Of a stretch of 64,000 nucleotides of DNA, positions 1-64,000 are shown piece by piece. The DNA lies in the NCBI RefSeq assembly GCF_947498095.1, contig NZ_CANMJE010000007.1, positions 62,001-126,000 on the forward strand. The letters run 5' to 3'. This stretch comes from an uncultured Shimia sp. Lineage in GTDB: Bacteria; Pseudomonadota; Alphaproteobacteria; Rhodobacterales; Rhodobacteraceae. Both the position numbers and the translations under genes were made by a program. The notes under the pieces are model-generated. The model was not told where the DNA came from and did not search any database. It saw only the letters and a program-made list of their open reading frames with translations. Within the stretch, counting starts at the first letter, position 1. Each line of letters opens with the position of its first letter.

Positions 1-114
1 GCTATCTCGGTCGCAGTGGTGACAGTTTTTCTCATACAGATTCCCAACTCAAGCAGCAGGCGTATCGCTATTGTTCACTAAAAGACATCGGGGACTAAGC
101 CCCAAGGCCAGACC

Positions 115-744
115 CTACCCCAACGCTCCCAACGCGATCCATCCGCCCCAGACGAAGATCACCAGCCCTGAGGCCAGGTCAAACCACCGGGTCAGCGCGG
201 GCGTCATGCGGCTGCGGATCATCAGGGCCAGTTGCACGAGGAACAGCCACCACAGCGCCGAGCCGAGGAAAACACCGAGCACAAGCCAGTAGGGCGCCAT
301 GGGGGATGAGGCGGCGGCGGCGCCAAGGCCAGCAATCATGCCGACAAAGGTCAGGATGGTCAGCGGGTTGGCCATCGTCAGCACAAAGGTCGTGGCCCAG
401 CTCTTTAGAACTGTACGGTGGCTCGAGGTCGGTTGCACTGCTTCGGCACTGCCGCGAGCTTTAAGGAAACCGCGCACCGACATGGCACCAAGCCACATCA
501 GCAACAGTCCGCCTCCGATCGCCATGGGCGTGGCGTAGCTGACCAGCAGACCGGTCGCGGCAAAACCCACTGCGACCAAGAGACCATAGAGACCATCCGC
601 CGTGGCCGCGCCCATTCCTGTTGCCAACCCTGCCGCGCGCCCATCGTTCAGCGTACGGCGAATACACAAAACCCCGATGGGACCAACCGGGGCGGCGACG
701 GCAAAGCCCATCAGGATGCCTTTGAAAAACACATCGAACAGCAT
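115..744 (-). CDS. LysE/RhtB-family amino-acid exporter
   Basis: Inner-membrane protein of about 209 residues, predicted to export amino acids or related small molecules. The N-terminus carries the family hallmark AAPVGPIGVLCIRRTL, followed by hydrophobic helices spaced as in the LysE fold. I prefer the ATG at 744, which gives the usual short N-terminus and begins 4 nt after the regulator's stop; an ATG at 762 would overlap the regulator. It is co-oriented with and directly downstream of an Lrp-type gene, the standard exporter-plus-sensor pairing. The substrate cannot be read from sequence. Confidence 0.88.
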   Translation of the reverse strand: MLFDVFFKGILMGFAVAAPVGPIGVLCIRRTLNDGRAAGLATGMGAATADGLYGLLVAVGFAATGLLVSYATPMAIGGGLLLMWLGAMSVRGFLKARGSAEAVQPTSSHRTVLKSWATTFVLTMANPLTILTFVGMIAGLGAAAASSPMAPYWLVLGVFLGSALWWLFLVQLALMIRSRMTPALTRWFDLASGLVIFVWGGWIALGALG

Positions 745-748
745 GGGA

Positions 749-1204
749 TCAGTCCAACCCATCCACCGGTATGACCGGGCTTTCCTTGACGGCCTCGAGC
801 GAAATCAGGGTTTCGGTACGCTGCACGGCCGGCAAGGATTTGACGTGGGTCGCAAGAAACGCCTGCAACGCCGCAGTGTCTCGGGTGCGCAGTTTCATGA
901 TGTAGGAATGCGCACCACTGATGTGGTGCAACTCCATGACCTCGTCGTGCGCGCACAGAGCGGCACAAGCCTCGGCCTCTCCGTCATAGGCCATATCGAC
1001 CAGAACAAAGCAGCATAAGCCTGCGCCTACGGCGGTTGGATCAAGATGTGCGTGCCATCCGCGAATCTCTCCAGTGGCGGCCATTCGCCGAACCCGCTCG
1101 TTGGCAGTTGAGACCGAAACCCCAACGATTTGCGCCAGTTCCGCGCTGGAACTTCGCCCGGATCTCTGCAGTGTATCGGTAATTTTCTTGTCAATTTTAT
1201 CCAT
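749..1204 (-). CDS. Lrp/AsnC-family transcriptional regulator
   Basis: DNA-binding regulator of about 151 residues. An N-terminal winged helix-turn-helix (residues ~5-55, with SSAELAQIVGVSVSTANERV) precedes a RAM ligand-binding/oligomerisation domain (~65-140). The start at MDKIDKK fits family length; an upstream in-frame ATG at 1243 would add 13 atypical residues. It sits immediately upstream of the LysE exporter, so it probably controls that gene in response to an amino acid, which is inference from context. Confidence 0.88.
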   Translation of the reverse strand: MDKIDKKITDTLQRSGRSSSAELAQIVGVSVSTANERVRRMAATGEIRGWHAHLDPTAVGAGLCCFVLVDMAYDGEAEACAALCAHDEVMELHHISGAHSYIMKLRTRDTAALQAFLATHVKSLPAVQRTETLISLEAVKESPVIPVDGLD

Positions 1205-1264
1205 ACTCGTAAAAGTTACGGAAAAATCAGATTTGATCAACAATTATTCCAGCCAATTTGCTAT

Positions 1265-1278
1265 TTGATCTATTTCAA
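1265..1278. promoter_or_regulatory. Candidate FNR/FnrL box upstream of cycA
   Basis: TTGATCTATTTCAA fits the FNR-type pattern TTGA-N6-TCAA; the left half is perfect and the right half has TTCAA rather than ATCAA. It lies about 120 bases before the cytochrome c550 start and about 60 bases before the divergent lrp start. Function is inferred only. Confidence 0.35.
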
Positions 1279-1400
1279 AGTAATAATTTTGCGAAGACGT
1301 CACAGTTCCGCAACCGCGCGGATTTGCGCGTTGCGCTTCTGAATAACTTGTCAGAGATTGCGCCCCGGACGCTGAAATTAACCTGAGAGAGGCAAACCTC

Positions 1401-1883
1401 ATGAAAACCGTTTATGCAGTAGTCGCAGCTGCCATTGCGTTGGCCGCGCCCGCTTTTGCGGAAGGCGACGCCGCCAAAGGCGAAAAAGAATTCAAGAAAT
1501 GCAAATCCTGCCACCGCATCGAAGCACCGGATGGCACTATGATCTATAAGGGCACCAAAACCGGCCCGAACCTTTATGGTGTGGTTGGTGCTGTGGCTGG
1601 CTCCAAGGACTTCAAATACGGCGACGGACTGGTAGCCGCAAACGGGGCCGGCATCGTCTGGACCGAAGAAGAGCTTGCCAACTACATGAAAAGCGCCAAA
1701 GCTTGGCTGGACGACAATGGTTTCCCCACCAAGACGAAAATGACCTACAAGCTTAAGAAGAACGGCGAGCACATCGCAGCCTATCTGGCGTCTGTTGGTC
1801 CTGCCCCCATGGAGGAAGAAGCCATGGAAGAAACCGGCGAAGCAGCTGCTGAGCCCGCCGCCGAAGAGACCACGTCAGATTGA
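1401..1883 (+). CDS. cycA: Cytochrome c550 (periplasmic electron carrier)
   Basis: Soluble c-type cytochrome of 160 residues that would carry electrons between the bc1 complex and terminal oxidases or reductases in the periplasm. A Sec signal peptide ends near residue 20 (AFA). Heme attaches at CKSCH (34-38), and the likely axial Met is M114 in TKTKMTYKL. The order GDAAKGEKEF, TGPNLYGVVG and an Ala/Glu-rich C-terminal tail closely match the Paracoccus c550 pattern. SD sequence GAGAGG lies upstream. It is monocistronic, with a strong terminator after it. Confidence 0.93.
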   Translation: MKTVYAVVAAAIALAAPAFAEGDAAKGEKEFKKCKSCHRIEAPDGTMIYKGTKTGPNLYGVVGAVAGSKDFKYGDGLVAANGAGIVWTEEELANYMKSAKAWLDDNGFPTKTKMTYKLKKNGEHIAAYLASVGPAPMEEEAMEETGEAAAEPAAEETTSD

Positions 1884-1906
1884 TCTGACCCATTCGGTTA
1901 GGATTG

Positions 1907-1939
1907 AAACCCCGCGTCCGACGGCGCGGGGTTTTCTTT
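1907..1939 (+). terminator. Rho-independent terminator of cycA
   Basis: A 10-bp perfect stem, AAACCCCGCG with CGCGGGGTTT and an 8-nt loop, is followed by a T-rich run. It lies between convergent genes and could serve both. Confidence 0.88.
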
Positions 1940-1945
1940 TTGCCC

Positions 1946-2788
1946 TTAGCTTCTGTCGCCCTTGGTTCCCGGCGCCATGACAGCGGCGATCTCAGAGCCA
2001 GGCATCGCGCCATGGGCATAAGTAAAGGTGCCGGTCTCTATGACCTCACGGGCCGCCCTGTTCAAACCGCCCAAGGCTGCGCGGGCGAATGAGCCTCCGA
2101 CACTGATGCGCTTGACACCAACCTCTGAGAGCTGCGCGACGCTAAAGAACGGTGGACGCAGCCCCATAACCACATTCAAGGGGCGGTCGACCTCGCGGCA
2201 GACCTCAGAAATGGCCTCGAGGCTGGGAAGACCCGGCGCATAGAGCACCTCTGCACCGGCCTCGGAAAACGCCTGAAGGCGTCGGATCGTGTCGCCTAGG
2301 TCATCACGTCCATGCAGGAAGTTCTCGGCTCGGGCGGTCAGAAGGAAGGGCAGACCCCGCGCCGCTTCGGCCGCCGCCCGTACACGGTCGACCGCAAGAT
2401 CAAAGTCAAAGATTGGATTTGTGGCATCCCCGGTTGCGTCCTCGATCGATCCGCCAACCAAGCCCACGCCCGCTGACTGACGCACAGTTTCTGCACAGGC
2501 CTCGGGACGCTCCCCAAACCCGTCTTCCAAGTCCGCCGACACCGGCAGATCGACCGCGGTCACGATAGCGTGTGCATTCTCCAACACTTCCGTTCGGGAC
2601 AACCCACCTTCGCCATCACGTTTACCAACAGAAAACGCATAGCCTGCGCTCGTCGTCGCCAAGGCATCGAATCCCGCCGCCGCCAACAGCTTTGCTGACC
2701 CCGCATCCCACGGGTTCGGCATGACAAAGGCGCCATCTCGGGCGTGCAGTGCCCGGAAGTTTTGGTACTTTTGGTCTTGGCTGGACAT
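1946..2788 (-). CDS. Isocitrate lyase/PEP mutase-family protein
   Basis: Cytoplasmic TIM-barrel enzyme of 280 residues in the ICL/PEPM superfamily, which makes or breaks C-C or C-P bonds next to a carboxylate. Visible family features are MPNPWDAGSAKLL near the N-terminus and the metal-binding SADLEDGFGE. The isocitrate-lyase catalytic KKCGH motif is absent, so it is not a true glyoxylate-shunt isocitrate lyase; a 2,3-dimethylmalate- or methylisocitrate-lyase-like activity is possible. Convergent with cycA. Substrate unknown. Confidence 0.85.
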   Translation of the reverse strand: MSSQDQKYQNFRALHARDGAFVMPNPWDAGSAKLLAAAGFDALATTSAGYAFSVGKRDGEGGLSRTEVLENAHAIVTAVDLPVSADLEDGFGERPEACAETVRQSAGVGLVGGSIEDATGDATNPIFDFDLAVDRVRAAAEAARGLPFLLTARAENFLHGRDDLGDTIRRLQAFSEAGAEVLYAPGLPSLEAISEVCREVDRPLNVVMGLRPPFFSVAQLSEVGVKRISVGGSFARAALGGLNRAAREVIETGTFTYAHGAMPGSEIAAVMAPGTKGDRS

Positions 2789-2910
2789 GGGACGGCTCCG
2801 ATCATAGCGACTCGGGGCACCCTAACAGCGACAGAACATTCTGTGAACTTTGCGGAACGGCAAAGGTTTTTGAGGCAAATTCGGGATTTTCACCGCAAAC
2901 ACGTCCGAAA

Positions 2911-2924
2911 TTGACCCAAATCAA
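2911..2924. promoter_or_regulatory. Candidate FnrL box 1 upstream of ctaD
   Basis: TTGACCCAAATCAA matches TTGA-N6-TCAA with a perfect right half (ATCAA). It is the first of two boxes whose centres lie 34 bases apart, about three helical turns, on the same face of the DNA. Confidence 0.5.
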
Positions 2925-2944
2925 GTTGGGTGCGACACTTTTTT

Positions 2945-2958
2945 TTGATCTGCGTCAA
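2945..2958. promoter_or_regulatory. Candidate FnrL box 2 upstream of ctaD
   Basis: TTGATCTGCGTCAA matches TTGA-N6-TCAA and keeps TTGAT in the left half. It lies 105 bases before the ctaD start. With box 1 it suggests oxygen-responsive control of the aa3 oxidase; whether FnrL would repress or activate depends on the unmapped promoter. Confidence 0.52.
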
Positions 2959-3062
2959 ATACGGAGATTGCGACAGACCCCCGACACATCTAGAAAAGAC
3001 GATGAACCAGGGCGCTTGGGAGAATCTCACGCGCCTTTTAATGCACCAACAGGAGGCAAGAC

Positions 3063-4733
3063 ATGGCAGACGCAGCCATTCACGGCCACGACCATGAAGA
3101 CGAGCGCGGCTTTTTCACCCGCTGGTTCATGTCGACCAACCACAAGGACATCGGGATTCTCTATCTCGTCGTGTCGGCCCTCGTCGGCCTGATCGCGGTC
3201 CTTTTCACCGTTTACATGCGCCTCGAGCTGATGGAGCCCGGCGTGCAATACATGTGTCTCGAAGGCGCACGTATGTTTGCCTCGTCGGCAGAATGTACGC
3301 CAAACGGGCACCTTTGGAACGTTCTCATCACCTATCACGGCGTGCTGATGATGTTCTTTGTTGTGATTCCAGCGCTGTTTGGCGGTTTCGGCAACTATTT
3401 CATGCCACTTCAGATCGGCGCGCCGGACATGGCGTTCCCGCGGATGAACAACCTGTCGTTCTGGATGTACGTCGCGGGTGTCGCCCTTGGCGTTGCCTCG
3501 TTGTTCAGCCCAGGTGGCAATGACCAGCTTGGTTCGGGTGTTGGCTGGGTGCTTTATCCGCCGCTCTCGACCACTGAAGGCGGGTATTCGATGGATCTGG
3601 CGATCTTCGCAGTCCACGTGTCTGGTGCCTCGTCGATCCTTGGTGCGATCAACATGATCACCACCTTCCTGAACATGCGTGCCCCCGGCATGACCCTGTT
3701 CAAGGTGCCTTTGTTTGCATGGTCGATCTTTATCACAGCTTGGCTGATCCTTTTGGCTCTGCCGGTTCTGGCTGGTGCCATCACCATGCTGCTGACCGAC
3801 CGTAACTTTGGTACGACCTTCTTTGACCCTGCTGGCGGCGGTGATCCGATCCTCTATCAGCACATTCTGTGGTTCTTTGGTCACCCCGAGGTTTACATCG
3901 TGGTTCTTCCGGGCTTTGGCCTTGTGAGTCACATCTTTGCGACTTTCTCGCGTAAGCCTGTTTTTGGGTATCTGCCCATGGTCTGGGCGCTGATTGCCAT
4001 TGGTGCTCTGGGCTTTGTCGTGTGGGCGCACCACATGTACACAGTCGGCATGTCGCTGACCCAGCAGTCCTACTTTATGCTGGCCACAATGGTCATCGCG
4101 GTTCCAACCGGGGTTAAGATCTTTAGCTGGATCGCAACCATGTGGGGCGGCTCGCTTGAATTCAAAGCACCCATGCTGTTTTCCTTGGGCTTCCTGATCC
4201 TATTCACCATTGGTGGTGTAACCGGGATCGTACTGTCGCAAGCGGGTGTCGACCGTGCCTATCACGATACGTACTATGTGGTGGCACACTTCCACTACAC
4301 CATGTCGATGGGGGCAGCCTTTACCATCTTTGCCGGTGTGTACTTCTACCTCGGCAAGATGTCGGGGCGTCAGTATCCGGAATTCGCGGCGAAGTTGCAC
4401 TTTTGGATGTTCTTCATCGGCGTCAACGTGACCTTCTTCCCACAGCACTTCCTGGGTCGTCAGGGCATGCCGCGTCGCTACATCGACTATCCTGAGGCAT
4501 TTGCCTATTTCAACAAAATCAGCACGTGGGGCGCATTCTTGTCATTTGCCTCTTTCGTCCTGTTCTTCGGCATTGTGATCTACACCGTGTTCCGTGGTGC
4601 CCGCATCACCGAGAACAACTATTGGAACGAGCATGCCGATACGCTGGAATGGACCCTGCCATGCCCACCGCCGGAGCATACCTTTGAAATCCTGCCTAAG
4701 CAGGAAGACTGGGACAAAGGCCCCGCGCACTAA
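3063..4733 (+). CDS. ctaD: Cytochrome c oxidase (aa3) subunit I
   Basis: Catalytic subunit of the aa3-type oxidase, a 12-helix inner-membrane protein of 556 residues that reduces O2 and pumps protons. All metal ligands are visible: heme a H102 and H411; heme a3 H409; CuB H274 with cross-linked Y278 in HPEVY; CuB H323 and H324 in AHHMYTVG. The K-channel lysine is in [17 protein letters not shown] precedes the ATG. It is monocistronic, as in Rhodobacter and Paracoccus, where ctaD is separate from the ctaC-B-G-E cluster. Confidence 0.98.
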
Positions 4734-4753
4734 GCGTGCTACAATAGACAAAC

Positions 4754-4788
4754 AAAGGGCCCCGGAGATGATCCGGGGCCTTTTTCTT
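4754..4788 (+). terminator. Rho-independent terminator of ctaD
   Basis: Stem GGCCCCGG with CCGGGGCC around a 7-nt loop, followed by TTTTTC, 20 bases after the ctaD stop. Confidence 0.88.
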
Positions 4789-4882
4789 TGCCAATGCGTC
4801 TTTTGGCTCCAAATATCCCGGGGTGAAGGGCCCGCAGGGCCAAAAGGGCAGAGCACCCCCCGGAACACTGGAAACCACACAG

Positions 4883-5368
4883 ATGCCTCACCGCTGGACC
4901 CCTGACGAGCGCACCATCCTGACGCTCTGGCCGCATCGCTCGCTGCCACGGCGCGGATTCGCAGCGATGATCCTGATGGCCTTTGGGCTGGGGTCTCTAC
5001 CGCTCATGGGGCTTTTGGGGACCGTGGTCCTTTGGGGAATCCTTCCCTTTGTCCTCGTTATGGTTGGCGCGCTTTGGTGGGGGCTTGAGCGTTCTTACAA
5101 AGATGGCGACATTCTGGAGGAACTGCAGCTCTTGGGCGATCAGTTGACACTCACCCACCGCCCCGCGCGTGGTCAGACTCAAAGCTGGTCATGTAACGTC
5201 TATTGGGCGCGCGCCGAGATTCACGTCAACGGTGGACCGGTGCCGCATTATGTGACCCTGACGGGCAACGGTCGCACAGTTGAAATCGGACGGTTTCTGT
5301 CAGAGGACGAACGCAAGATCCTGTTTACGGAACTCAGCGACTTTCTGCGCAGCACCAACCGATCCTAG
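4883..5368 (+). CDS. DUF2244 domain membrane protein
   Basis: A 161-residue integral membrane protein of unknown function. Two adjacent hydrophobic helices (residues ~25-70) are followed by a cytoplasmic basic/aromatic domain with ILEELQLLGDQLTLTHR and the late motif VEIGRFLSEDER, typical of DUF2244. I start at MPHRWTP because the in-frame ATG 60 bases upstream adds a tail of low-complexity sequence. In many Rhodobacterales genomes this family lies close to cytochrome oxidase genes, as here, so a respiratory-chain assembly role is conceivable but unproven. Confidence 0.8.
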   Translation: MPHRWTPDERTILTLWPHRSLPRRGFAAMILMAFGLGSLPLMGLLGTVVLWGILPFVLVMVGALWWGLERSYKDGDILEELQLLGDQLTLTHRPARGQTQSWSCNVYWARAEIHVNGGPVPHYVTLTGNGRTVEIGRFLSEDERKILFTELSDFLRSTNRS

Positions 5369-5442
5369 ACCAAAAACACCGGGCTTTGAGATCACGAGAC
5401 CATCCGCTAACCTGAAGTGCGAACAAAACAAAGGAACGCATC

Positions 5443-5754
5443 ATGTCAGCCACATTGCAGGTCATTTACCCGGTCGCCGAGGGCACCACCTTTGATTTCG
5501 ACTACTATGGCTCAACCCATATGGCGCTGGTTGGAGAGCATATGGGCGATCACATCGCCTCGACCGTTGTGACCAAAGGCCTGGCAGGCGGGCCAGACGT
5601 ACCGCCGCCCTTTCACGTCATCGCAACAATCGTTTTCAAAGATCAGGCGGCTATGGGGGCAGCCATGAAAGCCTCAGGGCCTGTCATGGCTGACGTTCCC
5701 AATTTCACCAACATCCAGCCGACTGTTTTGATAGGTGAACTAATTGGCAGCTAG
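5443..5754 (+). CDS. EthD-family small protein
   Basis: A 103-residue protein of the EthD/dimeric alpha-beta barrel type. It has an N-terminal strand (LQVIYPV), a conserved HMALVGEHMGD segment and a C-terminal AMKASGPVMADVPNFTNIQP segment, as in EthD-like reductases. SD AAAGGA precedes the ATG. Members often degrade or shuttle small aromatic or ether compounds, but the substrate here is unknown. It appears to stand alone. Confidence 0.78.
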   Translation: MSATLQVIYPVAEGTTFDFDYYGSTHMALVGEHMGDHIASTVVTKGLAGGPDVPPPFHVIATIVFKDQAAMGAAMKASGPVMADVPNFTNIQPTVLIGELIGS

Positions 5755-5845
5755 CCTCCCCGCTTTGATTTAGGCCGCAGCAATCCTCATGTTGATCTGC
5801 TTTACGCCTATTCTGCCCAAAAGAACTGTGTGATAGAGTTGCCTC

Positions 5846-6217
5846 ATGCGAGCCGCATTGCACCTTGTTTTGACATGCCTGATTGTCCTGATGGCCTTGC
5901 TATCGGGATTGACCAGCAATGCCCTCGCCATGTCAGATATCTGCAAGACCAGCCATTGTGCCGAACACGTGTCACATGCTGTCAGCCCTGCCTCCGTCGG
6001 GGCGATGTCACATTCAGGCGGGAATGATGTGCCTGAACGGCAATCCTCAGCGACCGAGTCCTGCGATCTGATGCTGTGCTCACTTCTGGCCCTAGCGCCT
6101 GAGGATAGTCTCCGCCTGCAGCCCGGCTACACAGCGATGAATTGCGGTATCGAACCACCGCTTTCGCCGCGCGCCCGGCCAGACACCCCCGAGCGTCCTC
6201 CTAACAAACAGACGTGA
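5846..6217 (+). CDS. Small exported Cys/His-rich protein, unknown function
   Basis: A 123-residue protein with an N-terminal hydrophobic stretch (residues ~5-28, ending SNALA) that reads as a Sec signal. The mature part holds C-TSHC-EH and SCDLMLCSLLAL, plus scattered His and Ser. No family was recognised. The Cys/His content and the cytochrome gene 88 bases downstream suggest a periplasmic metal-related role, which is only inference. The C-terminus is Pro/Arg-rich and probably disordered. Confidence 0.55.
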   Translation: MRAALHLVLTCLIVLMALLSGLTSNALAMSDICKTSHCAEHVSHAVSPASVGAMSHSGGNDVPERQSSATESCDLMLCSLLALAPEDSLRLQPGYTAMNCGIEPPLSPRARPDTPERPPNKQT

Positions 6218-6305
6218 CCCGCTCCCTCTTCGCATCTGCGCAGAGAGAACACGCGTGCTGTTCACCCAATACAGCCGCAACACTGTTTGACTGTTAGGAA
6301 ACAAA

Positions 6306-6731
6306 ATGAACCGAAAACTAATTCTGCTCGGCGCTTGCGCCGCAATTGCGGCCTATGTCGTGTTGCAAATCGCCCCAACGGGCGGCACACCGGCTGCTCA
6401 GGCACCCGAGAACAAAGCCATCGTGTCAATTCAGATGCCAGACATCCAAGGCAATGCCGTTATTGGAGAGAAAGTGTTCCAGAATGCCTGTATCTCCTGC
6501 CACGGGCCAAACGGCACGGGAGTGGACGGGGCCGGCCCCCCTTTGATCCACAAGATTTATGAACCGGGTCATCACGCTGACGAAGCCTTTCAGCGTGCGG
6601 TTGCCAACGGTGTTCGAAGCCACCATTGGTCATTTGGAGACATGCCCCCGATCGAAGGGCTAACCCGAGGTGACGTAAAGATGGTGCTTGCCTACATTCG
6701 CACGATCCAGCGCGCCAATGGGATCAATTGA
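6306..6731 (+). CDS. Membrane-anchored class I cytochrome c
   Basis: A 141-residue single-heme cytochrome. An uncleaved or cleaved N-terminal helix (residues ~5-22) is followed by a linker and one cytochrome fold, with heme motif CISCHG near residue 62 and a probable axial Met in FGDMPPIEGLT. The fold (GEKVFQNACISCHG, then PPLIHKIYEPGHHADEAF) resembles small cytochromes that pair with copper-oxidase or sulfur-oxidation systems. The small exported protein just upstream is on the same strand and may be co-transcribed. Confidence 0.87.
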   Translation: MNRKLILLGACAAIAAYVVLQIAPTGGTPAAQAPENKAIVSIQMPDIQGNAVIGEKVFQNACISCHGPNGTGVDGAGPPLIHKIYEPGHHADEAFQRAVANGVRSHHWSFGDMPPIEGLTRGDVKMVLAYIRTIQRANGIN

Positions 6732-6760
6732 CACCCGTCATGCGCATTACACAATGTACA

Positions 6761-6786
6761 CCGGTGGCCCCAAACGGGGCCACTGG
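6761..6786. terminator. Inverted repeat between convergent cytochrome and mrp genes
   Basis: An 11-bp stem (one G-U pair) around GTGGCCCC and GGGGCCAC with an AAAC loop. It lies between convergent stops and has no T-run, so it may be a weak bidirectional terminator or a transcript-stabilising hairpin. Confidence 0.45.
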
Positions 6787-6801
6787 ACCCTTGCGTCGCG
6801 A

Positions 6802-7875
6802 CTAGGCAATCCCGCCCTTGATCATGCCTTCAGCTATCCGCGCATAGGCATCTGCCATAGTGCCCTCTTTGGCGGCAATCGGTGTGCCTCCGTCTCCGGC
6901 GAGCCGGGTATCGAGATCAATCGGCAACGCCCCTAACAATGGCGCGCCCAACTTTTCAGCCTCGCTGGCCACGCCACCATGGCCAAACAGATGCGCCTCG
7001 TGGCCACAATTTGGGCAGACATAGGTGGACATGTTTTCGATCAACCCAAGTACTGGCGTGTTCAGTGTCTGGAACATGTCGATCGCCTTGCGCGCGTCCA
7101 AGAGCGCCACGTCCTGCGGGGTCGAAACGACGATAGCGCCGGTGATTTCGGTCTTTTGACACAGCGTCAGTTGCACGTCGCCAGTGCCCGGAGGCATGTC
7201 GACCAGCAAGACATCCAACTCACCCCACTGCACCTGCCCCAGCATCTGCTGCAAAGCGCCCATCAACATCGGCCCGCGCCAGACGACAGCCTTGTCTTCT
7301 TCCAACATGAAACCAATCGACATCAATGTGACCCCGTGATTTTCCAACGGGATAATCGTCTTGCCATCCGGCGATGCGGGGCGTTTGTTGATTCCCATCA
7401 TACGAGGTTGGGACGGGCCATAGATATCTGCATCCAACAGGCCGACCCGACGACCCTGCCGGGCCAAGGCCACCGCAAGATTGGAAGACACGGTGGATTT
7501 TCCCACCCCACCTTTGCCCGACGCAATCGCAATGATGCTTTTGACACCCGCCACTTTCATCGGACCTTGTTGCGGCTTGGGATGACCGCCCACTTTCAGG
7601 CTTGGTGGTGCCTTGGCTGCAGGCGCAGGTCCATGCGCCGTCAGGGCCACCGAGACCCGCTCGACACCCGAGATTTGTCCTACGGCATGTTCCGCAGCCT
7701 TGCGCAAAGGTTCCATCCTCTGGGCCACCTCGGCACTTGGGGCTTCAATCACAAATCGAACCTGCCCGCCGTCAATGTTGAGTGCCCGCACCATATCCCG
7801 GGATACAAGGTCCCCGCCATCCGGCAACTCTAATCGCGCCAAGACTTCGTGAATCTGCGCTTCGGTGATTGGCAT
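6802..7875 (-). CDS. apbC: Mrp/NBP35-family iron-sulfur carrier ATPase
   Basis: P-loop ATPase of about 357 residues, thought to deliver Fe-S clusters to apoproteins in the cytoplasm. An N-terminal DUF59 domain (residues ~1-80) leads into a deviant Walker A ([18 protein letters not shown]), a switch region [13 protein letters not shown], and a cluster-binding CPNCG in the C-terminal third. The ATG at 7875 has a strong SD (GGAGGG) ahead of it; an ATG at 7950 would add 25 unlike residues. The gene is called mrp or apbC in different genomes. Confidence 0.93.
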
Positions 7876-8043
7876 GGGGCGCCCTCCTTGGTGTCGGCCA
7901 TGAGCATTATCTAGTGCGCGCAAGCCAAAGGCACAATCCACTGAACGCACGTCTTTTCAGTCAGTTGCTGAAAAATAGGGCGCGCAAGCTTGACGTTACG
8001 TCGCCTATTCGCCTGCTGCATAGCAGCATTGCGGAGCGATCTA

Positions 8044-8071
8044 TTGTGCACCTGCAGCATAACCCTATATC
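8044..8071 (+). promoter_or_regulatory. Candidate promoter of the DUF1127/small-RNA transcript
   Basis: TTGTGC and TATATC are separated by 16 bases; the -10 lies in ACCCTATAT, which also resembles the C-rich -10 of heat-shock sigma (RpoH) promoters. It is 54 bases before the DUF1127 start. Homologous loci in Rhodobacter are stress-induced through RpoH-type sigma factors; here the call rests on the motif alone. Confidence 0.38.
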
Positions 8072-8124
8072 CATGACACAACACAGACGCACACGGTGCG
8101 GCAGACGGTTTATTGAGGTTCAAG

Positions 8125-8340
8125 ATGGCACAGGCCAACACATACACACATGCAAGCGACACAGCTGGCGAAGGTTTTGCGGGCTTTGTTTCCGCCCTGA
8201 CCGAGCGCTTTCGCAAGGCACGCCTGTACTACCGGACTTACAACGAACTTGCCGAGCTTCCTGATGCAATGTTGGCCGACATGGGCCTGCACCGCTCGAT
8301 GCTCCGCCGCGTGGCCTATCAGGCGGTGTACGAAGACTAA
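8125..8340 (+). CDS. DUF1127 small RNA-binding-type protein (CcaF1-like)
   Basis: A 71-residue basic protein with a C-terminal DUF1127 motif: a Tyr/Arg-rich helix (RKARLYYRTYNELAEL), then PDAMLADMGLHRSML. The start at MAQAN has SD GAGG; an ATG four codons upstream lacks one. The Rhodobacter sphaeroides homologue CcaF1 is reported to bind RNA and to take part in maturing small RNAs from its own 3' UTR. The same arrangement is visible here, with four hairpin-pair RNAs starting right after the stop codon. Confidence 0.85.
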   Translation: MAQANTYTHASDTAGEGFAGFVSALTERFRKARLYYRTYNELAELPDAMLADMGLHRSMLRRVAYQAVYED

Positions 8341-8420
8341 TTCAGTTTCAGAAAGCCCTCCTCCCTCGGTTTTCTGTTCATAGCGACGGTAACGCCCTCC
8401 CCCCTAGTTATCGTCGCGAG
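8341..8420 (+). ncRNA. CcsR/cuckoo-type small RNA 1
   Basis: Two consecutive hairpins. The first pairs 8349-8354 with 8371-8376 and shows CCCTCCTCCCTC in its loop. The second pairs 8383-8393 with 8407-8417 (one G-U) and has a diverged loop, CCCTCCCCCC. It starts at the base after the DUF1127 stop, so it is probably processed from that mRNA. Exact ends are not determined. Confidence 0.72.
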
Positions 8421-8445
8421 TTTCCGGGTTGAAATACCCAAAGAG

Positions 8446-8522
8446 ATCAAGGCACCGCTCTCCTCCCTAGGTGTCTTGTGAAAAAGCGGCAGCTCCGTCC
8501 TCCTCCCTAGGGGCTGCCGCAT
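8446..8522 (+). ncRNA. CcsR/cuckoo-type small RNA 2
   Basis: First hairpin: 8448-8456 with 8470-8478, loop GCTCTCCTCCCTA. Second hairpin: GCGGCAGC (8486-8493) with GCTGCCGC (8513-8520), loop with CCTCCTCCCT. The two-hairpin layout with anti-Shine-Dalgarno loops is the family signature. Confidence 0.78.
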
Positions 8523-8532
8523 TTGAATTCTG

Positions 8533-8611
8533 ATCGAGGCGCCTCTCCTCCTCCCTGATGCGTCTTGTAAACAGCAGCAACTCCGTCCTCCTCCCTAGGG
8601 GTTGCTGCTCA
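8533..8611 (+). ncRNA. CcsR/cuckoo-type small RNA 3
   Basis: First hairpin: 8535-8542 with 8560-8567 (G-U containing), loop CTCTCCTCCTCCCTGAT. Second hairpin: AGCAGCAAC (8573-8581) with GTTGCTGCT (8601-8609), loop TCCGTCCTCCTCCCTAGGG. The loop is nearly identical to that of RNA 2 while the stem is rewritten with compensating changes. Confidence 0.78.
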
Positions 8612-8644
8612 AAATTCGGACAGCTGAAAAGCCGTCCAACAGAC

Positions 8645-8725
8645 AGCAAGGCGCCTCCTCCTCCCTGTGCGTCTTGCCGACAAGAACGGCGGCGCCTCTC
8701 CTCCCTGAGCGCCGCCGTTTTCTGT
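8645..8725 (+). ncRNA. CcsR/cuckoo-type small RNA 4 with terminator
   Basis: First hairpin: GCAAGGCGC (8646-8654) with GCGTCTTGC (8669-8677), loop CTCCTCCTCCCTGT. Second hairpin: AACGGCGGCGC (8685-8695) with GCGCCGCCGTT (8709-8719), loop CTCTCCTCCCTGA. The last stem runs into TTTTCTGTTTCTC, so it should also terminate the whole transcript. Confidence 0.8.
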
Positions 8726-8858
8726 TTCTCGTCCCTAAACATGAGCGTTTTGCACCGACGCAGGACGCGCGGTGTTGCGGTTTGCACATAGTGAAGAATT
8801 TACAGACTCGTCACTCGACGATGCTGCATCGCAGAATCAGATGAGACTGGAGGCGAGT

Positions 8859-11276
8859 CTAAAAAGGAACGTCGTCCGGCAAGGTCACAAAGCTGGCGAC
8901 AACGTTTTTGATGCCCGCCTTGTCAAAGGCCACCGACAGTTTGTCGCCCTCGATCGCTTCAACAACCCCGTATCCGAATTTCTGGTGGAACACGCGGTCC
9001 CCGACGGTGAAACTCGACACGGCGTCCAGATCAATGACGCTGGTGCGGCTTTCCTTGGGCTGCGACAACCCATGTTGTCCAGCGCGGGATTGCATGCGTT
9101 TCCAACCGGGCGAATTATAGGTGTTGGCCTTGGCCACACGCTCATCAATCCCGCCCTGCCCGACACTGGCCGCAGCCCCGAAACCACCGCCATAGAGACC
9201 GGGCGGTGTGAGCACGTCGACGTGTTCTTCGGGCAATTCGTCAATGAAGCGCGACGGCATTTGTGACTGCCATTGGCCATATACCCGGCGATTGCCCGCG
9301 AAAGAAATGGTGCAGAGTTCTTCGGCACGGGTGATGCCAACATAGGCCAGCCGACGTTCTTCTTCGAGGCCCTTGAGGCCGCTTTCGTCCATCGAGCGTT
9401 GCGATGGGAACAGCCCATCCTCCCAACCTGGCAAGAACACCGCGGGAAACTCCAGACCTTTAGCTCCGTGCAAGGTCATGATGGTGACCTTTTGCTCGCC
9501 TTCTTCGGATTCGTTGTCCATGATCAGGCTGACGTGCTCAAGGAACCCTTGCAGGTTCTCGAAACTTTCCAGCGCCTTGACCAGTTCCTTGAGGTTCTCC
9601 AACCGCCCCGGAGCCTCGGGCGTCTTGTCGTTCTGCCACATGCTTGTGTAGCCGGATTCGTCGAGGACGATCTCGGCCAATTCGATATGGCTGAGATCAG
9701 GCGTGCCTTGCATCAGTTGGGGCGCGTCGTCTTCTATCACATCGGCGTTTGCGCCGACCTCGACCATTGGAACGGTGAGTTTGGTACGCCAACGGGCGAT
9801 GTTGTCGACTAACAGCTGTAACTCTTTCGCGCCTTTGCCACCGATGCCTTTGTCCTCAAGCAGAATGCGCGCGCCTTCGACCAGCGACACGCCATTTTCG
9901 CGCGCGCAGGTCTGGATTTTCTGCTGCGCGACATTGCCAAGTCCGCGTTTCGGCGTGTTGACGATGCGCTCAAAAGCCAGGTCATCATCCGGGCTGACCA
10001 CGACGCGGAAATAAGCCATCGCATCGCGTATCTCGAGCCGTTCATAGAAACGTGGGCCACCGATCACGCGGTAAGGCAGACCAATCGTCAGGAAGCGATC
10101 CTCAAAGGCGCGCATTTGGTGGGAGGCGCGCACGAGGATGGCCATGTCATCAAGCGACATTGGAGCATTGCCCCGGGTGCCCTTTTGCATCGCTTCGATC
10201 TCTTCACCGATCCAGCGGGCCTCTTCTTCGCCGTCCCAATGGCCGATCAGGCGGACTTTTTCACCGTCCTGGGCTTCGGTCCACAACTCCTTGCCCAAAC
10301 GGTCCTCATTGCCACGAATGACGTTCGAGGCGGCGGCAAGGATGTGGGGGGTTGAGCGATAGTTCTGTTCCAGCCGGACAACAAAAGCGCCGGGGAAGTC
10401 CTTTTCAAACTTCAAAATGTTGCCGACCTCGGCGCCGCGCCAGCCATAGATCGACTGATCATCATCCCCAACGCAGCAGATGTTCTTGTGCCCCTGCGCC
10501 AAGAGCCGCAGCCAGAGATACTGGGCGACGTTGGTATCCTGATACTCGTCGACAAGGATGTACCGGAACCAGCGCTGGTACTGGGCAAGGATGTCGGAGT
10601 TGTTCTGGAAAATCGTGACGACGTGCAGCAAAAGATCGCCAAAATCGACGGCGTTTAACTCAATCAAGCGTTTCTGATACTGCTCGTAAAGCTCACCGCC
10701 GCGATGGTTGAAGGCCGCAGCATCAGCGGAAGGCAATTTGTCCGGGGTCAAGGCCTTGTTCTTCCAACTGTCAATCAGGCTGGCCAACAGACGCGCGGGC
10801 CAGCGTTTGTCGTCGATATTGTTGGCTTGAATGAGTTGTTTCAGCAGGCGAATCTGATCGTCCGTGTCCAGAATGGTGAAATTCGACTTGAGATCGACCA
10901 ATTCAGCGTGACGACGCAGCAGTTTCACACAGATCGCGTGGAACGTTCCAAGCCACGGCACGCCTTCGATGGACCCGCCCAGCATATTGCCAACGCGGTT
11001 TTTCATCTCGCGCGCGGCCTTGTTGGTAAAGGTTACTGCGAGAATTTCGTTGGGGCGGGCGCGCTGCGTGTTCAACAGATGTACGATCCGCGCGGTCAGC
11101 GCCTTGGTCTTGCCGGTTCCCGCGCCGGCAAGCATCAGAACGGGACCATCCAGCCGCTCTACCGCTTCACGTTGGGCCGGGTTCAACTCGTCCAGATAGG
11201 GCGCGGGTCGCGCTGCCACAGCGCGGGCAGAAAGGGAGGCCCCTTCAAAGGCGTCGAATTCGTCAAAATTGCTCAT
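8859..11276 (-). CDS. uvrD: UvrD/PcrA-type ATP-dependent DNA helicase
   Basis: Superfamily 1A 3'-5' helicase of about 805 residues, for nucleotide-excision and mismatch repair. It shows Walker A AGAGTGKTKALT, Walker B DEYQDTN, motif III with GDDDQSIYGWRGA, motif IV QNYRS, and motif VI VGITRAEE. The C-terminal end carries the conserved FGYGVVEAIEGDKL strand segment of the PcrA/UvrD tail. I start at MSNFDEF because a LexA-type box lies just upstream and would fall inside the gene if the ATG at 11351 were used. Confidence 0.95.
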   Translation of the reverse strand: MSNFDEFDAFEGASLSARAVAARPAPYLDELNPAQREAVERLDGPVLMLAGAGTGKTKALTARIVHLLNTQRARPNEILAVTFTNKAAREMKNRVGNMLGGSIEGVPWLGTFHAICVKLLRRHAELVDLKSNFTILDTDDQIRLLKQLIQANNIDDKRWPARLLASLIDSWKNKALTPDKLPSADAAAFNHRGGELYEQYQKRLIELNAVDFGDLLLHVVTIFQNNSDILAQYQRWFRYILVDEYQDTNVAQYLWLRLLAQGHKNICCVGDDDQSIYGWRGAEVGNILKFEKDFPGAFVVRLEQNYRSTPHILAAASNVIRGNEDRLGKELWTEAQDGEKVRLIGHWDGEEEARWIGEEIEAMQKGTRGNAPMSLDDMAILVRASHQMRAFEDRFLTIGLPYRVIGGPRFYERLEIRDAMAYFRVVVSPDDDLAFERIVNTPKRGLGNVAQQKIQTCARENGVSLVEGARILLEDKGIGGKGAKELQLLVDNIARWRTKLTVPMVEVGANADVIEDDAPQLMQGTPDLSHIELAEIVLDESGYTSMWQNDKTPEAPGRLENLKELVKALESFENLQGFLEHVSLIMDNESEEGEQKVTIMTLHGAKGLEFPAVFLPGWEDGLFPSQRSMDESGLKGLEEERRLAYVGITRAEELCTISFAGNRRVYGQWQSQMPSRFIDELPEEHVDVLTPPGLYGGGFGAAASVGQGGIDERVAKANTYNSPGWKRMQSRAGQHGLSQPKESRTSVIDLDAVSSFTVGDRVFHQKFGYGVVEAIEGDKLSVAFDKAGIKNVVASFVTLPDDVPF

Positions 11277-11312
11277 GGGGCGCAATGTAGCGCGCCCAAA
11301 TTCGGAAAGGAA

Positions 11313-11327
11313 GTTCTCTTTATGTTC
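11313..11327. promoter_or_regulatory. Candidate LexA (SOS) box upstream of uvrD
   Basis: GTTC-TCTTTAT-GTTC is an exact GTTC-N7-GTTC direct repeat, the LexA operator form known from alphaproteobacteria including Rhodobacter. It is 36 bases before the preferred uvrD start and in the gap to the divergent oxidase gene. Confidence 0.6.
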
Positions 11328-11379
11328 TTTGCGCTTTGTTTTGCTGGACATCCCGCGGGTTCCGGCAAAAAACTAGGGC

Positions 11380-12516
11380 ATGGATTTACACAGCCAATAC
11401 CCGGCACTTGCAGACTTGCGCGCCAAGGCCCGGCGGCGCCTGCCGCACTTCGTGTGGGAGTTTCTGGACAGTGGCACCGGTGATGAACGCACGCTGGCGC
11501 GCAATCGAGCTGCGTTGAACAAGGTGTTATTTCGCCCGTCGATCCTGCACGGGGAGATGACACCAGATCTGACAACCCGGTTTCTAGGTCGCGACTATGC
11601 CCTGCCCTTAGGAATTGCGCCGGTGGGTATGTCGGGTTTGATCTGGCCGGACGCTGAACGCCTTTTGGCGCAAGCAGCAGGCCGGTTGCGGCTGCCTTAC
11701 ACCTTGTCGACCGTGGCCAGCCAAACGCCTGAACACCTTGCGCCGCATATAGATGGCAACGCTTGGTTCCAACTCTATCCCCCGAGAGACGAGGGTATTC
11801 GCAGCGACATCCTGAAACGGGTCAAAGCCGCCGGGTTTTCAACGCTTGTTCTGACAGTAGATATCCCAGTGGCCAGCCGTCGTGAGCGGCAGGTGCGATC
11901 CGGGTTGACCACACCGCCAAGGTTGACCCCTCGCCTGCTGGCACAGGTCGCGGCGCGACCGCGATGGGCGATGGGTATGGCCCGAAAAGGCATGCCAAGA
12001 ATGCGGCTGATCGATGATTATTCGGAGAAACTCACCGGGCTGACGTCAAATGCCCACGCGGGATATCTGCTGAGGGCGTCGCCCGACTGGGATTATCTGG
12101 CCTGGCTGAGGGATCATTGGCAGGGGTCACTCATTGTAAAAGGTGTGATGCGGGCCGAGGATTCGCCAAGACTTGAGGCTTCCGGGGTGGATGCGCTCTG
12201 GGTGTCGAACCATGCTGGGCGCCAGTTTGATGCCTCGCCGGCGCCGATCGAGGTGTTGCCGGATATCCGGGCCGCGACAAGCTTGCCGCTGATCATGGAC
12301 AGCGGTGTTGAGACCGGGTTGGACATCCTGCGTGCATTGGCGCTAGGAGCCAACTTTGTGATGATGGGGCGCGGGTTTCATTATGCGCTTGCCGCCCTTG
12401 GTGCGGACGGGCCGGACCACCTCGTCGATCTTCTCGTCAAAGACCTGGAGGCCAATATGGGGCAGATCGGGGCGCAGGGCTTTGACGCCCTGCCCGCGGC
12501 TTTGGTCGGCAAGTAA
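11380..12516 (+). CDS. lldD: FMN-dependent alpha-hydroxy-acid oxidase (L-lactate dehydrogenase type)
   Basis: Flavoprotein of 378 residues that oxidises L-lactate or another 2-hydroxy acid to the keto acid, feeding electrons to the respiratory chain or O2. The TIM barrel shows LPLGIAPVGMSG near the FMN, LTVDIPVASRRER, and the catalytic His/Arg in SNHAGRQFD, with the Lys in IVKGVM. It is divergent from uvrD and convergent with the rhodanese gene. Lactate is the most common substrate, but glycolate or mandelate cannot be excluded; the symbol is tentative. Confidence 0.85.
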   Translation: MDLHSQYPALADLRAKARRRLPHFVWEFLDSGTGDERTLARNRAALNKVLFRPSILHGEMTPDLTTRFLGRDYALPLGIAPVGMSGLIWPDAERLLAQAAGRLRLPYTLSTVASQTPEHLAPHIDGNAWFQLYPPRDEGIRSDILKRVKAAGFSTLVLTVDIPVASRRERQVRSGLTTPPRLTPRLLAQVAARPRWAMGMARKGMPRMRLIDDYSEKLTGLTSNAHAGYLLRASPDWDYLAWLRDHWQGSLIVKGVMRAEDSPRLEASGVDALWVSNHAGRQFDASPAPIEVLPDIRAATSLPLIMDSGVETGLDILRALALGANFVMMGRGFHYALAALGADGPDHLVDLLVKDLEANMGQIGAQGFDALPAALVGK

Positions 12517-12537
12517 GTCGGACAACCTGTCCGACTT
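12515..12537. terminator. Bidirectional hairpin spanning two convergent stop codons
   Basis: Perfect 10-bp stem AAGTCGGACA / TGTCCGACTT with a 3-nt loop. It covers the lldD stop and reaches the stop of the convergent rhodanese gene. There is no long T-run on either side. Confidence 0.6.
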
Positions 12538-12994
12538 ATGGGGTTTTCGTCAGGTCCTTGGGCATCGCATCAAACGCGTCTTGCGCCGATACGGTTGGCA
12601 GGCCTGAGGGAATCCAGCCGTTGCCGCGCGGACCACCTGCCATACCTGCGGAAACGTCCAAAACGCCTTCGATCTTGTTCTCGGCCAGAACGCTCATGAG
12701 GTAGTTGGTACGATTGCCGGTCCGACAAATGATCGCGACCTGATGATTGGGATTGCGCTCCAAAACGGCCATCAGGCGCGGTCCAAATTGTTTGTCAGTC
12801 ATATCCAGCAACCAGGCGCCCTTGGCCACGCCGGTTTCCTGCCATTCTTCCGGACGACGCACGTCGATCAGGATCAGCGACCCTTCATCTATCCCGGAAA
12901 GCGCCTGTTCCGGTGTCAGGGTGGCATCGGCATAGGCCGGAAGAGCCACTGCAAATGCCGTGGACGAAAGCATGAAAGTGCGGCGAGTCAGCAT
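12536..12994 (-). CDS. Exported rhodanese-like sulfurtransferase
   Basis: A 152-residue single-domain rhodanese. The N-terminus MLTRRTFMLSSTAFAVALPA is a twin-arginine-like signal ending near ADA, so the protein should be periplasmic. The domain has LIDVRRPEEW and the active-site loop CRTGNRT with a catalytic Cys near residue 90. Periplasmic rhodaneses are linked to thiosulfate or cyanide handling and to sulfur delivery; the donor and acceptor here are unknown. Confidence 0.88.
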   Translation of the reverse strand: MLTRRTFMLSSTAFAVALPAYADATLTPEQALSGIDEGSLILIDVRRPEEWQETGVAKGAWLLDMTDKQFGPRLMAVLERNPNHQVAIICRTGNRTNYLMSVLAENKIEGVLDVSAGMAGGPRGNGWIPSGLPTVSAQDAFDAMPKDLTKTP

Positions 12995-13229
12995 GAGACA
13001 TATTCCAAATGAGAAATGTTACCTCTGTTTGCCACGGACGGATTCGGCATGCAACGGGTCGCTCTACACGATGTCGTGCGGGCGATTTTTGCGTATTGGT
13101 CCGAAAACGGAACAGAATCCTACAGAAATGTAACAGAATCCGTATTCCTTGGTATTGCGCTGCGCTGCGGCATGCCCTTAGGGTTCGCGCACCGAAAACC
13201 GGACAGACACCAACAGGGGGAGCCTGCCC

Positions 13230-16200
13230 ATGCCTGAGTTCAAAAAGATTTTGATTGCCAACCGTGGTGAGATTGCGATCCGCGTGATGCGCGCCGCCAA
13301 CGAGATGGGCAAGCGCACCGTCGCAGTGTTTGCGGAAGAGGACAAACTGGGGCTGCACCGCTTCAAGGCGGACGAGGCCTATCGCATTGGTGAAGGTATG
13401 GGGCCTGTTGCGGCCTATCTGAGCATTGACGAGATCATTCGCGTGGCCAAGGAAAGCGGCGCGGATGCGATCCACCCGGGCTATGGCCTCTTGTCCGAAA
13501 ACCCGGATTTTGTCGATGCCTGCGCGGCCAACGGTATCACCTTTATTGGCCCCAAGGCTGCCACGATGCGTGCGTTGGGCGACAAGGCCTCGGCCCGCAA
13601 AGTTGCGATCGAAGCGGGCGTGCCAGTCATCCCGGCCACGGACGTTCTGGGCGACGACATGGACGCCATCCGCAAGGAAGCGGCCGAGGTTGGCTATCCC
13701 CTGATGCTTAAAGCCTCTTGGGGCGGCGGCGGACGCGGTATGCGCCCGATCAATAGCGAGGATGAGGTCGAGGAAAAGGTGCTGGAAGGCCGCCGCGAGG
13801 CCGAAGCCGCCTTTGGCAACGGCGAAGGCTATCTGGAAAAGATGATCACCCGCGCGCGCCATGTTGAGGTGCAGATCCTCGGCGACCAGCAGGGCAACAT
13901 CTATCACCTCTACGAACGCGACTGCTCGGTCCAGCGTCGCAACCAAAAAGTCGTGGAACGCGCCCCTGCCCCCTATCTCTCGGAAGCACAGCGCGAAGAA
14001 ATCTGCGAATTGGGCCGCAAGATTTGCGCCCATGTGAACTATGAATGTGCGGGCACGGTCGAATTCCTGATGGATATGGAAACCGGCCAGTTTTATTTCA
14101 TCGAGGTGAACCCGCGGGTGCAGGTGGAGCACACCGTCACCGAGGAAGTCACCGGCATCGACATCGTTCAGGCGCAAATCCTGATTGCCGAAGGCAAATC
14201 GATTGCCGAAGCGACCGGCAAAGCCAGCCAGTATGACATTCGTCTGAATGGCCACGCGCTGCAGACCCGGATCACCACTGAAGATCCCCAGAACAACTTT
14301 ATCCCGGATTATGGCCGCATAACGGCCTACCGCTCGGCCACCGGCATGGGCATTCGTCTGGATGGCGGCACGGCCTATGCGGGCGGGGTGATCACCCGAT
14401 ACTACGATAGCTTGCTGACCAAGGTCACGGCCTGGGCCCAGACCCCGGAAAAGGCGATTGCGCGGATGGACCGTGCTTTGCGCGAATTCCGCATCCGAGG
14501 TGTATCGACCAACATCGCCTTTGTTGAGAACTTGCTGAAGCACGAGGTCTTCCTGCGCAATCAGTACACGACCAAGTTCATCGACGAGACACCAGATCTG
14601 TTCCAGTTCTCCAAGCGGCGCGACCGGGGCACAAAGGTGCTGACTTACATCGCGGACATCTCGGTGAACGGTCATCCTGAGACAACAGATCGCCCCGAGC
14701 CTGCTGCTGACATGAAGGCCCCCAAGGCCCCAGCCAACCGAGCCGAGACACCGGCCTATGGCTCTCGCAATCTCTTGGAAGACAAGGGGGCCAAGGCCGT
14801 TGCTGACTGGATGAAGGCTCAGCCACAGCTTTTGCTGACCGACACCACCATGCGCGACGGGCACCAGTCTCTGCTGGCCACGCGCATGCGCTCTATCGAC
14901 ATGATCAAGGTGGCGCCAACCTATGCCGCCAACCTGCCGCAGTTGTTCAGCGTGGAATGCTGGGGGGGTGCGACGTTCGACGTGGCCTATCGCTTCTTGC
15001 AGGAATGTCCATGGCAGCGACTACGTGATTTGCAGGCCGCTATGCCGAACCTGCTGACGCAGATGCTGCTGCGGGCCTCGAACGGCGTAGGCTACACCAA
15101 CTATCCCGACAATGTGGTGCAGGAGTTTGTGCGTCAGGCGGCAGAGACCGGCGTGGACGTGTTCCGCGTGTTTGACTCGCTCAACTGGGTTGAAAACATG
15201 CGCGTCGCGATGGATGCCGTGGTCGAAAGCGGCAAGATCTGCGAAGGCACGATCTGTTATACCGGCGATTTGCTGGACCCTGACCGGGCCAAGTACGACC
15301 TGAAGTATTACGTCGGCATGGCCAAGGAGCTTGAAGCCGCGGGCGCACATGTGTTGGGTCTGAAAGACATGGCAGGCCTGTTGAAACCGGCCTCGGCGCG
15401 CATTCTGATAAAGGCGCTGAAAGACGAGGTTGATCTGCCGATCCACTTCCACACCCATGACACCAGCGGCATTGCCGGGGCTACCATCCTTGCGGCTGCC
15501 GATGCGGGTGTCGACGCCGTGGACGCGGCGATGGATGCCTTCTCAGGCGGCACGTCACAAGCCTGTCTTGGCTCGGTGGTTGAGGCCCTGCGTCACACTG
15601 ATCGTGACACCGGGTTGGACATCGAGGCGGTGCGGGAAGTCAGCGATTACTGGGAAGGCGTGCGCGCACAATATGTTGCGTTCGAAAGCGGTCTCGCCGC
15701 GCCGGCCTCCGAGGTTTATCTGCACGAGATGCCCGGTGGCCAGTTCACCAACCTCAAGGCGCAGGCCCGTAGCCTTGGGCTGGAAGAGAAGTGGCCCGAG
15801 GTGGCGCGCACCTACGCCGATGTGAACCAGATGTTCGGCGATATCGTCAAAGTGACGCCTTCGTCCAAAGTCGTCGGTGACATGGCGCTGATGATGGTGA
15901 GCCAGGGTCTGACCCGCGAACAAGTTGAGGACAAGGATACCGATGTCGCCTTTCCAGATTCGGTTGCGGACATGATGCGCGGCAATCTTGGCCAGCCTCC
16001 GGGTGGCTTTCCCAAGGGCATCGTGAACAAGGTTCTGAAAGGCGAAAAACCCAACACCGAGCGCCCGGGCAAACACTTGAAACCAGTAGACCTTGAAGCG
16101 ACACGGGCGGAATTGTCGGCCGAGCTTGATGGGTTCAAGGTCGATGACGAAGACCTGAACGGTTATCTGATGTATCCCAAGGTGTTCTTGGATTACATGG

Positions 16201-16673
16201 GTCGGCATCGCTTGTACGGTCCGGTGCGGTCACTGCCAACACGCACCTTCTTTTACGGCATGGAGCCGGGTGAAGAGATCGCGGCCGAGATTGACCCCGG
16301 CAAGACACTGGAAATCCGCCTGCAGGCCATTGGTGAGACCGATGAGAACGGCGAAGTGAAGGTGTTCTTTGAACTGAACGGCCAGCCGCGCGTGATCCGC
16401 GTGCCGAACCGTCTGGTGAAATCTTCGACGGCTGCGCGGCCCAAGGCCGAAGTTGGCAACGCCAATCACATCGGAGCCCCGATGCCGGGTGTAGTAGCCA
16501 GCGTCGCCGTCACCGCTGGCCAGAAGGTCAAAGAGGGTGATCTTTTGCTGACCATTGAGGCCATGAAAATGGAAACCGGCATCCACGCCGAGCGAGATGC
16601 AACTGTCAAAGTGGTCCACGCTCACCCCGGCGGCCAGATCGACGCCAAGGACCTGCTGGTCGAACTGGAGTAA
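13230..16673 (+). CDS. pyc: Pyruvate carboxylase
   Basis: Single-chain biotin enzyme of 1147 residues that makes oxaloacetate from pyruvate, bicarbonate and ATP, refilling the TCA cycle. The biotin-carboxylase half (~1-460) has ATP-grasp motif GGGGRGMR and FIEVNPRVQVEHTVTE. The carboxyltransferase (~530-800) has TTMRDGHQS and HFHTHDTSG for metal binding. A C-terminal biotinyl domain carries EAMKME with biotinylated K1113. The length and domain order are those of the alpha4-type PYC. SD GGGGGAG precedes the ATG. Confidence 0.97.
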   Translation: MPEFKKILIANRGEIAIRVMRAANEMGKRTVAVFAEEDKLGLHRFKADEAYRIGEGMGPVAAYLSIDEIIRVAKESGADAIHPGYGLLSENPDFVDACAANGITFIGPKAATMRALGDKASARKVAIEAGVPVIPATDVLGDDMDAIRKEAAEVGYPLMLKASWGGGGRGMRPINSEDEVEEKVLEGRREAEAAFGNGEGYLEKMITRARHVEVQILGDQQGNIYHLYERDCSVQRRNQKVVERAPAPYLSEAQREEICELGRKICAHVNYECAGTVEFLMDMETGQFYFIEVNPRVQVEHTVTEEVTGIDIVQAQILIAEGKSIAEATGKASQYDIRLNGHALQTRITTEDPQNNFIPDYGRITAYRSATGMGIRLDGGTAYAGGVITRYYDSLLTKVTAWAQTPEKAIARMDRALREFRIRGVSTNIAFVENLLKHEVFLRNQYTTKFIDETPDLFQFSKRRDRGTKVLTYIADISVNGHPETTDRPEPAADMKAPKAPANRAETPAYGSRNLLEDKGAKAVADWMKAQPQLLLTDTTMRDGHQSLLATRMRSIDMIKVAPTYAANLPQLFSVECWGGATFDVAYRFLQECPWQRLRDLQAAMPNLLTQMLLRASNGVGYTNYPDNVVQEFVRQAAETGVDVFRVFDSLNWVENMRVAMDAVVESGKICEGTICYTGDLLDPDRAKYDLKYYVGMAKELEAAGAHVLGLKDMAGLLKPASARILIKALKDEVDLPIHFHTHDTSGIAGATILAAADAGVDAVDAAMDAFSGGTSQACLGSVVEALRHTDRDTGLDIEAVREVSDYWEGVRAQYVAFESGLAAPASEVYLHEMPGGQFTNLKAQARSLGLEEKWPEVARTYADVNQMFGDIVKVTPSSKVVGDMALMMVSQGLTREQVEDKDTDVAFPDSVADMMRGNLGQPPGGFPKGIVNKVLKGEKPNTERPGKHLKPVDLEATRAELSAELDGFKVDDEDLNGYLMYPKVFLDYMGRHRLYGPVRSLPTRTFFYGMEPGEEIAAEIDPGKTLEIRLQAIGETDENGEVKVFFELNGQPRVIRVPNRLVKSSTAARPKAEVGNANHIGAPMPGVVASVAVTAGQKVKEGDLLLTIEAMKMETGIHAERDATVKVVHAHPGGQIDAKDLLVELE

Positions 16674-16679
16674 ACAATC

Positions 16680-16709
16680 AAAAGCCCCGCCAATCCGGCG
16701 GGGCTTTTT
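16680..16709 (+). terminator. Rho-independent terminator of pyc
   Basis: Stem AAAGCCCCGCC / GGCGGGGCTTT with a 5-nt loop, followed by T residues, seven bases after the pyc stop. Confidence 0.92.
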
Positions 16710-16914
16710 GCTATAGCCGTATGCTCATAGCCCGGTGAGGCAGTGCCGAATAAGGCTACGCGGTGGATGTGCGCTGAAAGCCCATTCTGTCAATCGCCGC
16801 ACTATTAAATGCGCGCTGGCATTGCGTTTCAGATCAAACATTGCAGTGTTGCCGATTGGCGATAGTGTAAACCGTCGATCAAACGAAACCCAGTTCTAGG
16901 CAACAAGGCTAAAC

Positions 16915-18054
16915 ATGACACGCAGAGAATTTCTGGCGATGGCCACCTTGCTTGGCCTTGGTACGCTTGCGGCGCCCAGAGCCATTCTCGCGAAAGAGCC
17001 GCGCAGCGTTATTGTTGTAGGAGCGGGGGCCGCTGGACTGGCAGCGGGCTATCGCTTGCGCCAGCGCGGCATAGATTTTCAAATACTGGAGGCCTCAAAC
17101 ACCTTCGGCGGGCGCATGAAGCGGAATTTAGGCTTTGCTGACTTTCCTTTGCCGATGGGTGCCGAATGGCTTCACGCCTCTGTGCGAACGTTTGACAAAA
17201 TCGTTGCCAATCGCGCGGTGAAGGTTGCGGTGCCAACAGTAGGGTACAAGCGTGGCGACAGTTATGCGTTTTGGGATGGAAAGGTACTAAAGCGTTCAGC
17301 GCTTGTCGGAGTAACCGATCGGAAATTTGTCAATTCAACCTGGTTCGACTTTTTCGAACGATACATCTTTCCGTCGGTTGCTGATCGAATTCGATTTCAA
17401 AGTTCGGTGACAGCAATCGACACATCAGGTCCACACGTCATTGTAGAAACCCGATCGGGTAAGAAGTTCACCACAGACGAAGTTGTTGTCACAGTTCCTC
17501 TAAAGATGCTGCAGAAGCGGCAAATATCCTTTACGCCCCCCCTCCCAAACCGCAAAACCGACGCAATTGATAAGGCAACGTTTTGGGATGGCTTCAAGGC
17601 CTTTCTGGAATTCGATGACTCCTTCTACCCTGCGTACACAGATATCAAAGTGTCACCCGAAAACGCTGGGCAACACAGTTTTTATGATGCGGCCCATGGG
17701 CAGAATACACAGCGTCACATCTTAGGAGTGTTTTCCGTAGGCCGCGCAGCAAAGCAGTATTTAGGGCTGTCCAAGTCTTCAGCTACACGCAAGATTCTCG
17801 GGCAACTCGATGAAGTATTTGATGGCGCGGCCACACCTCGCTTTCGTAAAATCGTTACACAAGACTGGACAAACGAGCCCTTCATAGGCGGTGCCTATGT
17901 ACAGGATCACGAAAACTGGCAGCGCATCCGCCAATTGGGTAGTTCAGTCGGGCAGCGCCTGCATTTTACCGGGGAAGCTTACACAGACGGGGAAGACTGG
18001 GGAGCGGTACATGCCGCCGCCTTGGCAGCTAAGAAAGTGGTGGATCGGATGTAA
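16915..18054 (+). CDS. Tat-exported flavin amine oxidase family protein
   Basis: FAD-dependent oxidase of 379 residues. MTRREFLAMATLLGLGTLA is a twin-arginine signal. The Rossmann FAD site VIVVGAGAAGLAAGYRL follows, then FGGRMKRN and a C-terminal FTGEAYTDGEDWGAVHAA segment typical of flavin monoamine oxidases. The substrate may be a polyamine or other amine and is unknown. The base composition is visibly more A/T-rich than in the flanking genes, so recent acquisition is possible. It stands alone, with no terminator recognised. Confidence 0.85.
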   Translation: MTRREFLAMATLLGLGTLAAPRAILAKEPRSVIVVGAGAAGLAAGYRLRQRGIDFQILEASNTFGGRMKRNLGFADFPLPMGAEWLHASVRTFDKIVANRAVKVAVPTVGYKRGDSYAFWDGKVLKRSALVGVTDRKFVNSTWFDFFERYIFPSVADRIRFQSSVTAIDTSGPHVIVETRSGKKFTTDEVVVTVPLKMLQKRQISFTPPLPNRKTDAIDKATFWDGFKAFLEFDDSFYPAYTDIKVSPENAGQHSFYDAAHGQNTQRHILGVFSVGRAAKQYLGLSKSSATRKILGQLDEVFDGAATPRFRKIVTQDWTNEPFIGGAYVQDHENWQRIRQLGSSVGQRLHFTGEAYTDGEDWGAVHAAALAAKKVVDRM

Positions 18055-18182
18055 CCGAACAATCTCCTGTGAACGCCGATCGACCTTATGGAGAGACGCG
18101 CCTACTGCGCAAAAACAGACATTGTTAGAACATCGTTGAATGCGGCTCTATCCGACATTGCGGAAACTGCACCTAGGTCCAA

Positions 18183-19019
18183 TCACAACCAAATCCCGTA
18201 TCGATCCTGCAAGTACTTGACTGCGCGGGCGTTGGCAGCGTCACGGCCTTGTCCGCCGCCCTCCATGTCTGTCAGCGCTGCCTCTTTGAAATGCGCGTGG
18301 CTCGTGACTTCGCGGCGGCGAGGGATCATCCAAACAGGATGGCCGTTCTTCATCGCGATACCCGAGAGCCAGATATCATCGACCGACCAGGCCTCTTCTG
18401 GGATGTCAAAGACGTCGGCGTCAAAGAATTCGGGGCGCACCAACACGCCACCAAAGCCCATGAAGTTATCCATGTACCCCGCGAACAGGCACCTGCGACG
18501 TCCGACAAATCGATGGGGCCAGCCGAGAAAGGCTCGACCAAATGCCTCGACCATCACACGCAGGTTTTGCTCCATGTCGAACGACCGCCAAAGCCGCCAA
18601 GCACGTGGACGCAGTGCAGTTTTGCGGTGTTTCAGCGGCGGGGATTCGACCACCCCGGCACAGAGCGTGATGCAGGCATCCGGCTTGCGGGCGCGCTGTT
18701 TGAAAAACGCGGCCGCCCAATCATTCGGATAGTCCATATCGTCATCACAAAACAGAATTTCCTGTTTTTTATCAAATAATTGCAGGGCGGGCAACAATTT
18801 GGTTGCGGGGCCAAAATCCTGTTCCGCCTGAATGATTTCCACACCCTTTGGCACAGCGGGCAACGCGCCATCCCAGTCGGGAAACCTGCGGTAGGTTTTC
18901 GGCAGAAACACGATAATGCGCTCTGCTGGAACCGTTTGGTGCAACAGGGTGTCCAAAGTCTTTGCAAGACGGTCAAACCGAGGCGGAATGGACGAAAGGG
19001 TGATGACATAGCCCGCCAT
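18183..19019 (-). CDS. Glycosyltransferase, GT-A type, paralogue 1
   Basis: A 278-residue predicted cytoplasmic glycosyltransferase. It begins YVITLSSIPPRFDRL, has FLPKTYRRFPDWDGALP, and a DDD triad in LFCDDDMDY that would bind a metal-nucleotide sugar. Later, SVDDIWLSG resembles a catalytic acidic segment. The start at 19019 is two bases past the upstream paralogue's stop and matches that paralogue's N-terminus. The sugar acceptor is unknown. The pair may decorate a surface glycan. Confidence 0.72.
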   Translation of the reverse strand: MAGYVITLSSIPPRFDRLAKTLDTLLHQTVPAERIIVFLPKTYRRFPDWDGALPAVPKGVEIIQAEQDFGPATKLLPALQLFDKKQEILFCDDDMDYPNDWAAAFFKQRARKPDACITLCAGVVESPPLKHRKTALRPRAWRLWRSFDMEQNLRVMVEAFGRAFLGWPHRFVGRRRCLFAGYMDNFMGFGGVLVRPEFFDADVFDIPEEAWSVDDIWLSGIAMKNGHPVWMIPRRREVTSHAHFKEAALTDMEGGGQGRDAANARAVKYLQDRYGIWL

Positions 19020-19020
19020 A

Positions 19021-19881
19021 TCAGCCCCATATCCCAAAAGTTTTCTGAAAATAACGCGCCGTGTCGATGTTGGACTGACTCCGATGAACGCCGGCAAACA
19101 CAGACCGATGCAAGGCCGTTTCATTGTCATGGTTCTCGGTGGAGAGCGGCATCAAGGGCCGCTCAAACAATCCCCCGACCACCCAAGGCGGATGCCCCAT
19201 GCGCGTGGCCTGACCAGAGAGCCAGACGTCATCAACAGGGCGCGCAAAATCGGGGATATCAAACACTTCTTCGGAAAAGAAACCGGGCCGCACGAGAACG
19301 CCCATCCAACCTTCGAACCCATCCGCATAGCCAGCCCGCAACACTTTACGGCGCAGCGGTTCGGGATAGGTTTTTCCAGTGACCTTGCCCAACAGGTACA
19401 ATCCAAACAGGTGCAATAGAAACCGGATATTGGTCTTTTTCCAGAGATGTTTCATGCGCGGGCGATGCGAAAAAACACGCCTTTGGTTTGGGTCAAGCGG
19501 TGGGTAATCTTGCATGCCGCTGGCCGCGATACAGGCGTCTGGATGATCGGCACGCCCCTTGAGCAAGTCTTCCGCAAGATAGGGTTGATAAATCTGATCG
19601 TCATCGCAGAACAAAATGTCGATGTCCTGACCGGCAAATTCCCGAAGCGCGGGCAACAACTTAGTGGCTGGCCCATAGTCTTCATCCACGATACGGATCT
19701 CAACGCCTTTTGGGACCTCTGGCAATTGCCCGTCCCAATCGGGAAACCGTGCATAGTTTTGGCTGAGATACAAAATCACACGCTCAGGCGGCACGGATTG
19801 CGCCAGTAGACTGTCGAGCGATCGCGCCAGCTCAGGAAACCGGGGCGGGATTGAGGACAGGCTGACGATGTAGTTCTGCAA
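19021..19881 (-). CDS. Glycosyltransferase, GT-A type, paralogue 2
   Basis: A 286-residue paralogue of the adjacent gene, sharing YIVSLSSIPPRF, RFPDWDGQLPEVPKGVEI, an LFCDDDQIY metal triad and PVDDVWLSGQATRMGHPPW. The two genes are tandem on the same strand with one base between this stop and the next start, so they are translated from one mRNA. Divergence is strong outside the core motifs, which suggests different acceptors. No other cell-surface-glycan genes are adjacent. Confidence 0.74.
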   Translation of the reverse strand: MQNYIVSLSSIPPRFPELARSLDSLLAQSVPPERVILYLSQNYARFPDWDGQLPEVPKGVEIRIVDEDYGPATKLLPALREFAGQDIDILFCDDDQIYQPYLAEDLLKGRADHPDACIAASGMQDYPPLDPNQRRVFSHRPRMKHLWKKTNIRFLLHLFGLYLLGKVTGKTYPEPLRRKVLRAGYADGFEGWMGVLVRPGFFSEEVFDIPDFARPVDDVWLSGQATRMGHPPWVVGGLFERPLMPLSTENHDNETALHRSVFAGVHRSQSNIDTARYFQKTFGIWG

Positions 19882-19948
19882 ACCCTGCCTCCCACGGTAC
19901 TGAATGCGCCTTGGTTCCTAGCATGCCGTTGGCGCGCATAAAACCCTG

Positions 19949-20860
19949 TCAGCGCCGGGCGGGCCGGTTCACAAAACTCTTGTCTGCAACACCCTTCAAG
20001 CATCGCGGGATCACCGGGAAAGCTTCGGTCAGGAAATAGGCATAAGTGCCGTTTGGATAGTCTTCGGTGACGACCTGCGCTCCGTTGCATTCGTCCAGAT
20101 TCCCCGCACCTTTGACGTACTGCCAATCCTGCACAAAAGCGCCGTCATGGTGGCCGCCAGGTTGCCTTCCACCGGGACGGGTTCCAGATTTCAGGCGATA
20201 TGAGCTGGTCATTTTGACCACTTTGCCGCCTTTCGTGGCCGTCAGTGCATAGATCGGGAAACCATCTGCTGCATAGCCAATCAAGGGCGAGGCCTTGTGT
20301 CGTGACCATCCCAGTTGCTGCATCAGGCCAATGGGCATTCCATGGTAGTGATAGGTGCCATCCGGCTGAACATGCGCATAGTTCGAGTCGAGCCCCAGAG
20401 GCACAGCGCCGCCCAAAGCCTCGTATTGCCACCCGGATCGGGGATTACCCTGCCAGAACTCTGCCGCGCCGGGATCAAACGGAATGCCATTCACGGCCAC
20501 CCCAAACAACTCCGCCAGTTTCAGATCTTTGGCCCGTCCGACCCGAGGCGTGGTGGTGAGTTGGTAAGTTTTGTTGCATCGACTGATGCTGTGCGGGTTA
20601 CCGCGATTGGGAAACCGCCCAACGGTGTGGTCAGGGATTGTGTTGGTCGTAATCTTGCGCCGTCCGCCCGAAATGGTCTCCTGGACCTGATGCCCCTTAA
20701 TCGTTTGGGTTGCACGGTTCAGTTTCAGGTCCTGAGCCGTCGTGGCGGTGTGCTCTCGCATTGGCGGACGACCCGCCTGTTGAGCATGGCTTTCAGCCGC
20801 CAGTCCCAATGCGATACCCGCCGCCAGTGTGACAATCTTAAGGTTATCGATCCAATTCAT
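19949..20860 (-). CDS. YHYH domain exported protein
   Basis: A 303-residue exported protein; a signal peptide (residues ~8-27, ending SHA) precedes the mature chain. The family name motif is seen in DGTYHYHGMPIGLM, and the later region PGGRQPGGHHDGAFVQDW is His/Gly-rich. The function of YHYH proteins is not established; the His clusters suggest metal binding. The ATG at 20860 has SD GGGAAAG; an ATG six codons earlier overlaps nothing but lacks an SD. It lies 23 bases after a small exported protein gene and was probably co-transcribed with it. Confidence 0.82.
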   Translation of the reverse strand: MNWIDNLKIVTLAAGIALGLAAESHAQQAGRPPMREHTATTAQDLKLNRATQTIKGHQVQETISGGRRKITTNTIPDHTVGRFPNRGNPHSISRCNKTYQLTTTPRVGRAKDLKLAELFGVAVNGIPFDPGAAEFWQGNPRSGWQYEALGGAVPLGLDSNYAHVQPDGTYHYHGMPIGLMQQLGWSRHKASPLIGYAADGFPIYALTATKGGKVVKMTSSYRLKSGTRPGGRQPGGHHDGAFVQDWQYVKGAGNLDECNGAQVVTEDYPNGTYAYFLTEAFPVIPRCLKGVADKSFVNRPARR

Positions 20861-20883
20861 CGGCTTTCCCTCGAACAAATGCG

Positions 20884-21261
20884 TTACGGCATAACCGTGA
20901 CGGGACCATGTCCAAGTTCACCAAAGTCCAGATCAGCCGTGAAAATGCCCGGCACAGTTTCTTTGAATTCCAGAGACACCCGCAGGCTGCCTTCGGAAAA
21001 AGGCGCGATGATGAATGGATCGCTTAGTCGAACAGGATTGGCGCCTTCAACTGAAATGCCAAAGAGCGTGATGGGTGTGCTGGCCGTGTTCAGAACCCGG
21101 AACAGCACTTCGACCGATTGCCCTTTGACGCGCACAACGTCTGCTTCGGCGGAAATCTTAAGCGCACCATGTCCACTATGGGCGACGGCGACCGCCGGAA
21201 ATGTCAAAAGCCCAAAGAGAACGGCGCGGCGGGTGATCTGAAGTGAACCTGTCATAGTCAT
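20884..21261 (-). CDS. Small exported copper-chaperone-like protein
   Basis: A 125-residue protein with a twin-arginine-like leader (ITRRAVLFGLLTFPAVAVA) and a beta-rich mature part beginning HSGHGALKISAEADVVRV. The N-terminal HSGHG and the short beta sandwich recall periplasmic Cu(I) chaperones of the PCuAC type, but the usual H(M)X10MX21HXM copper motif is not complete here, so the assignment is weak. It precedes the YHYH gene, and together they may form an exported metal-handling pair. Confidence 0.58.
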   Translation of the reverse strand: MTMTGSLQITRRAVLFGLLTFPAVAVAHSGHGALKISAEADVVRVKGQSVEVLFRVLNTASTPITLFGISVEGANPVRLSDPFIIAPFSEGSLRVSLEFKETVPGIFTADLDFGELGHGPVTVMP

Positions 21262-21384
21262 ACATTCCTATACGCAGTCATCGGGAATTCCCGTCGCGAC
21301 AAATTTGGGATTTTTTTGCCACGCAGTCCATTTTCCTCTTGCGGCTTTGCAAGACTCTTTATATCTCACGCCTCACTCAATGAC

Positions 21385-21459
21385 GCGGGCGTAGCTCAGG
21401 GGTAGAGCATAACCTTGCCAAGGTTAGGGTCGGGCGTTCGAATCGCCTCGCCCGCTCCA
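21385..21459 (+). tRNA. tRNA-Gly (GCC), copy 1
   Basis: The 75-nt cloverleaf includes an acceptor stem GCGGGCG / CGCCCGC, D-arm GCTC-GAGC, anticodon loop TTGCCAA, T-loop TTCGAAT, discriminator T and encoded CCA. Confidence 0.96.
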
Positions 21460-21493
21460 TTGAGAAGACCAAATAGGTCGACTGCCTTAAGGT

Positions 21494-21568
21494 GCGGGCG
21501 TAGCTCAGGGGTAGAGCATAACCTTGCCAAGGTTAGGGTCGGGCGTTCGAATCGCCTCGCCCGCTCCA
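21494..21568 (+). tRNA. tRNA-Gly (GCC), copy 2
   Basis: Identical in sequence to the first copy over all 75 nt, 34 bases downstream on the same strand. The copies probably share a transcript that ends at the terminator below. Confidence 0.96.
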
Positions 21569-21581
21569 AAAGGCCAGACGG

Positions 21582-21616
21582 AAAAGGCGCAACTTCGGTT
21601 GCGCCTTTCGTTTTTT
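21582..21616 (+). terminator. Terminator after the tRNA-Gly pair
   Basis: Stem AAAAGGCGCAAC with GTTGCGCCTTTC closed by the stable TTCG tetraloop, then TTTTTT. Confidence 0.92.
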
Positions 21617-21667
21617 GGGTCTCGTCAAATTCATTGAGAATTACGCGGGATCGGACGATGATGGGGC

Positions 21668-21886
21668 ATGTATCCTTTTGACATGCCACCATCTGATGAG
21701 GACACCACTGACAAGGTCCCGTGGCGAATTGGCGTGGGGTGCTTTCTGGCAATCTGCTTGGTAGATCTTTTCCTGTCAGATCACCTGCCCTACTGGCCGG
21801 AACACCCCCTTGTCGTGGGGGCATTCGTCTCAGTGATTTTGGGCGTGTTGGTGCACGGCTGGCGAAATGGACCCGACGATCCCTGA
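21668..21886 (+). CDS. Small two-helix membrane protein, unknown function
   Basis: A 72-residue ORF with two hydrophobic segments (VGCFLAICLVDLFL and LVVGAFVSVILGVLV) flanked by charged ends. No family was recognised. It follows the tRNA terminator and stops six bases before the convergent deaminase stop. Codon use looks genuine, but an SD is not obvious, and the start could also be the ATG five codons later. Confidence 0.45.
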   Translation: MYPFDMPPSDEDTTDKVPWRIGVGCFLAICLVDLFLSDHLPYWPEHPLVVGAFVSVILGVLVHGWRNGPDDP

Positions 21887-21891
21887 ACACC

Positions 21892-23226
21892 TTAGCTGGC
21901 CAGTTTGGTCGCCAGCGCGTTTTGCCGCTCGATCACGCGCGGCAGATCAATGGTCGTGACATGGCCATCCCGCACGGTCTGGCGCCCTTCGACAAACAGA
22001 TCACGCACCTGTACCGGGCCCGCCAGCAACAGGGCCGCCGGATCCCAGCTGCCAGCGCTCTCAAGACCACTGACATCCCAGAGCGCGAGGTCGGCACGCT
22101 TGCCAACGGCGATCTGACCGCAATCATCGCGCCCCAACACTTCGGCACCGCCTCGGGTGGCAATCTCAAGGGCTTCTCGGGCGCTCATGGCGTCGGCACC
22201 GCGACTAACCCGTTGCAACAGCATCGACTGGCGTGCTTCAAGGATCAGATTGCCCGCATCATTGCTGGCCGATCCATCAACGCCAAGTCCCACTTTGACA
22301 CCCGCATCCCGCATGTCGCGCACCGGGGCGATGCCGCTTCCCAATCGACAATTCGAACATGGGCAATGGGCCACACCGGTACGCGAGCGAGCGAACAGGT
22401 CAATTTCTTTCCCGTCCAGCTTTACGCAATGGGCGTGCCACACATCATCTCCGGTCCAGCCAAGGTCTTCGGCGTATTGCCCCGGACGACAGCCAAATTT
22501 CTCAAGGCTATAGGCGATGTCTTCGTCGTTCTCCGCCAAATGGGTGTGCAGCATCACGCCCTTGTCGCGCGCCAAAATCGCAGCATCACGCATCAAGTCG
22601 CGGCTTACTGAAAATGGTGAACACGGCGCGATACCAACACGACACATGGACCCCTCTGACGCATCATGGAAGCGATCGACCAGCCGAATTGCGTCGTTCA
22701 GAATGTCTTCCTCACGTTCGACAAGCATGTCAGGTGGCAGACCGCCGTCGCTTTCGCCGATGCTCATGGCACCACGGGTGGGATGAAATCGCATTCCGAT
22801 TTCTGACGCCGCTTCAATCGTATCGTCCAGCCGAGAGCCATTTGGGAACAAATACAGGTGGTCAGACGTCAGGGTACATCCAGACATCATCAGCTCGGCC
22901 AACCCGACCTGCGCCGAGGTGAACATCTCGTCAGGCCCAAATCGGCTCCAGATGGGATAGAGCGTTTGCAGCCATCCGAACAACAAGGCGTCCTGTCCAC
23001 CGGGAACGGCGCGTGTCAAAGTCTGATAAAGGTGGTGGTGCGTGTTCACGAGGCCCGGCGTCACAACACAGGTGTCAGCATTGACCGTTTCCCCTGTGGT
23101 GGAGAGGTCATTGCCAATTTCGGCAATCACCCCGTCCCGCAGACGGATGTCAGCTTGGGCAAGCTCACGGCGGTCGTCGTCCATCGTCAGCACATGCGAC
23201 GCATTTTTGATCAGGATTTCTGGCAT
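21892..23226 (-). CDS. 8-oxoguanine deaminase / guanine deaminase-type amidohydrolase
   Basis: A 444-residue zinc amidohydrolase of the ATZ/TRZ and 8-oxoguanine-deaminase type, which hydrolyses an exocyclic amine from a purine. Metal ligands are visible in NTHHHLYQTL, HTHLAEN and VGLGVDGSASND. The segment WHAHCVKLDGKEIDLFA and the partner CPCSNCRLGSGIAPV match the 8-oxoguanine deaminase group. Guanine, isoguanine or another purine remains possible. A purine-salvage or oxidised-base-clearance role is likely. Confidence 0.85.
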   Translation of the reverse strand: MPEILIKNASHVLTMDDDRRELAQADIRLRDGVIAEIGNDLSTTGETVNADTCVVTPGLVNTHHHLYQTLTRAVPGGQDALLFGWLQTLYPIWSRFGPDEMFTSAQVGLAELMMSGCTLTSDHLYLFPNGSRLDDTIEAASEIGMRFHPTRGAMSIGESDGGLPPDMLVEREEDILNDAIRLVDRFHDASEGSMCRVGIAPCSPFSVSRDLMRDAAILARDKGVMLHTHLAENDEDIAYSLEKFGCRPGQYAEDLGWTGDDVWHAHCVKLDGKEIDLFARSRTGVAHCPCSNCRLGSGIAPVRDMRDAGVKVGLGVDGSASNDAGNLILEARQSMLLQRVSRGADAMSAREALEIATRGGAEVLGRDDCGQIAVGKRADLALWDVSGLESAGSWDPAALLLAGPVQVRDLFVEGRQTVRDGHVTTIDLPRVIERQNALATKLAS

Positions 23227-23343
23227 GGATTTGTCCTTTCACACTTCCTGTCGCCCGGTTCGGTTTTGAAGTGTGAAGCGCGCCGACAGAAAACGGGCAA
23301 AGGACTCGGCGCGTAAAGACAATACCGAACTTGATCTCTTAGC

Positions 23344-24138
23344 TCAATACTGTCGAAGAATATCCAGTGCCGCCGCATGGATGTCAGCATTGGCTGCGGC
23401 CAAAACACGCCCACCTTTATGAGCTGGGCCACCTTGCCAGTCGGTCACGATGCCGCCCGCGGCCTGAACAACGGCCATTGGCCCTTGGATGTCATAGGCG
23501 TTGAGTCCCGCTTCGACCACAAGCTCGGTCTGCCCCGCCGCGACAAGCGCATAAGCATAACAATCCATGCCGTATCGTGTCAGTTGCGTCTGGCTGGCCA
23601 CGGCTTCGAAACCAGCCTTGTCCTCAGGCGTTCCGACCTCGGGGAAGGTGGTAAAAATCGTTGCCTCGTGCAGGCTTGATACCGTCGATGTCCGCAGTTC
23701 TTGAGTGCCGTGAGGACCGTCGATCCGCGCAATACCAAACCCGCCGATAAAACGTTCCTGGATATAGGGTTGATCGACAATGCCCATGAGAGGACCATTG
23801 GCATCAGACAGGGCGATCAAAACGCCCCACGTCGGGGTGCCACTGATAAACCCCCGCGTTCCGTCGATGGGGTCAAGCACCCACGTCAGACCGCTGTCAC
23901 CTTCGGACTGGCCATATTCTTCGCCGTGGATACCGTCTTGGGGGCGGTGCATTGCCAAGACGTCACGCATAGCCCGTTCGGCCGCTCGATCTGCTTCTGT
24001 GACTGGATCAAACCCGTCTTGCAATTTGTTGGTGGTCGCCAGCCCGGGCTGGCGGAAATAAGGCAAAATCGTTGCCCGCGCAGCGTCAGCCATTTGCTGG
24101 GCCACATCGAGAATCTGAGTTTGTTCGATTTTGTCCAC
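23344..24138 (-). CDS. hisN: Inositol-monophosphatase-family phosphatase (HisN-like)
   Basis: A Mg2+-dependent phosphatase of about 264 residues. Metal site motifs are HGEEYG, WVLDPIDGTRGFISG and YDIQGPMAVVQAAGG. This layout is closest to the histidinol-phosphate phosphatases of alphaproteobacteria (HisN), which remove phosphate in histidine biosynthesis; inositol- or nucleotide-phosphatase activity cannot be excluded, so the symbol is tentative. I prefer the GTG at 24138 with an AAGGA SD; an ATG at 24168 lacks one. The XRE gene lies 58 bases upstream on the same strand. Confidence 0.8.
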   Translation of the reverse strand: MDKIEQTQILDVAQQMADAARATILPYFRQPGLATTNKLQDGFDPVTEADRAAERAMRDVLAMHRPQDGIHGEEYGQSEGDSGLTWVLDPIDGTRGFISGTPTWGVLIALSDANGPLMGIVDQPYIQERFIGGFGIARIDGPHGTQELRTSTVSSLHEATIFTTFPEVGTPEDKAGFEAVASQTQLTRYGMDCYAYALVAAGQTELVVEAGLNAYDIQGPMAVVQAAGGIVTDWQGGPAHKGGRVLAAANADIHAAALDILRQY

Positions 24139-24196
24139 GCCGAGGATCCTTACCGCTGCACTACACATATTCGGCTAGCGCAGCGGGTTGGGAAAC

Positions 24197-24565
24197 TCAA
24201 GCTACGTCAGATAAGACCCGGGCCAATTCGAAAAGGCGGCGACGCTGATTTTCCGGAATCGAGTAATAAGAGCGCACAAGATCCAGCGCTTCTTTATCCC
24301 CCATCAGGTCAGCAGGCACTTTGCCTGATGGCGCGGCGGCTTCTTCGGCATCAATGCCCTCAAAGAAGAAACTGACCGGAACTTCTAACGCGTCCGAGAT
24401 ATCCCAAAGCCGGGATGCACTCACGCGGTTCGCGCCGGTTTCATATTTCTGGATTTGCTGGAATTTGATTCCAACATGCTCTGCCAGTTGCTGCTGGGTC
24501 ATGCCCGTCAGCCAACGACGCTGTCGGATGCGTTTCCCTACATGCACGTCCACTGGATGCGTCAT
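24197..24565 (-). CDS. XRE-family helix-turn-helix regulator
   Basis: A 122-residue DNA-binding protein. The Cro/C1-type HTH spans residues ~12-66: KRIRQRRWLTGMTQQQLAEH, then FQQIQKYETGANRVSAS. The C-terminal half (LDLVRSYYSIPENQRRRLFELARVL) is a short helical region seen in a conserved alphaproteobacterial group. The ATG at 24565 has SD GAGGAG. A perfect 6-3-6 palindrome about 110 bases upstream is a candidate operator. Targets are unknown. Confidence 0.9.
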   Translation of the reverse strand: MTHPVDVHVGKRIRQRRWLTGMTQQQLAEHVGIKFQQIQKYETGANRVSASRLWDISDALEVPVSFFFEGIDAEEAAAPSGKVPADLMGDKEALDLVRSYYSIPENQRRRLFELARVLSDVA

Positions 24566-24674
24566 TATGCGTCTCCTCAAAATCTGCCTTATCGGCTGCT
24601 GTTCAACTTGCGCGGATCAGAAACGGCCGAGCTGTTCGCCATCCCTGTTTCGCTGCGCATCCCTCACAGCGTAT

Positions 24675-24689
24675 ATGCTACATTAGCAT
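24675..24689. promoter_or_regulatory. Perfect palindrome upstream of the XRE gene
   Basis: ATGCTA-CAT-TAGCAT lies 110 bases before the XRE start, where on the minus strand it overlaps a TTGATC-N16-TAATGT promoter-like pair. An autoregulatory operator is plausible; no direct evidence. Confidence 0.35.
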
Positions 24690-24865
24690 CATTCATTATT
24701 CGATCAAGGATTTTGACACAAGCCCGCGTATATTTGACCGTCTTTGAATTCAATCATGAGGCGAGCAAAAGACGCAACGGAATCCGCGCAACATGCGCAA
24801 TTCACATTCCTTTTTGACTTGGCTTGCTATGCATATACACAGGATCGGAAATTCAGGAGACCTCC

Positions 24866-25828
24866 ATGCGCGCCTATCAAATATCCTCTCACGAAACCCC
24901 TGCAGAGGTCACAGACCTGCCAATCCCGACACCGAAACGCGGTGAGATTCGAATCTCAACCAAGGCATGTGGCCTGAACTTTGCCGACCTACTCATGCAA
25001 AAGGGGACCTATCAAGAAACACCTCCTTTGCCATTTGTCGGCGGAATGGAAGTGGCGGGCGTCGTCGAAGAGCTGGGCCCGGATACGGATGGCCCGGCGG
25101 TTGGCACCCGTGTTGCGGTTTTTGGGGGTCAGGGTGGTCTTGCAGAATTTGGTTGTTTTGACGCCCGTCGTGCGGTTCCCATTCCGGACACAATGTCGTT
25201 TGAGGACGCCGCAGCGTTTCTGATCGCATACGGAACCAGCCACGTGGCACTGGACTATCGCGCGAAACTGCAACCGGGTGAGACGCTTTTGGTGCTGGGG
25301 GCTGCGGGTGGTGTCGGCCTGACAGCCGTCGAAATCGGCAAGCTGATGGGCGCCACCGTCATTGCCTGCGCACGAGGTGCAGAAAAACTCGCTATTGCTC
25401 AAAAGGCGGGGGCCGATCATCTAATCGACGCCTCATCAGACGACATTCGCGCCACCGTGAAGTCTCTGGGTGGGGCTGATGTGGTCTATGACCCAGTTGG
25501 AGGCGATCAGTTCAAAGCTGCCTTCCGCGCCTGCAACCCCGAAGCGCGTCTTCTGCCTATTGGTTTTGCCAGCGGTGACATCCCGCAAATCCCGGCCAAT
25601 CACCTGTTGGTCAAAAACTTGACTGTCATGGGTCTCTATTGGGGTGGATACCTCGCGTTTAAACCCGAGGTCATCACGGACAGTCTGGCGACGTTGTTCA
25701 AATGGCACGCCGAGGGACGCATCTCGCCACATATCAGCCATGTCCTGCCACTCGAGCAGGCCGGCGAGGCGATGGAACTCCTCCGCAGCCGGAAATCCAC
25801 GGGCAAGGTTGTTGTGACGATGGGCTAG
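24866..25828 (+). CDS. NADPH:quinone oxidoreductase-family zinc-independent MDR
   Basis: A 320-residue cytoplasmic medium-chain oxidoreductase. The N-terminal GroES-like domain has NFADLLMQKGTY and GGMEVAGVVEELG; the Rossmann part has VLGAAGGVGLTAVEIGKLMG. No zinc-ligand Cys/His pattern is present, as in quinone oxidoreductases and enoyl-type reductases. The ATG with SD AGGAG gives this start; an upstream ATG at 24824 is unsuitable. It is convergent with a LysR gene, the two stops overlapping by 4 bases. Confidence 0.88.
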   Translation: MRAYQISSHETPAEVTDLPIPTPKRGEIRISTKACGLNFADLLMQKGTYQETPPLPFVGGMEVAGVVEELGPDTDGPAVGTRVAVFGGQGGLAEFGCFDARRAVPIPDTMSFEDAAAFLIAYGTSHVALDYRAKLQPGETLLVLGAAGGVGLTAVEIGKLMGATVIACARGAEKLAIAQKAGADHLIDASSDDIRATVKSLGGADVVYDPVGGDQFKAAFRACNPEARLLPIGFASGDIPQIPANHLLVKNLTVMGLYWGGYLAFKPEVITDSLATLFKWHAEGRISPHISHVLPLEQAGEAMELLRSRKSTGKVVVTMG

Positions 25829-26727
25829 CGCCCCAATGAGACAAGGCGGCGCGCGGGTTGGCCCGTGCGTCCCTGCTGCATCGGCTCGAACCCTTTGCGC
25901 AGCAATCCGGCCAAATACTCGACCACCTCACCCTTGCCCTCTTTGGCGCCGTACATGTTGATGTGCTGCACTCCAAGGTCAGGAAGCGTTCCACCGTGAT
26001 CGACCACTTCCAGATGTGGCGGCTCGGTGCCCTCGATCATGGTCATGACGCCAAGGTCGGCACTGACCGTTGCTTCGACGGTGCGTTCCGAGCCGGTTTC
26101 AACCGCCATCTCCCATTCGATCCCGGCCTCGTCCAATGCCCGGATCGCGCCGCTGCGGAACAGGCAGTCTTTGCCAGAGGCAAAGCAAAACGGCCGACGC
26201 CGCCATGTCGCGCCCCCAGGCGCCCCGATCCAGGCCAGGGGTAGTGTCACCAATTCTTCGGCGCCTGCCCCCATTTCTGTCTCGGTCGTGAGGATCAGGT
26301 CGCACTCCCCCTTTTCGAACTGACTGCGCAGAGCACGCGTGTATGACGAGATCAGGTGCACTTTGACACGCGGGTAAGCGGCCGCAAATTGCTGCATCGC
26401 CCGGGGGATCACCGGGTAGACAATGTCGTGCGGCACGCCGAGCGTAACGGCACCTTCGAATTCTTCGTGGGTAAGACGCCGGATGACTTCATCGTTGAGA
26501 GACACCATGCGTCGCGCATAGCCCAGCAATTGCTCGCCCGCCGGGGTCAGGGAAATCCCGCGCCCAGAGCGGTCTAAAAGATCAACCCCAATCAACTCTT
26601 CCAACCGTTTCAACTGCATCGAGACCGCCGACTGGGTCAGATGAAGAAAGCCTGCCGCCTTGGTGACGCCACCCAGATCAGCAACAGCCACAAAGCTGCG
26701 TAGGGTCGTTACATCCAGATTTCGCAT
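25825..26727 (-). CDS. LysR-family transcriptional regulator
   Basis: A 300-residue regulator. The winged HTH (residues ~5-64) has VAVADLGGVTKAAGFLHLTQ and QLKRLEELIG, and the co-inducer domain follows to the C-terminus. It is divergent from the second DUF1127 gene and may control it. The C-terminal overlap with the oxidoreductase gene is 4 bases. The effector is unknown. Confidence 0.9.
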   Translation of the reverse strand: MRNLDVTTLRSFVAVADLGGVTKAAGFLHLTQSAVSMQLKRLEELIGVDLLDRSGRGISLTPAGEQLLGYARRMVSLNDEVIRRLTHEEFEGAVTLGVPHDIVYPVIPRAMQQFAAAYPRVKVHLISSYTRALRSQFEKGECDLILTTETEMGAGAEELVTLPLAWIGAPGGATWRRRPFCFASGKDCLFRSGAIRALDEAGIEWEMAVETGSERTVEATVSADLGVMTMIEGTEPPHLEVVDHGGTLPDLGVQHINMYGAKEGKGEVVEYLAGLLRKGFEPMQQGRTGQPARRLVSLGR

Positions 26728-26767
26728 TTACATCACCATCCTTGATACGTTCATTCACAAACATTCG

Positions 26768-26796
26768 CTTCCCTTATTACACACCCTCCCCATATA
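26768..26796 (+). promoter_or_regulatory. Candidate RpoH-type promoter of the second DUF1127 gene
   Basis: CTTCCC and CCCCATATA are 14 bases apart. The -10 is close to the RpoH form CCCCATNTA, while the -35 matches only CTT. It lies 58 bases before the start codon. Confidence 0.35.
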
Positions 26797-26854
26797 CATC
26801 AAACAAATTGATGGAACGACAATCAACCATCGCAAACCAAGAAAGGACAAGACA

Positions 26855-27064
26855 ATGGCTCTTATCGCAACCCTCGGCCGCCACGTTGGCCTCTCTTCCC
26901 GCAAAACACCCTCGATCGGCCAAATGGCCGCCCTGCGCCGTCAACGCAAGGCTTTGGTCCGTCTTGATGACGCAGCATTGCGTGATATGGGCCTGACCCG
27001 CTCGGACGTGGAACAGGAAGCCAAGCGCGCAATGTGGGACGTTCCAGCCAATTGGCGCTGCTAA
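26855..27064 (+). CDS. DUF1127 domain small protein, second copy
   Basis: A 69-residue basic protein with RRQRKALVRLDDAALRDMGL followed by TRSDVEQEAKRAMWDVP, the longer DUF1127 form. The ATG has SD AAGGA. It differs from the first DUF1127 gene in its N-terminus (ATLGRHVGLSSRKTPS) and is not followed by CCUCCUCCC hairpins. A role as a stress or RNA-associated small protein is inferred from the family. Confidence 0.85.
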   Translation: MALIATLGRHVGLSSRKTPSIGQMAALRRQRKALVRLDDAALRDMGLTRSDVEQEAKRAMWDVPANWRC

Positions 27065-27187
27065 AACGCGAAACTCTGTGTTTTCGTACCGGAAATCCTT
27101 GAAAAAGATGTTTCCGTAACCGATATTTCCTTTTGACGGCTGCCGGAGCGATCCGGCGGCCCAATAAGTTCAATATCGGAGGCTTTG

Positions 27188-27964
27188 ATGGCTGAATTTG
27201 ACACAATCCAGGGTACGGCGGGCGTCCGCACGGCTGAGATTGACCAAGGGCTTCGCGCCCACATGAACAAGGTCTACGGCACAATGTCTGTCGGGACCTT
27301 TATCACCTTCCTCGCGGCCTGGGCGATTGCCGGTATGGCTGTGACCACAGATCCCAGCAACGCATCGGTGATGGTGCGCGACGGTCAGTTTCTGACCGGT
27401 CTGGGTGAAGCAATCTACATGTCACCTCTGAAATGGGTCATCATGTTGGCTCCACTTGGCATGGTGTTTGGCTTTGGCGCGGTTCTGAACCGTATCTCGG
27501 CCGCCGGTGCTCAGCTCTATTTCTACGTTTTCGCCACCCTGATGGGTCTGTCGATCTCGTCGATCTTTATCGTTTATGCAGGTGCGTCGATCGCACAGGT
27601 CTTCCTGATCACATCGATCGCCTTCGCCGGATTGTCGCTCTGGGGCTACACCACCAAGAAAGACATCTCGGGCTGGGGATCGTTCCTGATCATGGGCCTG
27701 ATCGGCATCATTGTCGCGATGATCGTTAATATCTTTATGCAATCCGAGGCCATCGCCTTTGCAGTCTCGATCATCGGCGTTCTGATCTTTGCCGGCCTTA
27801 CAGCCTATGACACGCAAAAGATCAAAACCACATATCTGCAGATGTCGCACTCGGGTGACACTGAATGGTTGGGCAAAGCCGCGATCATGGGCGCACTGAG
27901 CCTGTATCTGGACTTTATCAACCTGTTCATGATGCTGCTGTCGCTCTTGGGCAACCGCGAGTAA
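27188..27964 (+). CDS. Bax inhibitor-1/YccA-family membrane protein
   Basis: A 258-residue inner-membrane protein of the BI-1 (TMBIM/YbhL) family with seven predicted helices; the N-terminal ~25 residues are soluble. The last segments are KAAIMGALSLYLDFINLFMMLLS. Family members are pH-dependent ion leak or membrane-protease-related proteins; the bacterial role is unsettled. The ATG has SD GGAGG. Its own terminator follows. Confidence 0.9.
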   Translation: MAEFDTIQGTAGVRTAEIDQGLRAHMNKVYGTMSVGTFITFLAAWAIAGMAVTTDPSNASVMVRDGQFLTGLGEAIYMSPLKWVIMLAPLGMVFGFGAVLNRISAAGAQLYFYVFATLMGLSISSIFIVYAGASIAQVFLITSIAFAGLSLWGYTTKKDISGWGSFLIMGLIGIIVAMIVNIFMQSEAIAFAVSIIGVLIFAGLTAYDTQKIKTTYLQMSHSGDTEWLGKAAIMGALSLYLDFINLFMMLLSLLGNRE

Positions 27965-27985
27965 CGACACGCAAATGATAAATAG

Positions 27986-28017
27986 AAAGGCCGGTCCCTG
28001 CGACCGGCCTTTTTTTG
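27986..28017 (+). terminator. Rho-independent terminator of the BI-1 gene
   Basis: Stem AAAGGCCGGT / ACCGGCCTTT with a 7-nt loop and a run of T, 22 bases after the stop. Confidence 0.93.
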
Positions 28018-28052
28018 TTGCCTGACGCATTGCACGCAGGCGAAGCGGAAGA

Positions 28053-28757
28053 TCAATAATTGACGTAGTGGCTTTGGATCGTGGGAGGATACTTGCGTTT
28101 CTCGCCGCGTTTCTGAACCACGTAGAATATGAACTGAGGATTGTCATATCGATGCTCGGCGCCGCGCGGCGATAAGGTTGGATCAGGGATGTCGCGCGGT
28201 GGTTCGCGGTCAGTGCGGTTGAAGGTACAGCATTTCAGCACGTCGTAGCCCAGCGTTGCGCCAAAAAAGCGCCACGGGACATCCGGTCCGACCTGATAAA
28301 ACCCGTGCCCGAACCAGCCATCCGTGCCGACACAGGAAATAAAGACTCCACCGTCCTTGAGCATCCTGTGAACATTGCGAAACGCCATTGCAATGTCAAA
28401 GACATGCTCGGTCGTGCCACCATCGTAAATCACGTCAAACTTTTTACGCAGGGATCGACCAATCGGTTTGGTCAGATCGTGCACATACTCGGCCCCTTCG
28501 ATGTCCGAAAAATCCAGGCTCTTGAGGGCGGGCCATTTAATGGTTTTCAGGAAAGACTCGCAAAAGCCGTCTTCCTGAAACAACTCGTCTTCGGTTGTTT
28601 CAATGTCCAATTCGTCGCGCAAACTTTGCACGAGGCGATTTTTCCACTTTGGGCGAAAGTGCATCTTCTGACGGCCCAGCATGATGCCTTCGGTTTTGCC
28701 CTCGAGAAAATGTGCATTTCGCGCCATCTGCATGGCGATATTGATACTGATACCCAT
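28053..28757 (-). CDS. Class I SAM-dependent methyltransferase-like protein
   Basis: A 234-residue protein. A weak methyltransferase fold is suggested by LKSLDFSDIEGAEYVHDL, FDVIYDGGTTEHVFDI and FRNVHRMLKDGGVFI, which fit the later strands of the Rossmann-like core; the SAM-binding glycine loop is degenerate. The start at MGISIN is chosen over an ATG 123 bases upstream, whose extra residues look unlike the rest. Substrate unknown; a glycan- or capsule-associated methyltransferase is one possibility. Confidence 0.7.
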   Translation of the reverse strand: MGISINIAMQMARNAHFLEGKTEGIMLGRQKMHFRPKWKNRLVQSLRDELDIETTEDELFQEDGFCESFLKTIKWPALKSLDFSDIEGAEYVHDLTKPIGRSLRKKFDVIYDGGTTEHVFDIAMAFRNVHRMLKDGGVFISCVGTDGWFGHGFYQVGPDVPWRFFGATLGYDVLKCCTFNRTDREPPRDIPDPTLSPRGAEHRYDNPQFIFYVVQKRGEKRKYPPTIQSHYVNY

Positions 28758-28895
28758 CGAACTGCCGCCTCGCTGTCGCCGTTTGTTCGCTTGTTTTGCC
28801 GCCTTTATCGGTCGGTTCGTAATCTTGCAGATTCCCAAAGGTATGCAGCACCTCCCGCTTTTTGACAAGCTAGAGCACAAGAGGGTGCCGGGCGC

Positions 28896-29402
28896 TTACA
28901 AACAGCAGACCATCTGAACGGCGGGGAAATGCACGCCCTGAGCCAGCGTCAGTTCGACCTCGCCCACTTCCGAGAACCCCATGGAGCGGTAGAAACTGCG
29001 GGCCGCCAGCGTACTCATGCAGTTCATGCGGTCCACACCAAAAGCCCGTGCCGAGGCAAAGGTGGCCTCGATCATCTGGCGCGCCAGGCCTTGGCGCAGA
29101 TGCGCTGGATGGGTTGCCACGTGCCGAACATGCCCCTCGCCCGACCCTGCGACACCGCGGGCTGGACTGGTATCTGTCCAGCCGCCCGCACCGACAATGT
29201 CACCCTGCGGGTTCTGGGCGACAAAATACGTCCCACAATCCAAGAGGGACGGTTGCGCCGTGGTGATATGCGGAAGGGCTTCGCGTAGGACCCTTGGGTC
29301 ATAAAATGCGGGCAGTAATTGCGGATAGGACCGCCGGAACAGCTGTGTCACGGCCGCTCGGTCTGCAGGTGTGGCGGGGCGAATGCGGATTGGGTTTGAC
29401 AT
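28896..29402 (-). CDS. GNAT-family N-acetyltransferase
   Basis: A 168-residue acetyl-CoA-dependent acetyltransferase. The acetyl-CoA loop is in HVRHVATHPAHLRQGLARQM, and the C-terminal FYRSMGFSEVGEVEL is typical. The acceptor cannot be inferred. It follows rpmG on the same strand across a terminator-like hairpin. Confidence 0.87.
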   Translation of the reverse strand: MSNPIRIRPATPADRAAVTQLFRRSYPQLLPAFYDPRVLREALPHITTAQPSLLDCGTYFVAQNPQGDIVGAGGWTDTSPARGVAGSGEGHVRHVATHPAHLRQGLARQMIEATFASARAFGVDRMNCMSTLAARSFYRSMGFSEVGEVELTLAQGVHFPAVQMVCCL

Positions 29403-29455
29403 CTTGGCGTCCTTGTTGGCTCGTGAGGGGAGACAGGGCGCGGCAGGTGTCTAAA

Positions 29456-29487
29456 AAGCAAAAAGCCGCGCTCTTGCGGCGCGGCTC
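29456..29487 (-). terminator. Terminator downstream of rpmG
   Basis: On the minus strand AGCCGCGC pairs with GCGCGGCT around a 7-nt loop and is followed by TTTTTGCTTTTT, 26 bases after the rpmG stop. Confidence 0.85.
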
Positions 29488-29512
29488 TTGCGGTCGTTCT
29501 AGAAAAGCGATC

Positions 29513-29680
29513 TTACTTGATCTTGCCTTCCTTGTACTCGACATGCTTGCGCACCACCGGGTCGTACTTACGTACGACCATCTTTTCGGTCATGGTTCGC
29601 GCGTTCTTTTTGGTCACGTAGAAATGGCCCGTGCCCGCGGTCGAGTTCAGACGGATCTTGATAGTCGTCGGCTTCGCCAT
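29513..29680 (-). CDS. rpmG: 50S ribosomal protein L33
   Basis: A 55-residue ribosomal protein. [20 protein letters not shown] and [10 protein letters not shown], then [20 protein letters not shown], are the L33 pattern. The zinc-ligand cysteines are absent, so this is the C-minus form. SD GGAG precedes the ATG; a longer reading frame to 29818 is not used. Confidence 0.96.
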
Positions 29681-29865
29681 TGATCTTCTCCTGCAACGGG
29701 TGCAGTCACCCGTGAAATTCTCATGAAGCCTGCCTTTTAATGATGCACGCACCCGAGTCAATGGGGTCAGGGCAAGAAACTTAAGCTTAATCGCGATTTG
29801 TTCGAAGCCTGTTGGCACCGACTGCGTTTACTGTAGCCCAACACCGGCTGTCAGGAGGCGACCAA

Positions 29866-30966
29866 ATGCGCGTTGACTTCAACGGCCAATTGTCTGACGT
29901 AGTTTGCATGTCAGACCGAGACCTTTTTGCGAGCCTCATCGAAGGCATCGAGAGTCGCGCTGCAAAAGCCCGCAGACGTGCGTTTTGGCTACCACGCAAA
30001 GAGCGCAAGAAATTCATATACGACCAAACATTCCGCAATGACATCGAGGCCGTTGCCTATCCGCTTGCCAAAGGAATGAAGTGCCTGCCGAACTTTGTTG
30101 ATCCAAAAACGTATCATGAAAAGATGCGGTCATTGTATCTGACGCACCCCAACCCACTGATGTCGCTGGCAGCGGACAAGATCGAAATGCATAAACTTTG
30201 CAGCTATTTCGATACACCGATTGTCCCGCTCGGCATGTACGGTGCCTACGAAGACCCTGCGGACCTAGACGTCACAACCTTGCCCGAGACGTGCTATCTT
30301 AAGGTCAACGATGGCTGCAAAATGAATATGTTGCATGCACGCGGAAAACCGATGACTCCACTCTGGTTGCGAATTTTTGAACGCAAGTGGTGGCATGTTG
30401 ATCATTGGCGTCGCCAAGGTGAGCTACACTATCGCGACATTCCACGGCGAATGCTGGTCGAAGAAGCGCTTTTGCCCCTGAACACGCTCAGGGAAACGGC
30501 CGTCTACTGCATTTACGGAGAGCCTTACGTCTATTCGATCGTGGGCTTCAACTATCATGGTTATGAGCGTTTTCGGGGGCAGGTTTCAATAAACGGGGCG
30601 TATCAACGTGTCGCGGCGCGGTTTGGCAAATACCTGCCAATCAGTATTGCTGGCACGTCTGACGAGTTTGAAGCGATCCTGGAAACAGCAAAACGCTTGT
30701 CCCGTCCCTTTGCCCATAGTCGCATAGATTTCATGCAAAACGGAGATCGCACCGTTGTGGGAGAAATAACGCTTTCGCCGCGAGCTTTTAATAATCCTGA
30801 CCGCGATCTCGCAACTGAAATCGAACGCGGTGATTTGATCGACATGGACCGTCTGGAAGACAGCCTAGCGACCTGCCGTCAAATAGCGGCCGACCTAGGC
30901 TGGCCGGTTGAGGCAAGCTTTGGGCATTTGGCCGAAGATCCCCGCCTTGCGACGGGTGGGCAGTAA
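29866..30966 (+). CDS. TupA-like ATP-grasp amidoligase
   Basis: A 366-residue protein of the TupA-like ATP-grasp group, predicted to join amino-acid or polyamine groups to cell-surface polysaccharide in an ATP-dependent way. Features are CYLKVNDGCKMNML (ATP-binding strand), RRMLVEEALL and FAHSRIDFMQNGDRTVVGEIT with the acidic metal ligands. The ATG with SD AGGAGG is chosen over an in-frame ATG 54 bases upstream. Its stop codon directly abuts the 3' end of rnpB on the opposite strand. Confidence 0.85.
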   Translation: MRVDFNGQLSDVVCMSDRDLFASLIEGIESRAAKARRRAFWLPRKERKKFIYDQTFRNDIEAVAYPLAKGMKCLPNFVDPKTYHEKMRSLYLTHPNPLMSLAADKIEMHKLCSYFDTPIVPLGMYGAYEDPADLDVTTLPETCYLKVNDGCKMNMLHARGKPMTPLWLRIFERKWWHVDHWRRQGELHYRDIPRRMLVEEALLPLNTLRETAVYCIYGEPYVYSIVGFNYHGYERFRGQVSINGAYQRVAARFGKYLPISIAGTSDEFEAILETAKRLSRPFAHSRIDFMQNGDRTVVGEITLSPRAFNNPDRDLATEIERGDLIDMDRLEDSLATCRQIAADLGWPVEASFGHLAEDPRLATGGQ

Positions 30967-31343
30967 CGCGCAGAGGGCCTGTAAGCCGGATTCTGTTCTG
31001 TCAGATTGCTCCGACAGCGACGACCATTCATCTTGAGCGCCCGTTGCCGGACGCCCTCTAGCTGCCAACCCGGATCTGCTCGGGGCAAGACACCCCTGTG
31101 ATTGCTCACGCGCGATCCCTATTTGGCATTGCTCCCGGTGGGGCTTGCCGTGCCGGTCCGGTTGCCCGTCCCGCGGTGGGCTCTTACCCCACCGTTTCAC
31201 CCTGACTTTCGCGAACGAAAGCGGTTTGTTTTCTGTGGCGCTTTCCCTCGGGTTTCCCCGGCCGGGCGTTACCCGGCACCGTTGCCTTGTGGAGTCCGGA
31301 CTTTCCTCGGAGTTGCCCCCGCGGCCGCCCAGCCCTCTGCGCG
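30967..31343 (-). ncRNA. rnpB: RNase P RNA, bacterial class A
   Basis: On the minus strand the 5' end has GAGGAAAGTCCGGACTCC and the 3' end AGAATCCGGCTTACAGGC, both diagnostic of RNase P RNA. The P1 helix is formed by CGCGCAGAGGGC with GCCCTCTGCGCG at the two ends, giving the coordinates within a few bases. This catalytic RNA matures the 5' ends of tRNAs. It follows ampD on the same strand and shares a zero-base boundary with the convergent ATP-grasp gene. Confidence 0.95.
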
Positions 31344-31352
31344 AGGGATGGC

Positions 31353-32054
31353 TTACGCGCTGGGCATTACGGGGTCAACGCCGAAGCGTGTCGCCAAGTC
31401 ATGTGCAAGGGCTGCGTCCACCTGATCTGCCGGGCCTCTGGCCCAGGGGCGGAACCGTTCGCGAAAAGCCCGAAGGCATGGTTCAGAACCGTCCTGGCCC
31501 ATCGGGTACCCAATGGCCTTAAGCGCCTCGTCCAGATCTTTCAGACCGCCGCTGGGTTGGGTCTCGCCGGGCCATACCGACAGGTTCTGCAAAGCTAGCC
31601 GACGCCAGTCAAACCGACGCCCCGGATCGCATTTCCGGGCCGGCGCCATATCTGAATGGGCAATCACATTCTGCGGCGGGATCTCCCAGCGCCTCATGAT
31701 GCTGCCTATCAGGGCCTCAAGCACCGTCATCTGTGGCTCTGGAAAAGGATGGTCGCCTGTATTGGCCAACTCAATGCCAATAGAGCGCGAGTTCACATCG
31801 TCGATGCCGCGCCACTGCCCTGCCCCGGCATGCCAGGCACGCATCTTTTCATCGACCATGCGCCAAAGGCGCCCGTCCTCCGCAATCAGGTAATGGGCGG
31901 ATACCTCAACGTCAGCATCACAAAGCCGCTCAAGCGCGGCCTCGGCGGTTTGCATGGCGGTGTAGTGCAGAACGATCAAGTCCGGCAGCACGTCCCTGCG
32001 GCGCCCCCCGAAAGATGGGCTGGGCGCGTGCAGAACTTCCGGCAATTCAGGCAT
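31353..32054 (-). CDS. ampD: N-acetylmuramoyl-L-alanine amidase (AmpD type)
   Basis: A 233-residue zinc amidase of the Amidase_2 fold that cuts the lactyl-L-alanine bond of muropeptides for recycling. LIVLHYTAMQTAEAALERL gives a zinc His, AWHAGAGQW a second His region, and AHSDMAPARKCDPGRRFDW the conserved His/Asp end. No signal peptide is seen, so it should be cytosolic. It begins six bases after an upstream lipoprotein stop and is followed by rnpB. Confidence 0.9.
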   Translation of the reverse strand: MPELPEVLHAPSPSFGGRRRDVLPDLIVLHYTAMQTAEAALERLCDADVEVSAHYLIAEDGRLWRMVDEKMRAWHAGAGQWRGIDDVNSRSIGIELANTGDHPFPEPQMTVLEALIGSIMRRWEIPPQNVIAHSDMAPARKCDPGRRFDWRRLALQNLSVWPGETQPSGGLKDLDEALKAIGYPMGQDGSEPCLRAFRERFRPWARGPADQVDAALAHDLATRFGVDPVMPSA

Positions 32055-32060
32055 GTCGGC

Positions 32061-32894
32061 TCAGTTCCGAGCGGCCTGTCGGTAAGGGGTTGGGTCCCAA
32101 TTACAGGCAAAACCGTCACCGTCAGGATCAAGACCCAAGCGATCTTTCTTGGGCCCACCGCGAGACAGGAATTCAGTCTGGGCGTCAGAGCCTGACCCGA
32201 ACTTAGCGCAGGCTTTTTGGTGGCGTGACTGGCTGGTCAGCCCCATACGGCTGTAGGCCTTGGTTCCAACCGCATGATTGGTCGAGAGCGCATAGGCAAC
32301 AATGTTGGGCCCGGTATTCGTGCGCTTTGGCACGGCGGTTGGTTCAATCACTTCGTAATTGGCGCGATTGTTTGCCGTCCGTGCGGCATCGGCTTCAATC
32401 GAACGGCGCGAACCGACGGCTTCAAAGTCGTTCTCATCCGAGATGCCCGGATTGTTCATCAAGACAGGGGCCGGATTTGACGGGCTGGCATGGACCACAC
32501 CGTCTGTTGTGGTCTGAGGGGCGCCCGTACTGCGCGACGTCGGCGCGGTGGGGTCGGTGGCGGTGGTATTGGTCGCAGTCCGGGTCGCGGTACTGGTCGG
32601 CTGGGCCACGGGTTTGGGTGGTGGAACAGCCGTCGCGGTCGTCGCCATGGGTTGTGAAGATGTCGTACTGGCCGCAGCGGTCGAGGCCGGGGCAACAACC
32701 GGAGCAGGCGCCGGAGTGGCGAGCGTTTCCTGCGAGACACTTGCCGGCGGAGGCACGGCTGCGTTGCTGGCGGCAGGCTGGCTTTGCGGCGACAGGATCG
32801 CGTTGTCAAAACCAACGCCTGCGGCGCTGTCTGGAATCTTTGGTTGGCAAGCGGCCAACGCCAAAACGGCGCAGCCGGTTAGAAACACTCGCAT
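32061..32894 (-). CDS. Lipoprotein with Thr/Ala/Pro-rich linker and Excalibur-like end
   Basis: A 277-residue lipoprotein: the signal ends in the lipobox LAAC (Cys ~16). A long low-complexity region rich in Ala, Pro and Thr (residues ~45-135) separates it from a C-terminal domain that contains LGLDPDGDGFACNWDP, a DxDxDG calcium-loop like the Excalibur motif. The linker would span the periplasm or peptidoglycan. It is tightly linked to ampD (6-base gap), suggesting a cell-wall role. Confidence 0.75.
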   Translation of the reverse strand: MRVFLTGCAVLALAACQPKIPDSAAGVGFDNAILSPQSQPAASNAAVPPPASVSQETLATPAPAPVVAPASTAAASTTSSQPMATTATAVPPPKPVAQPTSTATRTATNTTATDPTAPTSRSTGAPQTTTDGVVHASPSNPAPVLMNNPGISDENDFEAVGSRRSIEADAARTANNRANYEVIEPTAVPKRTNTGPNIVAYALSTNHAVGTKAYSRMGLTSQSRHQKACAKFGSGSDAQTEFLSRGGPKKDRLGLDPDGDGFACNWDPTPYRQAARN

Positions 32895-32928
32895 TTGTGG
32901 TACCTGCTCAGGTTTGTTTTGAGCTGTT

Positions 32929-34416
32929 TTACCACCATTTTCCCGGTTTGGCTACAAATCCGGCTGCAGACTCAAGCGCGTAGGCGGTGTTCAGCAAATC
33001 ACCCTCTTCCCATGGACGCCCAATCAACTGCAATCCAAGCGGCAAGCCCTGATGATCCAGACCTGTTGGCACCGAAATACCGGGGAGGCCCGCAAGGTTT
33101 ACGGTGACCGTGAAAACGTCGTTGAGGTACATTTTCACCGGATCTTCGTCGCTCATCTCACCCAGACCAAAGGCTGCGGACGGAGTGGCAGGCGTCAGGA
33201 TCGCGTCAATCCCGGCGGCGAACACATCATCAAAGTCTTTCTTAATGAGCGCGCGCACTCGACGAGCACGGTTGTAATAGGCGTCGTAAAAGCCTGCTGA
33301 CAACACGTAGGTGCCGATCATCACACGGCGCTGAACCTCGTGGCCAAAACCTTCGGCGCGTGTTTTCTCGTACATCTCCGTGATGCCATCTCCGGCAGCC
33401 AGCGAGGCGCGGTGGCCAAAGCGAACGCCGTCATAACGCGCTAGGTTCGACGAGGCCTCGGCCGGGGCAATCACGTAGTACGCAGGCAAAGCGTATTTGG
33501 TGTGCGGCAGTGAGATATCGACCAACTCGGCACCCGCCGCTTTCATCATGGCGCGGCCTTCGGCCCAAAGTGACTCAATCTCTTCCGGCATACCGTCCAT
33601 GTGGTACTCTTTTGGAATACCGATCTTTTTGCCTTTGATGTCACCGGTCAACATGGCCTCGAAATTTGGCACGGCTAGGTCGGCGCTGGTGGAATCCTTG
33701 GGGTCATGACCGCACATGGTTTCAAGCATGATCGCCGCATCGCGCACCGATTTGGTCATTGGGCCTGCCTGATCCAGAGAAGAGGCAAAGGCGACAATGC
33801 CCCAGCGCGAGCAACGGCCATAGGTCGGCTTGATACCCACGGTGCCAGTGAACGCCGCAGGCTGGCGGATCGAGCCGCCTGTGTCGGTGCCGGTTGCCGC
33901 CAGACAAAGGTCAGCCGCCACGGCAGACGCTGAGCCACCCGACGAGCCGCCGGGCGTGAGCGGGGTGTCTTCATTGCCACGACGCCAAGGGCTGATCGCG
34001 TTGCCATAGGCCGAGGTTTCATTCGACGAGCCCATGGCGAACTCGTCCATGTTCAGCTTGCCCAACATCACGGCGCCCGCATCGGCCAATTGCTGTGACA
34101 CGGTCGATTCGTACTCGGGCTTGAACCCTTCGAGGATGCGACTGGCCGCCTGACTGTCGACGCCCTTGGTGCAAAAGAGGTCTTTGATACCCACGGGCAA
34201 ACCACACATCGACGGCGCATCGCCTTCCGAAATGCGAACGTCTGCCGCCTTGGCGCGTTCCATCGCAATTTCCGGCGTCTTGTGCACAAAAGTGTTCAGC
34301 GCGTCGGCTTCGTCGATCGCTTTGAGGCAGGCTTCGGTCAGTTCAACAGACGTGGTTTCGCCCTTGCGCAGCATGTCGCGAGCCTCTGCAAGACCCAATT
34401 TGTTCAGATCGCTCAT
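32929..34416 (-). CDS. gatA: Aspartyl/glutamyl-tRNA amidotransferase subunit A
   Basis: A 495-residue amidase subunit of GatCAB, which converts Glu-tRNAGln and Asp-tRNAAsn to the amides. The Ser-cisSer-Lys triad is visible: Lys in [11 protein letters not shown], and Ser residues in [17 protein letters not shown]. Usual family length. Its start overlaps the gatC stop by one base (TAATG), so the two are co-translated. Confidence 0.97.
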
Positions 34417-34703
34417 TATTCCACCACCTTCGGAACCGCAAAAAAGCCTTCGCGCGCGTCGGGCGCGTTTTTCAGAACCTTGTCCTGTTGGTTGCCGTCC
34501 GTGACCACGTCTTCGCGGCGTTTCAAACGCTGAGGTGTGACCGAGGTCATCGGCTCAACACCGTCCACATCCACCTCATTCAGCTGTTCGATAAAGCCGA
34601 GGATGGTGTTGAATTCCTGCGCCAGCGCGGGCAGCGCGTCTTCTTCGACCTTGATGCGCGCGAGCTTGGCGACGCGTGCGGCGGTATCCTTGTCGATCGA
34701 CAT
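34416..34703 (-). CDS. gatC: Aspartyl/glutamyl-tRNA amidotransferase subunit C
   Basis: A 95-residue subunit that clamps GatA and GatB. It has [20 protein letters not shown] and [20 protein letters not shown], typical of GatC. gatB is not in this neighbourhood, which is common in alphaproteobacteria. Confidence 0.95.
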
Positions 34704-34914
34704 GGTTGGACTCCAGATTCATTGCTGAAACAGCGTTTAGCGCCACAGGGATTGCGGTGCAAGCGGATGGCGGGATTCGTGGGGCGCTGCCCCACATTCC
34801 GGAGTAATTCCGACAATACAAAAGCTCTGGCAGAATTGCCTTTGAAGCCCGATAATTGATCCGGTCGGGCACGTCCTGCGTAGACTAAAAGAAAACCAAT
34901 CAGGAGGTGTGATC

Positions 34915-35319
34915 ATGCCGGATTTGAGAGTAATAGGCTTGGCTTTGTTCCTAGTAGCGGGAGCGGCCGAGGCAAAAGTGCGGTTTCTGAACCCGGTGAA
35001 CACCCTGCCAAATGGACAGGGTTTCGAGGTTGTCGACCGATTGGGCACCGACACGGCGCGCATCTGGTGTGACGCGGCGCGTGCGGCGCAGGCCGGAGGG
35101 GTCGGCAACACGCAACGGATCTATGTCTCTCGCACCTATGGACCCAGCTTGACCGCGCCGGGCATCGATGGTGTCTCGTTCACCTCCACGCCAGATACCG
35201 CTGTGCAGAACGCGGCTCAGGCCTTGACTGGCGCGCGCACACTGTCATTGACCACGCTTGGCAACAATCTGACCGTTGGACAGGGGGTGGGATATTGCAT
35301 CTTCGAAATTGACGGCTAG
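34915..35319 (+). CDS. Small exported protein of unknown function
   Basis: A 134-residue protein. A signal peptide (residues ~5-20, ending AEA) precedes a mature chain with FLNPVNTLPNGQGFEVVDRL and two Cys residues that could form a disulfide (IWCDAA and YCIFEI). I recognise no family. The ATG with SD AGGAGG is used. The stop overlaps the convergent ceramidase-like gene by four bases. Confidence 0.68.
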   Translation: MPDLRVIGLALFLVAGAAEAKVRFLNPVNTLPNGQGFEVVDRLGTDTARIWCDAARAAQAGGVGNTQRIYVSRTYGPSLTAPGIDGVSFTSTPDTAVQNAAQALTGARTLSLTTLGNNLTVGQGVGYCIFEIDG

Positions 35320-35993
35320 CGGCCTTGTTGAGGCCGCCCAGCGCTGCTCGCCCCCGTTGTATACCGATGCAGGACCTCGATCATCCAGCCCAGCATGAGA
35401 GCGTTGAGGATGTGCCAGAGGAAGTGGGTGCCCAGTGGAAGTCGACCGCAGATCGGCATGTCGAGACTGCGGAATATGATCGACAGGCACAGTATGGCGG
35501 CGCCAATGGCAAGCCCACGAGCCACGTGCAGCAAACGGCGGCGCAGCAGAAACGCGTAGATGAAGATCAAAAGAGGCACCGGTGCATAGCCGGCTGAAGA
35601 GCCAAGGCCCGGCACCATCTGAAACAGCGGAAACGTGGCGGCGGCATAGGGGAAGAACAGCACTGTGAGGCCAAGCGCGGGCCATAATGAGAGGCCCCAG
35701 TAGTGGCGGTTCGCTGCGTAGATATAGGTCAGTACGTAGAGCGCAATCGGAGCTGTATCTGCAATGGCGGACCAGACCTGTCCATGCGTATGAAACAGGA
35801 AACTGCCGAGGCCAATCAGGGCAAGTACCGTTATCAGACCGCGGGTGATCGGTGCGCGCCCTGCTCCGGTGCGGCGCCACATAATCAGGGCGGCGATCAA
35901 AAAAGCGGCGTTGGTTACTGCGTTCACAGGCTCGGCCCAATACTCGGGTCCCGTGCGTTCGCAATAGCTGTCAATCGCCTGCGTCCAGTCCAT
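35316..35993 (-). CDS. Ceramidase-family (alkaline ceramidase-like) membrane protein
   Basis: A 225-residue integral membrane protein with about seven helices. The ceramidase/CREST-superfamily residues are visible: YCERTGPEYWAEPVNAVTN, SFLFHTHG and a C-terminal THFLWHILNALMLGW, whose His residues would bind zinc. Eukaryotic relatives hydrolyse ceramide; the bacterial substrate is unknown, since most roseobacters are not thought to make ceramide. I use the ATG at 35993, though an ATG five codons upstream is possible. Confidence 0.83.
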   Translation of the reverse strand: MDWTQAIDSYCERTGPEYWAEPVNAVTNAAFLIAALIMWRRTGAGRAPITRGLITVLALIGLGSFLFHTHGQVWSAIADTAPIALYVLTYIYAANRHYWGLSLWPALGLTVLFFPYAAATFPLFQMVPGLGSSAGYAPVPLLIFIYAFLLRRRLLHVARGLAIGAAILCLSIIFRSLDMPICGRLPLGTHFLWHILNALMLGWMIEVLHRYTTGASSAGRPQQGR

Positions 35994-36052
35994 CGTCTCT
36001 TCCCTCATCGCTTTATGGTGCTAACCTGTCATCAACAGATAGGAGGATTGTC

Positions 36053-36745
36053 ATGAAAATCATATGGCTTGGACATGGGTCTTTTCGCATTGAAGTCGCA
36101 GACAAGGTTCTGCTGGTCGATCCCTGGCTGACCGGCAACCCGGTGCTGCCCGAAGACCAGCACGAAGCCGCCGTCGCGGGTGGCACCCACCTGATCCTCA
36201 CACATGCGCATTTCGACCACGTGGCCGACATGCTGCCACTGGCGCGCAAACTCTCGATCCCTGTCATCGGGCAATATGACCTGATGGGCTATTGGGCCGA
36301 GCATGAGCACATCGAGACCATCGGCTTTAACAAAGGCGGTACGGTCGATCTGGGCGGCGTGAGCCTGTCGATGGTCCCCGCATCGCACAGTTCCTGCTTC
36401 GGCACCGACGAAGGCCCCAAGGCCTCAGGAACCGAGGTCGGATATATGCTGCGCGCCGAGGGCAAGACGGTCTACTTGTCAGGCGACACCGACGTCATGG
36501 CCGACATGGACTGGATGGGGGACTACTACAAACCCGACGTAGGCATCCTCTCGGCGGGCGGCCATTTCACCATGGACATGAAGGGCGCGGCATACGCGGC
36601 AAAACGCTATTTCAATTTCCAGACAGTGATCCCCTGCCACTACGGCACCTTCCCGATTTTGGAACAGTCAGCGGACGACCTGAAAGCCGGTTTGCCCGGG
36701 GTGGATGTTATTGAGCCACAGCTGATGCAAGCGATCGAGGTTTAG
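36053..36745 (+). CDS. UPF0173-type metal-dependent hydrolase (MBL fold)
   Basis: A 230-residue metallo-beta-lactamase-fold hydrolase. Metal motif HAHFDHVADM, downstream His in SASHSS-like VPASHSSCFG, YLSGDTDVMADM and VIPCHYGTF are the UPF0173 pattern. No signal is seen. SD AGGAGG precedes the ATG. It is followed after 4 bases by the first cyclase gene, suggesting one transcript with the cyclases. Substrate unknown; cyclic nucleotides or lipids are possible but unproven. Confidence 0.88.
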   Translation: MKIIWLGHGSFRIEVADKVLLVDPWLTGNPVLPEDQHEAAVAGGTHLILTHAHFDHVADMLPLARKLSIPVIGQYDLMGYWAEHEHIETIGFNKGGTVDLGGVSLSMVPASHSSCFGTDEGPKASGTEVGYMLRAEGKTVYLSGDTDVMADMDWMGDYYKPDVGILSAGGHFTMDMKGAAYAAKRYFNFQTVIPCHYGTFPILEQSADDLKAGLPGVDVIEPQLMQAIEV

Positions 36746-36749
36746 TCGG

Positions 36750-37721
36750 TTGGGCGACATCAAACCCTCACCGGAACTTGGCGCCATTGTGCGCCGCTGG
36801 CTGCGGTCCTATGCCTCGGGCGACAAGGACACAGTGGTCAATCTGTTCTCGGACGAAGCGTGCCTAGGCTATATCGGCTCATCCCATGACGAGGTCTGGC
36901 GCGGCGACACGCTGCGCCGCGGTATGGCCAGCTATATGGAGGACATCCCCAACTTTTCCTGGGATCGGGATGACTTTCGTGGCTTTGAATGCGGTCACCT
37001 CGGTTGGGTCGAATGGTTCGGTGAGCGTGTCTCTCTGGACAATGGCAAAGAGATCACATTTCGCTCGACCTTTGTGCTGCATCTGGAACAGGGCGTCTGG
37101 CGCATCGTTCATGTGCACAACTCGAACCCGGTCTCGAACATGCAGGCGTTGGGCTATGAATCGCGCGGTTTCGAAGACCTGCTTGAGGCGGCCATGGCAG
37201 CCCCAAGCGGGCTGACCCAGACCGGCATCGCGTCGGTCATGTTTACCGATATTGCTGACAGTTCCACCCTTGCCGAGGCTTTGGGCGATGCAAAATGGAG
37301 CACCGTGGTCCGCACACATCTTGGGTTGGTCACCAAGCTGATCGAAGACGCCGGAGGCGCGTTGGTGAAATCCCTGGGAGATGGCACGCTCTCGGCCTTT
37401 CCTTCGGTCAGCGCGGCGTTGCAGGCGGCAATCCTGATACAGCGGGAAAACGCGGCGCTGACAAGTGAGCCGAACCTGAGATTACGCGTCGGCATCCATA
37501 CCGGCGACGTGGTCCAGACCGGCGATGATTTCTTTGGCACCGTGGTCAATAAGGCCGCGCGGGTTGCGGCAGCCGCGGCCCCCAACGACATCCGCGTGTC
37601 CGAGGCCACCCGCGTTATGGTCGGCGGCAACAAAGAATTCAATTTTGCCGACGCAGCCTCGGTGCCCCTGAAAGGTCTCGACGGGGAACATCTGATTCAT
37701 CGGCTGGAGTGGCAGACATGA
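36750..37721 (+). CDS. SnoaL-like domain plus class III adenylyl cyclase, copy 1
   Basis: A 323-residue soluble protein. Residues ~7-130 form a SnoaL/NTF2-like pocket domain (DEVWRGDTLRRGM, FVLHLEQGVWRIVHVHNSNP). Residues ~158-323 form a class III cyclase that makes cAMP from ATP. Catalytic residues can be assigned: metal ligands D167 (FTDI) and D211; adenine-selecting K207 and D260; N267 and R271 in VVNKAAR. Start is TTG at 36750, 4 bases after the hydrolase stop, with GAGG upstream. It ends in ATGA overlap with copy 2. Confidence 0.85.
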   Translation: MGDIKPSPELGAIVRRWLRSYASGDKDTVVNLFSDEACLGYIGSSHDEVWRGDTLRRGMASYMEDIPNFSWDRDDFRGFECGHLGWVEWFGERVSLDNGKEITFRSTFVLHLEQGVWRIVHVHNSNPVSNMQALGYESRGFEDLLEAAMAAPSGLTQTGIASVMFTDIADSSTLAEALGDAKWSTVVRTHLGLVTKLIEDAGGALVKSLGDGTLSAFPSVSAALQAAILIQRENAALTSEPNLRLRVGIHTGDVVQTGDDFFGTVVNKAARVAAAAAPNDIRVSEATRVMVGGNKEFNFADAASVPLKGLDGEHLIHRLEWQT

Positions 37722-38692
37722 GCGATCCGTTCACCCCTTCGCCAGAGTTGGCGGCCATCGCAAAACGATGGATCAGCGTCTATTCAAGCCGACACCGCGA
37801 CGCCGCCGCCAACCTGTTCTCCCATTCTGCAGCGACCACCTATGTCGGATCGGACGAAGGCGAGATTCTGACGGGGCAAAACTTTCACAAGACTTTTGTC
37901 GCTTTTACCGAGGATCAGGCGGTTCTCGTTCCTCAAGACCTCGAAGTGAATGCCTATGAGGCGGGGTCCTTTGGCTGGGCTCTTTGCACGATGACCATCC
38001 TTTCGCCCGAAGCTGGCAAAACCGTCGCCTTTCGCAACACCTTTGTTTTTGCCCTGGAAAACGCCGTCTGGCGCATCGTGCATATCCACAACTCCAATCC
38101 CAAGCCCAACATGGAAGCGATGGGCTACACCTCACGCAGCCTCGATGAGCTGACCAAGTCGATGCAATCCGAAGCACTGGATCTCGGACACACTGGGATT
38201 GCCTCAGTCATGTTCACCGATATTGTCGACAGCACGGCTCTGGCCGCAGCAACAGGCGACATGGCGTGGAACGGCATTGTTCAGACGCACCTGACCCGGA
38301 TCGGCAAGGCCGTTGAGGGTCACGGCGGTACATTGGTCAAGACACTGGGCGACGGCACATTGTCATCCTTCCCCTCCGCAAGCGCGGCGCTGATGGCCGC
38401 CATCGACATCCAAAAATCCATGCGCGACGCCACTGAGGAACCGTTCCTGCGGATCAGGGTCGGCATCCATACCGGAGATGTTGTGGAACAGGACGGAGAT
38501 TTTATCGGCTCTGTCGTCAACAAAGCTGCACGGGTGGCTGCAGCTGCTGCGTCGGAAGAAATTCGCCTGTCAGAGGCAACGCGCATTATGGTGGGCGGGA
38601 GTGCCGCGTTCACGTTTGCCGATCCGCTCTCTGTGGCTCTGAAAGGGCTCGACGGAGAACATCTGATCCATCGGTTAGAGTGGCAGACATGA
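37718..38692 (+). CDS. SnoaL-like domain plus class III adenylyl cyclase, copy 2
   Basis: A 324-residue paralogue of copy 1. The N-terminal SnoaL-like part has FRNTFVFALENAVWRIVHIHNSNP; the cyclase has VMFTDIVDST, LVKTLGDGTLSSFP and GDFIGSVVNKAARVAA, keeping the metal ligands, the Lys/Asp pair that favours ATP and the Asn/Arg transition-state pair. The ATG overlaps the copy 1 stop (ATGA) with GGAG 8 bases upstream, so translation is coupled. The pocket lining differs from copy 1, which points to a different ligand. Confidence 0.87.
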   Translation: MSDPFTPSPELAAIAKRWISVYSSRHRDAAANLFSHSAATTYVGSDEGEILTGQNFHKTFVAFTEDQAVLVPQDLEVNAYEAGSFGWALCTMTILSPEAGKTVAFRNTFVFALENAVWRIVHIHNSNPKPNMEAMGYTSRSLDELTKSMQSEALDLGHTGIASVMFTDIVDSTALAAATGDMAWNGIVQTHLTRIGKAVEGHGGTLVKTLGDGTLSSFPSASAALMAAIDIQKSMRDATEEPFLRIRVGIHTGDVVEQDGDFIGSVVNKAARVAAAAASEEIRLSEATRIMVGGSAAFTFADPLSVALKGLDGEHLIHRLEWQT

Positions 38693-39648
38693 CCAAAGCC
38701 TCTCTGGAACTCTTGGCCGTTGCGCGCCGTTGGATCGCCGCGATCCCGAACAAGCGACCAAACGAGCTGCGCAACCTCATGTCTGAAGGGGATCACCTGC
38801 GTTTCGTCGGTTCGGGGGATGGTGAGCTGTGGTCCGGCCAGGCAGTGCGTGAGGGGGTCGGCGCGTTCTTTGGGGTGATACCGCCGTTTGCGACACACGA
38901 GGAAACCTTTGCCGAGGCGTTTGAGAACGGCGATACCGGCTGGGCTTGCTTCACCCACGAAATAGCCTTTGAAGACCGGCCTGACCGCCCGTTTGTTATG
39001 CGCAACACATTGATCTTCGCGCTTGAGGACGCGGCGTGGAAAGTGGTGCATCGTCACGGCTCAGTGCCAATCCCGAATATTGAGTTCACGGGCACCGAGC
39101 AAAGCGCCATTGCCGAGCTTGTGGACGCCGCAAAGCAGGATTTCTCGCTGGATCAGCGCGAGGGGTTTGCCTCGGTCATGTTCACGGACATCGTGAATTC
39201 TTCGGGCCTCGCCCCGATGTTAGGCGATCGGCTGTGGTCTTCCGAGGTGGCTCGGCACTTTTCCGGTTTGCGCGTCATCATCGAGCGCAATGGAGGGCAA
39301 TTCGTTAAGTCGCTTGGCGACGGCACCATGTCCAGTTTCCCGTCCCCAACGCAGGCCATACGCGCAGCACGAGCGATCCTCGCGGCAACAGACATCTCTG
39401 ACGGTCCGGCAATTTCCCTGCGAATTGGCATCCACACCGGCGACGTCGTTCAAACCGACGAGGATTTCTTTGGCACCGTCGTCAACAAAGCCGCTCGTAT
39501 TGCTTCGGTCGCGGCACCCAATGAAATTCGGCTGTCTGATACGACGCGCGAGATGGTCGACGATCCACGAGCCTTTCGCTTTCTCGAACCGGTCTCTGTG
39601 CGGCTCAAAGGTTTTGAGGGAGATCATCTTTTGTACAGGATTAAGTGA
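38689..39648 (+). CDS. SnoaL-like domain plus class III adenylyl cyclase, copy 3
   Basis: A 319-residue paralogue, the most diverged of the four in the N-terminal region (MRNTLIFALEDAAWKVVHRH retained). Cyclase motifs VMFTDIVNSS, FVKSLGDGTMSSFP and EDFFGTVVNKAARIAS are intact. ATGA overlap with copy 2. Absence of any transmembrane segment makes it soluble. It should work as a homodimer, or possibly as heterodimers with its neighbours. Confidence 0.86.
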   Translation: MTKASLELLAVARRWIAAIPNKRPNELRNLMSEGDHLRFVGSGDGELWSGQAVREGVGAFFGVIPPFATHEETFAEAFENGDTGWACFTHEIAFEDRPDRPFVMRNTLIFALEDAAWKVVHRHGSVPIPNIEFTGTEQSAIAELVDAAKQDFSLDQREGFASVMFTDIVNSSGLAPMLGDRLWSSEVARHFSGLRVIIERNGGQFVKSLGDGTMSSFPSPTQAIRAARAILAATDISDGPAISLRIGIHTGDVVQTDEDFFGTVVNKAARIASVAAPNEIRLSDTTREMVDDPRAFRFLEPVSVRLKGFEGDHLLYRIK

Positions 39649-40619
39649 CAGTCATGATCAAACCGTCCCCCGAAATCGAAGCCATCGTGCGGCGCATGTC
39701 CGACACGATCCGGTCCCACGAGGTCGCGGATCTGCCCCACTATTTCTCCAACGATGAGGCCGTCCTCTATGTCGGCACCGCCGAGGACGAAACCTGGCGT
39801 GGTCAAATCCTGCGTGATGGGATTTCAGCGCATTTGGCCGAGGTACCGGACTTTACCGAAGAAGACGTTGAAATCGAGGCCTGGGAACATGGCGATGTCG
39901 GCTGGGCCTTTCGCCAGACCACCTATCGCTTTGCCGATACCGGTGTCTCGGGCAAGCATCGGATCAGTTTTGTGTTTGTTATGGAACAAGGGCGCTGGAA
40001 AGTCATTCAGCACCACATCTCCAATCCGACGTCAAACCTCGACAAGATGGGCGTTGAACACCGCGCGTTTCGCGACCTGCTTGCCGCTGCCGAAGACGAA
40101 CAACTGGTCGTTGGTCTCGAAGGGCTTTCGTCCATCATGTTCACCGACATAGCCAACTCAACAGCGCTGGCAGAAGCGGTTGGAGACCGTATCTGGCATG
40201 GGGTGCTGGCCGAACATCTGACCGCTGCGGAAGAGATCATCACTCTACACGGTGGCCGTCTCGTCAAATCGCTGGGGGACGGTACAATGTCGGCCTTTCC
40301 GTCGGCCCGGGGCGCAATGTCGGCGGCTTTGGCTTTGCAGGACAGCACCGTAAGTCAGGCATCTGAACCGCCTCTCTCGATCAGGATCGGCATCCACACA
40401 GGCGAGGTGATCGCCACGGATGACGACTATTTCGGCGTGGTCGTGAACAAGGCTGCCCGTATCGCGGCATCCGCACGACCGGACGAGACCCGTGTGTCGG
40501 ATGCAACTCGACTGATGGCAGGCAACGCACCTGACTTTGGTTTTTCGAACCGTTCAGAGATTCCGCTCAAAGGGTTAGAGGGATCGCATGCCGTCCATGT
40601 GCTGGAAAAACAAGCCTGA
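39645..40619 (+). CDS. SnoaL-like domain plus class III adenylyl cyclase, copy 4
   Basis: A 324-residue paralogue. N-terminal domain: DETWRGQILRDGISAHLAEV, then FVMEQGRWKVIQHH. Cyclase: IMFTDIANST, LVKSLGDGTMSAFP, DDYFGVVVNKAARIAA, with all six catalytic positions kept. I use the GTG at 39645, which overlaps the copy 3 stop as GTGA; an ATG three codons later is the alternative. It is the last gene before the convergent tadA gene. Confidence 0.86.
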   Translation: MTVMIKPSPEIEAIVRRMSDTIRSHEVADLPHYFSNDEAVLYVGTAEDETWRGQILRDGISAHLAEVPDFTEEDVEIEAWEHGDVGWAFRQTTYRFADTGVSGKHRISFVFVMEQGRWKVIQHHISNPTSNLDKMGVEHRAFRDLLAAAEDEQLVVGLEGLSSIMFTDIANSTALAEAVGDRIWHGVLAEHLTAAEEIITLHGGRLVKSLGDGTMSAFPSARGAMSAALALQDSTVSQASEPPLSIRIGIHTGEVIATDDDYFGVVVNKAARIAASARPDETRVSDATRLMAGNAPDFGFSNRSEIPLKGLEGSHAVHVLEKQA

Positions 40620-40659
40620 TCCTGCAAAAGCACAATTCTCGCGCATCAGTTGGCGGGTC

Positions 40660-41112
40660 TTAGGATCGTTTTTCAGCAAAGAAATCTTTTAGCAGCGCCT
40701 CAGAATCCTCCGCGGAAATGCCGTCATAGACCTCAGGAACATGATGGCTTTGAGGGTGGTCGAACACGCGTGGTCCTTGGGCGACGCCGCCCGACTTTGG
40801 ATCGGCAGCACCGAAGTAAACTCGCGCGATGCGGGTTTGGCTGATGGCACTGGCGCACATGGGGCAAGGTTCCAGCGTCACGTAAAGGTCATGCCCCGGT
40901 AGGCGTTCGCTACCCAAGGCCGTGCAGGCCTCGCGCATGGCCAGGATTTCGGCGTGGCCCGTAGGGTCGCTGAGCTCGCGGGTTCGGTTGCCCGCAGAGG
41001 CCACGACCTTGCCCTCAGGCGACACGACCACTGCCCCAACGGGGACTTCGCCGCGTGCACCGGCCTTGCGCGCCTCTGCCAGCGCTTGTTCCATGAAGCT
41101 TGTGAACACCAT
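40660..41112 (-). CDS. tadA: tRNA-specific adenosine deaminase
   Basis: A 150-residue zinc deaminase that converts A34 of tRNA-Arg(ACG) to inosine. HAEILAMREA supplies the zinc His and proton-shuttling Glu; PCPMCASAI supplies two zinc Cys. Family length. Nucleotide-deaminase neighbours are absent. It is divergent from the pseudouridine synthase gene, as in many Rhodobacterales genomes. Confidence 0.93.
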   Translation of the reverse strand: MVFTSFMEQALAEARKAGARGEVPVGAVVVSPEGKVVASAGNRTRELSDPTGHAEILAMREACTALGSERLPGHDLYVTLEPCPMCASAISQTRIARVYFGAADPKSGGVAQGPRVFDHPQSHHVPEVYDGISAEDSEALLKDFFAEKRS

Positions 41113-41174
41113 GCATAGGGTTTGCCCCGAGACGCCCCCTTTCGCAATCCCTCAATCCACGATAGGAACCGCCC

Positions 41175-41957
41175 ATGAACACCGAGACCCCCAAAGGCGA
41201 CCGTATCGCCAAAGTTCTGGCGCGCGCTGGCGTGGCCAGTCGCCGCGAGGCTGAACGCATGATCGACGCCGGTCGTGTCACTGTAAATGGCAAGAAGATC
41301 GAAAGCCCCGCACTGAACGTGACGGACAAAGATCGCATCACGGTTGATGGCAAGCCGCTGGCCGAGCCGGAGCCCGAGCGCATCTGGCTGTATCACAAGC
41401 CCACCGGTCTGGTGACGACCAACAAGGATGAGAAAGGGCGCGAGACGATCTTTGACCACATGCCCGAAGGCATGCCGCGAGTGATGACAGTTGGACGCTT
41501 GGACCTCAACTCTGAAGGCCTGTTGCTCTTGACCAATGATGGCGGCGTCAAACGCAAGCTGGAATTGCCCTCGACCGGCTGGCTTCGCAAGTATCGGGTG
41601 CGAGTCAACGGACGACCAGCCGACAACACCTTTGCCCCCTTGCGCAAGGGCGTCTCGATCGAAGGGGAACGGTTTCAGCCAATGGAGGTCTCTCTGGATC
41701 GACAACAAGGCGCAAACGCCTGGGTCACGATCGGTATCCGTGAGGGGCGCAACCGAGAAATTCGCCGCGCAATGGAGACCGTAGGTCTGACCGTGAACCG
41801 TCTGATCCGGGTGTCATATGGTCCCTTCCAGCTGGGCCAGTTGAAGCAGGGCGAAGTTGAAGAAGTGCGCCGCCGGGTTGTGCGGGATCAGTTGGGTCTG
41901 GATGGGGCGACACCGCCTGAGGCCCGCAAGACACCTCAGCGCAAGCGCCGTCGCTAG
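41175..41957 (+). CDS. rluB: 23S rRNA pseudouridine synthase RluB family
   Basis: A 260-residue RsuA/RluB/E/F-type enzyme. An S4 RNA-binding domain (residues ~8-60, KVLARAGVASRREAERMI) leads to the catalytic core with GRLDLNSEGLLLLTND, whose Asp is catalytic. EGRNREIRRAM and a basic C-terminal tail (TPQRKRRR) are present. RluB modifies helix 80 of 23S rRNA; RluE or RsuA specificity cannot be wholly excluded. SD AGGA upstream. Confidence 0.9.
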   Translation: MNTETPKGDRIAKVLARAGVASRREAERMIDAGRVTVNGKKIESPALNVTDKDRITVDGKPLAEPEPERIWLYHKPTGLVTTNKDEKGRETIFDHMPEGMPRVMTVGRLDLNSEGLLLLTNDGGVKRKLELPSTGWLRKYRVRVNGRPADNTFAPLRKGVSIEGERFQPMEVSLDRQQGANAWVTIGIREGRNREIRRAMETVGLTVNRLIRVSYGPFQLGQLKQGEVEEVRRRVVRDQLGLDGATPPEARKTPQRKRRR

Positions 41958-42113
41958 GTTGATCCCCGCGCAAAATGCTTGGGAACGTGTCGTTGTCCCC
42001 GCATCCTGATGGGCAAAAGAACGCCGCTATGACGCAGCATGCGCGATCTTCCCCCTAGCAACCCAAGCCGAAACTTCTTAAGTTTCTGGCAGGTTTAGGG
42101 GAGAAAACACCAA

Positions 42114-42197
42114 ATGTCCGGAACCGGTTTGCAGAAACTGGCCTATGGTCTGCTTGTCATACTGATCCTCTATGTGTCCATCGCAGGAGGTGTGTGA
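42114..42197 (+). CDS. 27-residue single-helix membrane peptide
   Basis: A short ORF translating to a Sec-type single helix, with MSGTGLQKLAYG followed by LLVILILYVSIAGGV. Its own SD is GGGGAGA about 8 bases before the ATG. The stop TGA overlaps the ATG of the xpaC gene, and its last codons encode the AGGAGG that serves xpaC, so the two are translationally coupled. The ORF is too short for default gene calls and no family was recognised. Confidence 0.6.
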   Translation: MSGTGLQKLAYGLLVILILYVSIAGGV

Positions 42198-43081
42198 TGG
42201 CTCAGCGCTATGGTGGAAAATTCAGTCCGGACGGATCGCCTGACAAAACGCCTAAAGGCAGTTTTGAGGGCGCGCGCCGCAGTAAGGTTGGTGGCCGGGT
42301 CAACCTTCTATTCCTGTTGCCGCTGCCGTTGATCTGGCATGCCTTTGGCAATGGTCCGACACAAATGGTTTTGAACCTAGCGGCCCTTGGCACGCTGTTG
42401 CTGGCGGCCTGGATGACCCGCGAAGGATTGCTGGCAGAAGAGGCGTATGAAGCCCGAACCGTGGCACGACGTCCCGCATTTCCACGCAAAATGGCGGGAT
42501 CGGTTTTGACTGGCATTGGCTTGGCCATTGCAGGCTGGGCCGCCACAGGCGGGATCGCCGCGCCGGCGATCTATGCGGTTGTTGGGACCGTCTTACATGG
42601 GCTGGCCTTTGGACTTGATCCGTTGAGCAACAAGGGACTTGAGGGGGTCGACCTACATCAAACCGACCGAGTTGCGCGCGCCGTGGACGAAGCAGAAAAT
42701 CACCTGACCGCAATGAGTGACGCGATCAAACGCTGCGGCGACAGAGGGCTTGAGGGCCGCGTGGCGCAATTCCAAACCACTGCGAGGCGCCTGTTCCGTA
42801 CCGTGGAAAACGATCCGCGTGATCTGACTGCGGCCCGCAAATATCTCAGCGTCTATTTGCTGGGTGCAAAGGATGCGACAGTTAAATTTGCCGATATTTT
42901 TGAGCGCCGCCGCGACGGTCAGGCGAAAACAGACTACGAGGCACTGCTGGATGATCTCGAGCAGAATTTTGCCGCTCGCACCGAAAAGCTCTTGTTGGAT
43001 GACAAGAGTGATCTGACAATTGAAATCGAAGTGCTGCGCGAAAGATTGCAGCGCGAAGGCGTCCGTCACGACGCAGGGTAG
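42197..43081 (+). CDS. xpaC: XpaC-family (5-bromo-4-chloroindolyl phosphate hydrolysis) protein
   Basis: A 294-residue membrane protein. Two or more hydrophobic helices (residues ~38-60 and ~98-140) anchor a C-terminal cytoplasmic helical domain (RVARAVDEAENHLTAMSDAI, KYLSVYLLGAKDATVKFADIF). It belongs to the XpaC group, whose Bacillus founder sits beside yaaN (TelA). The name comes from a phenotype; it is probably a membrane-stress partner and not an enzyme. It uses the SD inside the preceding small ORF. Confidence 0.85.
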   Translation: MAQRYGGKFSPDGSPDKTPKGSFEGARRSKVGGRVNLLFLLPLPLIWHAFGNGPTQMVLNLAALGTLLLAAWMTREGLLAEEAYEARTVARRPAFPRKMAGSVLTGIGLAIAGWAATGGIAAPAIYAVVGTVLHGLAFGLDPLSNKGLEGVDLHQTDRVARAVDEAENHLTAMSDAIKRCGDRGLEGRVAQFQTTARRLFRTVENDPRDLTAARKYLSVYLLGAKDATVKFADIFERRRDGQAKTDYEALLDDLEQNFAARTEKLLLDDKSDLTIEIEVLRERLQREGVRHDAG

Positions 43082-43100
43082 CCCAAAAGGGGGAAGTTTA

Positions 43101-44300
43101 ATGTCCGACAAAGTACGTCAACAGGCCGAGGCCGTTCTGGCCCAAGTGGATGAAGTCACCGCCGTGGTTCTTCCGGAACCGACCGAAGCCACAGCCATTG
43201 TGCCCTTGGCCGAGGCTGACGCGCCACTGAGCGCCGAAATCACAAAGCGCATGGGTGAGTTGGACATGTCCGACACCGGTTCAATCGTGAATTTCGGCTC
43301 AGCGGCACAGGCTGAATTGCAGGAAATCAGTCAGGCCATGCTGGCGGACGTGCGCAACAAGGATGTTGGCCCGGCGGGGGACTCCTTGCGCAACATTGTG
43401 ACCACGATCCGCGGGTTTTCAATCTCGGAACTGGACGTGCGGCGCGAACGGTCTTTCTGGGAGAAACTCTTGGGCCGCGCGGCCCCCTTTGCCAAGTTCA
43501 CTGCGCGCTACGAGGACGTCCAGGATCAGATCGACAAGATCACGGACAACCTTCTCAAGCACGAGCACACGCTTTTGAAAGACATCAAGTCGCTTGATAT
43601 TCTTTATGAAAAGACCCTGAATTTCTACGACGAACTGGCCCTCTATATCGCGGCGGGTGAAGCCAAGATCGCTGAAATGGATGCCAAGGACATCCCCGCC
43701 AAGGAAGCCGAGGTACAAGCCGCTGAAGAGAAAGATCAGGTCATGAAAGCGCAGGAATTGCGCGACCTGCGCGCCGCGCGAGATGATCTGGAACGCCGCG
43801 TGCATGACCTCAAACTCACGCGTCAGGTGACGATGCAATCACTGCCTTCGATCCGTTTGGTTCAGGAAAACGACAAATCTCTGGTCACCAAGATCAACTC
43901 GACTCTGGTGAACACTGTACCGCTCTGGGAAACCCAGCTGGCGCAGGCCGTCACCATCCAGCGCAGCGCCGAAGCAGCAGCTGCCGTGCGCGATGCGAAT
44001 GATCTGACCAATGAATTGCTGACCTCAAACGCTGAGAACCTGCGTCAGTCGAACAAGATGATCCGTGAAGAGATGGAACGTGGCGTGTTCGACATCGAAG
44101 CCGTCAAAGCCGCCAATGCCAACTTGATCGGCACGATCGAAGAAAGCCTGCAGATCGCTGACGAGGGCAAAGCCAAGCGCGCAGCCGCCGAAGCCGATCT
44201 GAAACAAATGGAAGCCGACCTGCGTGACACGCTGGCCGCCGCTAAGGCCAAAACAACGGGCCTAGGCGATACAGTGGCCACGTCGACCGGCGAGGCCTGA
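43101..44300 (+). CDS. telA: TelA/KlaA-family toxic anion resistance protein
   Basis: A 399-residue cytoplasmic coiled-coil protein of the TelA family (YaaN in Bacillus). Long helices contain LLKHEHTLLKDIKSLDILYE and LRAARDDLERRVHDLKLTRQ. Family members are tied to tellurite, colicin and envelope-acting antibiotic tolerance, but the mechanism is not settled. SD AAGGGGGAAG; 19 bases after xpaC. Partnership with XpaC is conserved widely, including in Firmicutes. Confidence 0.92.
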   Translation: MSDKVRQQAEAVLAQVDEVTAVVLPEPTEATAIVPLAEADAPLSAEITKRMGELDMSDTGSIVNFGSAAQAELQEISQAMLADVRNKDVGPAGDSLRNIVTTIRGFSISELDVRRERSFWEKLLGRAAPFAKFTARYEDVQDQIDKITDNLLKHEHTLLKDIKSLDILYEKTLNFYDELALYIAAGEAKIAEMDAKDIPAKEAEVQAAEEKDQVMKAQELRDLRAARDDLERRVHDLKLTRQVTMQSLPSIRLVQENDKSLVTKINSTLVNTVPLWETQLAQAVTIQRSAEAAAAVRDANDLTNELLTSNAENLRQSNKMIREEMERGVFDIEAVKAANANLIGTIEESLQIADEGKAKRAAAEADLKQMEADLRDTLAAAKAKTTGLGDTVATSTGEA

Positions 44301-44306
44301 TCTGCC

Positions 44307-45233
44307 TTGAACTTGTTGCGCGCGTCCCTTTTTGGTCTGTTGCTGGCTGCTCTCGCGGCCTGTGACGGACTGTCTCCCGGCGCGAGTGACACCACCAAAC
44401 CCAAGCCCTCTGTAACACAACCCTCAGGCCAAAGCGCGGCTTTGACGGCCTATTACGCAGATGTTCAACAAGATCTTTTGGCGCGTGGCTTGCTACGTAC
44501 CGATGGCGGAGGGCCGGACACACCCTATACGCCGGACATGTTAGCGCGAAACTTCGAACAGATTGCGTTTTTTGACGAGTATGTCCGTGGCGCAGGATTG
44601 CGAAAATCTTCCGGCGGAGCGGGTCAATTGGGACGCTGGTCCCGCCCAGTGCGCGTTGCGCTGGAATTTGGAAACTCCGTCCCTAATGCACAACGCTCTC
44701 AGGATCAGGCCGATGTTTCTGCCTACGTCCAGCGCCTGGCGGGCGTGACAGGGCATTCGATAAGCATGTCGAGCACCCGGGCAAATTTTCACGTTCTGGT
44801 CATGGGCGAAGACGACAAGGCCCAACTGGAAACCCGCCTTCGCCAGCTGATCCCGAACGCTGGCAATTCGACCATTCGAGTCTTTACCAACCCACCACGC
44901 GACATTCATTGCCTCGTGGCCGCCTTTCCAAGCGGTGGAAACAATAACGACTATGGTCAAGCTGTCGCCTTGGTGCGTTCAGAACACCCTGATCTCTTGC
45001 GCAAAACCTGTTATCACGAGGAAATTGCCCAAGGTTTGGGATTGGCCAATGACAGCCCCAATGCACGCCCCTCGATCTTTAACGATGACGATGAATTCGC
45101 ACTTTTAACGACACACGACGAAGCATTGTTGTCGATGCTGTATGATCCCCGCCTTGCGATTGGTATGACGCTGACCGAAGCCCGACCCGTTATCAATCTT
45201 ATGGCCCGCGAAAAAGCGGGACGCCTGTACTGA
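44307..45233 (+). CDS. DUF2927 lipoprotein, metalloprotease-like
   Basis: A 308-residue lipoprotein with TTG start 6 bases after telA. The lipobox is LAAC near residue 19. DUF2927 follows and includes the HEEIAQGLGL zincin-like motif together with downstream NDDDEFALLTTHDEALL. The HExxxxxG variant HEEIAQG is consistent with a zinc ligand set, though proteolytic activity is unproven. It is probably periplasmic on the outer membrane. Confidence 0.85.
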   Translation: MNLLRASLFGLLLAALAACDGLSPGASDTTKPKPSVTQPSGQSAALTAYYADVQQDLLARGLLRTDGGGPDTPYTPDMLARNFEQIAFFDEYVRGAGLRKSSGGAGQLGRWSRPVRVALEFGNSVPNAQRSQDQADVSAYVQRLAGVTGHSISMSSTRANFHVLVMGEDDKAQLETRLRQLIPNAGNSTIRVFTNPPRDIHCLVAAFPSGGNNNDYGQAVALVRSEHPDLLRKTCYHEEIAQGLGLANDSPNARPSIFNDDDEFALLTTHDEALLSMLYDPRLAIGMTLTEARPVINLMAREKAGRLY

Positions 45234-45255
45234 CCCCAAAAGGAGACTTAATTCC

Positions 45256-46377
45256 ATGGGTATTTTCGATTTTCTGACCGGTGAATTCATTGACGTCATT
45301 CATTGGGTGGACGACACCCGCGACACAATGGTCTGGCGCTTTGAGCGTGAGGGCCACGAGATCAAATATGGCGCCAAACTGACCGTTCGCGAGGGGCAAT
45401 CCGCCGTCTTCGTCCACGAAGGACAGCTGGCCGATGTTTTCACCCCCGGCCTCTACATGCTCGAGACCAACAACATGCCCGTCCTGACGACGCTCAATCA
45501 CTGGGATCATGGGTTTAAGTCGCCGTTCAAGTCCGAGATCTACTTCGTCAACACAACCCGGTTCAACGATCTGAAATGGGGCACCAAGAACCCGATCATC
45601 TGCCGCGATCCCGAGTTTGGCCCCGTACGCCTGCGCGCCTATGGAACTTACTCGATCCGCGTGACTGATCCAGCGCGTTTCCTGACCGAGATTGTTGGCA
45701 CGGACGGCGAATTCACAATGGACGAGATCAGTTTCCAAATCCGAAACGTGATCGTGCAAGAGTTCTCACGGGTGATCGCAGGCTCGGGCATTCCGGTTCT
45801 CGACATGGCCGCCAACACCGCCGATCTGGGCAAGCTGGTGGCCGCGGAAATCTCTGGGACGATCGCGGCTTATGGCCTGTCGATGCCCGAACTCTACATT
45901 GAAAACATTTCGCTGCCCCCGGCTGTCGAAGAAGCCATGGACAAACGCACCTCGATTGGCATCGTGGGCGATCTGGGTAAGTACACGCAGTTCTCCGCCG
46001 CCGAAGCCATGACAGCTGCCGCGCAAAACCCCTCAGGAGGCGGTATGGCCGCTGGAATGGGCGCCGGTATGGGGATCGCGATGGCGCAGCAGATGGCCGG
46101 CCCCTGGGGCGCCCGCCCTGCCACGACCCCTGCCCCACAAGCCGCCGCTGCACCGCCGCCCCCGCCACCGGTTGAACATGTCTGGCACACGGCAGAAAAC
46201 GGCCTGACCAAGGGTCCGTTTTCCAAAGCCGCCTTGGGTCGCATGGCCACTTCGGGAGAGCTGACCCGCGAAACCTATGTCTGGACCGCCGGTCAGGACG
46301 GCTGGAAACGCGCCGAGGATGTCGCCGAACTGGCGCAACTCTTTACGATCCTGCCGCCGCCTCCGCCTGGCGCCTGA
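45256..46377 (+). CDS. SPFH-domain protein with C-terminal GYF-like domain
   Basis: A 373-residue protein. Residues ~20-240 form an SPFH/virion-core-like domain (FEREGHEIKYGAKLTVREGQ, FVHEGQLADVFTPGLYMLET, YGLSMPELYIENISLPP). A Gly/Met- and Pro/Ala-rich linker (~265-315) leads to a GYF_2-like domain with VWHTAENGLTKGPFSKAALG and YVWTAGQDGWKRAEDV that would bind proline-rich peptides. It resembles Bacillus YdjI, which is recruited to stressed membranes. No signal or helix anchor is visible. Confidence 0.85.
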   Translation: MGIFDFLTGEFIDVIHWVDDTRDTMVWRFEREGHEIKYGAKLTVREGQSAVFVHEGQLADVFTPGLYMLETNNMPVLTTLNHWDHGFKSPFKSEIYFVNTTRFNDLKWGTKNPIICRDPEFGPVRLRAYGTYSIRVTDPARFLTEIVGTDGEFTMDEISFQIRNVIVQEFSRVIAGSGIPVLDMAANTADLGKLVAAEISGTIAAYGLSMPELYIENISLPPAVEEAMDKRTSIGIVGDLGKYTQFSAAEAMTAAAQNPSGGGMAAGMGAGMGIAMAQQMAGPWGARPATTPAPQAAAAPPPPPPVEHVWHTAENGLTKGPFSKAALGRMATSGELTRETYVWTAGQDGWKRAEDVAELAQLFTILPPPPPGA

Positions 46378-46380
46378 CAC

Positions 46381-46779
46381 GTGCGAGACTTAGTTTCCCC
46401 GGACTCGCTACGAGAGGCCGTGGCTGCGACCGGTTTCTCTCCGGCGGTCCGTGCGGGTGATTTTTTGTTTCTGACAGGCGCCACTGGGAGTGCCCCAGAT
46501 GGCAGCATGCCGGACGGAATATCGGAACAATGTCAAAACGCGCTGAGAAAGGTCGTTGAGATCCTGACGGCCACAGGGGTTGGGCCAGAGGCCGTGGTAG
46601 AACTGACAAGCTATCACACCGACATTGATGCAGACTTTGAAGCCGTTGATGCGAACTTACGTGCCATCCTGAAGGAACCCTTGCCCGCCTGGACTGCTGT
46701 CGAAGTTGCCGGGTTGCGTGGTCCCGGCGCCCGTATCGAGTTTCGCATCGTTGTCCATGCGCCACCTGAATCTCCGTGA
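46381..46779 (+). CDS. RidA/YjgF-family protein
   Basis: A 132-residue Rid-superfamily protein (GTG start), a trimeric deaminase or chaperone fold. GDFLFLTGATGSAPDG, SEQCQNALRKVVEIL and PAWTAVEVAGLRGPGARIEF are the family segments; the last carries the conserved Arg/Glu region. RidA-type enzymes hydrolyse reactive enamines/imines. It directly follows the SPFH gene by 3 bases, so it may belong to the same transcript, though its functional link is unclear. Confidence 0.8.
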   Translation: MRDLVSPDSLREAVAATGFSPAVRAGDFLFLTGATGSAPDGSMPDGISEQCQNALRKVVEILTATGVGPEAVVELTSYHTDIDADFEAVDANLRAILKEPLPAWTAVEVAGLRGPGARIEFRIVVHAPPESP

Positions 46780-46886
46780 CCCTCTCGCTCGCGACTTTGC
46801 ACGGCTCATCTCGACACCAACCATTGCACAAATCCTCTTGTGCCTTCATTTTGGAAAAAATACTCCCGCCGGAGGCCTGAAATCTC

Positions 46887-47996
46887 ATGTCCGCGACACC
46901 GCCATCCCCACCTGCACCCGAGGAAACGCACCGCTTTCCCTGCGAGCAATGTGGCGCGGACTATCGGTTTGATCCGGGCAACGCGACACTGATCTGCGAT
47001 CATTGTGGTCACGCGACGCAGATGCAGTCAGGCAACGCGCCGGTCATTCGAGAGCTGGATTTTCGCAAGGCCCTGAACGACCAGCTTCCCGCGCAGGACA
47101 TGGAAGAGACACGTGTCACGGCCTGTCCCAACTGTGCGGCCGAGGTGGCATTCGACGCGGCAGCCCACGCCACCGAGTGCCCGTTTTGCGCAACACCCGT
47201 GGTGGCCGATACCGGCACGCATCGTCATATCAAGCCACGCGCGGTTTTGCCCTTTGCTCTGCGCGAGCGGGCGGCGCATGACGCAATGTCAAATTGGTTG
47301 GGCCGGTTGTGGTTTGCACCTAACGGGCTCAAGGAATATGCCCGCAAGGGGCGTAAAATGTCGGGCATCTACGTGCCCTACTGGACCTATGATGCCGATA
47401 CCAAAACCCGATACACCGGCCAGCGCGGCACGGTCTACTATGCAACGAAAACGGTGATGGTCGATGGCAAACGCCAACAAAGACAAGTGCAAAAAATCCG
47501 TTGGTCGCCAGTCGCCGGTCGCGTGGGCAGGTTCTTTGACGACGTGCTGATTTTGGCCTCACGGGCTTTGCCCAAAAGCTACACGGATGCGCTTGAACCT
47601 TGGGACTTGAGCCATTTGCAACCCTACAGTCCAGAGTTTCTCGCCGGTTTTGGAGCCGAGGGTTACACCATTGCGGTGGATGATGGCTATGACGAGGCAA
47701 GGAAGGTCATGGATCGTATCATCGAACGCGATGTCCGATTTGACATTGGAGGCGACCGCCAGCAAATCCACCAGATGTCGACCAAGGTCAGCGACGTGAC
47801 ATTCAAGCACATCCTGCTGCCGGTCTGGATGGCTGCCTACAAATACCGCGGCAAAACCTATCGCTTCGTGGTGAACGGACAATCCGGCAAGGTCCAGGGC
47901 GAACGCCCCTGGTCGACGTGGAAAATCGTCTTTGCAGTCTTGCTTGGGGCTATTCTCGCAGGCATGATCGGCTTCTTGATCGCGCAAAACCAATAG
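46887..47996 (+). CDS. Zinc-ribbon membrane protein (YdjG-like)
   Basis: A 369-residue protein. Two zinc ribbons occur at the N-terminus: CEQCG/CDHCG (~19-42) and CPNCA/CPFCA (~75-100). A central region (YVPYWTYDADTKTRYTGQRG) precedes a single C-terminal helix (~345-365, FAVLLGAILAGMIGFLIAQ). This layout matches the Bacillus YdjG group, sometimes mis-annotated as primosomal protein N'. There is no helicase motif. The neighbour set with the SPFH protein supports a membrane-surveillance role. Confidence 0.85.
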   Translation: MSATPPSPPAPEETHRFPCEQCGADYRFDPGNATLICDHCGHATQMQSGNAPVIRELDFRKALNDQLPAQDMEETRVTACPNCAAEVAFDAAAHATECPFCATPVVADTGTHRHIKPRAVLPFALRERAAHDAMSNWLGRLWFAPNGLKEYARKGRKMSGIYVPYWTYDADTKTRYTGQRGTVYYATKTVMVDGKRQQRQVQKIRWSPVAGRVGRFFDDVLILASRALPKSYTDALEPWDLSHLQPYSPEFLAGFGAEGYTIAVDDGYDEARKVMDRIIERDVRFDIGGDRQQIHQMSTKVSDVTFKHILLPVWMAAYKYRGKTYRFVVNGQSGKVQGERPWSTWKIVFAVLLGAILAGMIGFLIAQNQ

Positions 47997-48000
47997 GCCA

Positions 48001-48675
48001 ATGACCCATCACACCGCTCTACAATCGCTGCTACAGGATCGCTTTTCTTGCCGCGGTTTCAAACCCGACCCGCTTCCGGCGGACACCATCCGCACAATCC
48101 TAGGCGATGCGGGCCGCGTGCCGTCTTGGTGCAACGCGCAACCGTGGCAGGTTCATGTCACATCGGGCGCCGGGACCGAGGCGTTTCGCAAAGTGATGCT
48201 GGAAGCCTTTGACACCCAAGCGCCCAACACCGACTTTGATCCCCCCAAAGGCTATAGCGGGACCCGAAAAGAGCGTCGCCAGATATGCGGCTTCCAACTT
48301 TATGAGGCTGTGGGGATCGCGCGTGGCGATCGCGAGGCCAGGACCGCACAAATGCGCGAGAACTATGCGTTTTTTGGCGCGCCGCATGTTGCCCTAATCA
48401 CGTCAGCGGCTGAGCTGGGTGCTTACGGCGCCTTGGATTGCGGCGGCTTCATCACCGCCTTTTGCCTTAGCGCGCAAGCCCAGGGCGTCGCCACGATTCC
48501 GCAGGCGGCGCTGGCCTACTATGCGGATACCGTACGCGCGCATTTTGAAATTCCGGAAGATCAGCTGGTTCTGGCGGCAATTTCCTTTGGATTCGAAGAC
48601 ACGGCCCATCCGGCCAACGGCTTTCGCACGGGTCGGGCAACGCTGGATGACATGGTGGTTTGGCACGACACCTAG
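48001..48675 (+). CDS. Nitroreductase-family FMN oxidoreductase
   Basis: A 224-residue NAD(P)H-dependent flavin reductase. DRFSCRGFKPDPLPADTI and GRVPSWCNAQPWQVHVTSG are the FMN-binding N-terminal signature of the family; the later segment HFEIPEDQLVLAAISFGFED matches the fold. The substrate may be quinones or nitroaromatics. The start is 5 bases after the zinc-ribbon gene stop. Confidence 0.88.
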   Translation: MTHHTALQSLLQDRFSCRGFKPDPLPADTIRTILGDAGRVPSWCNAQPWQVHVTSGAGTEAFRKVMLEAFDTQAPNTDFDPPKGYSGTRKERRQICGFQLYEAVGIARGDREARTAQMRENYAFFGAPHVALITSAAELGAYGALDCGGFITAFCLSAQAQGVATIPQAALAYYADTVRAHFEIPEDQLVLAAISFGFEDTAHPANGFRTGRATLDDMVVWHDT

Positions 48676-48687
48676 GCTGAGCACCAA

Positions 48688-49740
48688 TCAACTGGCCTGC
48701 GAGGCACCTTCTGGGTTCACGACCTGTTCGGCAGTTTCGTGCAGGCTTTCGGACACGTCCTGACCAATCTTGCGCTTCTTGCGAAAGAGGAACAATTTCC
48801 CCCAGTTTTGCCAGGTGCCAACGGCGGGCGCGTCAGGGTCCGTGACAAAGCGTGATCGCCAGTCCGGAGGCAGTGACAAGCCACAGCTTTCGGCCTTTTC
48901 CAGCATCCAGACCAGAGGAATATTTGAAAGTGGGCGCGCCGCATCAAACCCGCCAAGCTGTCCGCCTATGTCTCCATGCGCTCCGGGGAACCAAACCTGT
49001 TCGGCCCGTCCGCCCCACCCTTCGGGGCACTCCCAAAGAACCGGCTCAAAGACTTCGCGGGTTTCATCCAAGGCGAGCGCGTGAAACCCATGTTTGATGG
49101 ACGCGCCAAGATGGTGGTTGTGAAAGGCATGCCGGTCTTCGGTTAGCCGCCACAACAGGGGCAAGCGCAGCCCCAAGGCTTTGACCGTATCCCAGACACC
49201 GATCATTTCGATCTCAATTTCGGGGTGGCAGTGCTCTTGCGCAAAGGCCTGCGCCGCGTCCCCATCGGGATTGGCCTCATACAGCCGATAGACCTGACGC
49301 ACGTTGCGCTCAGTCGCGCAAGATGCCCGCAACAGGCCAACCCGGTCAATGACGCCAGCCAATGATCGCACCGCAAAGGCGCCGCGAGAATACCCCATCA
49401 GGAAAATCCGATCACCGGGGCGATATCGTGAAGCAAGAAACCCATAGGCCCGACGAATTTGCCGGTTCAGGCCCCGCCCCATCATCACGTCCAGTGCAGA
49501 GCGCCAACTGGACCATTGAACGCCTGCCTCATAATAGAGCGTCACGCTCCCGTTCATTTCCTGCAACAGGCGATAGGTCAGCCCGGCGTTGGTTTCTTTG
49601 CCCGGCTCAAGCGAGGACATCGTACCATCAAGGATGATGACATGGGTTTGCTGCCCACGTCCACGCGTCTTGGTATGGTCTGACCACAACCGGCCACCGA
49701 ACCATCCAGAGATACGTTTTTTAAGCCCTTTCAGATCCAT
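48688..49740 (-). CDS. DUF2235 alpha/beta-hydrolase-like protein
   Basis: A 350-residue cytoplasmic protein of the DUF2235 group (T6SS phospholipase-like fold). The nucleophile elbow is in IFLMGYSRGAFAVRSLAGVI; IEMIGVWDTVKALGL and WFPGAHGDIGG give the other active-site acids and His. No T6SS genes are adjacent. The start overlaps the upstream CoxL-like stop by 20 bases, so it is co-transcribed. Lipid or ester hydrolysis is plausible, substrate unknown. Confidence 0.87.
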   Translation of the reverse strand: MDLKGLKKRISGWFGGRLWSDHTKTRGRGQQTHVIILDGTMSSLEPGKETNAGLTYRLLQEMNGSVTLYYEAGVQWSSWRSALDVMMGRGLNRQIRRAYGFLASRYRPGDRIFLMGYSRGAFAVRSLAGVIDRVGLLRASCATERNVRQVYRLYEANPDGDAAQAFAQEHCHPEIEIEMIGVWDTVKALGLRLPLLWRLTEDRHAFHNHHLGASIKHGFHALALDETREVFEPVLWECPEGWGGRAEQVWFPGAHGDIGGQLGGFDAARPLSNIPLVWMLEKAESCGLSLPPDWRSRFVTDPDAPAVGTWQNWGKLFLFRKKRKIGQDVSESLHETAEQVVNPEGASQAS

Positions 49741-52015
49741 CCTTCAACATGTCCCAAACTCGAAGCGGTGTGAAAGGCATATCGGCCTGCCGCACGCCCC
49801 GCTCCCATAACGCATCTTGCACCGCGTTGGCCGTGGCTGCCATTGCCCCGACCGTCCCAGCCTCGCCACAGCCTTTCATACCCATGATGTTGGCCGTGGA
49901 TGGCACCGGTTCGGTGTCAAACACATACATAGGCACGTCCGCCGCCCTTGGCATCGCATAATCCATAAACGTTGCCGTGAGCAGTTGGCCGTCTTCATCA
50001 TACCCCACATGTTCCATCAAGGCTTGGCCGATCCCCTGAGCAATGCCACCGTGGACCTGCCCCTCAGCCAGCATCGGGTTGATAAGATTGCCAAAATCAT
50101 CAACCACTGTATAGCGATCAACAGTGATTTGGCCAGTTTCTGGGTCCACCTCAACCTCGCATACATGGGCACCATTGGGAAAGGACCGACCCGGCAATGT
50201 CATACGTTCCTGATGGGTCAAAAGATCGTGACGCTCGTCAGCACGGGCCATCTCTGCGACCTCCAGAACCGTGGGCGTCTCGTTTGAGCCTTCGGCGCGG
50301 AAGCGCTCGTCGTCAAAGCCGATCCCGTCTTCATCAACCCCCAGCTTGTCTGCCAGATAGGGACGGAAGGCCGCCATCATTTTGTCCACGGTCGCAAGCG
50401 TGGCGCTGTTTTGCGTAGTGACCGAGCGTGACCCGCCGGTGCCACCACCTTGGGCAATGCGGTCGCTGTCGCCCTGCACCACTTCGATCAGATGGGCGGG
50501 AATGCCCGTCTGATCCGACAGGAACTGGGCGTAGACCGTTTCATGCCCCTGACCATTGCTTTGCGTGCCTACGTAGATCGACACCGTGCCATCCTCGTTA
50601 AACTCAACCTTTGCGCCTTCGGAAGCATCCCCCAGAATGCTTTCGATATAGTAACACAAGCCCTGCCCCCGCAGTTTGCCTGCCGCCACGCTGGCGGCTT
50701 TGCGGGCCGCAAAGCCCGCGTGATCGGCCAGTTTTCCAACGGCTTCCAGAACGCGCGAGAAATCCCCGACGTCATAGGTTTCTCCAGTTGATGCGGCGTA
50801 AGGAAAGGCGTCAGGTGCGATGAAATTCTTGCGTCGCAACGCCCAAGGGTCGACGCCAAGCTCACGTGCGGCGCGATCCATCAGGCGTTCAAGGACATAG
50901 ATCGCCTCGGGGCGCCCTGCCCCACGATAGGCGTCAACCGGTGCGGTGTTGGTAAAGATGCCTTCGACCCGCAGCCAAGTGTTTTGGACGTCATAGACCC
51001 CCATCAGAACGCGGCTGAAAAGGCGCGTCTGGATCAACTGCCCGAACTGAGAGTTATAGGCGCCCAGATTGCACTTGGAATGGACACGATAGCCTATGGC
51101 CTTGTGGTCCGCATCAAAGGCCATCTCGGCCACCGATGTCAGATCACGGGCACCGTTGTCGCCCAGCATCGCCTCGGTCCGGTCCGACATCCAACGCACA
51201 GGGCGCCCCAAATGGCGGGCGGCTTGCGCAACCGAGAACATCTCGGGATGCACCATGCCTTTGAGACCAAAACCACCGCCGACATCAGGATTGGTGACGC
51301 GCACCTGTTCGGCGTCCAGCTTGAAGGCGCTGACCAGTTGGTTCTTGGGAACCCAAACCCCTTGGGCATTGACCGCAACATGCAGCCGATCCCCATCCCA
51401 TTCGGCGTAACAGCCACGGGGTTCCATCGGATTCACGATCACCCGGTTGTCGTCAATCTCAAGAGAGACAACATGCGCGGCCGCGTCAAACACCGCTGAA
51501 ACTGCGGCCTTATCGCCCATACCCCAATCAAAAGCGCGATTGTCGGGGACATCCGTGTGGATGGCTTCACCGCCCACTTCACGGTCCAGTTTCGCGGGCA
51601 GGTCATCGTAATCCAACAGGATCATCTCAACCGCATCGCGCGCCTGATCCAGGGATTCGGCCACCACCAGCGCCACGGGTTCGCCGACAAACCGCAGCTT
51701 GTCGCGGGCCAGCATGGCGCGGTTGGGGTTGGCACCTTTACTGCCATCCTGATTGTCGACCGTCACGGCAAACATCGCTGTGTTCATGCCTGCCGCGTCC
51801 AGATCGTCGATGGTTAGCACCGCGTGCACCCCGTCGGCCTCTTGCGCGTCGCCGATGTCAAGCTCGGCAATCACCGCATGGGCCACGGGAGACCGCAGGA
51901 AAACCCCGTGCAAAGCCTCTGGTGGAGCAATGTCATCGACATAACGCCCCTCCCCCGTCAAAAACCGCAGGTCTTCGACTCGCGTCACCGATTGGCTTTT
52001 GCCGAATTTTTCCAT
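49721..52015 (-). CDS. Form II CoxL-like molybdopterin-binding large subunit
   Basis: A 764-residue molybdenum hydroxylase large subunit of the xanthine oxidase/CO dehydrogenase family. Segments EGRYVDDIAPPEALHGVFLR, GGGFGLKGM, DAYRGAGRPEA and GCGEAGTVGAMAA bind Mo-MCD. The active-site loop AYRGAGR is of form II (form I, true CO oxidising, has AYRCSFR), so CO is not the expected substrate. The small FeS and medium FAD subunits are missing nearby, so the enzyme's partners must be elsewhere. Confidence 0.9.
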   Translation of the reverse strand: MEKFGKSQSVTRVEDLRFLTGEGRYVDDIAPPEALHGVFLRSPVAHAVIAELDIGDAQEADGVHAVLTIDDLDAAGMNTAMFAVTVDNQDGSKGANPNRAMLARDKLRFVGEPVALVVAESLDQARDAVEMILLDYDDLPAKLDREVGGEAIHTDVPDNRAFDWGMGDKAAVSAVFDAAAHVVSLEIDDNRVIVNPMEPRGCYAEWDGDRLHVAVNAQGVWVPKNQLVSAFKLDAEQVRVTNPDVGGGFGLKGMVHPEMFSVAQAARHLGRPVRWMSDRTEAMLGDNGARDLTSVAEMAFDADHKAIGYRVHSKCNLGAYNSQFGQLIQTRLFSRVLMGVYDVQNTWLRVEGIFTNTAPVDAYRGAGRPEAIYVLERLMDRAARELGVDPWALRRKNFIAPDAFPYAASTGETYDVGDFSRVLEAVGKLADHAGFAARKAASVAAGKLRGQGLCYYIESILGDASEGAKVEFNEDGTVSIYVGTQSNGQGHETVYAQFLSDQTGIPAHLIEVVQGDSDRIAQGGGTGGSRSVTTQNSATLATVDKMMAAFRPYLADKLGVDEDGIGFDDERFRAEGSNETPTVLEVAEMARADERHDLLTHQERMTLPGRSFPNGAHVCEVEVDPETGQITVDRYTVVDDFGNLINPMLAEGQVHGGIAQGIGQALMEHVGYDEDGQLLTATFMDYAMPRAADVPMYVFDTEPVPSTANIMGMKGCGEAGTVGAMAATANAVQDALWERGVRQADMPFTPLRVWDMLKDGSERA

Positions 52016-52091
52016 GATGGTCCCTCGCGCCTCGCTTTGAACAGAGACTAGGCGCGCAAGGGGACCTGTCCAACCCTTCCGGGTGTCATTT

Positions 52092-53750
52092 TTAACTTTC
52101 GTCGCGGAACCGGTTCACGATGGGATAACGGCGGTCCATCCAAAAGGCCTTTTTCGACAGGCGGGCGCCGGGGGCCGACTGGAACCGCTTGTATTCCGAG
52201 ATGTAGATCAGATGCTCGACCCGTTTCACAGTGGCGCGGTCGTATCCGGCTGCCACGCAGTCAGCCACGGATTTGTCCTCGTCGACCAGCATGTACAGGA
52301 TCGCGTCTAACACCTCGTAAGGCGGCAGGCTGTCTTCGTCCTTTTGATCCGGGCGCAGCTCGGCCGAGGGTGGCTTGTCGATGATCGACACAGGAATGAC
52401 CTCACCCTCAGGCCCCATCATCCAGTCTCGATGCACCGCGTTGCGCCAGCGCGAGGTTTCAAAGACGCGGATCTTGTACATGTCCTTGATCGGATTGTAT
52501 CCGCCCGCCATGTCTCCATAAATCGTGGCATAGCCCACTGCGACCTCGGATTTGTTGCCCGTGGTCAAAAGCATTTCGCCAAACTTGTTCGAGAGGGCCA
52601 TCAGCAAGAGGCCGCGCAGCCGCGACTGGATATTTTCCTCGGTCAGCCCAGCCTCGGTGCCCTCGAACAAAGGCGCCAAAGTGTTGGTGATCGCCTGTCG
52701 CCCCTCTTTGATCGGGACATAATCGTATCGAACACCCAGTCTCTCTGCGATGTCCTTGGCGTCATCCAGTGACCCTTGCGACGTATATTCCGAAGGCAGC
52801 ATCACGCAGCGTACATTCTCTGCGCCAAGCGCGTCGACAGCGATCGTCGCCACCAACGCCGAGTCGATGCCCCCAGACAAGCCTAGCAAGACCTTCTTGA
52901 ACCCAGTTTTACCCATGTAGTCGCGCAAGGCTTCGACGCTGACGCGATAGTCTTGTTCTTCGCCCGCGGGAAGCATGGCTTTCTGCCCATGCTCTGCTCG
53001 CCAACCGTCGGCAGTGCGCTCAAAGTCCACATGGACTGTCATCTCATCGAAGACCGGCAGTTGAACCGCCAGCTCACCACCTGGATTCAGCACAAAAGAA
53101 CCGCCATCAAAGACCTGATCGTCCTGTCCACCAACCATGTTGATATAGACCAGCGGTAGACCGGTTTCGATCACGCGGGCAACCATGTGGTTCATGCGGC
53201 GGTCAAATTTGTCTCGGTAATAGGGCGATCCATTGGGCACCAAGAGGATTTCCGCGCCGGTCTCTTCGAGAGTCTCGCAAACGTCCTCGAACCAGGCATC
53301 TTCGCAAATCGGCGAGCCCACACGAACATCATTCACGTCATACGGCCCACCAAGCGGGCCATGCGCGAACAGGCGTTCCTCGTCAAAGACGGTGTAATTT
53401 GGCAGGTGATGCTTGCGCTGGCGATGTACGATCTTGCCACCACGGCAGATGAAATACGCGTTGTAGAGTGTGCCATCCTCGAACAGCGGTCCCCCAATGG
53501 CCAAGGCAGGCCCGTCCGCGCATTCCGCAGCCAGTTTTTCGATCCGCGCCATCGCGGCAAGGTAAAAAGCAGGTTTCAGGATCAAATCTTGTGCGTTGTA
53601 GCCTGTGATGAACATCTCAGGCAGCGCAACGAGGTCTGACCCTGCGTCTTTGCCTTCTTGCCAGACTGCGAAAGCCTTGGCAGCGTTGCCTTCCAGGTCA
53701 CCCATCGTTGGGTTGGCCTGAGCCATTGTCAGTCGGAATCGCTCGGGCAT
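52092..53750 (-). CDS. nadE: NAD+ synthetase, glutamine-hydrolysing
   Basis: A 552-residue two-domain enzyme that amidates nicotinic-acid adenine dinucleotide using glutamine and ATP. The nitrilase-like N-terminal domain has the Glu (ALPEMFITGYN), Lys (RKHHLPNYTVFDEER) and Cys (GSPICEDAWF) triad. The C-terminal synthetase has the P-loop-like LGLSGGIDSALVAT. The ATG at 53750 has SD AGGAGG; an ATG 27 bases upstream is not used. It is co-oriented with the CoxL-like gene downstream. Confidence 0.96.
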   Translation of the reverse strand: MPERFRLTMAQANPTMGDLEGNAAKAFAVWQEGKDAGSDLVALPEMFITGYNAQDLILKPAFYLAAMARIEKLAAECADGPALAIGGPLFEDGTLYNAYFICRGGKIVHRQRKHHLPNYTVFDEERLFAHGPLGGPYDVNDVRVGSPICEDAWFEDVCETLEETGAEILLVPNGSPYYRDKFDRRMNHMVARVIETGLPLVYINMVGGQDDQVFDGGSFVLNPGGELAVQLPVFDEMTVHVDFERTADGWRAEHGQKAMLPAGEEQDYRVSVEALRDYMGKTGFKKVLLGLSGGIDSALVATIAVDALGAENVRCVMLPSEYTSQGSLDDAKDIAERLGVRYDYVPIKEGRQAITNTLAPLFEGTEAGLTEENIQSRLRGLLLMALSNKFGEMLLTTGNKSEVAVGYATIYGDMAGGYNPIKDMYKIRVFETSRWRNAVHRDWMMGPEGEVIPVSIIDKPPSAELRPDQKDEDSLPPYEVLDAILYMLVDEDKSVADCVAAGYDRATVKRVEHLIYISEYKRFQSAPGARLSKKAFWMDRRYPIVNRFRDES

Positions 53751-53908
53751 TCTCAGCCTCCTGTCACGTCTTCGCACGAAGATTTAGCAGATGTGCACGA
53801 GAGGAAAAGGTCAAACGCCCAAAAGACATTGCCTGCCGCGCGGCCCTGCTTTAGGATTTTGCAAAAGACGTGGCAGCGGCTGGGGTAAACCCTTGGGGAT
53901 AGAATAAG

Positions 53909-55312
53909 ATGAGCAGAACTCGGGCATTCACTTTCGCATCCATCTTGGCAGCGGGCAGTTTTGCCTTGCCGGTGTTGGCGCAAGAGGGCGAAATTCTCAC
54001 CAAACAATATGATGATGGTGGTGTTTACGAGGGCACTTTCAAAGGTGGCCTGCAACATGGCACCGGGACCTATCGTCTGCCAAATGGCTACGAATATGTT
54101 GGCGACTGGATCGACGGCGAAATCAAGGGCAAGGGCATGGCGCGCTTTCCCAATGGCTCTGTTTATGAAGGCGAGTTCGCCAAGGGCAAGCCCGAAGGGA
54201 TCGGCAAGATCACCTTTACCGACGGCGGCACCTATGAGGGCGAATGGGCTGACGGCAAAATCACCGGCAACGGCGTTGCGATCTATGCCAATGGTGTGCG
54301 GTTCGAAGGCAGCTTTATGAATGCCATGCACAACGGCAAGGGCGTGATGACCAGCCCCGGCGGCTATATCTACAGCGGCGATTGGGTCAACGGTGTCAAA
54401 GAGGGCATGGGCGAAATCACCTATCCTGACGGCGCCACCTATCTTGGCGATATTGTTGCAGGGGAACGTGATGGTCAGGGCACCCTGACCATGCGCGATG
54501 GCCTTGTGTACGAGGGGCTATGGCGCGCGGGTCAGATCGAAGGCACTGGCAAGCTGACTCAGCCCAACGGCGATGTCTATGAAGGCGAGTTGGCCGGCGG
54601 TCAGCGTCAAGGTCAGGGCAGTGTGATTTACGCCAACGGCGACGTCTACGAAGGGGCCTTTGAGGCCGATAAACGCCACGGCCAAGGATCCTTCCGAGGT
54701 GCCGACGGATATGACTATGTTGGCGGTTGGGTTGCGGGGCGCATCGAAGGCGAAGGCACCGTGACCTATCCCGATGGGTCTGTCTACGTCGGCCAGTTCC
54801 GTGATGATCTTGCAGATGGGATCGGCAAAATCACCTACCCCGACGGCTCGTCATACGAAGGAGCCTGGGTCGCAGGCGTGATCGAAGGATCGGGGAAAGC
54901 CATTTACGCTAACGGCTTGGTTTATGACGGAGAATTCCTGAACGCCAAGAACCACGGTTTTGGCATCATGACCTATGAAGACGGCTATCGATACGAAGGC
55001 AACTGGGTCAACGGCCAACGCGAAGGCATGGGAACGGCCTCTTATCCGGATGGCACTGAGTACAAAGGCCAGTTCGCAAACGGTCAGCGCGAAGGCATTG
55101 GCGAAATCGTCATGCCAGACGGGTTCACCTATGCAGGCGAATGGCAAGCTGGCGAGATCAGCGGCAGCGGCGTGGCAACATACGCCAATGGCGACATCTA
55201 CGAAGGCATGTTCAAAGCGGGTAAGCGTCAAGGCGAAGGCACCATGCGCTATGCCACAGGCCAGGAGGCCACAGGCAACTGGCAAAACGGAGCGCTGGCC
55301 AACGACGGGTAG
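53909..55312 (+). CDS. Exported MORN-repeat protein
   Basis: A 467-residue protein. A signal peptide (residues ~1-25, ending VLA) is followed by 18 complete 23-residue MORN repeats of the form YEGEWxxGxxxGxGxxxYxNG, plus a degenerate nineteenth, which fill nearly all the mature chain. The repeats make a long beta-hairpin solenoid that may bind lipids or proteins. The export signal places it in the periplasm or outside. Exact ligand unknown. SD not obvious. It stops immediately before the convergent SDR stop. Confidence 0.9.
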   Translation: MSRTRAFTFASILAAGSFALPVLAQEGEILTKQYDDGGVYEGTFKGGLQHGTGTYRLPNGYEYVGDWIDGEIKGKGMARFPNGSVYEGEFAKGKPEGIGKITFTDGGTYEGEWADGKITGNGVAIYANGVRFEGSFMNAMHNGKGVMTSPGGYIYSGDWVNGVKEGMGEITYPDGATYLGDIVAGERDGQGTLTMRDGLVYEGLWRAGQIEGTGKLTQPNGDVYEGELAGGQRQGQGSVIYANGDVYEGAFEADKRHGQGSFRGADGYDYVGGWVAGRIEGEGTVTYPDGSVYVGQFRDDLADGIGKITYPDGSSYEGAWVAGVIEGSGKAIYANGLVYDGEFLNAKNHGFGIMTYEDGYRYEGNWVNGQREGMGTASYPDGTEYKGQFANGQREGIGEIVMPDGFTYAGEWQAGEISGSGVATYANGDIYEGMFKAGKRQGEGTMRYATGQEATGNWQNGALANDG

Positions 55313-55972
55313 TCACCAAGGCAGCTGAGTGCCGTCCCAGTTGTAAAACTGGCCGGTGTCGGCAGGGCTTAGCCCATTCAAAACCTTCAAGAGATTGGCC
55401 GCGCTTGTTTCAGGCGCGGTTTTCTTATGCGCCGGATAGTTTTGTGTGAACGCCGTATCGACCGTACCTGGATGTAACGCTACGCAAATTGACTGTCGAT
55501 GGCTGCGTGCCAACTCGATCGCGCCTGTACGGATGATCTGGTTCAAGGCCGCCTTGGACGCGCGATAGGAATACCAGCCGCCCAGACGATTGTCGCCAAT
55601 CGAACCGACCTTGGCCGAGATTGCCGCAAAGACACAGTGCGCATCCCGCCGCAACAAACGTGGCGCAAGGCGCAATACCATTGCAGGCCCAATCGTATTG
55701 ACCGCAAACTGAGCCGTCAGTTCCTCGGACGTAAGTTCTGACAAGGATTTCTCCGGGCGCGCCGTGGTGACACTCAGCGCACCGCTGGCCACCAGAATGC
55801 CATCGAAACCGGTCGACAACTCTGACAGAACCGTTTCGATGGTCTCAGGGGCGTGGAAATCCAACCCGCTGGATCGGGACAGGGCTGTAACCTGAGCACC
55901 AGCGTCCTCCAGCTTTGAGCGCAACGCGGCGCCTATTCCGCCGCTTGCACCGATCAGCAATACGTTCTTCAT
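55313..55972 (-). CDS. Short-chain dehydrogenase/reductase
   Basis: A 219-residue SDR. The nucleotide site GASGGIGAALRSKL is at the N-terminus; the catalytic Tyr/Lys is in WYSYRASKAALNQII, and Asn in the FAVNTIGPAM segment. Similar small SDRs (CsgA/C-factor type) are often involved in redox signalling or cofactor recycling. Substrate unknown. It abuts the MORN gene with zero bases between stops. Confidence 0.85.
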   Translation of the reverse strand: MKNVLLIGASGGIGAALRSKLEDAGAQVTALSRSSGLDFHAPETIETVLSELSTGFDGILVASGALSVTTARPEKSLSELTSEELTAQFAVNTIGPAMVLRLAPRLLRRDAHCVFAAISAKVGSIGDNRLGGWYSYRASKAALNQIIRTGAIELARSHRQSICVALHPGTVDTAFTQNYPAHKKTAPETSAANLLKVLNGLSPADTGQFYNWDGTQLPW

Positions 55973-56102
55973 AGGTACGCTAGATAGGCCACGTTGAGGC
56001 GAGGACCAGTGTCTGAGCCCCCCTTTTGTTTACCGACAGATGCAAAAGAGAACGCGGCTTTTGCACTTTTCATTTCGTTTTGGGCATGTATTAATCGCTC
56101 TC

Positions 56103-56189
56103 ATGATGACCAAGGCCCATATCGCAGCACCCGCACAGCGCACCCGCGCTGCGATTCTGGCCGACCTTCTCCTACTAGCCCGCCTCTGA
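56103..56189 (+). CDS. leuL: leu leader peptide (attenuator)
   Basis: A 28-residue ORF ending ILADLLLLARL, with four consecutive leucines encoded CTT-CTC-CTA-CTA; CTA is a rare codon in G/C-rich genomes, so translation would be sensitive to charged leucyl-tRNA. The stop codon lies in a strong hairpin stem. Located 79 bases before leuA, in the position of a ribosome-mediated attenuator. The start is ATG at 56103 or 56106. Confidence 0.8.
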   Translation: MMTKAHIAAPAQRTRAAILADLLLLARL

Positions 56190-56221
56190 GCGTGCCGGTC
56201 TTTGGCGCGACCGCTCAGAGG
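56183..56221 (+). promoter_or_regulatory. leu attenuator hairpin
   Basis: CCTCTGAGCG pairs with CGCTCAGAGG around a 19-nt loop and includes the last sense codon and stop of the leader. It should be masked when ribosomes reach the stop. No canonical T-tract follows, so the exact attenuation mode (transcription or translation) is unclear. Confidence 0.6.
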
Positions 56222-56268
56222 ATGCCGCTTCGCGCCTAGGCTTCTGGAGAAATAAGAGAGATTTCAAA

Positions 56269-57843
56269 ATGACTACGACTAGCAAACAAGACCGCGTCTT
56301 GATTTTTGACACGACATTGCGCGACGGCGAGCAAAGCCCCGGCGCCACGATGACCCACGAAGAAAAGCTCGAAATTGCTGAGATGCTGGACGAAATGGGT
56401 GTCGATATCATCGAAGCAGGTTTCCCGATTGCCTCGGAAGGTGATTTTCGCGCTGTAAGCGAAATTGCGACCCGCTCTAAGAACAGCCGCATTTGTGGTT
56501 TGGCCCGTGCCAACTTCGCCGACATTGACCGCTGTTGGGAGGCGATCAAACACGCTGAAAAGAGCCGCATCCATACGTTCATCGGAACGTCCGAGCTGCA
56601 CCGCGCCATCCCAAACCTCACCATGGATGAGATGGCCGACAAGATCCACGAGACCGTCACCCACGCGCGCAATTTGTGTGAAAACGTGCAGTGGTCACCG
56701 ATGGACGCCACCCGGACCGAGTGGGATTACCTGTGCCGTGTGGTCGAGATCGCAATCAAAGCTGGCGCCACAACGATCAATATCCCTGATACTGTGGGCT
56801 ACACTGCGCCGGTCGAAAGTGCTGATTTGATCCGCAATCTGATCGAAACTGTACCGGGCGCCGATGAAGTGGTGTTTGCCACCCATTGTCACAATGATCT
56901 TGGGATGGCGACTGCGAACTCTTTGGCGGCCGTAGCCGGAGGTGCGCGCCAGATCGAATGCACCATCAATGGACTTGGTGAACGCGCGGGCAACACAGCA
57001 CTGGAAGAAGTGGTGATGGCGTTGAAAGTACGCAACGACATCATGCCCTGGACGACAGATATCGACACCACAAAGCTGATGGCCATCTCGCGCCGGGTGG
57101 CCACCGTGTCGGGCTTTCCTGTGCAATTCAACAAAGCCATCGTTGGCAAGAACGCCTTTGCTCATGAGAGCGGCATTCACCAGGATGGCATGCTGAAAAA
57201 CAAAGAGACATTCGAGATCATGCGCCCCGAAGACGTGGGCCTCTCGGGAACGTCATTGCCATTGGGCAAACACTCGGGCCGGGCCGCCTTGCGTGACAAG
57301 CTGGAGCATCTGGGCTTTGACATTGGCGACAACCAGTTGAAAGACGTCTTTGTCCGCTTCAAAGACCTCGCAGATCGTAAGAAAGAGGTCTTCGACGACG
57401 ACATCATTGCCCTCGTGCGCACAGGTGGCGACACGGAGAATGATCATCTGAAACTGGTGACCTTGCGCGTCGCATGCGGCACCGGTGGCCCTGCGGAGGC
57501 AACTATGGTCATGTCGGTCGACGGCGAAAACAAAACCGCTATTTGTCAGGGGGACGGCCCCGTAGATGCGGCCTTCAAGGCGGTGCGCGAAGTGCACCCC
57601 AATGACGCGCATTTGCAGCTTTATCAGGTGCACGCAGTCACCGAAGGTACTGATGCCCAAGCCACCGTTTCGGTGCGTCTTGAGGAAGATGGCAACATCG
57701 CCACCGGTCAATCGGCTGATACAGACACGGTTGTTGCCTCGGCCAAAGCCTATATTCACGCGTTGAACCGCTTGATTGTGCGGCGTGGCAAAATGGGCGA
57801 AGGCGTCGATACGCGGGAAATTTCGTATCGCGACGTCACCTGA
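56269..57843 (+). CDS. leuA: 2-isopropylmalate synthase
   Basis: A 524-residue first enzyme of leucine synthesis, joining acetyl-CoA and 2-oxoisovalerate. FDTTLRDGEQSPGATM and FATHCHNDLGMATANSLA give the metal- and substrate-binding residues of the TIM barrel (~1-290); the rest is a linker and the C-terminal regulatory (leucine feedback) domain. SD GAGAG precedes the ATG. The leader peptide and hairpin upstream suggest leucine-dependent attenuation as well. Confidence 0.97.
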   Translation: MTTTSKQDRVLIFDTTLRDGEQSPGATMTHEEKLEIAEMLDEMGVDIIEAGFPIASEGDFRAVSEIATRSKNSRICGLARANFADIDRCWEAIKHAEKSRIHTFIGTSELHRAIPNLTMDEMADKIHETVTHARNLCENVQWSPMDATRTEWDYLCRVVEIAIKAGATTINIPDTVGYTAPVESADLIRNLIETVPGADEVVFATHCHNDLGMATANSLAAVAGGARQIECTINGLGERAGNTALEEVVMALKVRNDIMPWTTDIDTTKLMAISRRVATVSGFPVQFNKAIVGKNAFAHESGIHQDGMLKNKETFEIMRPEDVGLSGTSLPLGKHSGRAALRDKLEHLGFDIGDNQLKDVFVRFKDLADRKKEVFDDDIIALVRTGGDTENDHLKLVTLRVACGTGGPAEATMVMSVDGENKTAICQGDGPVDAAFKAVREVHPNDAHLQLYQVHAVTEGTDAQATVSVRLEEDGNIATGQSADTDTVVASAKAYIHALNRLIVRRGKMGEGVDTREISYRDVT

Positions 57844-57863
57844 CATTCTAAGGGATATGACCG

Positions 57864-57900
57864 GAAGAGGCCGCCCATTTGGGTGGCCTCTTTCGTTTTA
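57864..57900 (+). terminator. Rho-independent terminator of leuA
   Basis: AAGAGGCCGCCCA pairs with TGGGTGGCCTCTT (one G-U), then TTTCGTTTTA, 22 bases after the leuA stop. Confidence 0.92.
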
Positions 57901-57993
57901 CAGGGGCCAAACAACAAACCTAAATCTATGATCCTGTGGACAAAAACTACATTCTAGGCAAAGCTGGACTCACAATTGATCACGGAATGCCAA

Positions 57994-58626
57994 ATGGCCA
58001 ACCTCATCTCAAAGCTCGGATTTGCCGCCGCCGTGATTTCAACCGCGACGCTTGCGTCGGCGCAAGACGTCAACTGGTCTTGGGGTATCGATTTCACGTC
58101 GAACTACGTCTTCGCCGGCGTCACGCAAAGTGATGACAAGCCCGCGATCCAGCCGTGGTTCGAGGTCGAAAGCCGCGGATTTTACTTTAGTTTCTGGGGG
58201 TCAACTGTCGATCTGGGCCCCGACGATTGGGAGCTTGACTACTACCTCGGATATCGCAGTACCACCGGCTATGACCTTAATTGGGATGTCAGCGTGGCGC
58301 GATATACCTATGACTCCACCGGATATTGCTGCAGCGAAGTTCGTCTCGACTTGTCCTATCCAATTGCCGATCGCGGTGTGATCGGGGGATTTCTCGGCGT
58401 GGATCCCGACACTGGTGACGTTCATCGGTATCTGGATGGATCCTATAATATCTCTAACAAGATTACGGCTTTGGGACGCTACGGAGCTTCTGACAGTTTG
58501 GGCACCGAGTATTGGCAACTGGGTGCAAGCTACGTTCTCAGTGACCGCGTTTCCGCCGATCTGCGCTATCACGGTGCCAATGTCGGAGACGCTGGACTGG
58601 TCTTCAATCTGAGCCTTGGTTTCTGA
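57994..58626 (+). CDS. TorF-family outer-membrane beta-barrel protein
   Basis: A 210-residue outer-membrane protein. The signal ends near LASA; the mature chain has alternating amphipathic strands from WGIDFTSNYVFAGVTQS, the hallmark start of the TorF/Gcw_chp family, to the aromatic end VFNLSLGF. Possible role: a small porin or assembly factor. ATG at 57994 gives a normal signal peptide; a TTG 18 bases upstream is possible. Two Cys at the CC in GYCCSEV may pair. Confidence 0.87.
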   Translation: MANLISKLGFAAAVISTATLASAQDVNWSWGIDFTSNYVFAGVTQSDDKPAIQPWFEVESRGFYFSFWGSTVDLGPDDWELDYYLGYRSTTGYDLNWDVSVARYTYDSTGYCCSEVRLDLSYPIADRGVIGGFLGVDPDTGDVHRYLDGSYNISNKITALGRYGASDSLGTEYWQLGASYVLSDRVSADLRYHGANVGDAGLVFNLSLGF

Positions 58627-58701
58627 ATTTACGGCTTTAAGAAACCAAGCGTCACAGATGTGACGGGGTACCATGCAAAAAAACCGGCGAAATCGCGCTG
58701 A

Positions 58702-59853
<1,152 letters not shown>

Positions 59854-59918
59854 TCCCGATTTGACGCATGGGTTAAGCCCATGCCAGTCTCGGGCTGATG
59901 ACCTGAACAGGGGATGAC

Positions 59919-60809
59919 GTGGCCAAGGACCGCAGCCAAGGCGAAGACTATATCGGCCCGCTGAAACGGCTTCTGCTGGCAGTCCTATTGCTATGCCTGT
60001 TTGCCATCTTTCTGGTTTGGCGCATCGACAGTCCGCGCGTGGAACGGTTCCGCGCACAGGTCGTCGATCAAGTTGTTCCCTCAATGGATTGGGCGATGGC
60101 GCCGGTCACTGGCGCGATCAATCTGGTGCGGGATTTCCAAAGTTACCAGCGTATTGCTGCGCAAAACAAAGAGTTGCGGCGAGAGCTGCAGCAGATGAAG
60201 GCGTGGAAAGAGGCAGCCCTTCAGTTGGAACAGGAAAATGCGCGACTATTGGACTTAAACAATGTGCGGCTTGACCCGCGTCTGACCTTTGTCACTGGCG
60301 TGGTTCTGGCCGACAGCGGCTCGCCTTTCCGTCAGTCTGTCTTACTGAATATCGGCGCCCGTGATGGCATTGTGGATGGCTGGGCGGCGATGGACGGGAT
60401 CGGTCTGGTTGGCCGGATATCCGGCGTTGGTAAATCTTCGTCCCGCGTGATCCTGCTCTCAGACAGTTCCAGCCGCATTCCGGTGATCATACAGCCCTCG
60501 GGACAATCGGCCATTGTGGCGGGTGACAACACCATCGCGCCCTATATCGATTTTCTTGCGAATCCTGAGCACGTGCGCCCCGGAGACCGCGTGATTTCGT
60601 CCGGGGATGGCGGAGTATTTCCAAGTGGGTTGCTTGTGGGGCAAGTGGCGGCTGATCCGGGTGGCCGTTTGCGTGTGCGCTTGGCCGCAGACTATGGGCG
60701 TCTGGAATTCCTGCGCGTGCTGCGCGATCATGGCATGGAACAAATTGAACAACCCGGTGGCGTAATTTCCGCGGAAGAGGCTGAAGTGCAGGAGGGCAGC
60801 GATGGCTGA
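59919..60809 (+). CDS. mreC: Rod shape-determining protein MreC
   Basis: A 296-residue bitopic protein: a transmembrane helix (~residues 17-37), a coiled coil (~70-107; RIAAQNKELRRELQQMKAWK) and a periplasmic beta domain that binds PBP2. The GTG start is followed by a cytoplasmic tail. The next gene begins inside its 3' end (8-base overlap). Confidence 0.95.
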   Translation: MAKDRSQGEDYIGPLKRLLLAVLLLCLFAIFLVWRIDSPRVERFRAQVVDQVVPSMDWAMAPVTGAINLVRDFQSYQRIAAQNKELRRELQQMKAWKEAALQLEQENARLLDLNNVRLDPRLTFVTGVVLADSGSPFRQSVLLNIGARDGIVDGWAAMDGIGLVGRISGVGKSSSRVILLSDSSSRIPVIIQPSGQSAIVAGDNTIAPYIDFLANPEHVRPGDRVISSGDGGVFPSGLLVGQVAADPGGRLRVRLAADYGRLEFLRVLRDHGMEQIEQPGGVISAEEAEVQEGSDG

Positions 60810-61341
60810 CGCTGCGATCTCGGGCAAATGGCGCATGCGCTTCTGGTTTGTGTTGCTGATCTTTGTTCTGCTTTTTCTGCAGCTCTTGCCTCTGCAAACC
60901 GTTCCACGCAGTTGGGCTGGGCCGGACCTGATCGTGCTTTTCACGGTTGCCTGGTCTGTTCGCCGCCCCGAGTATGTGCCCACCCTTCTTGTGGCAGGAC
61001 TGACCTTGCTGGTGGACTTGATACTGCTACGCCCGCCCGGAGTCATGGCAGCGATCATGATTCTGGCGCGGCAAACGTTAAAAGGACAAGAACGGGGATT
61101 GCGGGATTCAACATTCATGGCGGAATGGCTTGTTGCCACTTTGGCTCTGGCGACGATCGCTTTGACCAACCGTGTGTTCCTATCGGTGTTTTTGGTGGAT
61201 CAGGCGCCTCTGGGCATGAGCCTGACGGAATTGGCAATGAACGTGATCACCTATCCGTTCGTGGCTTTGGTATCTTACACTGTGTTTGGGCTGCGCAAGG
61301 TCAGCCCCGGTGAAACAGATGCAATCGCAGGTGCCACATGA
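60802..61341 (+). CDS. mreD: Rod shape-determining protein MreD
   Basis: A 179-residue membrane protein with about five helices in the usual MreD layout, e.g. WFVLLIFVLLFLQLLPLQTV near the N-terminus and a conserved PDLIVLFTVAWSVRRPEYVP segment. It overlaps mreC and mrdA at both ends (8 and 4 bases), consistent with coupled translation within the elongasome operon. Confidence 0.93.
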   Translation: MADAAISGKWRMRFWFVLLIFVLLFLQLLPLQTVPRSWAGPDLIVLFTVAWSVRRPEYVPTLLVAGLTLLVDLILLRPPGVMAAIMILARQTLKGQERGLRDSTFMAEWLVATLALATIALTNRVFLSVFLVDQAPLGMSLTELAMNVITYPFVALVSYTVFGLRKVSPGETDAIAGAT

Positions 61342-63284
61342 AGCGCCCCAAGGTGGATTCGAGTGAATTTCAGGCTAAAGTCAGCCGCCGCGCCTTGTTG
61401 CTTGGCGGTGTACAGCTGGGATTCATGGGTCTTCTTGGGTTGCGAATGCGCCAGTTGCAAGTCGAACAGGCCGATCAGTACCGGCTGTTGGCCGAAGAAA
61501 ACCGGATCAACATTCGCCTGATCCCCCCAGCCCGGGGCGAGATCTTTGACCGCAACGGCATCACTTTGGCCCGTAATCAGCCGTCGTATCGCATCAACAT
61601 CGTTCGTGAAGATGCCGGAGATATCGACGATGTTGTTCATCGCCTGTCGTCGTTGGTTACCCTCGAAGATGAGGACATCACCCGCGCATTGGCCGAGATG
61701 AAGCGCTCAGCGCCATTTTTGCCGGTGACTTTCGCGGATCACGTGAGCTGGGAAGAGGTCAGCCGGGTCGCGGTCAATGCCCCTGCCCTGCCCGGTGTGA
61801 CACCCGAGGTCGGCTTGTCGCGCCAATACCCGATGGGCAAGGATTTTGCGCATGTTGTGGGCTATGTCGGCCCAGTCAGCGACTATGATCTTTCCAAGAT
61901 CGAGAACCCTGATCCATTGCTGCGCATTCCCCGTTTCCAGATCGGCAAAGTCGGGATTGAGGCAAAGCACGAAGCCGAATTGCGCGGCTCAGCTGGCACC
62001 AAGCGTGTCGAGGTCAACTCGGTCGGGCGCGTGATGCGAGAGTTGGACCGTCAAGAAGGTTTGCAAGGTCAGGACCTGCAGCTGACTATTGACCAAAAGC
62101 TGCAATCGTACATTCAGGCGCGGCTGGGTGAGGAAAGTGCCGCAGCGATTGTGATGGATTGCCAGAATGGCGATCTCTTGGCCGTCTGTTCAGCGCCCAC
62201 TTTCGATCCCAACCAGTTCGTGACCGGAATATCTGTCGCGAACTATCAAGAGCTGACGGACAACAAGTATCGGCCCTTGGCGGCCAAATCCGTACAGGGC
62301 ACTTATCCTCCGGGGTCAACGTTCAAGATGATCACTGCCCTTGCTGCTCTGGAAGACGGCCTGATCTCATCGGAAGACACTGTCTGGTGCCCCGGCCATC
62401 TGGAAGTCTCGGATCGCAAGTTCCATTGTTGGAAACGCGCAGGCCACGGCCACATGAACCTCAACAAGGCGCTGCGCGAAAGCTGCGATGTCTATTTTTA
62501 CGAACTGGCGCTGGAACTGGGCATCGACCGAATTTCGGCAATGTCGGAAAAGCTGGGCCTTGGTCATCGCCACGACCTGCCGCTATCTGGCATCGCCAGT
62601 GGGCTGAACCCCACTCGGGAATGGAAGGAACAGGTGCGCGGGCAAAACTGGGTGCCGGGTGACACCGTCAATGTCTCAATTGGACAGGGGTTTGTGCTGG
62701 CCTCCCCCCTGCAACTGGCGGTGATGACCGCGCGATTGGCCTCAGGTAAGTCGCTGGATCCGCGCGTCGTCAAATCCGTGAACGGGGTTGAGACCCCGCG
62801 GGTCGATGCCCCGTCGCTGGGATTGAACGAAAACAACCTGCGCCAGGTCAGGCGTGCCATGTTCGACGTGTCGAACAATCGCCGGGGCACGGCCTATGGC
62901 AGCCGGATCATCGACGATGCCGCCCGCCTTGCTGGCAAGACAGGAACCAGCCAGGTCCGCAACATCACGGCTGCAGAACGGGCGGCCGGTGTGACACGCA
63001 ATGAGGATCTGCCTTGGGAACGTCGCGACCACGCCCTGTTTGTAAACTTTGCCCCTATGGAAGACCCGAAGATCGCGGTTGCCGTGGTGGTCGAACACGG
63101 CGGCGGCGGTTCAAAAGCAGCCGCCCCCATCGCGCGCGACATCACCCTTCAGGCGCTGTTTGACGGCGATCCACCGCTTGAAGCCTATCCCAGTCGAGAT
63201 CGCCGCAAAATCAAGGAACAGCAGGATCGATTGCGCGTCCTGATGCCCGACCGGGACGGCAATCGCGGGGATGCCCGCACATGA
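61338..63284 (+). CDS. mrdA: Penicillin-binding protein 2 (elongasome transpeptidase)
   Basis: A 648-residue class B PBP. A short cytoplasmic tail and single helix (~20-40) anchor a pedestal domain and the transpeptidase. Active-site motifs: S327 in PPGSTFKMITAL, S382-C-D in RESCDVYFYELALELG, and K534-T-G in LAGKTGTSQV. It crosslinks the lateral wall with RodA, which follows with an ATGA overlap. Confidence 0.97.
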   Translation: MKRPKVDSSEFQAKVSRRALLLGGVQLGFMGLLGLRMRQLQVEQADQYRLLAEENRINIRLIPPARGEIFDRNGITLARNQPSYRINIVREDAGDIDDVVHRLSSLVTLEDEDITRALAEMKRSAPFLPVTFADHVSWEEVSRVAVNAPALPGVTPEVGLSRQYPMGKDFAHVVGYVGPVSDYDLSKIENPDPLLRIPRFQIGKVGIEAKHEAELRGSAGTKRVEVNSVGRVMRELDRQEGLQGQDLQLTIDQKLQSYIQARLGEESAAAIVMDCQNGDLLAVCSAPTFDPNQFVTGISVANYQELTDNKYRPLAAKSVQGTYPPGSTFKMITALAALEDGLISSEDTVWCPGHLEVSDRKFHCWKRAGHGHMNLNKALRESCDVYFYELALELGIDRISAMSEKLGLGHRHDLPLSGIASGLNPTREWKEQVRGQNWVPGDTVNVSIGQGFVLASPLQLAVMTARLASGKSLDPRVVKSVNGVETPRVDAPSLGLNENNLRQVRRAMFDVSNNRRGTAYGSRIIDDAARLAGKTGTSQVRNITAAERAAGVTRNEDLPWERRDHALFVNFAPMEDPKIAVAVVVEHGGGGSKAAAPIARDITLQALFDGDPPLEAYPSRDRRKIKEQQDRLRVLMPDRDGNRGDART

Positions 63285-64000
63285 GTTATCTAGAGTATAC
63301 CGTCAAATCCGTGCCAACCGGCCCGCGCAAGGTGCTCTACCTGAACTGGCCATTGATCCTGTTGCTGTCGGCAGTGGCGGGCGTTGGTTTCATGATGCTC
63401 TATTCAGTCGCCGGAGGTGGTTTCAGCCCTTGGGCAGAACCGCAGATCAAGCGCTTTGTCATGGGGCTGGGCTTGATGATGGTTGTGGCCCTGATCCCGA
63501 TCTGGTTCTGGCGCAGCATCTCAAGTGGGGCGTATTTAGGTACGATCCTTTTGCTGGTTCTGGTAGAGGTCATGGGCAGTGTCGGGATGGGGGCTCAGCG
63601 ATGGATCGACCTTGGTTTCATGCGCCTGCAGCCTTCAGAGTTGATGAAAATCACGCTCGTGATGGCGTTGGCAGCTTACTATGACTGGCTATCGCCAGAC
63701 CGGGTGTCGCGCCCGCTTTGGGTTTTGCTGCCGGTGCTGGCGATCCTGTTGCCAACCGCCTTGGTTCTGCGCCAACCCGATCTTGGCACATCGCTTTTGC
63801 TGATCATGGGCGGCGCGATGGTCATGTTTATGGCGGGTGTTCACTGGGGGTACTTTGCCGCCGTGACGACGCTGGGTGTTGGCCTGATTACAGCGGTCTT
63901 TCAGTCGCGCGGAACCACATGGCAATTGCTCAAAGACTATCAGTACCGCCGTATTGATACTTTCCTTGATCCTGCCAGTGACCCCTTGGGCGCCGGCTAT
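63281..64000 (+). CDS. rodA: SEDS glycosyltransferase RodA, 3' end beyond window
   Basis: The first 240 residues of the peptidoglycan polymerase that works with PBP2. The start ATG overlaps the mrdA stop (ATGA). Visible SEDS features: VGFMMLYSVAGGGFSPWAEPQ, MGAQRWIDLGFMRLQPSELM, ALVLRQPDLGTSLLLIMGG with the catalytic-region Asp, and DYQYRRIDTFLDPASDPLGAGY at the window end. The gene has no stop here because the window ends; it is not a pseudogene on present evidence. Confidence 0.96.
   Translation, partial: MSYLEYTVKSVPTGPRKVLYLNWPLILLLSAVAGVGFMMLYSVAGGGFSPWAEPQIKRFVMGLGLMMVVALIPIWFWRSISSGAYLGTILLLVLVEVMGSVGMGAQRWIDLGFMRLQPSELMKITLVMALAAYYDWLSPDRVSRPLWVLLPVLAILLPTALVLRQPDLGTSLLLIMGGAMVMFMAGVHWGYFAAVTTLGVGLITAVFQSRGTTWQLLKDYQYRRIDTFLDPASDPLGAGY

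Follow-up and report, generated by a model that had tools for sequence, protein, structure and literature searches.

Four tandem SnoaL_3 and class III cyclase genes in a Shimia genome may form a bank of distinct inputs to one cAMP pool

The window analyzed here, a stretch of 64,000 nucleotides from an uncultured Shimia sp., carries four adjacent genes that each encode a SnoaL_3 domain followed by a class III cyclase domain. We propose that they form a bank of translationally coupled, soluble class IIIc-like cyclases, in which SnoaL_3 input pockets would respond to different ligands per class and feed one cAMP pool, a reading that we regard as evenly poised between right and wrong.

Organization of the array

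The four genes lie on the plus strand. Copy 1 (36750..37721, TTG start) encodes a SnoaL_3 domain at approximately residues 12 to 128, a linker at approximately residues 126 to 156, and a class III cyclase domain at approximately residues 157 to 320. The same SnoaL_3-cyclase arrangement is found in copy 2 (37718..38692, ATG start), copy 3 (38689..39648, ATG start), and copy 4 (39645..40619, GTG start), and the N-terminal domains of copies 1 to 4 belong to sensor classes A, B, C, and D, respectively. Each start codon overlaps the preceding stop codon, through ATGA at 37718 to 37721 (copies 1/2), ATGA at 38689 to 38692 (copies 2/3), and GTGA at 39645 to 39648 (copies 3/4). This layout of four head-to-tail reading frames across 36750 to 40619 had been described in an earlier note on this DNA and was confirmed. 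The open reading frame list places the copy 2 ATG inside a GTG-started frame running from 37709 and gives a GTG start at 38680 for the frame holding the copy 3 ATG. We infer that the four genes are translationally coupled and are carried on one transcript.

Four bases upstream of copy 1 is the stop codon of a UPF0173/PRK00685 metal-dependent hydrolase gene (36053..36745, plus strand; NCBIfam NF001911, 219.8 bits, cutoff of 144), the probable first gene of the operon. A tadA-like gene for a tRNA adenosine deaminase (40660..41112, minus strand; NF008113, 121.9 bits, below the cutoff of 150) is convergent to the array and closes the slot. Promoter- and terminator-like matches between 35900 and 41300 were no more common than in shuffled sequence.

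The order UPF0173, one to five cyclases, tadA recurs in 35 of the 77 loci of relatives, and where the contig of a syntenic relative is long enough, tadA is mostly found at the corresponding position. The cyclase family itself is patchy, being present in 15 of 394 sampled family genomes, the window's own included; a plasmid collection yielded one matching record, 44% identical, from Ruegeria conchae. A DoeA-like M24 hydrolase gene stands in line with the cyclases in 14 of the 35 syntenic loci (TIGR02993, 504 to 508 bits for the three proteins scanned, below the cutoff of 613) and is absent beside the window array. The same gene directly follows UPF0173 in six genomes of the window's genus group with no cyclase-family match at an E value of ≤1e−25. 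We therefore take it to be a companion of UPF0173 and reject it as a cyclase partner. A comparison of the 24 dispersed loci yielded no conserved catabolic partner gene that would reveal the ligand; what they share are broad families, namely, ABC-transporter ATPase-like genes at 5 loci, short-chain-dehydrogenase-like genes at 4, and another cyclase-like gene at 3; several neighbors are common only to the closely similar Ruegeria loci L080, L082, L084, and L085. Pfam searches of ten dispersed-locus neighbors returned a mixture of metabolic, transport, and regulatory genes.

The catalytic domains are predicted to be ATP-type and class IIIc-like

All four copies exceed the Pfam cutoff of 21.9 bits for Guanylate_cyc (PF00211), scoring 56.9, 49.8, 50.2, and 64.1 bits for copies 1 to 4. 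The residues D167, K207, D211, D260, N267, and R271 are invariant among them, so that each copy is predicted to hold a complete ATP-type catalytic set, as had been claimed; we take these to be the two metal-binding aspartates, the lysine and aspartate of ATP-type substrate recognition, and the asparagine and arginine of the transition state. The six residues are present in all 99 aligned full-length family copies. Relatives were found with the patterns [AS]S[VI]MFTDI and [LF]VK[ST]LGDGT, which contain D167, K207, and D211 and thus favor these residues in the copy by which a locus was found; the other copies of each array were not picked by the patterns.

The spacings had been likened to those of mammalian adenylyl cyclase. 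This holds for D167 to D211 (44 residues) and for D260, N267, and R271 (7 and 4 residues), but not for K207 to D260, which are separated by 53 residues in the window copies and by what we take to be 80 in the mammalian C2 domain. A short dimerization arm defines the class IIIc subclass, as in Rv1900c and Ma1120, and the distance of 53 residues appears to place the window cyclases nearer to these short-arm enzymes than to mammalian C2. In keeping with a short arm, residues 153 to 315 align to Ma1120 with a single 3-residue gap. Ma1120 and Rv1900c are also the best relatives in the PDB, both by sequence (E values of 7.9e−27 and 1.8e−20) and by the fold of the catalytic domain (TM scores to the target of 0.95 and 0.93). 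Judged from sequence, the window enzymes probably make cAMP from ATP.

The N-terminal domains are diverged and have a predicted SnoaL/NTF2 fold

SnoaL_3 (PF13474) was likewise recognized in every copy, at 53.3, 44.8, 51.2, and 67.9 bits against a Pfam cutoff of 22. The N-terminal domain of copy 1 was modeled with high confidence (pLDDT of 91.8, pTM of 0.86), and NTF2-like PP_4556, AtzH, and CaMKII-type domains lead the best 50 of the 534 PDB matches that Foldseek returned for this model (E ≤ 0.001). The Pfam matches and the NTF2-like model thus support the predicted SnoaL/NTF2 fold. The marked divergence reported for these domains was also borne out: they are 31 to 40% identical among the four copies, versus 50 to 68% for the catalytic domains. 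The residues R105, W117, H123, and S125 are invariant across sensor classes, but they are also present in 3h51, 3f7s, and 3soy, unrelated proteins of solved structure, and therefore identify no ligand.

Sensor classes are shared among genera and do not recur within an array

N-terminal domains of the family fall into five large classes (A to E) and five smaller groups (F to J), the latter named after inspection of the tree. Mean within-class identities of the N-terminal and catalytic domains are 80.8% and 70.4% for class A, 59.0% and 66.1% for class B, 66.8% and 64.2% for class C, 69.3% and 57.2% for class D, and 71.5% and 57.8% for class E. Between classes at different loci (1,360 pairs), the corresponding values are 36.6% and 50.7%. 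In four of the five large classes, the conservation of the sensor thus equals or exceeds that of the enzyme; class B is the exception, its N-terminal domain being the more alike in only 3 of 28 pairs. On this comparative evidence, the sensor classes are old and common to several genera.

Among 56 full-length copies in 14 arrays, no class was repeated within an array. When the labels were shuffled, a procedure that takes no account of common descent among the arrays, 9.0 repeats arose on average, and none of 20,000 draws was free of them. In a check that uses no labels, the maximum N-terminal identity among 88 within-array pairs was 50%, and two additional arrays from outside the set that defined the classes also contain no repeat. 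Related bacteria thus have one to five such genes at a shared genomic position, with no class seen twice in an array, a pattern that points to a bank of different inputs to one internal signal.

The likeness of junctions 1/2 and 2/3, 971 bases apart, had been read as marking the ends of an ancestral duplication unit. The likeness is real, amounting to 72% DNA identity over 255 nucleotides between the 3′ ends of copy 1 (37467..37721, plus strand) and copy 2 (38438..38692, plus strand), but the duplication reading is not supported, given the age of the classes and a class B-like catalytic domain in copy 1. The copy 1 N-terminal domain is 80 to 88% identical to those of eight of nine class A relatives (59% in L045) and 31 to 40% identical to those of its three array neighbors. 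Being nearer to class A of other genera than to those neighbors, it led us to reject a recent tandem duplication. Its catalytic domain, in contrast, does show the pattern expected of such a duplication, being 68% identical to that of copy 2 and 55 to 60% identical to those of class A. The six highest catalytic-domain identities among 80 class A-class B pairs all include copy 1, and none of the other pairs among the 88 within arrays reaches the catalytic identity of copies 1 and 2. The junction likeness is thus more likely to reflect the apparently class B-like catalytic domain of copy 1. General homogenization of catalytic domains within arrays was not supported, between-class identity being 51.9% within a locus (43 pairs) versus 50.7% between loci. 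An approximately unbiased (AU) test did not reject class A as a catalytic-domain clade (P = 0.349 with 99 rows and P = 0.301 with 24 rows). The test has little power here, because for the N-terminal domain, where the class A clade is supported (98/96), a grouping of copy 1 and class B likewise escaped rejection (P = 0.235).

Proposed mechanism and alternative readings

In the mechanism that we favor, each N-terminal SnoaL_3/NTF2-like domain would be a small-molecule input pocket, and its occupancy would alter the arrangement of the dimer through the linker, in which S125, N130, G135, L144, A147, and G159 are conserved. The rearrangement would alter the catalytic site, to which two cyclase domains jointly contribute. 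Sensor classes would respond to different ligands, and the cyclase outputs would flow into a single cAMP pool sensed by CRP-family regulators; 9 cNMP_binding matches in the genome to which the window belongs are candidate cAMP readers. We infer ligand binding, gating, dimers, and cAMP as the product. The multi-input device proposed in the earlier note is supported in part, by the fold, the catalytic set, the diverged sensors, the large classes that cross genera, and the absence of repeats.

An unlikely alternative is that the N-terminal domains are dimerization modules that insulate cotranslated paralogs from one another, or allow chosen heterodimers, the class differences being interface codes. 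Class III cyclases require dimers, cotranslated paralogs would benefit from insulation, and oligomerization folds of the NTF2/SnoaL and CaMKII hub types are among the structural matches of the copy 1 domain. Single-copy loci nevertheless carry the same N-terminal classes as arrays, though no array partner is present. Moreover, a gapless alignment to CaMKII alpha places positions 88, 108, and 124 on the arginines R433, R453, and R469, which we take, in a mapping made without coordinates, to be ligand contacts of the hub. Position 124 is class specific (N, N, G, I, and V in classes A to E), as is position 88 in three classes (E, C, and H in A, C, and E), whereas position 108 shows next to no class specificity (F in four classes, L in C).

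We give somewhat less credence to the idea that all classes sense one ligand, or a narrow ligand family, with differences in affinity or direction that yield a graded range. A polar set common to classes A to E (R16, E48, R105, H123, S125, and N130) would fit such a scheme, but R105, H123, and S125 recur in the unrelated SnoaL_3-like proteins, identity between classes is only about 37%, and class-specific positions are scattered, occurring in helices 1 and 3 as well as in strands 3 to 6.

It is improbable that paralogs simply pile up and decay at a permissive spot, as gene-family turnover without specialized function. The patchiness of the family and the existence of broken or partial copies (L048, the third copy of L049, L065, L066, L095 to L097, L143, and L144) are what turnover would produce. 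Against it, full-length copies include no same-class duplicates, the order is partly fixed, with class A first in all 10 arrays that contain it, and the catalytic residues are kept in all 99 full-length copies. Values of dN/dS of 0.04 to 0.31 for both domains (15 hand-picked pairs), well below 1, indicate that both are under purifying selection.

An enzymatic role for the SnoaL domain, which would make the proteins bifunctional in small-molecule turnover and cyclization, is very improbable: many SnoaL/NTF2-like proteins are enzymes, and UPF0173 and, in relatives, the DoeA-like hydrolase stand in line with the cyclases, but an incidental reading of the N-terminal domains noticed no named SnoaL enzyme's catalytic set, and the domain does not stand alone in the 394 family genomes, since each of the 33 matches falls within an open frame that is 321 codons long or longer. 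Two shorter frames with the domain from a separate search, G821 (174 codons) and G771 (241 codons), are broken copies with adjoining cyclase parts.

Relation to known systems

Ma1120 (Mycobacterium avium) and Rv1900c (M. tuberculosis) resemble the window copies in the sequence and fold of the catalytic domain, but their solved fragments lack SnoaL_3, and Rv1900c/LipJ is a hydrolase-fold and cyclase protein. We know of neither as an array of the same architecture. The window N-terminal domain belongs to the same family as AtzH and the CaMKII association domain by Pfam and fold; SnoaL_3/AtzH-type proteins stand alone and the CaMKII domain follows a kinase, whereas in the window the domain heads a nucleotidyl cyclase. 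CHASE2 was not detected in the four window copies (Pfam, E ≤ 1).

Three published systems come close. Shewanella oneidensis SO4407 has SnoaL_3 and GGDEF domains, and diguanylate cyclase activity is reported for it (PMC7666153); it too places SnoaL_3 ahead of a second-messenger synthase, with c-di-GMP as the product. Sinorhizobium meliloti CyaD1, CyaD2, and CyaK are described as paralogous receptor-like class III cyclases that act jointly on the CRP-type Clr (PMC4222275, PMC13001267); their sensors are CHASE2 (PMC13001267), unlike the SnoaL_3 sensors of the window copies. The ECF56 sigma factor SigG1 also has a SnoaL-like domain on a regulator, in this case SnoaL_2 at the opposite, C-terminal end of a sigma factor (PMC7730460). 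A search of open-license PMC papers, mostly by title and abstract opening, found no account of an array like that in the window.

Implications

Beyond the favored bank of inputs lies a wider idea, possible though we lean against it, in which the roseobacter UPF0173-tadA slot would be the socket of a combinatorial chemical keyboard. Some 10 SnoaL groups, each with its own cyclase module, would be kept or exchanged at one to five per array without repeats, the catalytic domains being swappable, and the cAMP level of each species would be the sum over a particular set of metabolites.

It is, to our knowledge, an open question why bacteria maintain numerous class III cyclases whose output is always a single diffusible messenger. 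The locus offers a compact test of cyclase multiplicity, in which slot and kind of enzyme stay the same while the sensors differ. Arrays found in nature have between one and five inputs; together with single-class variants, they could reveal whether such banks sum their inputs. The distinct classes also limit the number of NTF2-like pockets to be examined when ligands are sought in marine bacteria.

Gene organization and catalytic residues

Open reading frames of copies 1 to 4 lie on the plus strand at 36750-37721, 37718-38692, 38689-39648, and 39645-40619, joined by stop-start overlaps of ATGA, ATGA, and GTGA. Both SnoaL_3 and Guanylate_cyc exceeded the Pfam cut-offs in all four, bearing out the earlier description of head-to-tail cyclases with SnoaL-like N-domains. 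Upstream, a UPF0173 (PRK00685) hydrolase gene has its stop ending at 36745, and it and the four cyclases are probably one transcript; a tadA-like gene (40660-41112) on the opposite strand faces copy 4.

The N-domain of copy 1, modeled alone with AlphaFold from 75 sequences (pLDDT 91.8, pTM 0.86), was grouped by Foldseek with NTF2-like proteins, AtzH, and CaMKII-type domains, in agreement with the proposed fold. The full-length AlphaFold model, from an alignment of 98 relatives, reached pLDDT 86.5, with an ill-defined region at about residues 130 to 156. At six linker positions (S125, N130, G135, L144, A147, and G159) the residue named is the most frequent and occurs in at least 91% of 99 copies, a conservation which suggests that the linker acts as a transmission element.

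The six catalytic residues align identically in all four copies. The earlier note had given them the spacings of mammalian adenylyl cyclase; this held for D167-D211 (44) and D260-N267-R271 (7 and 4) and failed for K207-D260, which is 53 residues versus 80 in the mammalian enzyme. By this measure the copies are nearer to short-arm class IIIc enzymes. Ma1120 and Rv1900c are the nearest solved enzymes both by sequence and by fold. ATP specificity in class III cyclases is read from the K207- and D260-type positions, and from these residues we infer that the four copies would be ATP specific.

Distribution of the family

The search of genome contigs matched 77 loci. The family adjoins UPF0173, as in the window, in 35 of these, 13 with at least two full-length copies, 19 with one, and 3 whose copies are all broken or partial; it lies elsewhere in 24 (including the broken L048 and L097), and 18 matched in the catalytic part only. 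Broken copies in the slot of relatives (L049:9913-10877, L065:8942-9376, L066:7998-8954, and L144:949-1887) show split frames, plus one internally shortened copy, and look like signs of loss.

By title, 56 of the 59 loci carrying the family belong to Rhodobacteraceae or roseobacter genera. The exceptions are metagenome-assembled genomes (MAGs): L076 (Alphaproteobacteria), a class E member that clusters with Ruegeria on the full-length tree, L073 (Rhizobiaceae group), and L068 (Spirochaetaceae). The last has a full-length copy (L068:7235-8197; 42%) on a short contig, which may be either a transfer or a mis-binned contig. In the whole-genome searches, scoring was limited to a few top candidates per genome and may have missed matches, so their counts, which include the window's own genome, are lower bounds: at least 13 of 295 family-level genomes (E ≤ 1e-50; one catalytic part only) and 3 of 398 phylum-level genomes (one catalytic part only) and, by N-domain search, at least 15 of 394 family-level and 20 of 292 order-level genomes. 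Class III cyclases gave 19 matches in the own genome, of which 5 belong to this family. The fifth member (L038; G000:C13:512-1477), away from the array, belongs to a clade of dispersed copies in which it has close relatives from Ruegeria, with N-domain end branches below 0.04 on the quick tree, which suggests transfer between genera.

A DoeA/EutD-like M24 hydrolase gene stands in line in 14 of the 35 syntenic loci, after the cyclases or between them and UPF0173; three scanned proteins scored 504 to 508 bits, under the ectoine-hydrolase cut-off of 613. Several roseobacters have it in line with UPF0173, with or without cyclases (among others L045:11873-13045, L058:6800-7972, L041:12878-14047, and L163:1501-2658). 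Among 25 genomes from the window's genus group, 6 have it directly after UPF0173, with no intervening cyclase. It is absent from the window, and the closest gene in the own genome, on a different contig, is 48% identical. At four of the 24 dispersed loci, one or two class III cyclases that differ in architecture (TPR, alpha/beta hydrolase, or an unnamed N-terminus) lie within about 6 kb: L083:3339-6915, L073:9066-10961, L078:6265-7536, and L080:2468-3907 and 9237-10472.

Among the open-licence PMC papers listed by the literature searches, none had a title or abstract opening on SnoaL_3-cyclase proteins or their arrays, in line with the earlier note, which knew of no such system. The nearest functional parallel found there is SO4407, a SnoaL_3-GGDEF protein (PMC7666153).

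Sensor classes

Classes were drawn from a tree of the 99 full-length copies and separate quick trees of the two domains. Copies 1 to 4 fall in separate classes, A to D, each with members in other genera. Classes A to E hold 10, 8, 19, 10, and 13 rows, with N-domain SH-aLRT of 95, 99, 99, 99, and 96. Smaller groups F to J (2 to 7 rows each) were named after the trees were made; F, H, and I have support of 86 to 92, and J consists of two similar rows from Ruegeria.

Mean N-domain identity is 59 to 81% within classes versus 36.6% between them, compared with 57 to 70% versus 50.7% for the catalytic domain, in line with the strong N-domain divergence noted within the array. The N-domain is the more alike in none of 88 within-array pairs, and within classes in 35/45 (A), 44/45 (D), 70/78 (E), 96/171 (C), and only 3/28 (B) pairs. 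These identities indicate that the sensors diverged early and, class B excepted, were thereafter conserved no less strictly than the enzyme. dN/dS was 0.04 to 0.31 for both domains in 15 chosen pairs. The weakly supported C-domain tree splits each of the classes A, C, D, and E, a pattern that would fit catalytic-domain swapping; for class A, the only class tested, a catalytic-domain clade was not rejected.

No class occurs twice in any of 14 arrays (56 full-length copies; broken copies of L049 and L065 omitted): A-B-C-D (window, L043), A-J-I-C-D (L089, L052), A-C-B-G-E (L044), A-C-B-H-E (L041), A-C-D (L040), A-C-H-E (L039), C-H-E-F (L057), I-C-E (L050), B-F-D-G (L053), A-C-F-D (L045), G-F-D (L065), and, with its first copy left unclassed, ?-C-D (L049). 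When the 56 labels were shuffled among arrays, repeats averaged 9.0 and 0 of 20,000 draws had none; this test overstates the surprise because arrays share ancestry. Without labels, the highest N-domain identity in any within-array pair is 50%. Six further regions, four already represented, added two arrays with UPF0173: A-C-B-H-E and, more loosely (44 to 56% to classes), G-E. Across all 16 arrays, class A comes first in the 10 having it, and exactly one of D or E is present in each, terminally in 14. The simplest history starts from an old array in which each class had a single founder; copies were then lost differentially, reshuffled to some extent, and transferred to other sites. L169:4162-5517 and L041:10914-11885 share a class H N-domain at 100% identity, versus differences of about 2 to 16% in the other four classes of these two arrays, which hints that one module was exchanged recently.

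Junctions and the catalytic end of copy 1

Junctions 1/2 and 2/3 are indeed alike. Their proposed role as ends of an ancestral duplication unit fits poorly with the old age of the sensor classes. The copy 1 N-domain is 80 to 88% identical to eight of nine class A relatives (59% in L045). The copy 1 catalytic domain is 55 to 60% identical to class A relatives versus 68% to copy 2, and the top six catalytic identities among 80 A-B pairs all include copy 1, which points to a probable replacement or conversion of its catalytic end by a B-type one.

Proposed mode of action

The chief rival to a sensory role is that the N-domains serve as dimer codes. Under the preferred sensory reading, each cyclase dimer would be set by its own pocket, through presumed gating by presumed ligands; the outputs of the four cyclases would sum as cAMP, the likely product, which would act via a subset of the nine cNMP-binding proteins encoded in the own genome.
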